A stretch of DNA of 33,979 bases from a virus: the IMG/VR virus record IMGVR_UViG_3300025141_000390, positions 1 through 33,979 of that record. One strand, given 5' to 3'. The notes under the pieces were generated by a model that was not told the origin of the DNA, did no database searches, and worked only from the letters and a program-made list of their open reading frames with translations. Below are positions 1 through 33,979 of the stretch, piece by piece. A program made the translations under genes and the position numbers. Each line of letters opens with the position of its first letter. Position 1 is the stretch's first letter.

Positions 1-19
1 TTATTTTATTTAATTTCAT
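1..19 (-). CDS. start of a leftward gene, cut by the window edge
   Basis: Read on the minus strand, an ATG at 19-17 opens a frame whose first six codons (MKLNKI) run off the window. The reason for calling it is its leader. A 31-nt repeat lies 42 nt upstream, and the same repeat lies 41 nt upstream of the next minus-strand gene (116-238). The spacer is AT-rich with no Shine-Dalgarno, like the rest of the window. The product cannot be named. Confidence 0.4.
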
Positions 20-61
20 AATTTAAGTTTTAAAAGTTTATTAATTTAGTTTAGTTATTAT

Positions 62-92
62 TATTATCCATTGTTAGTCGTATTTACATTGT
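62..92 (-). promoter_or_regulatory. T7-like promoter candidate, copy B
   Basis: Read on the minus strand, this 31-nt element contains AATACGACT, followed eight to nine bases later by GGATAATA. T7 RNA polymerase promoters have AATACGACTCACTATAGGG, so the specificity block is shared and a G-start is plausible near 69/68. It matches copy A (280-310) at 25 of 31 positions and sits at nearly the same distance from an ATG. A promoter for a phage single-subunit RNA polymerase is the best explanation. A duplicated operator is the alternative. Confidence 0.55.
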
Positions 93-102
93 AAGTTGAT
101 AT

Positions 103-118
103 TAGTCAATACTGACTA
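103..118 (-). terminator. short hairpin at the end of the 40-aa gene
   Basis: A perfect 6-bp inverted repeat, TAGTCA / TGACTA with a 4-nt loop, overlaps the stop codon of the minus-strand gene at 116-238. No T-run follows on the minus strand, so termination would be weak. It may instead stabilise the 3' end or be chance in AT-rich DNA. Confidence 0.25.
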
Positions 119-238
119 GAAACCTAGGCTAGCATTCATACCACTATTGATTGCATTGTATACAACGACAGTAACAAGAGTTACAACGAATAGAGAGACA
201 GTAGTGAAGAATACGATTTTTTGAGTTAATTGATTCAT
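116..238 (-). CDS. 40-aa single-pass membrane peptide
   Basis: The minus-strand frame starts at ATG 238-236 and stops at TAG 118-116. The product is 40 residues. It begins MNQLTQK, has a hydrophobic stretch from about residue 8 to 27 rich in V, F, L and T, and ends with a short polar tail (NASLGF). This fits one transmembrane helix. The T7-like repeat lies 41 nt upstream, which supports real expression, and the leader is AT-rich with no Shine-Dalgarno. It belongs to the leftward module, opposite in direction to the structural genes. Small phage membrane peptides of this kind can be holins, superinfection-exclusion factors or host-takeover peptides. Nothing here decides between these. Confidence 0.6.
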   Translation of the reverse strand: MNQLTQKIVFFTTVSLFVVTLVTVVVYNAINSGMNASLGF

Positions 239-279
239 AATGATTTGATTTAAGTTATTTATTAATTGATTTACATAGA

Positions 280-310
280 TATTATCCTGCATTAGTCGTA
301 GTTACATCGT
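280..310 (-). promoter_or_regulatory. T7-like promoter candidate, copy A
   Basis: The minus-strand reading contains TACGACT and then GGATAATA, in the same register as copy B at 62-92. The four bases just before GG are the most divergent between the copies; elsewhere only two positions differ. A transcript starting at the GG (287/286) would have a leader of about 48 nt before the 40-aa gene at 238. Resemblance to the T7 class is by eye. Confidence 0.55.
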
Positions 311-342
311 GGAATTAGTTAGTTATAGGGAGAAAGGTGAAA

Positions 343-363
343 GGGTGGGGAGGGGGGAGGGGG
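343..363 (+). other. four-tract G-run, G-quadruplex motif
   Basis: Four runs of 3, 4, 6 and 5 G are separated by single T or A bases on the plus strand. This fits the standard intramolecular G-quadruplex pattern with one-base loops and is very unusual in such AT-rich DNA. It lies between the leftward promoter repeat and the rightward genes. Confidence 0.7.
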
Positions 364-444
364 TAAAGGTAAACGAAAAGGTAAACGTGAAAAAAAACGA
401 AGGGGGCCCGCAAATTGAAAATGGATTTTTCCTGGAGAAAAAAA

Positions 445-460
445 GGGGGAGGGGAGGGGG
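445..460 (+). other. second G-rich block
   Basis: Three runs of 5, 4 and 5 G are separated by single A bases, preceded by an A-run. A further five-G run lies at 402-406. These form a second purine-rich cluster that could support a G-quadruplex or a DNA triplex. Confidence 0.5.
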
Positions 461-516
461 CTACGCTATACCCCTATATATGTGATAATTTTTTTTTTAG
501 AAGCTCCCCTATATAC

Positions 517-537
517 GAAAATATATCCTATATTTTC
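517..537. repeat. perfect 9-bp inverted repeat, 3-nt loop
   Basis: GAAAATATA (517-525) and TATATTTTC (529-537) are exact reverse complements separated by TCC. The AT-rich stem could be an operator or cruciform. As a transcript hairpin it is weak and lacks a following T-run. Confidence 0.45.
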
Positions 538-558
538 TTACTACCCATACTATATATA

Positions 559-570
559 CCTTATATAAGG
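559..570. repeat. 12-bp palindrome CCTTATATAAGG
   Basis: This is a perfect palindrome about 100 bp before the first rightward gene. It is followed by AGATAAGGG, giving a GGAGA-containing stretch reminiscent of a phage polymerase initiation site. It could be a regulator site for the late operon. No stronger evidence is visible. Confidence 0.35.
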
Positions 571-667
571 AGATAAGGGTGAAAATTTGTGATTTTTTTT
601 TAGTAAATTTTTCTTTTTACGTGTGAATAGCTATATTATACAAAAATATTTAAAAAAACAGTAAATT

Positions 668-883
668 ATGGTATGTCCAGAAGGTCAAGTACAAGATCAA
701 GCAGGTAATTGTGTTCCTATAGGCACTCGCACCGATAATAATCTTCCATTATCATTTCAAGGTGATAAACCAGTGGAAGAAGCTATAGTTGAAACTACCG
801 GTACAGGTAACGAAGGGATAGAAGGTGAAATACCTGATCCAAATAAACCTATTGAAAGAAAAAAATTACAACCACCTTATTAA
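668..883 (+). CDS. 71-aa protein with N-terminal CPEGQVQ motif
   Basis: This is the first gene of the rightward operon. The 71-residue product opens MVCPEGQVQDQAGNCVPIG, a short two-cysteine segment. The rest is polar and low-complexity, rich in E, G, P and N, and ends in a basic tail (IERKKLQPPY). There is no membrane segment. The two cysteines 12 residues apart could form a small clasp. I recall similar CPEGQ openings in other marine phage proteins but cannot name a function. The leader is AT-rich and the next start follows 10 bases after the stop. Confidence 0.7.
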   Translation: MVCPEGQVQDQAGNCVPIGTRTDNNLPLSFQGDKPVEEAIVETTGTGNEGIEGEIPDPNKPIERKKLQPPY

Positions 884-893
884 AATATAAATT

Positions 894-1145
894 ATGACAT
901 GGAAAGCAAGAGCCCAAGAAATGGTTGATCGCGTAAATGGACCTGGAGATCCACCAAGCGACACTACTAGAGTAAGTTCAAAATATAAAACCGGAGATTG
1001 GGTTAACGAAGATGACTTTGAAAAGGCTCATAAAGATCAACATGGAATACCACCACAATTAAGCGTTCAAGATTATTCTAAAGTAAAGACAGATGACAAA
1101 GGTAATTATGTAGTGAAGTTGAAAGAAGGAGAGATTGAAGAATAA
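894..1145 (+). CDS. 83-aa polar protein of unknown function
   Basis: The 83-residue product is charged and soluble-looking, with a YKTGDWVNEDDFEKAHKDQH stretch around residues 31-50 and a C-terminal half ending KLKEGEIEE. There are no cysteines, signal or membrane segments. The TAA stop overlaps the ATG of the next short frame (1145). Position suggests a small virion-associated or assembly protein. I do not recognise the family. Confidence 0.65.
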   Translation: MTWKARAQEMVDRVNGPGDPPSDTTRVSSKYKTGDWVNEDDFEKAHKDQHGIPPQLSVQDYSKVKTDDKGNYVVKLKEGEIEE

Positions 1146-1243
1146 TGTATAAAAGCACCATACAAACAAACATGTTAGCATATCGCATTATAAGAAAGAA
1201 ATTAAACAAGCAACTTAAAAAATTTAGACATGGCAAACGGTAA
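1145..1243 (+). CDS. possible 32-aa very basic peptide
   Basis: A frame opens with an ATG that overlaps the previous stop (TAATG) and ends at TAA 1241-1243, 14 nt inside the next gene. The product begins MYKSTIQTNMLAYRIIRKKL and has about 11 K or R in 32 residues, concentrated in the C-terminal half. It fills an 84-base gap in an otherwise packed operon. It could bind nucleic acid or be only a coupling device. The call rests on position and overlap. Confidence 0.4.
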   Translation: MYKSTIQTNMLAYRIIRKKLNKQLKKFRHGKR

Positions 1244-1580
1244 TGATAAATCATCACTTGGAAAAATAAACGACGACTTTATTGCGTATGATTATACAGA
1301 TCAACATAAACCCATTAAAAAGAGGGATAGATATGTCTCCAAACGTAAGATAAAAGATATTCTAAAACAAAATACACCTAAATCTAGTATTAGACCTCAT
1401 GTGGAACAGAATCTAGGACCTGATGCTAGTGAAGGTAGTCCAGATACTGGACAATGGGATGAACACCATGAACAAAACGCTTTAGAAAACTTGCAAAATC
1501 TATCAGACGAGCAATTTAGTAAGATAAATAAGGAGATGCATCATTCGTTAACGAAAAGTATTAGTAAAAAAAATAAATAA
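1230..1580 (+). CDS. 116-aa hydrophilic protein of unknown function
   Basis: The product begins MANGNDKSSLGKINDDFIAY and has a basic middle (KPIKKRDRYVSKRKIKDILK, about residues 30-49). An acidic and His/Gln-rich stretch (QWDEHHEQNALENLQNLSDE) follows, then a lysine/serine tail. No cysteine and no membrane segment. The stop is two bases before the start of the cysteine-rich repeat gene, so the two are probably co-translated. Function unknown; a small virion or scaffold-like role is only a guess. Confidence 0.65.
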   Translation: MANGNDKSSLGKINDDFIAYDYTDQHKPIKKRDRYVSKRKIKDILKQNTPKSSIRPHVEQNLGPDASEGSPDTGQWDEHHEQNALENLQNLSDEQFSKINKEMHHSLTKSISKKNK

Positions 1581-1582
1581 GA

Positions 1583-4549
1583 ATGGCAATAATATATACC
1601 TACCCACGGTTATTAAATCCAGACGGTACAGAATTAATTGTAGTTTCAGAGACTAAAAATCAGAATGCAACACGTCTTCTTACTGTAGGTGCTATAGTAG
1701 ATTTGTGGGATTGTACGCAGGCAGAAGAATGTGGTTTTTGTTCCAATACATTTAGAGATATAGAACCAGAATTTGGTTTATCTTTCGTAGCAAGCGGTTG
1801 TGATAGTCAAGTTGCATTTAGGTCTTCTGACGCGTCAGTGATTATAACTGGTGTTATTTTACCAGGTGTTGGTTCAACCGTAGATTTGACATGTGATACT
1901 TGCCCAGATGCTATAATGAGTATAGTTCCACCATTAGGTGATGAAGTGAAAGCAGATGGTTGCGACCAAGTTAATTTTACGTCTAGTGATGCCAGTGTAA
2001 CTATAACTGGTACTAATGCGACTAAAACTGTAGATTTTAAAGCAGTAGGTGGAGGCGGAGGCGGTTGTCCACCAACTTATCTTATTAGACCGATTGAATG
2101 TGATGATGAAACTTATGAATGTATTATAAGTGAGGAAATGGAATATTGGGTTTGGACTTGTGATCCAACTTTAGGAGCTTTAGCCCCTGGTTATTTAGAT
2201 ACTTTACAAATAAACGGAATAGATTATCCTCATCCTACGAGCTCCGAAGATGCGTGTTGGTATATAGAATTAGCCACCCTTACAGCAAATACAACAGATT
2301 GTGATACATGCTGCCCTGAACTAGAGTTGGTTTATAAACTAACTCCATGTCCGGATGGAGAATACACTACTATATATTACACAAACGATGCTAATTCAAG
2401 TGGTCCAGGTGGAACTAGTATATCTGATTACGATGGACAAGTTATCTTAGCTACAACTCCAGAGGGAGAAGTTTGCTATACAGTGTCTCAAGAAAATGGT
2501 CCTGTTATTCCTGTAACAATAGTTCAAGGTAATTATGATGATTGTTTATGTTGTGTATCTCTGAGATTAGTTCAGCAGTACAAGCAGTGTGAAAATCCCG
2601 GTAATCTATTTATGGTAGAATTAACACAACTACAACTCGATGATTTAATCGCAAACGGTGTAGCATCTGCCTACTATTATTTAAGAGTAGATCTCTCTCC
2701 ATTTGGTTTACCTGGATATGCATGTGTTGAATGGGATGGCCCCGCGTGTACGGATGCAAATACGGATCTGTGGGATACTAATCCAGCGGATTGCGATGAT
2801 CAAACATGGTGTCCAGCAGAAACTATCTTACTAACCCCGTGCGATGGTAATGAACAACCGTATACTACTGATATAGTAACAAATGAAGGTGAATCACCAA
2901 CATTAATCGGAGTTAATACTGATGATATTGTTTCACTAGACGCAAGTGCATTGGCATGTTATATAGTGACGCGTCCTGTATATCTACCATTAAGTGGTGG
3001 ACCAGTTACAGTTGTAGAAACATTTACAACAAATAATGAGTGTAACTGTTGTCTGTCTACTATAAGAAGATATGAAGAATGTAATAATCCAGGAAGTTAT
3101 GTATACTTTGATTTAGATAACGCGCCAGCGTGGTATTGGGATAAAAATTCTCCTCCACCTTGTTTAAAAGCGGAGTTTCCAACTCAAGAATACACGTGTT
3201 ATGAATTTGTAGATTGCGAGCAATCACATGACGTATTTACACCAGATAGTTTGGTTGAATGTGACCCCGATTGCGATGATGATCCTGCATGTGCTCCAGA
3301 CACTATAAGATATGAGCAATGTGTAGAAGCAGGAGATCCTCCAGGTAGTATGGCTCCATTTCTATATTTCGAGGATAATGGTAGTATGCCTACTTATATA
3401 GTAGTAACCCATCTAGTTCCACTTGGATCAAGTTGGTGTTATGTAGAAAATGATGATAGTGCTAATTTACCTGAAGATCCTAATTATGCTTGGGTTACTA
3501 AAGACCCTCAAAATTGTGAAACATGCGAAGTTTATGAATATTTTGATTGTGCCGATCCATCAACACCATTATATACTAATAATTCAGCAATAACTAATGC
3601 TGGTTTTCAATCTCCTATTACATGGTCTCATGATGGAGATCCTGGTGGTTGTTACGAAACAGTTGGTCCAGTATCTTTACCAATAGTAGATCTTATGCTT
3701 AACGAGATAGTTAATTTAATTGCATCCTATCCTGATTGTCCTTGTTGCACTGATCATGGCGGTTATGCGGGCGGTATGGGATTCAAGCATAGATATAATG
3801 TATGTAGTTATGAATATGGTCCCCCTGCAGGTGCTCCAGCTACTGTGGTAGTGGATTTAACAGCATGGCTAGGTACACATCCAAATGTTATAACTGTTAC
3901 TATAAATGGTATAGATATATGCTATGAATGGGATCAGCAAGTTTGTGAGGCTGCAACACATAATTTTGTTGACTCTTACGATGAGTGTTGGATTTGTTGG
4001 GAAGCAGAGGGAGAACCTTATGTTGTAGAGGTTGAAGAGTGTATTTCTGGAAATAAATGGTATGTTCCGTCTTCATGCTTTGATCCATCTTTATATGACT
4101 CAGGAATAGTGAATGGTGATGTTATAGAAGTAACATCAGGTCAATTAGTTAATCAAAATCCTTCTGGATGTTTTGAAATAATAGATATGAATTCTGCTTC
4201 TACAACTACTTTAGCGTGTCCACCAGATAATATATGGAATGGTCCTATAGGAGATAATCCTGGAGAAGAATTAGATAATTGTGATTGTTGTGAATTAAAA
4301 CTTTACACTTATGCAAAATGCGGTACAGGTTGTGATGCGAGTGTAGCAGTTGATGTAACTGTTGATTTAGGTTGGGGTCCAGGTGGAGCTAGTTTATGGC
4401 CGGTTGTACCACCAGTTATACGAGCAACTGATCTTGCAAGTGGATTTGATTGTTGCTTTGACTCACCAGAACCGGCTGAATGTCAACCACCAACTGGAAC
4501 ATATGTCGCAACAGTGGATGATTGTGCTAGTGGTCCATGCTATCCATAA
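1583..4549 (+). CDS. 988-aa cysteine-rich repeat protein, putative virion fibre/adhesin
   Basis: About 65 cysteines by my count in 988 residues, with very few basic residues and many D, E, T, Y and P. Residues 1-42 (MAIIYTYPRLLNPDGTELIV and following) resemble openings I recall in phage fibre-type proteins. Residues 45-155 hold two beta-like units, then a Gly6 linker (156-161). The rest is a chain of roughly 75-98-residue modules with boundaries at CxCC or CxxC clusters near 240, 321, 404, 487, 564, 645, 719, 802 and 900. Two module flavours roughly alternate: one opens with LTPC-like segments, the other has YxxC with a later CY/CVEW segment. There is no signal peptide. The gene lies between small late proteins and groEL. 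A receptor-binding fibre or capsid appendage is the best guess. How so many cysteines are handled in a reducing cytoplasm is unknown. Confidence 0.75.
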   Translation: MAIIYTYPRLLNPDGTELIVVSETKNQNATRLLTVGAIVDLWDCTQAEECGFCSNTFRDIEPEFGLSFVASGCDSQVAFRSSDASVIITGVILPGVGSTVDLTCDTCPDAIMSIVPPLGDEVKADGCDQVNFTSSDASVTITGTNATKTVDFKAVGGGGGGCPPTYLIRPIECDDETYECIISEEMEYWVWTCDPTLGALAPGYLDTLQINGIDYPHPTSSEDACWYIELATLTANTTDCDTCCPELELVYKLTPCPDGEYTTIYYTNDANSSGPGGTSISDYDGQVILATTPEGEVCYTVSQENGPVIPVTIVQGNYDDCLCCVSLRLVQQYKQCENPGNLFMVELTQLQLDDLIANGVASAYYYLRVDLSPFGLPGYACVEWDGPACTDANTDLWDTNPADCDDQTWCPAETILLTPCDGNEQPYTTDIVTNEGESPTLIGVNTDDIVSLDASALACYIVTRPVYLPLSGGPVTVVETFTTNNECNCCLSTIRRYEECNNPGSYVYFDLDNAPAWYWDKNSPPPCLKAEFPTQEYTCYEFVDCEQSHDVFTPDSLVECDPDCDDDPACAPDTIRYEQCVEAGDPPGSMAPFLYFEDNGSMPTYIVVTHLVPLGSSWCYVENDDSANLPEDPNYAWVTKDPQNCETCEVYEYFDCADPSTPLYTNNSAITNAGFQSPITWSHDGDPGGCYETVGPVSLPIVDLMLNEIVNLIASYPDCPCCTDHGGYAGGMGFKHRYNVCSYEYGPPAGAPATVVVDLTAWLGTHPNVITVTINGIDICYEWDQQVCEAATHNFVDSYDECWICWEAEGEPYVVEVEECISGNKWYVPSSCFDPSLYDSGIVNGDVIEVTSGQLVNQNPSGCFEIIDMNSASTTTLACPPDNIWNGPIGDNPGEELDNCDCCELKLYTYAKCGTGCDASVAVDVTVDLGWGPGGASLWPVVPPVIRATDLASGFDCCFDSPEPAECQPPTGTYVATVDDCASGPCYP

Positions 4550-4570
4550 ATTTGTAAATGAATAAAATAT

Positions 4571-4590
4571 AATTAAATTAAATTAAATTA
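4571..4590 (+). repeat. AATTA x4 tandem repeat in the groEL leader
   Basis: Four exact copies of AATTA end one base before the groEL ATG (4592). A similar ATTAA array ends exactly at the ATG at 32340. There is no Shine-Dalgarno. Such arrays give an unstructured, A/T-rich ribosome entry region, and slippage could change its length. Confidence 0.8.
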
Positions 4591-4591
4591 A

Positions 4592-6151
4592 ATGGCAAAT
4601 GAGACAATTGTCAAACATCTTAACTTTGGTATTGATGCTAGAGACAAAGTGTTTGAAGGAATAGAAAAACTCACTAAAGCTGTTAGCTCCACATTAGGAG
4701 CTGGCGGCAAGTGCGTTATCCTAGAAGATAGTAATGGTAATCCTCAGATAACAAAAGATGGAGTAACAGTGGCAGATTCTATAATATTATTAGATCCAGT
4801 GGAGAATATGGGTTCTAAATTATTGAAAGAAGCGGCTAGGAAAACTGTTAAAGAAGCAGGTGATGGAACCACTACAGCAACAGTTTTAGCTTATGCTATA
4901 TTATGTGAAGCTTATAAGGTTATAGAGAATGAAACACCTAGGAATCTTAAAGAAGGTATAAACACCGCAGTAGACAAGGTTGTAAAATATTTAGAAAAAA
5001 ATTCAGAAAAAGTTAAAGGTAAAAAGATTGAGCAAGTTGCTACTATCTCCTCTAATAATGATATTGAATTAGGGATGATAATAGGTAGTGCTTTTAAGAA
5101 AGTTGATGAAACTGGCTTAGTATTAATGGAAACTCACGATGAACCTACTACCACTGTTGAAAGTATAGAAGGAGTTCAATATGAACGCGGTTTAAAAAAT
5201 GAGCATTTTATTACCAATAAGAATAAAGGTACAGCGGAATTAAATAAACCATTAGTTCTAATAGTAGAAACCCCTATAGAAAATATTAGGAAAATACAAA
5301 GCGTATTAGAACATGTTATAAAAACTAAAAGGGCTTTATTAATTATAGGGGATACAGAAACTCAGGTTGTTAATGCTTTAGCCATGAATAAGGTTAATGG
5401 TAATATAAAAATAAATGTTATTGATGCACCTATCTATGGCGTAAGCAAGAGAGATACATTAGATGATTTGGCATTATTAACTGGTGCTACTTTAATAAAC
5501 GAAGATCTAGGTGATGACATGGATATGATCAGTGTTGAACACTTAGGTGAATGTGAAAAGAGTATTACAACTAGACAGGATACAATTCTACAAGTAGATA
5601 GCTTTAATGAAGAAGTAGAGTTATTAATAAAATCAATTAAAGAGAGAATTAAAAAAGCAGGTCATAAAGCAATTGTAAAGAATTTAGAAAAAAGATTAGC
5701 ACGATTATGTGCGAAGGTTGCAGTTGTCAAAGTAGGTGCTAATTCTGAAGTAGAATTAAAAGAAAAAAGAGATAGAGTCGAAGATGCTATTTGTGCTACA
5801 AAAGCCGCGGTAAAAGAAGGTATAGTACCTGGAGGAGGTATAGCATTACTAAATGCTTCCTCAACTATTAAAGCAGAGTCTGTGGGAGAAGAAGTTTTAT
5901 TAGAGGCAATTAAAGCCCCATATGAAATTATATTAGATAATGCTGGCATAGATGATTACGAACCACCAACGATAAAAGGTAGAGGACTAGATGTGGTTAC
6001 AGGCAAAACAGTAAGTATGGTAAAGTCCGGAATAATAGATCCACTACTTGTTACGAAAAGTGCGTTACGAAACGCGGCTTCAGTAGCCACTACGATTTTG
6101 TCGACTGATTGTGTAATTAATAATTTAAGGGCACATGAGGGCAATAGGTAA
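4592..6151 (+). CDS. groEL: GroEL-type chaperonin, phage-encoded
   Basis: This is a full-length group I chaperonin of 519 residues. ATP-site signatures are intact: ITKDGVTVAD (53-62, with D56), GDGTTTATVLA (90-100, with D91), and RVEDAICATKAAVKEGIVPG (395-414, with D398), followed by GGGIALL. The apical domain (about 190-375) is more divergent: where E. coli has a Tyr/Leu-rich substrate groove, this protein has ERGLKNEHF and NIRKIQSVLEHV. The C-terminus ends LRAHEGNR and lacks the Gly-Gly-Met tail of bacterial GroEL. The 3' end overlaps groES by 17 nt. Expected to form a folding chamber for phage proteins; the adjacent cysteine-rich protein and the capsid protein are natural client candidates (inference). 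Confidence 0.96.
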   Translation: MANETIVKHLNFGIDARDKVFEGIEKLTKAVSSTLGAGGKCVILEDSNGNPQITKDGVTVADSIILLDPVENMGSKLLKEAARKTVKEAGDGTTTATVLAYAILCEAYKVIENETPRNLKEGINTAVDKVVKYLEKNSEKVKGKKIEQVATISSNNDIELGMIIGSAFKKVDETGLVLMETHDEPTTTVESIEGVQYERGLKNEHFITNKNKGTAELNKPLVLIVETPIENIRKIQSVLEHVIKTKRALLIIGDTETQVVNALAMNKVNGNIKINVIDAPIYGVSKRDTLDDLALLTGATLINEDLGDDMDMISVEHLGECEKSITTRQDTILQVDSFNEEVELLIKSIKERIKKAGHKAIVKNLEKRLARLCAKVAVVKVGANSEVELKEKRDRVEDAICATKAAVKEGIVPGGGIALLNASSTIKAESVGEEVLLEAIKAPYEIILDNAGIDDYEPPTIKGRGLDVVTGKTVSMVKSGIIDPLLVTKSALRNAASVATTILSTDCVINNLRAHEGNR

Positions 6152-6395
6152 ACATATAGTTCTAAAGGAAGTAAAAGAGAACAGTGTCACAACTAAAGGA
6201 GGTTTAGTACTAGGAGAAAAACACCGCGAAGATATTAGATATAGACAAGGTGTAGTAGAATTGGTTGGCGAAGGTATTATGGTTATAAAACCAGGTGATG
6301 AGATATATTTTGATCGGCACGCTGGATGTGACTTAGAAGTTAAAAATAATATATATAAAGTTATTAAAGAACAAGATGTAGTAATAGTCTTATAA
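6135..6395 (+). CDS. groES: GroES-type co-chaperonin
   Basis: The 86-residue product is slightly shorter than E. coli GroES. It opens MRAIGKHIVLKEV and has a mobile-loop equivalent at about 15-29 with GGLVL (22-26), matching GGIVL of GroES, the segment that docks on GroEL. The barrel continues with RQGVVELVGEG and VIKPGDEIYFDRHAG and closes with IKEQDVVIVL. The start lies inside the end of groEL, so translation is coupled. A matching chaperonin and co-chaperonin on a phage genome is uncommon; phage T4 gp31 replaces only GroES and phage EL carries only a GroEL. Confidence 0.93.
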   Translation: MRAIGKHIVLKEVKENSVTTKGGLVLGEKHREDIRYRQGVVELVGEGIMVIKPGDEIYFDRHAGCDLEVKNNIYKVIKEQDVVIVL

Positions 6396-6405
6396 AACAA
6401 AAATT

Positions 6406-7260
6406 ATGAGTAATGGAACAGGAAGTACTGCTTCAACAGAAAGAATGGACAAAATGGTTAAACAAGTTAACGCTAATGTTGGAGACAACGGTAGTGTTAC
6501 AAACCCCGCTAAACTGCCGGTAGGAAGAATGGAATCAAAACCAGCTGTTACAGGAATGATACCTATGAGTGGCACAGAACATGCTAGCAAAGTTGATGCG
6601 TCTACAAATCCTGATAGTTTTTTATATAATAAATATTCTACAACGCAAAGTGCTATAGATAGAGAAGGTGCTAATATAGTTCGTCATCAAGGTTACGGTC
6701 AGGACAGAACTACTGGTTTTGATGATAAAGGTTTTGGAGCCAACATTAGAAAAGTAGAAGGAGTAGCTACTCCAGAATTTTCTAAAAAAGACCAAAGAAA
6801 AAGTAAAAAAATATTAAAGAAACAAGAAAGACAAGATAAGAAGAGAAAAGTTGTTCACTCAAAATCAACAGATACTTATCATGGAAAATACGATGTTTCT
6901 ACTAAACGAAAAACTATTACAAAAAGATCTGGAGAAGTAATATACAAGACTAAAAATGTTTGGAGAGATAACGAAGGTAAAAGAATTAAAACCATAAAAA
7001 GTAAATCCAAATCAGGTGCTACCATTGCGGAAGATGGTCGGCCAGAAGAATATGCTGAAATAACAACAAGTAGATACAACAAAAAGAAAGGAGATTCTAA
7101 AAAGCGACCAAAACAGACGCATGGATACTATGTAACTCCAGAAAAAACGGGTAAGGCTTATGGTTGGGGTAATAAAAATCCTTTAGGAGCTACTAAAGCA
7201 ACTCATAAAAAGGAAAAAACGGAGGTTAAAGAGTTGAAAAAGCAATATAGAAAAATATAA
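6406..7260 (+). CDS. 284-aa highly basic protein, nucleic-acid-binding candidate
   Basis: The N-terminal third is polar and weakly structured (MSNGTGSTASTERMDKMVKQ onward). From about residue 125 the protein is dominated by lysine and arginine, for example KKDQRKSKKILKKQERQDKK, and remains basic to the end (KELKKQYRKI). Threonine- and tyrosine-rich segments such as STDTYHGKYDVS lie between. No cysteine and no membrane helix. It sits just after groES and before a winged-helix protein. It may be a DNA-binding internal virion protein, but no family is recognised. Confidence 0.7.
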   Translation: MSNGTGSTASTERMDKMVKQVNANVGDNGSVTNPAKLPVGRMESKPAVTGMIPMSGTEHASKVDASTNPDSFLYNKYSTTQSAIDREGANIVRHQGYGQDRTTGFDDKGFGANIRKVEGVATPEFSKKDQRKSKKILKKQERQDKKRKVVHSKSTDTYHGKYDVSTKRKTITKRSGEVIYKTKNVWRDNEGKRIKTIKSKSKSGATIAEDGRPEEYAEITTSRYNKKKGDSKKRPKQTHGYYVTPEKTGKAYGWGNKNPLGATKATHKKEKTEVKELKKQYRKI

Positions 7261-7270
7261 ACATTAATAA

Positions 7271-7714
7271 ATGAGGAAATTAACCTCAAAAGACTTAAAA
7301 GATTTAAATTTACTTAAACACTACCGTATTATACGTAAATGGGCATGTCGCACATGTAATCTTAAAGATGCGGATCTAGAACTTTTAATATATTTAGATT
7401 CAGTTGGTTTTTTTACAAAAAAAGATTTTAAAGAAGGTACATACTCTTACAGTTGGGATAACAGACGCTGGAACAGATTATTAAAAGAGGGTTGGATCGT
7501 AGTTTGGCGAGAGCGAAACAGGACAACACAAAAATACAATATCTACAAAGTTTCCTTTAAGTGTAAACAGCTAATAAGTCGAATGTACCGAATTATGCTA
7601 GGGGAAGAAGAAATTCCTACTAGTCCACAACGTAATACTATAATGAAAAGAGAAACTTATATGGATAAAGTTCTTTCTCACAATATATTACATATAAATA
7701 CAGATAAATTATGA
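7271..7714 (+). CDS. winged-helix DNA-binding protein
   Basis: The 147-residue product reads like a compact winged helix-turn-helix domain. Helical segments cover about residues 15-48 (HYRIIRKWACRTCNLKDADL, then LLIYLDSVGFFTKKDF). A recognition-type segment SWDNRRWNRLLKEGWIVVWR follows, then a basic beta wing (ERNRTTQKYNIYKVSF) and a helical tail. I recall very similar proteins in marine Bacteroidota phages, annotated at most as MarR-like or hypothetical. Its place within the late operon suggests a regulator of late or host transcription. The next gene overlaps its end by four bases (ATGA). Confidence 0.75.
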   Translation: MRKLTSKDLKDLNLLKHYRIIRKWACRTCNLKDADLELLIYLDSVGFFTKKDFKEGTYSYSWDNRRWNRLLKEGWIVVWRERNRTTQKYNIYKVSFKCKQLISRMYRIMLGEEEIPTSPQRNTIMKRETYMDKVLSHNILHINTDKL

Positions 7715-7902
7715 GTTATTCTACATTTCCTAGCATTGTTCAAGATAGATTCGGACATTTATCAGGGGACAAAGCTTATAAAGATTGGACACCAGCTGAA
7801 TATGCTCAACAAGAAGAAACCATAGGTACATCAAACCCAAAAACTTCTAATGTTGATGATAAATATACTAAGGTGAGAAATCCATCTCCCCCAATGTTTT
7901 AA
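7711..7902 (+). CDS. 63-aa polar protein of unknown function
   Basis: The ATG overlaps the stop of the winged-helix gene, so translation is coupled. The 63 residues begin MSYSTFPSIVQDRFGHLSGD, include a helical WTPAEYAQQEE stretch, and end with a disordered RNPSPPMF tail. No cysteine or membrane segment. No family recognised. Confidence 0.65.
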   Translation: MSYSTFPSIVQDRFGHLSGDKAYKDWTPAEYAQQEETIGTSNPKTSNVDDKYTKVRNPSPPMF

Positions 7903-7920
7903 CATATTTTAACACTGATT

Positions 7921-8451
7921 ATGAGTTATAGACAGCCATTAAAAATACAAGACGCTAGCGGAGCTCAAGCCACGGCGGCAGCAGCAGATAAAGTTGCGAA
8001 GGAATTGACTGACATATCAAAATCAGATAGTGAAGATGATAAAAAAGATGAAGATTTGTTTAGAGATTTATCCAAAGATTTAAATACAAAGGAAAACATT
8101 GATAGTAATTCTCCAAGAGTGGCAACTCCACCAGGTGGAATAGTTAAACCTCAAATAAATCCTAGTTCAGGAGAATTAGTGACTCCTGGTGTAACATCAG
8201 TTGAAGGAACAACATGGCAAGGTATTCCATATAAAGGTAATACTCTCCCAGTTAATAAATCAATATCTGGATTTTATAAAGATGGTAATTCTTGGGATCC
8301 TTTAGCTCCAAATGTGGATCCTGCAAATACGGATCCTGGGTTTGAAAAAGGATGGGATGGATCTGTAAATACAGATCCAGGATTTGCTATTGATCCAGCA
8401 GAACAATTCGCAAGACAAAAACAAGATCCCAAAAGATTAAAAGGATTATAA
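7921..8451 (+). CDS. 176-aa disordered protein with a 14-residue tandem repeat
   Basis: The N-terminal half is charged (DKVAKELTDISKSDSEDDKK around residues 23-42). The middle is rich in Pro, Gly and Ser. The C-terminal part carries a duplicated NTDPGF unit separated by KGWDGSV, encoded by a 42-nt spaced DNA repeat (8326-8344 and 8368-8386). No membrane segment or cysteine. It shares the MSY opening of the previous gene. Probably a flexible virion or assembly factor; function unknown. Confidence 0.65.
   Translation: MSYRQPLKIQDASGAQATAAAADKVAKELTDISKSDSEDDKKDEDLFRDLSKDLNTKENIDSNSPRVATPPGGIVKPQINPSSGELVTPGVTSVEGTTWQGIPYKGNTLPVNKSISGFYKDGNSWDPLAPNVDPANTDPGFEKGWDGSVNTDPGFAIDPAEQFARQKQDPKRLKGL
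8326..8386 (+). repeat. imperfect 19-nt direct repeat, 42-nt period
   Basis: AATACGGATCCTGGGTTTG and AATACAGATCCAGGATTTG differ at three positions and lie 42 nt apart in the same reading frame. They encode the repeated NTDPGF segment of the 176-aa protein. Repeated GGATCC-like bases nearby suggest local duplication. Confidence 0.7.
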
Positions 8452-8465
8452 ATAAAAAAGAAATT

Positions 8466-8603
8466 ATGCCAACAGTAGGAAATTCACAGAAACCAGCAGG
8501 GAAAAACAACCCGATAAAAATTAATAAAGTTAAGAATATACCATTACCTGGACAGAATTATCCTGTATATAATGGTAATGCAGTGTTGAACGCTAATAAA
8601 TAG
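8466..8603 (+). CDS. 45-aa basic peptide of unknown function
   Basis: The ATG at 8466 follows the previous stop by 14 bases and the frame ends at TAG 8601-8603. The product begins MPTVGNSQKPAGKNNPIKIN and ends VYNGNAVLNANK. It is basic and rich in N, K and P, with no hydrophobic stretch. It fills an otherwise empty 156-base gap in the operon, and its composition matches the neighbouring small proteins. Confidence 0.55.
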   Translation: MPTVGNSQKPAGKNNPIKINKVKNIPLPGQNYPVYNGNAVLNANK

Positions 8604-8607
8604 CGTA

Positions 8608-8772
8608 ATGAATATGACTGACATTAAAATCTATGCAGCTAACTTGGGAGCATTTGCTTTTAGTTGTTGTGATTGGTTGGAACCAACTTTAAAGATATTA
8701 TTACTAGCGGCTACCTTAGGATATACACTAAATAGGTGGTACGTTCTTAGGAAAAATAAAAAAGATGAGTAA
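8608..8772 (+). CDS. 54-aa small membrane protein, holin candidate
   Basis: The frame starts at ATG 8608, five bases after the previous stop, and ends at TAA 8770-8772, overlapping the amidase start by 8 nt. The product begins MNMTDIKIYAANLGAFAFSC and has hydrophobic stretches at about residues 9-20 and 28-40 (LKILLLAATLGYT), separated by CDWLEP. A basic tail (RWYVLRKNKKDE) follows. Two short membrane segments, a charged C-terminus and direct coupling to an endolysin make a holin the best reading. An alternative start at Met3 is possible. Confidence 0.65.
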   Translation: MNMTDIKIYAANLGAFAFSCCDWLEPTLKILLLAATLGYTLNRWYVLRKNKKDE

Positions 8773-9382
8773 AAAAATATGGTTACTAGATCCTGGACAT
8801 GGTGGTTTATATCCTGGAAGTGGTGAATATACTACAGCAGGTAAACGTTCACCAGTATGGGAGGATGGTAGTCAATATTTTGAAGGTGTGGGTAATAGAG
8901 ATATAGTTAAAAGAATTGTACAAAAGTGTAGAGAAGCTGGTATATTAGCTTTAGATATAGTAAACGATTGGCAAGATATTTCTTTAGCAACTAGAGTAAA
9001 TAGAGCAAATGCAATATATGGTTATTATAAAAATGCTATATACGTATCAGTTCATTCCAATGGTTTTAGTCAAGAGGGTGCACATGGTTATTCTGTGTAT
9101 ACGTCTCGCGGTCAAACAATGTCAGACAAGTACGCAGATATCTTATTAAGTTACATGAAACATGAATTTCCAAATCATAAATTAAGGAAAGATACATCCG
9201 ATGGAGATATAGATAAAGAAGCGGGATTTTATGTATTAAAAAACACTAAAATGCCAGCTATATTATCAGAGAATTTCTTCATGACAAATAGAAGGGAATG
9301 TAAGTTGTTACTTACAAAGGATTTTAGAGATAGGATAGCAACTTGCCACTTTAAAATGATAAATAAAGTTGAAAATGAATAA
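8765..9382 (+). CDS. N-acetylmuramoyl-L-alanine amidase, Amidase_3 type endolysin
   Basis: The 205-residue product is a single catalytic domain. Zinc-site residues can be followed through the sequence: LLDPGHGG (His12), YFEGVGNRDIV (Glu40), YVSVHSNGF (His97), and the catalytic Glu in AILSENFFMTN (Glu169). These are the family's usual order and spacing. The enzyme cleaves the amide bond between N-acetylmuramic acid and the peptide stem of peptidoglycan. No signal peptide, so it should need a holin. There is no added wall-binding domain, as is usual in phages of Gram-negative hosts. The start overlaps the holin candidate. Confidence 0.93.
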   Translation: MSKKIWLLDPGHGGLYPGSGEYTTAGKRSPVWEDGSQYFEGVGNRDIVKRIVQKCREAGILALDIVNDWQDISLATRVNRANAIYGYYKNAIYVSVHSNGFSQEGAHGYSVYTSRGQTMSDKYADILLSYMKHEFPNHKLRKDTSDGDIDKEAGFYVLKNTKMPAILSENFFMTNRRECKLLLTKDFRDRIATCHFKMINKVENE

Positions 9383-9384
9383 TT

Positions 9385-9642
9385 ATGGCAAAAGGAGATA
9401 TAACAGAAACTAGGGAGAAACCTGGTGGATCTAACGCTGGTAAATATCCCAATGTAGAAAAAGGTGATTTTTGCGGTCCAGCAGGAGGAGCACCAGCTGG
9501 AACATATCCAGTTAATACTAGAAAACGCGCAAAATCAGCAATTAAATTAGCACATAATGCTCCAAATCCAGACGGTATTAAGGCATGTGTATACAGGAAG
9601 TATCCTGGGTTGAAAAAACCAATGAATAGAGGTAAAAGATAA
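9385..9642 (+). CDS. 85-aa small conserved phage protein
   Basis: The start is two bases after the amidase stop. The product is Gly/Pro/Lys rich, with GDFCGPAGGAPAGTYPVNTR (about residues 27-46), then a helical AKSAIKLAHNAPNPDGIKAC segment and YRKYPGLKK. The pattern FCGP...YPVNT...A..LAH...P..I...V is reminiscent of small phage domains, sometimes attached to head proteases, with the motif FA.....P....A..A........I. I cannot give the reaction or partner. Cytoplasmic and basic. Confidence 0.7.
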   Translation: MAKGDITETREKPGGSNAGKYPNVEKGDFCGPAGGAPAGTYPVNTRKRAKSAIKLAHNAPNPDGIKACVYRKYPGLKKPMNRGKR

Positions 9643-9648
9643 TATAAC

Positions 9649-9804
9649 ATGGAAAAAATAAAAAAGATTGTGAATTCTCCACTATTTCACTCAGCATCAG
9701 CAGTTGGAATAGGGTTTGCATTAATAACACAAGGTCACCCATTGTATGCAGGTATTGCGTATGGTGTGGCATTGAGTTCGTTTATTAGAGCTTTTAAATC
9801 ATAA
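9649..9804 (+). CDS. 51-aa small membrane protein, second holin candidate
   Basis: The ATG at 9649 is six bases after the previous stop. The product begins MEKIKKIVNSPLFHSASAVG and carries two hydrophobic stretches, about residues 15-27 and 31-47, linked by QGHP. It ends FIRAFKS. The layout (basic N-terminus, helical hairpin, basic C-terminus) suits a small two-helix holin or pinholin. It is downstream of the amidase, so the lysis timer could be this protein, the one at 8608, or both. Confidence 0.6.
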   Translation: MEKIKKIVNSPLFHSASAVGIGFALITQGHPLYAGIAYGVALSSFIRAFKS

Positions 9805-9827
9805 TAATATTTTAATTAAATCAAATC

Positions 9828-10037
9828 ATGGCAAAAGAATATATAGGTACTAAGATAGCAAAAGCTACAGCAGCTTTAGGAATTGACAAAGTAGCTGAAG
9901 CCGCTGCTAAAATAAGAGGAAAAAAAGGTGGATGTGGATGTAAAGAAAGAGCAAAAAAACTAGATGCTCTTCATGAAGGAGTTTCTAATACTGTATCTAG
10001 TATGTTTCAAGGTAATAAAAACAAACAAAATGGCTAA
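9828..10037 (+). CDS. 69-aa basic protein with a CGC motif
   Basis: The leader is AATTAAATCAAATC before ATG, with no Shine-Dalgarno. The product begins with an amphipathic Ala/Lys helix (MAKEYIGTKIAKATAALGID), then KIRGKKGGCGCKERAKKLDA with a CxC pair, then a polar helix and a lysine/asparagine tail. I recall the GCGCK.R...L pattern in other small Bacteroidota phage proteins of unknown role. The CxC could bind metal or be redox-active. Its end overlaps the next start by 8 nt. Confidence 0.65.
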   Translation: MAKEYIGTKIAKATAALGIDKVAEAAAKIRGKKGGCGCKERAKKLDALHEGVSNTVSSMFQGNKNKQNG

Positions 10038-10656
10038 AATATTAAACGGTTATAGAGGACAAAGTGATCCGGAAGATCAAATAAAAGATATTACTAATAC
10101 TTATGATCCTGGTATAATGGGTAAAAATAAACCTAAATTAACTAAAGAAGAAAGAGAAACTGCTAGATTACAAAAGAGAGTAGGTAAAGTAATAGATAAA
10201 GGAAAAAAAAGAGCCATTAAACATGAAAAGTTAGTTGAAAAATCTGCAAATAAAAGTGATAGATGGAAATTGCGTAAGGGATTAGAGATTAATCCAGTAG
10301 AAAGTTCAACAGGTGAGATTAGTCACCAACGTGCTCAATATCTCTCTTCTAAAGGAGATAAAGTATCAGCTTATAATGAAGATGTTTTACAAACACCTTT
10401 AACTATAGATAAAAGTAAGTTCAAGAATGTATTCGAAAAAGGGGAGTATGTTGGTACTAAGAAAAAATGGTATCCTGGAATAAATAGACCTATTAAAAAT
10501 GATCCCATAAAACCTCTTAAAGAACCGAAAGAAGATAAAATAAAACCAGATAGATCAAAGAACACGTGTAAAAAAATACGCAAGAAAAGAGGAGGAAAGG
10601 GAAGAAACCGAGGATTATATTCAACGGCATTTAATAATGATTGTCCTGATTTTTAA
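10030..10656 (+). CDS. 208-aa very basic protein of unknown function
   Basis: ATG 10030 (MAKILNGYRGQSDPEDQ) is chosen over the upstream in-frame start at 9964, which would overlap the previous gene by 74 nt. The product is rich in K and R throughout. A helical basic stretch (TKEERETARLQKRVGKVIDK) lies at about residues 38-57. The C-terminal part is KNTCKKIRKKRGGKGRNRGL, ending FNNDCPDF. Proline/lysine repeats (NDPIKPLKEPKEDKIKP) suggest disorder. A DNA- or RNA-contacting internal virion protein is possible. Confidence 0.65.
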   Translation: MAKILNGYRGQSDPEDQIKDITNTYDPGIMGKNKPKLTKEERETARLQKRVGKVIDKGKKRAIKHEKLVEKSANKSDRWKLRKGLEINPVESSTGEISHQRAQYLSSKGDKVSAYNEDVLQTPLTIDKSKFKNVFEKGEYVGTKKKWYPGINRPIKNDPIKPLKEPKEDKIKPDRSKNTCKKIRKKRGGKGRNRGLYSTAFNNDCPDF

Positions 10657-10667
10657 TTATTTGTTAA

Positions 10668-10874
10668 ATGAAGGATAAATTGAAAAATATAATAACTAAC
10701 CTAATAGGGTTAAAACTAATAGGAGCAGATATGTATTGTTACTTTTGGCATGATCATATAGGATTAGGAGCTTTCTTATCTATTCTATGTGTAGCATTAG
10801 CTATGTTTTTATTTAAAGGAACTCAAACAAGAGAATGGTTAAAAAAGGGGTTATCAAAAATTATATCCAAATAA
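10668..10874 (+). CDS. 68-aa single-pass membrane protein
   Basis: Begins MKDKLKNIITNLIGLKLIGA, with DMYCYFWHDHIG and then a strong hydrophobic segment at about residues 33-49 (GAFLSILCVALAMFLFK). It ends with a basic KKGLSKIISK tail. It overlaps the spanin candidate downstream by 40 nt. Lying in a lysis region, it may be an antiholin, a holin or a spanin partner. The short length and lack of a periplasmic domain argue against an i-spanin. Confidence 0.65.
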   Translation: MKDKLKNIITNLIGLKLIGADMYCYFWHDHIGLGAFLSILCVALAMFLFKGTQTREWLKKGLSKIISK

Positions 10875-11284
10875 TATTAATTAGTTTATTATTAATTGGT
10901 TGTTCACCTCAAGAAAGGTTGAATCGATTAGTAACTAAATTTCCACATTTAACCGAAACAGATACAATATATGTTAGGGATACTGTGATAGTAGAAAACT
11001 ATAACTACGATACTACCACTCTTATTCGTACCCATGATACTACTACAGTAATCAATAATGAAAAGGTAATATTAAAATATTTTTACGACACTCTACGAGA
11101 AGTTATCCATCATGAGGTAGAATGTTTAGGAGATACTGTGTATACTGAGAAATTAGTTACAATAGAAAAAGCAGTGTTTCGCGAATTGTCATGGTGGGAT
11201 AAATATAAAGAATTTATATACATAGGTCTAGTTTTAATATTAGTATTATTTGTATTAAAGAAAGTAGGCAAAGTAGTTTTATAA
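10835..11284 (+). CDS. putative unimolecular spanin (outer-membrane lipoprotein with C-terminal TM)
   Basis: The 149-residue product starts MVKKGVIKNYIQIILISLLL and has a lipobox L20-I21-G22-C23, so the mature protein would be lipidated at Cys23. The middle is a Thr/Asp/Val-rich, beta-prone ectodomain (TDTIYVRDTVIVENYNYDTT). The C-terminus has one transmembrane helix from about 127 to 141 (FIYIGLVLILVLFVL) and a basic tail. A lipoprotein signal plus C-terminal inner-membrane anchor is the defining plan of u-spanins such as phage T1 gp11, which link and fuse the two membranes at the end of lysis. Follows the amidase and holin candidates. Confidence 0.78.
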   Translation: MVKKGVIKNYIQIILISLLLIGCSPQERLNRLVTKFPHLTETDTIYVRDTVIVENYNYDTTTLIRTHDTTTVINNEKVILKYFYDTLREVIHHEVECLGDTVYTEKLVTIEKAVFRELSWWDKYKEFIYIGLVLILVLFVLKKVGKVVL

Positions 11285-11304
11285 TGATTAAAAAAAAATA
11301 AAGA

Positions 11305-11949
11305 ATGAGTACAATTGGAACAACGTTAAAAGAACCTAGAGTATTTGCTCATGATGCAATTGCATTAAGTGGATTATGTCGTTTACCAAATACGGTTAGT
11401 ACTTTAGCACTATTTGTAACTGATGCAGGAACAGGTTACACGGCAGCTACTACCTATGCAACGCAACATAATGGTGGAGAAGGAGCAACGGTTCAAGTAA
11501 CTGGAGTTGTTGGCGCTGGAGAAGTTAATACTTTTGTATTGGTAGATGGAGGACAAAATTATCAAGCTGGTGATTTGTTAACATTAATAGGACAAGGCTC
11601 TAATAATAATTGCACTGTACAAATAGTTATTGTAACGGCATGTACCCCGTGGACTTTAGGTGATCCTATAACCCCTATGCCTAGTAATTTTGATACTGTA
11701 TCATATTGGGATGAAAAAAGTTCCTATACTTACACTACCACACTACCAGGAAATCCTGGACCTCATCAAACCCCTGGACCTGGAGCTTCTTTATATGTAG
11801 GTGTTGATATGGATATTACAGTTATAAATGAAGCTACAACTGAAGTAGAATATGTAGGTGTTGGAGCAGGTAGTTTTTTACCGGTATCTGTTTTAAGTGT
11901 TACCGCACAATCTGCAGGAAATTTAGATGATATTTTAGTATTATTTTAA
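11305..11949 (+). CDS. 214-aa beta-rich virion protein, spike-base or decoration candidate
   Basis: The C-terminal part contains SLYVGVDMDITVINEATTEV, then VGAGSFLPVSVLSVTAQSAG and ends DDILVLF. This LYVG...GSFLPV.V..V....DI..L arrangement matches small phage spike-base or fibre-root domains I recall from many phages. A Gly/Thr-rich segment at about 36-110 (FVTDAGTGYTAATT..., LVDGGQNYQAGDLLTLIG) looks like an inserted beta domain. No signal or membrane segment. It is directly followed, without any gap, by a 47-codon gene. Confidence 0.65.
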   Translation: MSTIGTTLKEPRVFAHDAIALSGLCRLPNTVSTLALFVTDAGTGYTAATTYATQHNGGEGATVQVTGVVGAGEVNTFVLVDGGQNYQAGDLLTLIGQGSNNNCTVQIVIVTACTPWTLGDPITPMPSNFDTVSYWDEKSSYTYTTTLPGNPGPHQTPGPGASLYVGVDMDITVINEATTEVEYVGVGAGSFLPVSVLSVTAQSAGNLDDILVLF

Positions 11950-12093
11950 ATGGCAATTTTAAGTCTTAAAAATACTATACCAGCCATAAGTCCTAGGGGT
12001 GGAGTACCAGGACCTGTTGTGGGTGGATATATACTTGTAGAAGGTACTGGATTTATCTTAATGGAAGATGGTTCAAAAATAAAATTAGAATAA
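11950..12093 (+). CDS. 47-aa Gly/Ile-rich small protein, possible virion component
   Basis: The ATG begins immediately after the TAA of the previous gene, and its own TAA shares one base with the ATG of the next gene (12093), so the three are tightly coupled. The product begins MAILSLKNTIPAISPRGGVP and ends with a beta-like segment YILVEGTGFILMEDGSKIKL. The coupling between two beta-rich virion-like genes suggests a small accessory to the same appendage. Confidence 0.65.
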   Translation: MAILSLKNTIPAISPRGGVPGPVVGGYILVEGTGFILMEDGSKIKLE

Positions 12094-13145
12094 TGGCAGA
12101 TAAGAAAATTAGTGCGTTTAGCACAATAACAACTATACCAGGAGGTCCTATAACCGTAAGCGATGTATTAGGAATTGCAGGATACTGCGATGATCCCGCA
12201 GCACCAGGTACTGATGTAAATGTTAGTTTTTCCGGCGCAGAGATTGTAGCAGCTGGATTACAAGACTTAGATTCGGTATTAACAGCTGGTAATGCTGCTA
12301 ATAATGATATTGAACTAAATGATGGTGGTGCAAATATAACTTTTTATAAAAGAAATGAATTAGATATACAAAATCAACAACCTTATGAAATTAAAGTTAG
12401 AGGTTCATATTATGTAAATAGTACAGCTACAGCTGTCACGGGAAGTGTTATACACTTATCTTCATATAATGGCGGTCATAATGGTCATATAACTATAAAT
12501 TCACGATCAACTACAAATGGTACATTACAATTAATAACTGCAACAGAGTTACAAATAAATTTACCCGTGGCACCAACTGGAGCAGGAGATGTATTATCCG
12601 CTAAAAACGTTAGTGGAGATGTGGAATGGGTTACTCCTCCACCTCAATCGCATCAAATTAATGGGTTGGCAGTAAATGTAGGAAGTTATGTAACTGGATC
12701 AACAAATCCAAGACAAGTTATGTTTGCTTGTAGCATGGCAAGTGCATTAATGAATCAAGGGCCATGTATGATAGTTAATAATGATTTTACTGTAACAAGG
12801 GTACAAATTAAATGGATTGGTAGAAGCGTTCCAGTAATCCCAGCTGACGCTTTAGGTCAGACAGCAGACGTTAATTGGGAATTAGGGAAATTAACAGATC
12901 CATTTGATTCAAGTGACACAAATAGAGCGTCTCTCAATTATACATCAGTATTAGCACTACCTAATTTACAATGCACTGAAGCTGTAGATACTGGAACTTT
13001 TATATATAAAGATAGTGGACCAATTTCTGCTTCATATACAGATGGGGATATACTTGTCCTTTACTATTCAGCTCCAACTGATTCAACAATGCCCTGGACA
13101 TTTCCTACGACATCTATGACAGTTGCTATGACTATAGAATACTAA
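12093..13145 (+). CDS. 350-aa fibre-like virion protein
   Basis: The N-terminal 45 residues (MADKKISAFSTITTIPGGPI and ISDVLG-type text) resemble the virion-binding openings of phage fibre proteins. A beta-rich middle follows, with INSRSTTNGTLQL and an LPVAPTGAGDVLSAKNVSGD segment near residue 165-185 that I recall as a frequent linker in flavophage fibres. The C-terminal ~170 residues form a separate domain ending MTVAMTIEY. No signal peptide. Likely a receptor-binding or head-fibre protein made with the two small genes upstream. Confidence 0.7.
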   Translation: MADKKISAFSTITTIPGGPITVSDVLGIAGYCDDPAAPGTDVNVSFSGAEIVAAGLQDLDSVLTAGNAANNDIELNDGGANITFYKRNELDIQNQQPYEIKVRGSYYVNSTATAVTGSVIHLSSYNGGHNGHITINSRSTTNGTLQLITATELQINLPVAPTGAGDVLSAKNVSGDVEWVTPPPQSHQINGLAVNVGSYVTGSTNPRQVMFACSMASALMNQGPCMIVNNDFTVTRVQIKWIGRSVPVIPADALGQTADVNWELGKLTDPFDSSDTNRASLNYTSVLALPNLQCTEAVDTGTFIYKDSGPISASYTDGDILVLYYSAPTDSTMPWTFPTTSMTVAMTIEY

Positions 13146-13185
13146 CATAAAGTTAGAACAAAACAAATAACTAAAATTTAATTAA

Positions 13186-13452
13186 ATGAAAATTAAAGAA
13201 GAACAATTAACACGAATTCAAAAACAACAAAGAGATTTAAATACTTTAATCACCAATGTAGGATATTTAGAAATTCAGAAACATAATAATTTACATCAAA
13301 TTAGCGAATTAAATCGTGATATAGATTCTTATAAAGGAGAATTAGAAAACGAATATGGATCCATAAATATAAATGTTGAAACAGGCGATTATACTATTAT
13401 AGAAAAAGAAAAGGAAAAAGAACCTAATCTAAAAGTAGTTGAAAATGCCTAA
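13186..13452 (+). CDS. 88-aa coiled-coil protein
   Basis: Begins MKIKEEQLTRIQKQQRDLNT and continues as an almost continuous amphipathic helix to about residue 60 (YLEIQKHNNLHQISELNRDI). A short beta-like part (SININVETGDYTIIE) and a Glu/Lys tail follow. Such short coiled-coil proteins recur in the pre-terminase region of Bacteroidota phages I have seen. The function is not established; oligomerisation is likely. Confidence 0.75.
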   Translation: MKIKEEQLTRIQKQQRDLNTLITNVGYLEIQKHNNLHQISELNRDIDSYKGELENEYGSININVETGDYTIIEKEKEKEPNLKVVENA

Positions 13453-13678
13453 TAATATAAGGAAAATAAGTATAGGATCTGATTATAAAAATGATGCTAT
13501 GCACTATGCTGTAGGTCAAGAAGTTTATGGAGGTCATACCATATGCGATATAATAGGTGATAAAAATGATGGTGAATATTTAATATACATTAGAAAAGGA
13601 GATGAAATATTACCATGGAAAAAATTTAATGCTAACATGGCAATAGCTGTTGAATTTGATTTAGAGTATAGTGAATAG
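13445..13678 (+). CDS. 77-aa conserved phage protein upstream of the terminase block
   Basis: ATG 13445 is preferred over the in-frame TTG at 13439. The product begins MPNNIRKISIGSDYKNDAMH, followed by YAVGQEVYGGHTICDIIGD and a beta hairpin ending LPWKKFNANMAIAVEFDLEY. It is compact, probably a small beta-barrel or sheet. I recall close relatives in marine phages of several types, always uncharacterised. The previous gene overlaps by 8 nt and the next start overlaps its end by 8 nt. Confidence 0.75.
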   Translation: MPNNIRKISIGSDYKNDAMHYAVGQEVYGGHTICDIIGDKNDGEYLIYIRKGDEILPWKKFNANMAIAVEFDLEYSE

Positions 13679-14276
13679 TTTATACGACTTTATTATAACC
13701 CCAACTACAAGTAGATATAATAATATTAAAAGAATAGGTGACAAGGATTTAATACTAAATACAAGTATAGAAGATTTTAAAGCAATTAGCAAAGAAGGTA
13801 TAGTATTACACATTCCTTTAGCTTTTGATACACCTATTAACGTTGGAGACCACGTAGCAGTACATCATAATATTTTTCGTAGATTCTACAATATTAAAGG
13901 TAAAGAACAAAATAGTAGATCTTACTTTAAAGAGGATATGTATTTTTGTAGCGCTGATCAGTTATACTTATATAAAAAAGATAAGGAATGGGAGGCGTTT
14001 TTAGATAGATGTTTTATTCAACCTATAAAAGAAAAAAGTGATTTTAAGTTTAATTCTATTAAACCCAATATTGGTATAGTAAAATATGGTAACAGAAAGT
14101 TAAGGGAATTAGGTATAGATGTTGGGTCATTAGTTTCTTTTAAAAAAGAAAGGGAATTTGAATTTGTTATAGACAATGAATTACTCTATTGTATGAAATT
14201 AAATGATATAGTTATAGAACATGAGTACGAAGGAAACGAAGAAAAATATAATACTAGCTGGGCAAGTTGCAGTTGA
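13671..14276 (+). CDS. 201-aa protein, possible tandem GroES-fold (co-chaperonin-like)
   Basis: The frame appears to use GTG 13671, overlapping the previous stop. The N-terminal half has INVGDHVAVHHNIFRRFY and later MYFCSADQLYLYK. The C-terminal half has IDVGSLVSFKKEREFEFVID and then LLYCMKLNDIVIEHEY. Each half thus reads as VGDxV...(beta)...xxxxDIVIxxE, the order of a GroES barrel (GD.V.F ... DILA.VE). I recall homologues being linked to the Cpn10 fold. If right, it is a second co-chaperonin-type protein beside the true groES. It overlaps the next gene by 56 nt. Confidence 0.5.
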   Translation: MNSLYDFIITPTTSRYNNIKRIGDKDLILNTSIEDFKAISKEGIVLHIPLAFDTPINVGDHVAVHHNIFRRFYNIKGKEQNSRSYFKEDMYFCSADQLYLYKKDKEWEAFLDRCFIQPIKEKSDFKFNSIKPNIGIVKYGNRKLRELGIDVGSLVSFKKEREFEFVIDNELLYCMKLNDIVIEHEYEGNEEKYNTSWASCS

Positions 14277-14499
14277 AGAATTAATTAAAGTGGCAAAAGA
14301 ACCTATAGTAGATTCAGGTGATGATGTTTCCGCTGATCGTCTTAAAAATGCTGCTGCTACTAAGAAATTAGCTATATTTGATGCTTTTGAAATACTTAGT
14401 AGAATGGAGGAAGAAGAAAGAATTTTAGAAGGTAAACCAAAGGAAGAGGAAAAGCCAAGAAAATCTTATTCTGTTTCACCTGAAAAACGCTCTAAATAA
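14221..14499 (+). CDS. 92-aa helical protein, small-terminase candidate
   Basis: Begins MSTKETKKNIILAGQVAVEE and consists of predicted helices (LIKVAKEPIV, SADRLKNAAATKKLAIFDAF, ILSRMEEEERILEG) with a basic Ser-rich tail. It sits directly before TerL, with TAATG stop/start coupling, the usual place of a small terminase subunit. The length is on the short side and there is no clear helix-turn-helix, so TerS is inferred from position. The 56-nt overlap with the previous gene is long for this genome. Confidence 0.6.
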   Translation: MSTKETKKNIILAGQVAVEELIKVAKEPIVDSGDDVSADRLKNAAATKKLAIFDAFEILSRMEEEERILEGKPKEEEKPRKSYSVSPEKRSK

Positions 14500-16727
14500 T
14501 GGGGTATGAACAGACACTTTTTAAAATAATAAAAGATGTAGTTAATCCTAAGATCTTAAGTAAGAAAAATAGATTTAAAGAATGGGAGTATGGTTATAAC
14601 AAAGAATATGATTTTATAGTTATAAGTAAAACTGGTAAGATTGGAGAAATTATTGAAATACAGAATCTCAGAATTGCTTTACCAACAGTTAACAAACCGT
14701 TTAAAAGAAGCGAAAAAAAAGCAGAACAATACTGGGAAAAACAACCTTATCCAAAAGAGTTAAATAGGATAAAAAGTACTTTTGAATGGGATGAGTATCC
14801 ACTAGAGTTTAAAGAAAAATGGTTTGATTATATTGATGAAGAATTTAATAGAAGAGAAGAAGGACATTGGTTTTATAACAAAGGTATTCCTAATTATATC
14901 ACTGGCACTCACTATGTTTATTTGCAATGGGCAAAAATCGACGTTGGTTCAGCCGACTACAGAGAAGCAAATAAATTGTTTTTTTACTTCTGGGAGGCAT
15001 GTAAAGCAGATAACCGGTGTTATGGAATGTGTTACCTTAAAAATAGACGTTCTGGATTTTCATTTATGGCGTCTTCGGAACTCGTTAACCAAGCCACAAT
15101 GTCTAGCGATTCAAGATTTGGCGTATTATCCAAAACAGGTTGGGATGCTAAAAAAATGTTCACGGATAAAGTTGTACCCATCTCGGTTAACTATCCGTTT
15201 TTCTTCAAACCCATACAGGATGGTATGGATCGTCCTAAAACCGAATTGGCATATAGAATACCAGCTTCAAAACTTACTAGAAAAAAATTAGATACAAAAG
15301 AGAAGTTAGAAGAATTAGATGGTTTAGATACTACTATAGATTGGAAAAATACTGGAGATAATAGTTATGATGGAGAGAAGTTAAAATTATTAGCACACGA
15401 TGAAAGTGGTAAATGGGAGAGACCTGACAATATTAAAAATAATTGGAAAGTAACAAAAACATGTTTGCGATTAGGTAGAATTATCATCGGTAAATGCATG
15501 ATGGGATCTACAAGTAATGCTTTGGATAAAGGAGGGGAAAACTTTAAAAAGATCTATTATAATTCTGATGTAACTAATAGGAACAGGAATTACCAAACTA
15601 AATCTGGATTATATTCGTTATTTATACCTATGGAATGGAACTATGAAGGGTATATGGATAAATATGGAATGCCTGTATTTGATACTCCTAAAGAAGAAGT
15701 AGTAGGTGTTGATAACATCCCTATAAATATGGGTGTTATAGAATATTGGGAAAATGAAGCTGATGGTTTAAAAGGTGATCAAGACGGTTTAAATGAGTTT
15801 TATAGACAATTTCCTAGAACAGAAAAACATGCCTTTAGAGATGAAACACGAGAATCTCTTTTTAATTTAGTAAAGATATACGAGCAAATAGATTACAATG
15901 AAGAATTAAACAATACAGCAAGTGTTACTCAAGGTAGTTTTCAATGGGTTAACGGTATAAAGGATACTCAAGTTATATTTATTCCAAATTCAACTGGAAG
16001 ATTTAAAATTAGTTGGGTTCCACCTAAATCTCTTCAAAACCAAGTGATAGTAAAGAATGGATTAAAATATCCTGGTAATGAGCACATTGGAGCATTTGGA
16101 TGTGATAGTTATGATATATCAGGTACAGTTGATAACAGAGGGTCAAATGGCGCTTTACATGGTTTAACTAAATTTAGTCTAGATGACGCTCCTTCTAATC
16201 AGTTTTTTTTAGAATATGTAGCAAGACCTCCAACTGCTGAAACATTTTTTGAAGACGTATTAATGGCTTTAGTATTTTATGGTATGCCATTATTGTGCGA
16301 AAATAATAAACCCAGATTACTTTATTATTTAAAAAGAAGGGGTTATAGACACTTCTCCATTAATAGGCCAGATAAAGTATGGAATAAATTATCAATTACC
16401 GAAAAAGAGATAGGTGGAATTCCTAATTCTAGTCAAGATGTTATACAAGCACATGCTGCTGCTATAGAATCTTACATAGAAGATCATGTAGGTTTTGATG
16501 GTGAAACATATGGAGATATGTATTTTCAAAGAACATTAGAAGATTGGGCCAGGTTTAATATAAATAAGAGAACCACTCATGATGCATCAATAAGTTCAGG
16601 ATTAGCGATTATGGGGTGTAATAAAAATAAATATAAGCCATTAGCAGATAGAACAATGAAAAAAATTGATCTAGGAATTAAATTATATGATAATGATGGA
16701 CTTGTTTCAAAAATAATAAATAAATGA
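14499..16727 (+). CDS. terL: terminase large subunit (TerL)
   Basis: The 742-residue packaging motor has two domains. ATPase: an unusual Walker-A-like segment KNRRSGFSF (181-189), Walker B with catalytic Glu LKLLAHDE (295-302), and a coupling motif GSTSN (336-340). Nuclease: acidic residues expected to bind metal lie in GCDSYDISG (D536/D539), LLCENN (E601) and THDASISSGLA (D695), the RNase-H-like order of terminase nucleases. It pumps DNA into the prohead through the portal and cuts concatemers. It is long for the family but in line with the large TerLs of crAss-like and related Bacteroidota phages. The TGA overlaps the portal ATG (ATGA). Confidence 0.94.
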   Translation: MGYEQTLFKIIKDVVNPKILSKKNRFKEWEYGYNKEYDFIVISKTGKIGEIIEIQNLRIALPTVNKPFKRSEKKAEQYWEKQPYPKELNRIKSTFEWDEYPLEFKEKWFDYIDEEFNRREEGHWFYNKGIPNYITGTHYVYLQWAKIDVGSADYREANKLFFYFWEACKADNRCYGMCYLKNRRSGFSFMASSELVNQATMSSDSRFGVLSKTGWDAKKMFTDKVVPISVNYPFFFKPIQDGMDRPKTELAYRIPASKLTRKKLDTKEKLEELDGLDTTIDWKNTGDNSYDGEKLKLLAHDESGKWERPDNIKNNWKVTKTCLRLGRIIIGKCMMGSTSNALDKGGENFKKIYYNSDVTNRNRNYQTKSGLYSLFIPMEWNYEGYMDKYGMPVFDTPKEEVVGVDNIPINMGVIEYWENEADGLKGDQDGLNEFYRQFPRTEKHAFRDETRESLFNLVKIYEQIDYNEELNNTASVTQGSFQWVNGIKDTQVIFIPNSTGRFKISWVPPKSLQNQVIVKNGLKYPGNEHIGAFGCDSYDISGTVDNRGSNGALHGLTKFSLDDAPSNQFFLEYVARPPTAETFFEDVLMALVFYGMPLLCENNKPRLLYYLKRRGYRHFSINRPDKVWNKLSITEKEIGGIPNSSQDVIQAHAAAIESYIEDHVGFDGETYGDMYFQRTLEDWARFNINKRTTHDASISSGLAIMGCNKNKYKPLADRTMKKIDLGIKLYDNDGLVSKIINK

Positions 16728-19174
16728 TTTACACTAATACTAGAAGTTCTTTTCCCGATCAGGTAGTTCCTCAAGAAGAGAAAATGAGTTTGGAGTACGG
16801 ACTCATGGTAGCTAGAGCTATTGAAGGGCAATGGTTCAGTCAAGGTTTAGGTGGTGATAGATATGCATTTAATTATAATATTTTTCATCAAAGGAGATTA
16901 TATGCTAGAGGAGAACAAAATATTCAAAAATATAAAGATGAACTTTCTATAAATGGTGATTTATCATATCTTAACTTAGATTGGAAACCAGTACCAGTTA
17001 TACCTAAATTTGTAGATATAGTGGTTAATGGTATGTCAGAAAAGATATATGATGTTAAAGCTTACTCTCAAGATCCAGCCTCTCAAAAACTGCGTACTGA
17101 TTATGCTACTAGGATACATAAAGATATTAAGACTAGAGAGTATATGGAAAAGGTTCAAAATGCTCTAGGTATGGATATAGCAGATGCTAAGGGTGTTGAT
17201 AATGTTCCGGTTAATGAGCAAGAATTAGAGATTCATATGCAGTTAGACTATAAACAGTCTATAGAACTAGCAGAAGAAGAATTAATATCTAATACATTAG
17301 CTAAAAATAAATATCATTTAATTAGAAGAAGATTTATAAAAGATTTAGTAACTTTAGGTATTGGAGCTGTTAAGACTAGTTTTAATAAATCAGAAGGTAT
17401 TGTAGTAGATTATGTAGATCCCGCAAATTTAGTATGGTCATATACTGAAGATCCTAATTTTGAAGATATATATTACGTAGGAGAAGTTAAATCGATTAGT
17501 ATACCTGAACTTAAAAAAGAATTTCCGCAACTTACTAATAAAGAACTAGAAGAAATACAAAAATTTCCAGGTAATACTAATTATGTAAGAAATTGGGAGG
17601 GTCAAAATAATAATAATACAGTACAAGTATTATATTTTGAATACAAAACTTATGCTGATCAAGTTTTTAAAATAAAATATACTGATCAAGGATTAGAAAA
17701 AGCAATTGAAAAACCAGATTTCTTTAATCCACCACCTAATGATAATTTTAAAAGAGTTTCTAGATCTATAGAGGTATTGTATCATGGTGCAAAGATATTA
17801 GGACATCCTATTATGTTACAATGGGAGGTAGCAGAAAACATGACAAGACCTTTTTCTAATACTTCTAAAGTTAATATGAATTATCAGTTATGTGCTCCTA
17901 GTATGTATAAAGGTAGAATTGAATCTTTAGTGGAAAGAATGATAGGTTTTGCTGATATGATACAACTTACATCTTTAAAATTACAACAAGTATTATCTAG
18001 AACAGTACCAGATGGAGTATTTTTAGATGTAGATGGATTAGCAGAGGTTGATTTAGGTAATGGTACTAATTATAATCCACAAGAAGCATTGAATATGTAC
18101 TTCCAAACAGGTAGTATAGTTGGTAGATCTATGACCCAAGATGGTGATCTTAATCATGGTAAAGTACCTATTCAAGAATTAAATAGTTCTAGTGGTCAAT
18201 CCAAGATACAAGCCTTAATAACTACTTATCAGTATTATTTACAAATGATAAGGGATGTAACTGGATTAAATGAAGCAAGAGATGGTAGTATGCCAAATGA
18301 AGACTCTTTAGTTGGGTTGCAAAAATTAGCAGCCGCAGCCTCTAATACTGCAACTAAACATATTTTACAAGCTGGTTTGTATTTAACATTGAGAGCATGC
18401 GAAAATATATCACTTAGAGTTGCTGATTGTATTCAATTTGATCTACTAAGAGAATCATTAATAAATAGTATAAGTTTATTTAATGTAAAGACTTTAGAGG
18501 AAATACAGCATTTACATTTATATGATTTTGGTATATATTTAGAAATAGAACCTGACGAGGAAGAAAAAGCTTTATTAGAACAAAATATTCAAATGGCGCT
18601 TCAAACTCAAACTATTAATTTAGAAGATGCTATTGATATAAGAGAGATAAAAAACTTGATGCTCGCTAATCAACTTCTTAAGTTAAAGCGTAGAAAAAAA
18701 GCTGAACAAGATAGAGAGACTCAACAGCAAATGATAAAAGCTCAAGCAGATGCCAATGCAGAAGCTGCGGAAAGAGCAGCTATGGCAGAAGTTCAAAAGA
18801 ATCAAGCTATAGCTGAAACCACTTTGCAAATAGAGCAAGGTAAAGGACAAATTGTACTACAGAAAATACAAACAGAAGGAGAGTTAAAGAAAGAATTAAT
18901 GGAAATACAGTTTGGATATGATCAGAAATTAAAACAAATGGAAGTAGAGCAAGCTCAACGTAAGGAAAGAGATATTGAAGATAGAAAAGATACTAGAACT
19001 CAAATACAAGCTACTCAACAAAGCCAATTAATAGAGCAACGTCGTAATAATTCTTTACCTGTTGATTTTCAACAAACCCAAAGACGTGATCCACAAGACA
19101 CAAACATTACAGAACAAGAACCTACATCTGTACCAGGTGTAGAAAATTCCCTAGAATCAGGTATGCAAATGTAG
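16724..19174 (+). CDS. portal protein
   Basis: The 816-residue product follows TerL with a 4-nt overlap. The core begins after about residue 45 and contains DLSYLNLDWKPVPVIPKFVD, VTLGIGAVKTSFNKSEGIVV and VDPANLVWSYTEDPNFED, features I recall from portals of marine Bacteroidota phages. From roughly residue 606 to 780 it is a long Q/E/K-rich coiled coil, suggesting an extended barrel or internal crown. Twelve copies normally form the DNA gate at one capsid vertex. The length resembles crAss-like portals (about 800 residues). Confidence 0.88.
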   Translation: MIYTNTRSSFPDQVVPQEEKMSLEYGLMVARAIEGQWFSQGLGGDRYAFNYNIFHQRRLYARGEQNIQKYKDELSINGDLSYLNLDWKPVPVIPKFVDIVVNGMSEKIYDVKAYSQDPASQKLRTDYATRIHKDIKTREYMEKVQNALGMDIADAKGVDNVPVNEQELEIHMQLDYKQSIELAEEELISNTLAKNKYHLIRRRFIKDLVTLGIGAVKTSFNKSEGIVVDYVDPANLVWSYTEDPNFEDIYYVGEVKSISIPELKKEFPQLTNKELEEIQKFPGNTNYVRNWEGQNNNNTVQVLYFEYKTYADQVFKIKYTDQGLEKAIEKPDFFNPPPNDNFKRVSRSIEVLYHGAKILGHPIMLQWEVAENMTRPFSNTSKVNMNYQLCAPSMYKGRIESLVERMIGFADMIQLTSLKLQQVLSRTVPDGVFLDVDGLAEVDLGNGTNYNPQEALNMYFQTGSIVGRSMTQDGDLNHGKVPIQELNSSSGQSKIQALITTYQYYLQMIRDVTGLNEARDGSMPNEDSLVGLQKLAAAASNTATKHILQAGLYLTLRACENISLRVADCIQFDLLRESLINSISLFNVKTLEEIQHLHLYDFGIYLEIEPDEEEKALLEQNIQMALQTQTINLEDAIDIREIKNLMLANQLLKLKRRKKAEQDRETQQQMIKAQADANAEAAERAAMAEVQKNQAIAETTLQIEQGKGQIVLQKIQTEGELKKELMEIQFGYDQKLKQMEVEQAQRKERDIEDRKDTRTQIQATQQSQLIEQRRNNSLPVDFQQTQRRDPQDTNITEQEPTSVPGVENSLESGMQM

Positions 19175-19195
19175 ATAATTATATAATATTATATC

Positions 19196-20392
19196 ATGGA
19201 AGAAACAAAAGAAGAATTACCAATAAGAGAAGAACCAGTTATGGATAAAAAGGTTGAAGGTTTAAAAGTAAAAACTAAACCAAAACCAAAAAAATTAGCC
19301 AATACTAAACAAAAAACACCTAAAATTAATTTAAACAAAACAGAAGATGCCGTTTCAGAGTCAAGCACAATGCACGTGGATGAGGATAAACAAGCCGAGA
19401 ATGTACAAACGGTGGAAAGCGGAACATCCGAATCAAGATTGCAAGAAGTTACCGAAAAGAAAGAAGAACAGAAGCAAGAAACGACCAGGCCGAACAATGA
19501 GCAAGTAATAGAAGAAATTACAGATGAAGAACAATCCACTCAAGTTTCACCACCTACATCAGAACCAATATCCAATCTTCCAGAAGGTGTAAACAAACTA
19601 GTTGATTTCATGAAAGAAACTGGTGGTGATATGCAAGATTATCTTAGATTAAATGCAGATTATAGTGGGGTAGATGATGTTGCGTTACTAAAAGAATATT
19701 ATAAAAGTACTAAACCCCATTTAGATGCAGAAGAGATAGAATTTATTTTAGATGATAAATTTGCTTATGATGCAGATTATGATGAGGATAAAGAAATTCG
19801 CAAGAAAAAACTTGCGATTAAAGAAGAAGTTGTAAAAGCTAATGCTTACTTAGAAGATCTAAAGAGTAAATATTATGAGGAAATCAAGTTGAGACCTGGA
19901 GTTACTCAAGAACAACAAAAAGCAATGGATTTTTTCAACAGACATAACGATGAACAAGCAAAAAGCAAAATTCGACATAATGAGTTTGTATCAAATACTA
20001 AAAATCATTTTTCTGAGGATTTCAAAGGTTTTGAGTTTAACTTAGGAGAAAAGAGATTTAGGTATAATGTTACAAATCCAAGTGACGTAGCTAACCAGCA
20101 ATCAGATATTACAGATTTCGTTAAGATGTTCTTAAACGATGATGGTAGTGTTAGAGATTTCTCTGGTTACCACAAAGCAATTTATGCTGCTAGAAATGCA
20201 GATGCAATAGCAACTCATTTCTATGAACAAGGTAAAGCTGATGCTGTACAAAATGTTATATCTCAAACTAAAAATATAAATAATTCAGCGCGTTCTAGTC
20301 AACCCGCGGATCATGTATATTTAAATGGTTTAAGAGTAAAAGCAGTGAGTGGAGTTGATAGTTCAAAGTTAAAAATAAGAACAAAAAAATAA
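19196..20392 (+). CDS. scaffolding-type protein
   Basis: The 398-residue product lies between portal and capsid genes. Residues 1-125 are low-complexity and charged (KTKPKPKKLANTKQ; EKKEEQKQETTRPNNEQ). Residues 127-240 are helical and acidic (LVDFMKETGGDMQDYLRLNA; ALLKEYYKSTKPHLDAEEIE). The C-terminal part includes HFYEQGKADAVQNVISQTKN and ends VSGVDSSKLKIRTKK, a basic tail of the type that contacts capsid protein. Helix-rich, disordered N-terminus and gene position fit an internal scaffold. No protease motif is visible. DNA coding the N-terminal segment is less AT-rich than its surroundings. Confidence 0.72.
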   Translation: MEETKEELPIREEPVMDKKVEGLKVKTKPKPKKLANTKQKTPKINLNKTEDAVSESSTMHVDEDKQAENVQTVESGTSESRLQEVTEKKEEQKQETTRPNNEQVIEEITDEEQSTQVSPPTSEPISNLPEGVNKLVDFMKETGGDMQDYLRLNADYSGVDDVALLKEYYKSTKPHLDAEEIEFILDDKFAYDADYDEDKEIRKKKLAIKEEVVKANAYLEDLKSKYYEEIKLRPGVTQEQQKAMDFFNRHNDEQAKSKIRHNEFVSNTKNHFSEDFKGFEFNLGEKRFRYNVTNPSDVANQQSDITDFVKMFLNDDGSVRDFSGYHKAIYAARNADAIATHFYEQGKADAVQNVISQTKNINNSARSSQPADHVYLNGLRVKAVSGVDSSKLKIRTKK

Positions 20393-20409
20393 ACTTAAAA
20401 CAATAAAAC

Positions 20410-21813
20410 ATGGCGTTTACAACAATGAATGCGGATTTGCAACCCGCACAGGATCAAGTGGCGTTGGCGAGTAATTATCTACAGTGGACCGATAGTGGTG
20501 CTGCTAATTTTGCAGATTTTGCTCAACAATACTTGCCTGAATTATATGAACAAGAAGTCGAAAGATTTGGTAATAGAACTATATCTGGCTTCTTAAGAAT
20601 GGTCGGAGCGGAGATGCCTATGACCTCAGATCAAGTTATTTGGTCAGAGCAAAATAGGTTACATATCGCTTATGACACAGTAACAGTCGCAGGTAACGTT
20701 TTTACAATCGTCTTACCCGCTGCTAATCCTTCACATGCTATTAGGGTTGGTAATACAATAGTCGCTTTTGATCCAGTTACTGGATTAACACTTAAAGGAC
20801 TTGTAACTGTCGCCGCTACTGGAGCGGCTATTACAGCTGTCTGTTATACACAGGCTACCTGGGGTGCAATTGCAGGTGCTGCGAATGTGAGAATATTCGT
20901 TTACGGTTCTGATTTCCAAAAAGGACAAGCTGGAATGCAAGGCGCAGTTGAACCTATTTTAACTACGTTTGAAAACAAACCTATAATTATAAAAGATCGA
21001 TATGAAGTATCAGGTTCTGATACTGCTCAAATTGGTTGGGTTGAGATTGCAACGGAAGATGGTTCAAGTGGATTTTTGTGGTATCTAAAAGCTGAATCTG
21101 AAACTAGATTAAGATATGAAGATTATCTTGAGATGGTGATGGTTGAAGGTGAATTAGACACACAAGCAATTCCAATATCTGGTGGAGGTACTCAAGGTAT
21201 GTTTGCTGCGTTACAAGCAAGAGGTAATGTATACGCTGGCTTTGCTGGCGCTGCTGCTCCTGGAGCTGGTGCACTAGGCGATTTTGACCAAATACTCCAA
21301 CAACTAGATAAGCAAGGTGCTATTGAAGAAAACATGCTTTTCTTAGATAGAGGTACTGCTCTTGATTTTGATGATATGATCGGTGCTCAAGCTGGTGGTG
21401 GTTATGCTGCTGCTTCTTCAGTATCTTATGGTCTATTTGATAACTCAGATGAGATGGCGTTAAATTTTGGTTTCACTGGTTTTAGAAGAGGTTCTTACGA
21501 CTTCTACAAAACCGATTGGAAATACTTAAATGATGCTTCTACTCGTGGAATGGTTGATAATATCAAAGGTGTTTTAATACCTGCTGGTACATCTACTGTT
21601 TATGATCAAATGCTTGGTCAAAACATAAGACGACCTTTCTTACACGTGAGATATAGAGCTTCACAAACGGATGATAGAAGAATGAAATCATGGATCACTG
21701 GATCTGTTGGAGGTGCTTACACTTCTGATTTAGATGCAATGGAAATCCATTATTTATCTGAAAGATGTCTGTGTGTGCAAGCTGCTAATAATTTTGTATT
21801 ATTTACAGATTAA
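20410..21813 (+). CDS. major capsid protein, HK97-fold type
   Basis: The 467-residue product follows portal and scaffold. It begins MAFTTMNADLQPAQDQVALA and has an N-arm rich in helix (FADFAQQYLPELYEQEVERF). A beta/Gly-rich domain (about 80-180) is followed by a central helix region (DYLEMVMVEGELDTQA) and a C-terminal part ending CVQAANNFVLFTD. The first 60 residues match capsid proteins I recall from marine Bacteroidota phages. HK97 fold is inferred from phage class and order. It has an intrinsic terminator one gene downstream and a better-formed codon pattern than neighbours, consistent with high expression. Confidence 0.85.
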   Translation: MAFTTMNADLQPAQDQVALASNYLQWTDSGAANFADFAQQYLPELYEQEVERFGNRTISGFLRMVGAEMPMTSDQVIWSEQNRLHIAYDTVTVAGNVFTIVLPAANPSHAIRVGNTIVAFDPVTGLTLKGLVTVAATGAAITAVCYTQATWGAIAGAANVRIFVYGSDFQKGQAGMQGAVEPILTTFENKPIIIKDRYEVSGSDTAQIGWVEIATEDGSSGFLWYLKAESETRLRYEDYLEMVMVEGELDTQAIPISGGGTQGMFAALQARGNVYAGFAGAAAPGAGALGDFDQILQQLDKQGAIEENMLFLDRGTALDFDDMIGAQAGGGYAAASSVSYGLFDNSDEMALNFGFTGFRRGSYDFYKTDWKYLNDASTRGMVDNIKGVLIPAGTSTVYDQMLGQNIRRPFLHVRYRASQTDDRRMKSWITGSVGGAYTSDLDAMEIHYLSERCLCVQAANNFVLFTD

Positions 21814-21840
21814 TTTATTAACCCTTAAAAATATAAAATT

Positions 21841-22155
21841 ATGGCACTTATAAAAATAACAACAAATGAACCATTGGCGACTATTTACGACGTCACTGTT
21901 CCTATTACAGTTGCTGGTGTTAGCGCAACAGCATTTGATCTAACGATTGATACTGGAACTGTGGAAGTAGAAGTAGCAGGTGGTGGTTTTGGTACTACTG
22001 GCGCGTTAGCAGCTGCGGCTCGAGTTGAGTTTACAGCTGCGGTTGAAGCTGCTGTGGCTGATCCTTATGCTATTCCAAATGTGGAAAGCATAATAGCAAG
22101 TGACGATGCATATTTGCATGCCGATACAGTAGTTGCAATCGTTGGTTTAACCTAA
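21841..22155 (+). CDS. 104-aa Ala/Val-rich small protein, capsid-associated candidate
   Basis: Begins MALIKITTNEPLATIYDVTV, then beta-strand text (TIDTGTVEVEVAGGGFG), an alanine-rich helix (ALAAAARVEFTAAVEAAVAD) and a closing strand (DTVVAIVGLT). The strand-helix-strand plan and position straight after the capsid gene suit a decoration or cement protein. No family is recognised. An intrinsic terminator follows 16 bases after the stop. Confidence 0.65.
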   Translation: MALIKITTNEPLATIYDVTVPITVAGVSATAFDLTIDTGTVEVEVAGGGFGTTGALAAAARVEFTAAVEAAVADPYAIPNVESIIASDDAYLHADTVVAIVGLT

Positions 22156-22171
22156 TAACTACAATTAACAT

Positions 22172-22199
22172 AAGACCTCATTAATTTGGGGTCTTTTTT
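22172..22199 (+). terminator. intrinsic terminator after the capsid block
   Basis: AAGACCTC (22172-22179) pairs with GGGGTCTT (22188-22195) through seven Watson-Crick pairs and one G-U, with an 8-nt AT loop. A run of six T follows (22194-22199). This would end or attenuate transcripts after scaffold and capsid genes. Confidence 0.85.
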
Positions 22200-22221
22200 A
22201 ACTATTTAATTATATTATATT

Positions 22222-22971
22222 ATGGAAGAAAATACAACATGGGAAGTAAAAGATAGAAGTTATTATCTTTTACATGGTAGATCCCCATTAACATATACTT
22301 TACCATCTAAACATACAAGGAGATTTCCTTTATTACATTTTGATAATGAAAGTGGTAATCAAAGAGAACTTAGATATGCCACTAATCAGGCTTCACCATT
22401 TGTTGATGAACAAAAAGGACAAGCTACCTTGCAACATATAGTTTTTAATGATGGAGCATTATTTGTACCTAAAGAAAAACAAAACTTGCAGAAGTTATTG
22501 TCTTTATATCATCCTCAATTAAATATGAGATATGCTGAATTAGATAACGTTGCTGAAGCTCATGACGATTTAGAAGATCTAGAAATAGAAAATCATGCAA
22601 TGACTGCTGCTTTAAATATGGATATAGAACATGCTGAAGCTATTTTACGAGTTGAAGAAGGTTCTAGTGTAAATAAACTTAGTTCTAAAGAAATAAAACG
22701 AGATATTGTTTTAATGGCTAAAAGAAATCCTAAGTTATTTTTAGCATTAGCTAATGATGAGAATGTTCAATTAAGAAATTTTGCTATAAAAGCGACTGAA
22801 GCTAATATTATAAAGTTAGCACAAGATCAACGAACATTTTCGTGGGCTTCTAATGGTAAAAAGTTAATGAAAGTACCGTTTGATGAAAATCCTTATTCAG
22901 CTATGGCCGCTTGGTTTCAAACTGATGAAGGTTTAGAAGTATATAAATCAATACAGAAAAAGTTTGGATAA
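22222..22971 (+). CDS. 249-aa conserved phage protein, head or connector candidate
   Basis: The N-terminal 90 residues (YYLLHGRSPLTYTLPSKHTR; ELRYATNQASPFVDEQKGQA; FNDGALFVPKEKQNLQKLL) look like a compact beta domain. Next is an acidic helix (DNVAEAHDDLEDLEIENHAM), then a helical SSKEIKRDIVLMAKRNPKLF segment and an alpha/beta tail ending EVYKSIQKKFG. I recall close relatives in marine phages next to the capsid gene, without assigned function. Flanked by two intrinsic terminators, so it may be transcribed by read-through. Confidence 0.72.
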   Translation: MEENTTWEVKDRSYYLLHGRSPLTYTLPSKHTRRFPLLHFDNESGNQRELRYATNQASPFVDEQKGQATLQHIVFNDGALFVPKEKQNLQKLLSLYHPQLNMRYAELDNVAEAHDDLEDLEIENHAMTAALNMDIEHAEAILRVEEGSSVNKLSSKEIKRDIVLMAKRNPKLFLALANDENVQLRNFAIKATEANIIKLAQDQRTFSWASNGKKLMKVPFDENPYSAMAAWFQTDEGLEVYKSIQKKFG

Positions 22972-22996
22972 AACTATAATAACCTGTAATAATAAT

Positions 22997-23022
22997 AAAG
23001 GCGGCATAACGCCGCCTTTTTT
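22997..23022 (+). terminator. strong intrinsic terminator
   Basis: AAAGGCGGC (22997-23005) and GCCGCCTTT (23011-23019) are perfect complements around a 5-nt loop, with a T-run to 23022. The core is the most GC-rich hairpin in this part of the window. Only 20 bases separate it from the next ATG, too few for an ordinary promoter, so the tail genes depend on read-through or on a promoter inside or before the hairpin. Confidence 0.92.
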
Positions 23023-23042
23023 ACTATATAAAAATATTTATA

Positions 23043-23819
23043 ATGGCTATAAACGTAAACACAGTTTATCAAACCGTATTATTGATACTTAATAAAGAAC
23101 AAAGAGGTTATTTATCTCCGTTTGAATTTAATAATATTGCTACACAAGTACAATTAGAGATTATAGATGATTACTTAGAAACTTTAAATCAGCAACTAAG
23201 AGTACCTCAAAATGAAAGTGAATACGGTGATAGAGTTAAGAATATAGATAACCAATTATCTGCACTTAAAGAAATACAGCCATTAGATCCAACAACTACT
23301 TGGGTTGCTAATAACGAGTATAATACAACAGCTCTTACAACTCCAATATATGTAATAGGTACTGTAATTTATAAAGATGAACAAGAGATAGAAAGAGTTG
23401 ATAGAAATGAGTGGCTTAGGATAAACATGTCTAAACTCACTAGGCCTAGTGAAGATTATCCTTTATATTTATATGAGAATGGAAGTATATTTATACAACC
23501 TAGCGATTTAGTTAAAATAGATCCTGTAACAGCACTTCCATATAATCAATTTTCAGTTTCTTATATAAGAAAACCAGTAGATGTGGTATGGGCTTATAGT
23601 ACAGGAAGTGTAGGTCAATATATATGGGATGGATCTCCAGGAGCAGTGGCTCCTTTTATTCCCACAACTGGATCCCAAAATTTTGAATTACAAGATACAG
23701 ATCAAGTAAAAGTGATTTTAAGTATATTAAAATATGCGGGTGTAGTAATTAGAGATCCACAAATAGTACAAGCCGCGGCCAAAGAGATAGCAGTCACTGA
23801 AATGAATGAAAAACAATAA
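23043..23819 (+). CDS. 258-aa head-tail connector / ring protein candidate
   Basis: Begins MAINVNTVYQTVLLILNKEQ with a helical bundle to about residue 80 (RGYLSPFEFNNIATQVQLEI). A beta-rich domain follows (VIGTVIYKDEQEIERVDRNE; LYLYENGSIFIQPSD), and the last part is helical (DQVKVILSILKYAGVVIRDP). Conserved RGYLSP..FN..A..AQ-type openings are known to me from adaptor-like proteins next to the capsid genes of marine and crAss-like phages, where ring proteins stack under the portal. Four bases separate it from the next gene. Confidence 0.65.
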   Translation: MAINVNTVYQTVLLILNKEQRGYLSPFEFNNIATQVQLEIIDDYLETLNQQLRVPQNESEYGDRVKNIDNQLSALKEIQPLDPTTTWVANNEYNTTALTTPIYVIGTVIYKDEQEIERVDRNEWLRINMSKLTRPSEDYPLYLYENGSIFIQPSDLVKIDPVTALPYNQFSVSYIRKPVDVVWAYSTGSVGQYIWDGSPGAVAPFIPTTGSQNFELQDTDQVKVILSILKYAGVVIRDPQIVQAAAKEIAVTEMNEKQ

Positions 23820-23822
23820 AAC

Positions 23823-25172
23823 ATGGCAAATTCACCTGATGGAGGTTTTATAAACGAAACCAATGAACAGTACTATGTAGGACATCAAGCGCGAGTTGCA
23901 GATGGTACTTCAACCAGACCTTTTATTTACACTTTTGATGAAGTACTAGAAATGGGTGTTCCAGCTGCCCCACTATCAGCTTTTGATAATGCAACATGGA
24001 ATCCAGCTGACCCTAACTTCATGTTAAATAACTTTGATTTAATGGTTAGTACTGGAGGATTAGATCCATATGTATTATGGGATGGATCTAACGGGGGAAT
24101 AGCAGCACCAGTAGGTGGTCAATGGGGGTTTAGAGTATCACAATTTTCTGAAACCCAAGATTGGAGTGCTATAGAATTTTATGATACCAATACCGGTGTA
24201 GCAGGAATCGCAGTTCTTGGTGGTTACTACATTCAAGTAAGATTAAAATCAATGCTAGTTGATGGTGCACCTAATTATGGAGACTATCAATATATTACTA
24301 TAACTGACATAGTGAATAATTTCCTCATAGGTTACGTTGGGGTAGGTAAACTTATTCCTAATGCTAAACGTACCGACGTTATGTTCCATGCTAAACGTGG
24401 ACTTCAAGAATTCTCTTATGATACGCTTAAAAGTATCAAATCTCAAGAAATAACAATTCCACCAACTTTATCTGTGATTATACCACAAGATTATGTGAAC
24501 TATGTTAATGTGTCGTGGATAGATAAAAACGGAATAAAGCGTATTATATACCCTACTACATTAACAGGTAATCCTTATGAAACACCTATTCAAGATACAA
24601 ATATTACCACAAGTAACTATGGTTTTAGTTTTCCATCAGAAGGCTATGGAATACCATTACAAGATAGTCATGGAGAGAATTTAGAAGGAACATCCTTAAC
24701 TGAGGAAAGATGGGAGGCAAATCCGGAGGATTTTACTACAAGTCCGTTATTTGACCCTACAGGATTAGGGAGAGATTGGTATCAAAATTGGAGAGTAGGA
24801 TTGTTAGGTCAGAATTATGGTTTACTACCAGAATTAGCTCAAGACAATGGTTGGTTCACTATAAACGAAAGAGAAGGTAAATTCTCTTTTAGTAGCAATT
24901 TAAGTGAAAAACTTATTATATTAGAATATATATCTGATGGTTTATCTTATGATAAAGAAACTAGAATACCTAAGTTAGCTGAAGAAGCGTTATACATGCA
25001 TATAGCTTATAGTATATTAGCTGGTAGATCTGGGGTGCAAGAATATGTAGTACAACGATTTAAAAAGGATCGTAGAGCAGCACTTAGAAATGCTAAAATA
25101 CGTTTATCAAATCTCAAGTCAAGTGAGTTTGTACAGATCATGCGAGGAAAATCTAAATGGATTAAATATTAA
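23823..25172 (+). CDS. 449-aa tail/ring structural protein
   Basis: The first ~155 residues are a Gly/Asn/Asp-rich beta region (LDPYVLWDGSNGGIAAPVGG). A more conserved part starts near 160: NFLIGYVGVGKLIPNAKRTD, then MFHAKRGLQEFSYDTLKSIK, then PQDYVNYVNVSWIDKNGIKR. The C-terminus is helical and basic (RFKKDRRAALRNAKIRLSNL, ending KSKWIKY). Proteins with these segments occur beside the tail hub in related phages, and I read this as a connector or ring component. The N-terminal beta region may be a surface-exposed insertion. Confidence 0.68.
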   Translation: MANSPDGGFINETNEQYYVGHQARVADGTSTRPFIYTFDEVLEMGVPAAPLSAFDNATWNPADPNFMLNNFDLMVSTGGLDPYVLWDGSNGGIAAPVGGQWGFRVSQFSETQDWSAIEFYDTNTGVAGIAVLGGYYIQVRLKSMLVDGAPNYGDYQYITITDIVNNFLIGYVGVGKLIPNAKRTDVMFHAKRGLQEFSYDTLKSIKSQEITIPPTLSVIIPQDYVNYVNVSWIDKNGIKRIIYPTTLTGNPYETPIQDTNITTSNYGFSFPSEGYGIPLQDSHGENLEGTSLTEERWEANPEDFTTSPLFDPTGLGRDWYQNWRVGLLGQNYGLLPELAQDNGWFTINEREGKFSFSSNLSEKLIILEYISDGLSYDKETRIPKLAEEALYMHIAYSILAGRSGVQEYVVQRFKKDRRAALRNAKIRLSNLKSSEFVQIMRGKSKWIKY

Positions 25173-25176
25173 GTAA

Positions 25177-28100
25177 ATGGCAGAAATGAAAAACACCTTC
25201 ATTCAGTCTAAAATGAATCAAGACTTGGATGGTAGAATTCTCCCTAATGGTCAATATCGTGAAGGAATTAATATTCAGATAAGTAAATCTGAAGGAATGG
25301 ATGTTGGGGCATTAGAGAATATCTTAGGTAATATAGAAATTGAAGATTTTGGTATTAATGATACTCATACGGAAATCATAGGACATTTTATAGATGAATC
25401 TAATGATCGTTTATTTTTATTTTTAACTAATTATACAGATACTTCCTCTAATAATTTAGATAATAATGCAGCTGGTTTTGGTGTACCCATTTTGCTAGGA
25501 GCTACTACTACAATTCAAAATTATATAATCTCATATAATACAAAAGAAGATACGTATACGATATTAGTAAAAGGTAGTTTTCTTAATTTTTCAAAAACTC
25601 ATATAATAACAGGTATTAATCTAGTAGAAAATTTATTATTTTGGACTGATAATAGAAATCAACCTAGAAAAATTAATGTAGCATTAGGAGAAACTGCAAA
25701 TTATTATACGAGTGAAGATCAAATTTCCGTTGCAAAATATTATCCTTTTGATCCTATACTGTTACTCAATGAAAATACTAGTCCTCATATAGTTTTTGAT
25801 AGTAGCATGCAAGATAGGATTAGTGAATATTTACCTATTCATGCTTCAGCTGTAATGATTGAGGGTGGTGTAGGATCACTTACATTAAAAGGAGAATATT
25901 ATAATATCAAACCTAATTCAAATGCAGTTCTTAATGGAGATCTAATTACGGGAAAATACGTTACGTGGCCTCCCGTCCAAGTAGACAGTGTAGCATGGCC
26001 TAATCCTGGTGAAACAGAAATCACTTTATCTGGACCCAATGTGGCAGGTACTATAAATGATCTTGGAGGCACCGACTCGGCAATATATTTCCAACGCCAA
26101 AATCCACATTTTGATGAAGCTTGGCCAGGTGATCCTAAATTTTTAAAAGATAAATTTGTTAGATTTAGTTACAGATTTAAGTTTGATGATGGAGAATACT
26201 CACTAATGGCACCATTCACTCAAATAGCATTTGTACCAGAGCAAGATGGATATTTTATTGGTGATAATGCTGAAGATAATTTACCGTTAGTAGGACAAGA
26301 GAGTGAAACATATGATAGCACTGTTCTTAAGTTTATGGAGAACAAAGTTAATGATGTAACATTAAATATACCTTCTCCTAGATATGGTGAAACACAAAGT
26401 AATTGGGATACAGTAAATAATAAGTTACACGTAATTGAAATTGATATTTTATATAGAGAAAGTGATTCTAATCAAGTTTTAGTATTAGATACTTTAATAT
26501 TAGAAGATTTTAACAATTTACTTGATATTTATTTACCTTATAATTATCAAAGTAGAAAACCATGGAAAACATTACCCCCTAAAGAAACAACAAGAGTAAG
26601 TGATGAAGTACCCATTCGAGCTTTAGCACAAGAAGTAGCGGGTAACAGAATTATATATGGAAATTTTATAGACAAACATACTTCTCCAGAAACTTTAGAT
26701 TATACTTTACAAATTGATGCTAAACCTGAACTTCCTTTAATGGGTGGTGGAGGATGGAAAGATCCAGATTATTATGTTAGAAAAGAATATCAAAATCATA
26801 CTCTAAAACAAAACAGAACTTATCAAGTTGGAGTTGTATTGTCAGATAGATATGGTAGACAATCTGATGTTATTCTATCTAATATTAGAGTGGACAATGA
26901 AGATCCTACAGCAAAAGGATCAACTATATATCATTCTTATAAAAATATAGAAGACATCCTTATAACTGACAAGAATCATATTGTAGATCCTAATGATACT
27001 TGGCCAGGTGATCAGTTAAGAGCAACATTTCAAAATATTATACCAGAGCAAAAACTTAATAATGGTTATCCTGGTGTTTACCAACACGATGATGGATCAA
27101 TAATGGAGGTATCAGGGCTTTGGAACATGGGAGTGGGTAATTTTTGGTGTCATGCCACTATACCACCTTGCGATCCGTGTGGGCCACTTCCGGCCGCGCC
27201 TTGTACTGTAACTGGTTCTATATTTAAATACGATTATACATCCGGAACTTATATAGATAGTGGAGGAACTTGGAGTGCCAATGTACATCCACCTGATCAA
27301 ACATTAGTAGATCTAGTGGTAACAGGTATTGGTTTCGTATCAGGTCAACCTATACAACTTCGTATACTTAATCCTTCTTTAAGTTGTCCAGAATGTGATT
27401 TTAATCCACTTTCACCTCCTCAATATGGTGGTTATGCTGTAATAAAACCTACTAATCCATTAGGTTGGTATTCATGGAAGATGGTTGTTAAGCAAACTGA
27501 GCAAGAGTATTATAATGTTTATTTACCAGGTGCAATGGCTGGTTATCCATGTGATCAAGAAGGAAGAGAGGAAGTATCTGTAGAAGATCCAGCTGATACA
27601 ATTACTGTAACTCCATCTTTACCTGTGCTTGATTATCCAGATGGTAATCATAATAGAACATCTCACATAGTTTTATTTGGTGATAATATTAATAAAATAC
27701 CTCGTGATTTAAAAGAAGTTGGACCAACTCAAGATAAATTTGCTAGTTCAGTGCGAATGTATGGTAGAGTTCAGAACATAATAGATAGACCTAGTTGGCC
27801 TGACGGAGCTGGAGGTGCATTTGAAAGTTATTCTAATGTTCAATATGATCCAGGGAAAAAATGGGATATAGCAGTTACTGTAGCTACCATGAAAGAACTT
27901 AATCTAGGTGTTTTAACCCCCGCTGAATCACCAACATTACCACATCAATTTTATAAATCCCAAACAAACCCATTAATAGCTAAAGTAGATACTAGAGATC
28001 AATTTGGTGTTTCTCATGAAGGATTAAATCCTTGTAGTGATACATATAGTGTTTTTGATGATATAGAAAATACATGGTTTGGAAGTGGTCCCACATTAGC

Positions 28101-30267
28101 CGTATATGAAACTGCTCCAGTAGAATCACTTTTAGATATATTCTGGGAAACTAGTACCAGTGGTTTAGTATCGGAATTAAATTACAATATAATAAATAAT
28201 GATAATACACTTCCTATAGGTATTAGTAACCCTGAACTTAATTGGAGTGAATCAGATGATTATGGTACTATTATATCTGGGGATTTTCAAGCATTAGGAC
28301 CTAATTTTACACCATTAGGAATAGGTTGTACAATTGATTTAGTAGAAGTTACTACAACAGTGCAAGCTGGACCTTGGCCACCAATAACAGTTCCTCACAC
28401 ACCACAATTTGAATTAGAACCAGCGGGTGGACCTGGAGAGTATAGAGTAAAAATAGCTCCGCATAGCATACATAATCCTGGTTTTCATTGTTGGCGGAAT
28501 CCAACTATGAATGAGTATACATTTAAATTTATAATAACTAGATTATTGGATGGAACACAAACTACAATATATGAAACTGGCACATGCCATAATAGAGCGC
28601 CTAATGAGAGGAATGTGTGGCCTGGAAAACAAGAGATAAAAGACTGGACATGCGATCCTAATTTTGGTTATTATAATGGTGAGGTAGATGCTTGGTCGAC
28701 AAAGACTATTGCTATAGGACAACGTATGAATTTAACTTCAACGTATGGTTGTTATAAAATGGGTTTAAATGCAGCAGAATTTAGTGGAACTCTTTTTTAT
28801 GCAAATGAAGGTCCTGAATCTGGTCATGCTAACGTTCAACCAGCATATGGACGAATTATAGCTGACGGAAGTGTAGGTGGATCAGTGCCAACGGAGAAGC
28901 AGTGGATTCCTACTAGTTCATGGCAGTTTGAGCAAGTATCATCAGGGACTGGCCTTTATTATAAGACGTATGGTACAGGATATTACGCACCTAACGCTTC
29001 CTTAGCAACCGATACTGGTTCGATGTATTCTTATGGAGCTTATTTTAACTGGAAAGCAGCAATAGATGGTTCTGGATATGGTGCAACTACTGAAACTTAT
29101 CCAAGAACAGGAGGATTAATGTCATGTGGGCAATATCCTTTAAATTTACAATTAATGAGTACAAGTTCATGTTATAGTGGTACATCTGTTGGTGCTCAGC
29201 AATCATACTACCATGATTGGGATGGAGTATTTGAAGCTACTAATGGAGTGTGGGGTAGTTTTCCTGGTACTGAACCTCAACCCAATGGAGATGGTGTAGG
29301 TAGAGAGCTTGTGTTTAGTATTCCACGTATGTATCAAGTTAGTATGTTTGTTCCATATGCTCCACGATGGGGGAATAATGGAAATACTGATATACAAGGA
29401 CAAGGTGGTGATATTATATGGATGGGACAAGGAGAAGTTGTGTTTGGTTTATACCAAGATGTACATGACGCTAATCCAGATCCTGATTCTTTAATAGGTA
29501 GATTACCTAGTGGTCCAGTATATTGGCATAATAATACATCACAATTAGATGTTATGCAAGGCGGTGAAAACATTGTAGGTTCAAAATATAATGAATATGA
29601 TGTTAATGGATTAGGAGTATATCCTCATCATTATTGGCCTGATTTAAATTCTATATTAAATAACGCAAATGGATTAGGTAATTTTGCGAATTTTAGAGGT
29701 GGTCCCAATATAGGTAATGCACCTAATATGATGAAATTACAAAATGGTGATAATACTTTTTATCAATTTAATGAAATGTGGGTGGATAATGTTCAAGAGG
29801 TAGAAACATTTGGTGGCACCTGGAATTATGGTGGTGCATGGGTACCTCAAAGATACCTTATTGATAATCCACCAACTCATCAACCTCTACAACCAAATGC
29901 TTCTGGAAATTTATTTTGGTTAGGTGGGATTGATCCTACTACTAAATTAGGAGATGTTAATTCCAATCAGAAGTTTTTCAAGAAAAGACTTAGTCCAACT
30001 CCGATTGATAATATTCAAAAAGCTGCTATTTACGCTGGTAACCCTGATAATCCCAATGGTTATTCAGGGTGGAGTTCTCCACTTGAATTAGGTAACGCTT
30101 TACCAGGCGGTAGATATGTAGTAACATTACGTGTTACAGATAGGTCAAATGCTCATGGAAGTTCTGGATTATATTTTGAATGGGATGTACCTATAACATT
30201 ACCATCTTGGAGTGTAAGACTTAACCCAATGTGGTGTTGTGACAATTGTACTATATATAATGGTTAG
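25177..30267 (+). CDS. 1696-aa tail hub / muzzle-like protein
   Basis: The opening (KMNQDLDGRILPNGQYREGI, then ISKSEGMDVGALENILGN) and LFWTDNRNQPRKINVAL near 165 are typical of the large tail-hub or muzzle proteins of crAss-like and marine podoviruses, which begin with propeller-like beta repeats. Residues up to about 645 follow this core. A Cys/Pro-rich insert with PPCDPCGPLPAAPC and CPECDF spans about 650-745. Conserved text resumes with WYSWKMVVKQTEQEYYNVYL and NKIPRDLKEVGPTQ. Residues from roughly 1040 to 1580 are Gly/Tyr/Trp/Asn-rich, without recognisable motifs, and probably surface-exposed. A late domain has GRYVVTLRVTDRS. The end is WCCDNCTIYNG. It begins four bases after the previous stop. 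Confidence 0.78.
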   Translation: MAEMKNTFIQSKMNQDLDGRILPNGQYREGINIQISKSEGMDVGALENILGNIEIEDFGINDTHTEIIGHFIDESNDRLFLFLTNYTDTSSNNLDNNAAGFGVPILLGATTTIQNYIISYNTKEDTYTILVKGSFLNFSKTHIITGINLVENLLFWTDNRNQPRKINVALGETANYYTSEDQISVAKYYPFDPILLLNENTSPHIVFDSSMQDRISEYLPIHASAVMIEGGVGSLTLKGEYYNIKPNSNAVLNGDLITGKYVTWPPVQVDSVAWPNPGETEITLSGPNVAGTINDLGGTDSAIYFQRQNPHFDEAWPGDPKFLKDKFVRFSYRFKFDDGEYSLMAPFTQIAFVPEQDGYFIGDNAEDNLPLVGQESETYDSTVLKFMENKVNDVTLNIPSPRYGETQSNWDTVNNKLHVIEIDILYRESDSNQVLVLDTLILEDFNNLLDIYLPYNYQSRKPWKTLPPKETTRVSDEVPIRALAQEVAGNRIIYGNFIDKHTSPETLDYTLQIDAKPELPLMGGGGWKDPDYYVRKEYQNHTLKQNRTYQVGVVLSDRYGRQSDVILSNIRVDNEDPTAKGSTIYHSYKNIEDILITDKNHIVDPNDTWPGDQLRATFQNIIPEQKLNNGYPGVYQHDDGSIMEVSGLWNMGVGNFWCHATIPPCDPCGPLPAAPCTVTGSIFKYDYTSGTYIDSGGTWSANVHPPDQTLVDLVVTGIGFVSGQPIQLRILNPSLSCPECDFNPLSPPQYGGYAVIKPTNPLGWYSWKMVVKQTEQEYYNVYLPGAMAGYPCDQEGREEVSVEDPADTITVTPSLPVLDYPDGNHNRTSHIVLFGDNINKIPRDLKEVGPTQDKFASSVRMYGRVQNIIDRPSWPDGAGGAFESYSNVQYDPGKKWDIAVTVATMKELNLGVLTPAESPTLPHQFYKSQTNPLIAKVDTRDQFGVSHEGLNPCSDTYSVFDDIENTWFGSGPTLAVYETAPVESLLDIFWETSTSGLVSELNYNIINNDNTLPIGISNPELNWSESDDYGTIISGDFQALGPNFTPLGIGCTIDLVEVTTTVQAGPWPPITVPHTPQFELEPAGGPGEYRVKIAPHSIHNPGFHCWRNPTMNEYTFKFIITRLLDGTQTTIYETGTCHNRAPNERNVWPGKQEIKDWTCDPNFGYYNGEVDAWSTKTIAIGQRMNLTSTYGCYKMGLNAAEFSGTLFYANEGPESGHANVQPAYGRIIADGSVGGSVPTEKQWIPTSSWQFEQVSSGTGLYYKTYGTGYYAPNASLATDTGSMYSYGAYFNWKAAIDGSGYGATTETYPRTGGLMSCGQYPLNLQLMSTSSCYSGTSVGAQQSYYHDWDGVFEATNGVWGSFPGTEPQPNGDGVGRELVFSIPRMYQVSMFVPYAPRWGNNGNTDIQGQGGDIIWMGQGEVVFGLYQDVHDANPDPDSLIGRLPSGPVYWHNNTSQLDVMQGGENIVGSKYNEYDVNGLGVYPHHYWPDLNSILNNANGLGNFANFRGGPNIGNAPNMMKLQNGDNTFYQFNEMWVDNVQEVETFGGTWNYGGAWVPQRYLIDNPPTHQPLQPNASGNLFWLGGIDPTTKLGDVNSNQKFFKKRLSPTPIDNIQKAAIYAGNPDNPNGYSGWSSPLELGNALPGGRYVVTLRVTDRSNAHGSSGLYFEWDVPITLPSWSVRLNPMWCCDNCTIYNG

Positions 30268-30301
30268 TGTAAACATCTTAAAAATAAAGTAATTATAACT
30301 T

Positions 30302-32329
30302 ATGCCTTACTCAATACCTATAAAATATTTTAACTCTTTTTGGATAAAGAAGGTTGTCGGAGATACAGCGCAAGATCAACCAGATCCAGCTCTTAACGAT
30401 TATCAAAGTACAGTTACAACATCTGTTAGTGGATATGCTCCAGGACATGATCCCTATGGCGATGCTGATAGTCACTATCTATTACCTACATGGCCAGGTT
30501 TACCATGGGGTCATGAAATAGAAACAATAGCAGATAGTGGTGATGTTAAAGGATACCCTTGTTTTCCTTGGGGTGGAAGAGATTGGAATTCATATAGTGG
30601 AACAGGTAATTTACCTGATTGCGGAACTTTTGGTGTTGGTGGTGGTAGTTTAACTAATACTAATCCGTCGCCGGAAGAAGGACGAGAAAGAAATTGGTTT
30701 ATTGAAGAAGCTAGAATAAGAGGGGGATATAATAATACAAGTGTTGACTTTGGAGTTAAAGCGTATGTTGTAGAGGAATTTCCTGAACAACAAGATAAGT
30801 TTAATTCTATGACATATTCTGGTATTTATAATTCTAGAACAGGTATAAATCAAACTAATGTATTTTCCACTGCTGAAGATATAACTAAAAGTGTTGATCC
30901 AGCTTATGGTTCTATACAAAAATTATATGCTAAAGATACTAATTTAATAATATTCCAAGAAAATAAAGTAAGTAGAGCATTAATAGATAAAGATGCTGTT
31001 TATACAGCAGAAGGTTCACCTATGCAAACGCAATCTAATGTTGTTATAGGTGCTGTACAAGCTTATGCTGGACAATATGGAATAAGTACTAATCCAGAGT
31101 CATTTGCAAAGTACGGTATAAGAGAGTATTTTGCTGATAAGAGTAGAGGTACTATAATGAGATTATCACATAATGGTCTCACTGAAGTATCTAGTTATGG
31201 TATGAAAGATTATTTTAGAGATACGTTATCATTAATTAAAGATGGTCAGTTACATTATTCAGCTACATATATACCATTTTTTGATCTTAACCCATGTCAA
31301 GGAGTTCAAACGTTTGAACTAGATCCAGGTGGATGTCCTTGTGATACTATAGAACCTGGTATGTTATTATCTATGAATGGGAATGTTTCAAATATATGGG
31401 TATCTAGGGTAGATTGCGATTTGATGCAGGTAACAATGAATACAGTTTTTTATGGTATAGATTTTGGAATAGTGGGTTGTCTGACAAGTGATTGGCCAGA
31501 TAGTATAGAATTCGTATCTTACAAAGGTGATACAATACTAGGCGCGTTTGATACTCATAATAAGAATTATACAGTATCATTACAATGGAATACTTTTTCT
31601 AATGGATCATGTGTTTGTGAAGATGTGGATGAGGAAATCATATGTGAACCTCCATATACAACACATTATAGTACCGTAGGTTATGATGAAGATATAAATG
31701 GATGGGTTAGTTTTTATACATATATGCCCACGGCTATGGACAGCTTAAAAAATGATTTTTATTCTGTTAATGGTTATACATTGTATCGTCATTATAACGA
31801 AAGTGCTGGTGGCGGAAGAGGAGAGTTTTACAATGTTATTAATCCTGCTTCTATAGAGTTTATTTTTAATGATCAACCATCATTGTCGAAAAATTTTCAA
31901 ACAATAAATTACGAAGGTAGTAGTGGTTGGTATGTAGAACGAATGAATAGTGATTTAACGGAACCAATTAAATATCCTTCACCAGAAAATTGGAGCATTG
32001 GTGATTGGTACGCTGTAGGTGATCAAACCTCACGTATAAATAGTTATGTAGAAGGTAGGTATATAGATTCATTGAGTGAACAAGTAATGTATAGTGGTTT
32101 TAATAGAAGAGAAAATAAATATGTAGCCACTATAATAAACAATACTGCATCTCCTTTCTCAGGTGAAGTACAATTTACTGAAACGTCATCTTGGCCGTAT
32201 GGCAATGTAATGAGTGGCATTAAAGGTTATTATGCTACTATAAAATTAACTACAGATCAGGATACACAATTAGGTTTTATGAAAGAATTATTTGCTGTAA
32301 CAACAACATATGCTCCATCATCATATTAA
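30302..32329 (+). CDS. 675-aa tail hub partner / fibre-attachment protein
   Basis: The first residues (MPYSIPIKYFNSFWIKKVVG) are a signature I recall for the second large tail-hub protein in marine Bacteroidota phages. A variable Pro/Gly/Asp segment (about 25-130) precedes the conserved core: WFIEEARIRGGYNNTSVDFG, FNSMTYSGIYNSRTGINQTN, and QKLYAKDTNLIIFQENKVSR. Next is a Cys-rich patch (QGVQTFELDPGGCPCDTIE, later NGSCVCEDVDEEIICEPP) at about 340-455, and a beta-rich C-terminus. Probably sits with the 1696-residue protein at the tail tip. The two proteins share Cys/Pro-rich inserts. Confidence 0.72.
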   Translation: MPYSIPIKYFNSFWIKKVVGDTAQDQPDPALNDYQSTVTTSVSGYAPGHDPYGDADSHYLLPTWPGLPWGHEIETIADSGDVKGYPCFPWGGRDWNSYSGTGNLPDCGTFGVGGGSLTNTNPSPEEGRERNWFIEEARIRGGYNNTSVDFGVKAYVVEEFPEQQDKFNSMTYSGIYNSRTGINQTNVFSTAEDITKSVDPAYGSIQKLYAKDTNLIIFQENKVSRALIDKDAVYTAEGSPMQTQSNVVIGAVQAYAGQYGISTNPESFAKYGIREYFADKSRGTIMRLSHNGLTEVSSYGMKDYFRDTLSLIKDGQLHYSATYIPFFDLNPCQGVQTFELDPGGCPCDTIEPGMLLSMNGNVSNIWVSRVDCDLMQVTMNTVFYGIDFGIVGCLTSDWPDSIEFVSYKGDTILGAFDTHNKNYTVSLQWNTFSNGSCVCEDVDEEIICEPPYTTHYSTVGYDEDINGWVSFYTYMPTAMDSLKNDFYSVNGYTLYRHYNESAGGGRGEFYNVINPASIEFIFNDQPSLSKNFQTINYEGSSGWYVERMNSDLTEPIKYPSPENWSIGDWYAVGDQTSRINSYVEGRYIDSLSEQVMYSGFNRRENKYVATIINNTASPFSGEVQFTETSSWPYGNVMSGIKGYYATIKLTTDQDTQLGFMKELFAVTTTYAPSSY

Positions 32330-32339
32330 ATTAAATTAA
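32325..32339 (+). repeat. ATTAA x3 tandem repeat flush with a start codon
   Basis: Three exact ATTAA units span the end of the tail gene, including its TAA stop, and end at the base before ATG 32340. The array mirrors the AATTA x4 leader of groEL. Confidence 0.75.
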
Positions 32340-32750
32340 ATGAAATTAAATATAAGAAGATTAAAAGAAGAAGATTGGGAACCACTAACTATATGGTGGA
32401 AACAATGGCCTAAATGGATGGCACCTTCAAGAGATGCATTACCTGATAATGGATTAGGTGGACTTATGGTTGAAAAGGATGGTAAACCAGTATTAGCTGG
32501 ATTTATATACACAACTAATTCTAAGGGAGTTTGGCTTGAATGGATTATATCTGATCCAGATTATAGAGATAATGACAGACAGGACGCATTAGAGCTGCTT
32601 ATAACAGCCGCTGAGAACGTTTGTAGAGATCAAGGATTTAAATACGTATTATTTATAGGTAAACACAATAACTTAATTAATACTTTTGAAAAATTAGGAT
32701 GGACTGTAGATCGTTCACCATCATATGAATTAATAAAAACAATAAATTAG
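32340..32750 (+). CDS. GNAT-family N-acetyltransferase
   Basis: The 136-residue product follows the GNAT plan. An N-terminal strand MKLNIRRLKEEDWEPLTIWW is followed by a central hairpin (MVEKDGKPVLAGFIYTTNSK) and WLEWIISDPDYR. An acyl-CoA-loop position (DPDYRDNDRQDALELLITAA) is degenerate compared with Q/RxxGxG/A. The last part is KYVLFIGKHNNLINTFEKLG, the typical C-terminal N..a...feklGF-type segment. GNAT enzymes transfer acetyl groups from acetyl-CoA to amines. The substrate is unknown; in a tail module, modification of a virion or host protein is possible. The weak CoA loop leaves open a structural role. Confidence 0.78.
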   Translation: MKLNIRRLKEEDWEPLTIWWKQWPKWMAPSRDALPDNGLGGLMVEKDGKPVLAGFIYTTNSKGVWLEWIISDPDYRDNDRQDALELLITAAENVCRDQGFKYVLFIGKHNNLINTFEKLGWTVDRSPSYELIKTIN

Positions 32751-32755
32751 AAACT

Positions 32756-33586
32756 ATGGGAGCAGCAACAGCAGTAGCCGTGGTAGGAATGGTAGCCGCA
32801 GTAGGAGTAGGAGCAGCAGGAGTATCTAGCGCTAATAGAACAGATAGAAATGCTAGAAATAAACGTGAAACATTAGAAGGAACAATAAAAGACCAACGAG
32901 CTAGCATGCAAGCCATTACAAATCCATATCTTGATATGACTAATGAATATGCTAGGCTTGGAGTCGCAACTCAAGCATCAGAATTTCAAGCTCAAGAAGC
33001 TGATATAGCTTTAGCAAACACTTTAGATACTCTAAGAGCAAGTGGATATTCAGCCGGAGGTGCTACAGCTCTAGCACAAGCCGCGTTAAAAAGCAAACAA
33101 GGTATTTCAGCTAGTTTAGAACAACAAGAGGCAGCAAATCAAAAGTTGGCAGCACAAGGAGCTATGGATGTTCAAGCTAAAGAAAGAGAAGGAGAAAAAT
33201 GGGCTTGGGAACAACAGAATGAAAGAGAAATGATGGACTTAGATAGAACTCAAGCACAGATAGATCAAGAAAGATTAATTGAATCTGAAGCTAAAGCTGC
33301 AAAAATGCAAATGATTGGAACTATTGCTAGTTCTTTAACAGGAGGAGCTGGTAATATAATATCTGGAATGAGTGATAGAAGATTAAAGAAAGATATCAAA
33401 TTAATAAGTTATTCACCTAGTGGTTTAAAAATTTATAGTTTTAAATATAAAGATGTAAAATATGGTGAGGGTTATTTTCAAGGTGTCATGTCTGATGAAA
33501 TACCACAAAATGCTGTTATTAAGAATGCTGACGGTTATGATATGGTGAATTATAGTTTAATTGACGTTAATTTTAGAAATATATAA
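32756..33586 (+). CDS. internal virion-type protein with C-terminal S74 peptidase/chaperone domain
   Basis: The 276-residue product starts with a hydrophobic Ala/Val/Gly segment (about 2-22). Helical Ala/Gln/Glu-rich text follows to ~200 (LANTLDTLRASGYSAGGATA; KQGISASLEQQEAANQKLAA), like internal or ejection proteins of podoviruses. Residues 205-276 are an S74-type intramolecular chaperone: MSDRRLKKDIKLIS, LKIYSFKYK, YFQGVMSDEIPQNAV, and YDMVNYSLIDVNF. Ser206 and Lys211 match the Ser-Lys dyad of the family, whose self-cleavage occurs just before the Ser. S74 is usually attached to trimeric tailspikes or fibres, so its place here is notable. Confidence 0.75.
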   Translation: MGAATAVAVVGMVAAVGVGAAGVSSANRTDRNARNKRETLEGTIKDQRASMQAITNPYLDMTNEYARLGVATQASEFQAQEADIALANTLDTLRASGYSAGGATALAQAALKSKQGISASLEQQEAANQKLAAQGAMDVQAKEREGEKWAWEQQNEREMMDLDRTQAQIDQERLIESEAKAAKMQMIGTIASSLTGGAGNIISGMSDRRLKKDIKLISYSPSGLKIYSFKYKDVKYGEGYFQGVMSDEIPQNAVIKNADGYDMVNYSLIDVNFRNI

Positions 33587-33589
33587 GAT

Positions 33590-33979
33590 ATGGGTACATA
33601 CAGACAACCAGATATAATTAAAGATTCAATGGGAGTATTAGCGATGGCTAAAGGTGTGGCTACTGTACAAGCTAGTTTTCAAAAGACATTTGATGATCTT
33701 AATAAAGCTAGTGTTGCAAATGCAGAAAAAACTAGAAAACAAGAAGAAAAGAGATTAAAAGCCAAATGGAAAGATGCTAATAAAATAAATAAAGAATTAG
33801 CAGACGCCGGATTACTTGGTGCGGATCAACCTTCTAGTACAAAACAAGTTGTTAGGGAAATTAAAGATATGTACTATAGTTGTTCTGGTGGTGGAGGATC
33901 TGATTCGTTAACAGCGTTAGAATGCTCTGAACTTCAAGCGTATCTTTTAACTTTACCAGATGAAATAGCTAATGGTATT
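33590..33979 (+). CDS. start of a helical virion protein, cut by the window end
   Basis: ATG 33590 lies three bases after the previous stop, and 130 codons are open to the window edge. It begins MGTYRQPDIIKDSMGVLAMA. Helices include QASFQKTFDDLNKASVANAE and a basic KTRKQEEKRLKAKWKDANK. A later part has SCSGGGGSDSLTALECSELQ. I recall the MGTYRQPD opening in other marine phages as a structural or internal virion protein. Function not assigned. Confidence 0.7.
   Translation, partial: MGTYRQPDIIKDSMGVLAMAKGVATVQASFQKTFDDLNKASVANAEKTRKQEEKRLKAKWKDANKINKELADAGLLGADQPSSTKQVVREIKDMYYSCSGGGGSDSLTALECSELQAYLLTLPDEIANGI

Follow-up and report, generated by a model that had tools for sequence, protein, structure and literature searches.

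The tail fibre gp22 of phage phicrAss001 docks in the tail hub by its residues 1-26, its head fibres gp21 and gp29 likewise dock by short N-terminal segments (residues 1-38 and 1-58, respectively), and disulfides stabilise the tail barrel and the hubs (Nature 2023, PMC10172136). A Cys-rich phage tail fibre was not found described in the literature searched, nor were proteomics found that place any member of the protein family considered here in a virion. Phage fibres are normally poor in cysteine, as expected for proteins that have to fold in the reducing cytoplasm. The gene examined here (Table 1), the product of which is called P0001, has a very different composition. We think it likely that it encodes an exchangeable, disulfide-locked fibre or adhesin of a crAss-related phage, in which the location in the virion, the formation and timing of the disulfides, and the binding of a receptor are inferred; the architecture, the homology of the modules, the statistics of paired cysteines, the exchange at the locus and the recombination in relatives rest on the data presented here.

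The phage and its cysteine-rich gene

The window, i.e., the whole stretch of DNA that was analysed, comprises 33,979 bases and is a virus fragment from IMG/VR. Its TerL stands at 62% to that of spring-water phage ctfjg026 / MW202828 and at 44% to those of the elemo phages, and also matches Cellulophaga phages; a P22-type portal and matches to the muzzle domains crAss_MUZ (5e-9) and crAss_MUZ_C (5e-7) are encoded as well. TerL, portal and muzzle together formed the criterion by which the phage was assigned and, judged by these genes, it is related to the crAss phages, in a Pervagoviridae/Elemovirus-like lineage; it is taken to be short-tailed, probably with a host among the Bacteroidota. The crAss-type muzzle is apparently split in the window, with its N- and C-terminal domains on separate genes (25177-30267 and 30302-32329). 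A GNAT-type acetyltransferase (32340-32750; Pfam above cut-off) lies between a muzzle part and a structural gene, and the 276-aa product of 32756-33586 matches a PHROG virion structural family and carries an S74-like C-terminal stretch (Pfam 20.5 bits vs. a cut-off of 22). A second fibre-like protein (12093-13145) has a different N terminus (MADKKISAFSTI...) and no family match.

The gene for P0001 sits in a region with late and structural genes, and groEL follows directly downstream; in relatives of the phage groEL is next to or near the locus. A first-pass annotation, made from the sequence alone, described the product as a giant acidic protein with about 65 cysteines and without a signal peptide. 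The count is exact and the acidity is borne out (pI 4.05), “giant” being a mild overstatement for a protein of 107 kDa, and inspection by eye shows no signal peptide (MAIIYTYPRLLNPDGTELIVV). Cysteine makes up 6.6% of the residues, as against 0.83% on average in the other genes of the window (binomial P for at least 65 in 988, 2e-36). P0001 has no above-cut-off match in Pfam and none in PHROGs, the PDB sequences or INPHARED, and the profile searches recognised neither Peptidase_S74 nor a known receptor-binding domain. A short Pfam match to CBM64 (E 0.03) remained under the family cut-off and was dismissed.

Table 1. Positions in the window of the gene for P0001, its parts, and groEL and groES.
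Feature	Position	Strand	Basis or remark
Cys-rich modular fibre-type protein (P0001)	1583..4549	+	988 aa, 65 Cys
N-terminal segment, residues 1-46 (MAIIYTYP...TRLLTVGAIVDL)	1583..1720	+	Profile of 35 distinct segments; common to Cys-poor fibres
Stalk, residues 47-161	1721..2065	+	Two ‘SSDASVxITG..TVD’ motif copies, then poly-Gly hinge
First block, residues 162-244, 8 Cys	2066..2314	+	Diverges from module profile; homologues have it too
A-B module pair, residues 245-324 and 325-410, 5+5 Cys	2315..2812	+	Module profile
A-B module pair, residues 411-490 and 491-570, 5+7 Cys	2813..3292	+	Module profile
Single module, residues 571-648, 4 core Cys only	3293..3526	+	Module profile
A-B module pair, residues 649-722 and 723-805, 5+5 Cys	3527..3997	+	Module profile
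C-terminal A-B module pair, residues 806-903 and 904-988, 7+7 Cys	3998..4546	+	Folded by AlphaFold2
groEL	4592..6151	+	Pfam Cpn60 8.5e-50, PHROG 8.9e-133
groES	6135..6395	+	Pfam Cpn10 6e-12

Modular architecture and predicted fold

The array of P0001 comprises ten blocks (residues 162-988), a divergent first block and nine modules (245-988). A single module profile, built from nine family members, covers residues 243-987 by tiling. A profile with P0001 left out of the training still gives 65 bits on P0001, with the best of 500 shuffles below 0, and one trained without both P0001 and its nearest relative (L110) runs end to end over residues 249-986 with 72.9 bits, the best of 500 shuffles reaching -3.3 bits. 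An above-threshold match to the module profile was not obtained for the first block, which is covered by the alignment of residues 93-347 to a homologous array (L111; 44% identity).

Clusters of the CxCC or CxxC type lie at residues 240, 321, 487, 645, 719, 802, and 900, and the apparent gaps are filled by a looser C-x4-5-C (404-410 and 564-570). The repetition that had been noted, with a spacing of 75-98 residues, therefore holds with a slightly corrected period of 74-98 residues and with the looser form at two positions. The rough alternation of two module flavours was also recovered: flavour A has a CxCC end, flavour B a C-x2-5-C end and one more Cys after its C-Y core, and the exception in P0001 is the module at 571-648, which has no CxCC end.

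AlphaFold2, run on the C-terminal pair (residues 804-988) with an alignment of 32 module pairs, predicts a module of approximately four main strands (pLDDT 80.9, pTM 0.66); on the full chain with nine homologues the prediction was poor (pLDDT 36.7). A repeated module fold is thus predicted, and the finding that would have refuted the initial idea, no repeated fold, did not materialise. Nor is any homologue a known enzyme, the other outcome that would have counted against it. A Foldseek search of the pair model against the PDB gave nothing credible (best E 1.0, probability 0.38).

Relatives and exchange at the locus

Single-protein scans of IMG/VR and INPHARED and an alignment scan of GTDB contigs revealed no relatives of P0001. 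They were reached only through TerL neighbours, followed by an alignment search: 36 TerL-related records yielded one Cys-rich homologue and two proteins alike only in the N-terminal segment, and the subsequent alignment search led to 27 loci. In the related records complete TerL genes are 75-85% identical. The N-terminal segment, approximately 45 residues long, opens a homologous gene in about 30 related IMG/VR phages. Nine or ten of these genes are homologous Cys-rich arrays (L110-L119 and the window), with intact relatives of 872-1207 aa and 6.8-8.4% Cys, while the remainder are Cys-poor fibres or spikes, several of which match PHROG tail fibre or tail spike families and one of which (L131) ends in Peptidase_S74, above cut-off. 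Between pairs of the Cys-rich family dN is lower than dS, which indicates purifying selection. The profile of 35 segments also finds gp36 and gp37 of elemoA (E 3e-8 and 5e-9), ctfjg026 (4e-5), and gp087 (2e-4; annotated as “tail protein”) and gp085 (0.03) of phi38:1. Homology of the segment to gp22 of phicrAss001 is not claimed; the pattern is similar by eye, but E is 2.2.

The segment-bearing gene lies in the groEL region, mostly immediately or one gene upstream of groEL, although its position is not strictly fixed, since in L100 and L101 such genes are several kilobases away. A GroEL tree implies at least seven switches between Cys-rich and Cys-poor versions. The window and L130 (Cys-poor; GroEL 88%) are fully supported sisters, as are L110 and the Cys-poor L122; the tree was made quickly, some of its forks are unresolved and its outgroup branch is too long, but both sister pairs hold firmly. 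These switches, including that between the window and its sister, show that the distal part is exchanged. An exchangeable fibre was taken to require a conserved N-terminal segment, unrelated distal parts and an equivalent locus, and all three are met. The segment is probably a virion anchor, although virion data are lacking, and the best reading of the locus is that of a virion fibre or adhesin locus with an exchangeable distal part, its place in the virion being inferred. The original suggestion of a fibre is to that extent supported, by a segment common to Cys-poor fibre and spike genes of the same region, one with Peptidase_S74; presence in the virion has not been shown directly.

Two adjacent segment-bearing fibre genes occur per phage in L095, L099, and L100, suggesting alternative or paired fibres. 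Proteins with the same segment in L120, L121, and L123 have an intermediate Cys content (2.1-2.7%) and a different repeat, ‘CAT...GGIK...C.A.VRVP’. In L116 (2800-5512) the Cys-rich fibre gene is split in three frames (197, 592, and 154 aa), for which decay, assembly error and frameshift were not distinguished.

That the repeats could recombine, as was surmised initially, is seen in relatives and not in P0001. The last two modules of L110 are tandemly duplicated (ca. 53% identity). A second Cys-rich gene without the N-terminal segment occurs between a spike gene and groEL in three records (L125:5251-6645, L126:3022-4416, and L127:4547-5473). Over this gene L125 and L127 are 97% identical, and L127 has an exact in-frame deletion of 468 bp, equal to two modules (10 Cys) and flanked by a 12-bp direct repeat. 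Within the gene for P0001 no DNA-level tandem repeats were found and no recent module duplication is visible, the modules being too diverged.

Disulfides or metal

Four Cys columns are invariant in 74 out of 74 modules. The 32 A-B pairs have nine invariant Cys columns, and a tenth Cys is found in all of them 6-10 residues past the Cys of the C-Y core of the B module. The Cys total is even in 31 out of 32 pairs (10, 12, 14 or 16 among the even ones), compared to 16 on average and 27 at maximum in column shuffles; of the distinct patterns of extra Cys, 11 out of 12 are even. These counts are drawn from related sequences. Extra cysteines co-occur pairwise (columns 53/111, 68/162, and 128/169), and cysteines are strongly kept between homologues: 85 of 86/87 at 48% identity, 65 of 65/67 at 68%, and 64 of 71/64 at 67%. 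The extra B-type Cys is coupled to the CC end of the preceding module (31/37 vs. 2/37), although the sequences here are not independent and flavour alone explains part of the coupling. In P0001 all units of the array are even (8, 10, 12, 4, 10, and 14 Cys; 58 in total), and seven Cys precede the array, six of them in the stalk. Consequently, one Cys of P0001 must be unpaired or interchain.

An even number per unit, paired gain and loss, and strong conservation were the features required of a disulfide-rich repeat, and they are present. Because the extra cysteines are gained and lost in twos, disulfides are favoured over four-Cys metal sites, although bond formation remains unproven. With five core Cys in A and five in B, one bond is expected across the A-B boundary, and the coupling suggests that such a bridge may join the CxCC module to the extra Cys of the next module. 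Thioredoxin or glutaredoxin genes were not found in 25 related records, many of which are fragments, from which we infer that oxidation is probably by the medium or the host after lysis. The lack of any known oxidation aid encoded by the phage itself counts against the disulfide reading. The earlier proposal had left open whether the protein is stabilised by metal or oxidised after lysis; the paired gain and loss leans to disulfide, while oxidation has not been shown directly.

A metal-stabilised fibre, with zinc (or iron) bound by the invariant Cys quartet in each module, so that folding in the reducing cytoplasm needs no disulfide, nevertheless deserves consideration, as it would account for this invariance, for the CxC/CxxC-like ends and for a cytoplasmic assembly without a signal peptide. 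We regard it as quite improbable, since fours rather than twos of extra Cys would then be anticipated and the A-B pairs are even almost without exception, the odd fifth core Cys of A modules has a counterpart in the module that follows, the spacing between the last two core Cys is variable, and His is scarce (0.8%). A metal or redox buffer acting in the cytoplasm, metallothionein-like or part of phage-host conflict, seems hardly credible: the very high Cys content, the acidity, the lack of a signal peptide and the absence of direct virion evidence are compatible with it, but the fixed beta-module architecture with variable sequence, the N-terminal segment common to fibre and spike genes, and the location among late and structural genes are not what it would lead one to expect.

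The same module chemistry could also serve a head fibre, i.e., a capsid-surface adhesin, instead of a tail fibre. In its favour, docking through a short N-terminal stretch is also seen in the head fibres gp21 (1-38) and gp29 (1-58) of phicrAss001 (PMC10172136), and a same-locus relative (L120) weakly matches a PHROG head fibre family. However, where same-locus proteins have a match at all, it is mostly to families of tail fibres or spikes, and the S74 domain is one that tail fibres typically carry; a head fibre is, therefore, considered unlikely, though it is kept in mind.

Proposed mode of action and implications

For the preferred reading, an exchangeable disulfide-locked fibre or adhesin, the following sequence of events can be envisaged. 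Through its first ca. 45 residues the protein would be attached to the virion, most likely at the tail fibre hub, with a head-fibre site not excluded. Beyond them would come the short stalk, with its poly-Gly hinge, and then ten small beta modules strung into a stiff chain. Two disulfides would close each module, a third would probably link A-B neighbours, from the last Cys of the CxCC end of A to the extra Cys of B, and optional extra Cys pairs may form further bridges. Synthesis and assembly would take place in the cytoplasm with the cysteines still reduced, and the bridges would form around or after lysis, resulting in a resistant rod whose variable loops may bind the host surface. Pairs of modules could be added, dropped or swapped, and fibres of another type could take the place of the entire distal part. 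Since close relatives carry ordinary fibre tips in place of the module chain, this chain is probably an exchangeable host-binding arm, as far as comparison of genes can tell; the binding of a receptor is inferred.

We put forward tentatively, as an idea with slightly less than even odds, that phages of this kind carry an appendage of a new class: a rod in which small beta modules, of a fold unmatched in the PDB, are laddered covalently. Each module would contain two bridges and each A-B pair one more that spans it; the rod would be assembled in the reduced state and locked when oxidised at lysis, and recombination would change the length and identity of the arm. A fibre class with dozens of conserved, pairwise-evolving cysteines would contrast with the normally Cys-poor fibres of phages and would mean that disulfide-locked rods are available to phages outside the cell. 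The defined family, the module fold and the natural recombinants provide a test bed for when and how virion disulfides form, and an adhesin exchange locus beside groEL is identified in a large lineage of uncultured phages.

Comparison with known systems

Two models in BFVD resemble the module pair, both of uncharacterised proteins: A0A516LFR9 (a 1279-residue model piece; Foldseek probability 1.00), with 18% identity and a TM-score of only 0.36, and A0A6J5LX60 of an uncultured Caudovirales phage (1252 aa; probability 0.89), with 12% identity and a TM-score of 0.29. The second Cys-rich gene of L125 and L126 (466 aa, 24 Cys) matches the module profile weakly (E ca. 0.006) and has a C-terminal domain whose homologue extends the L115 array at its C terminus (34% identity, E 2e-16); it differs in that the N-terminal anchor segment is absent and that it accompanies a Cys-poor spike. 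The virion of phicrAss001 is of a related type, as indicated by the muzzle-domain proteins of the window, and shares docking by a short N-terminal segment and disulfides in the tail assembly, whereas sequence homology to its fibres was not detectable and a Cys-rich module array is not reported for them in the part of the description available (PMC10172136). Further counterparts are the tail fibres and spikes of the same region (L130, L125-127, and L131; gp087 and gp085 of phi38:1; gp36 and gp37 of elemoA), which have the same or a homologous N-terminal segment and a long variable distal part and, in the IMG/VR relatives, lie beside or near groEL, but their distal part is Cys-poor and consists of ordinary fibre or spike domains, in one case with Peptidase_S74.
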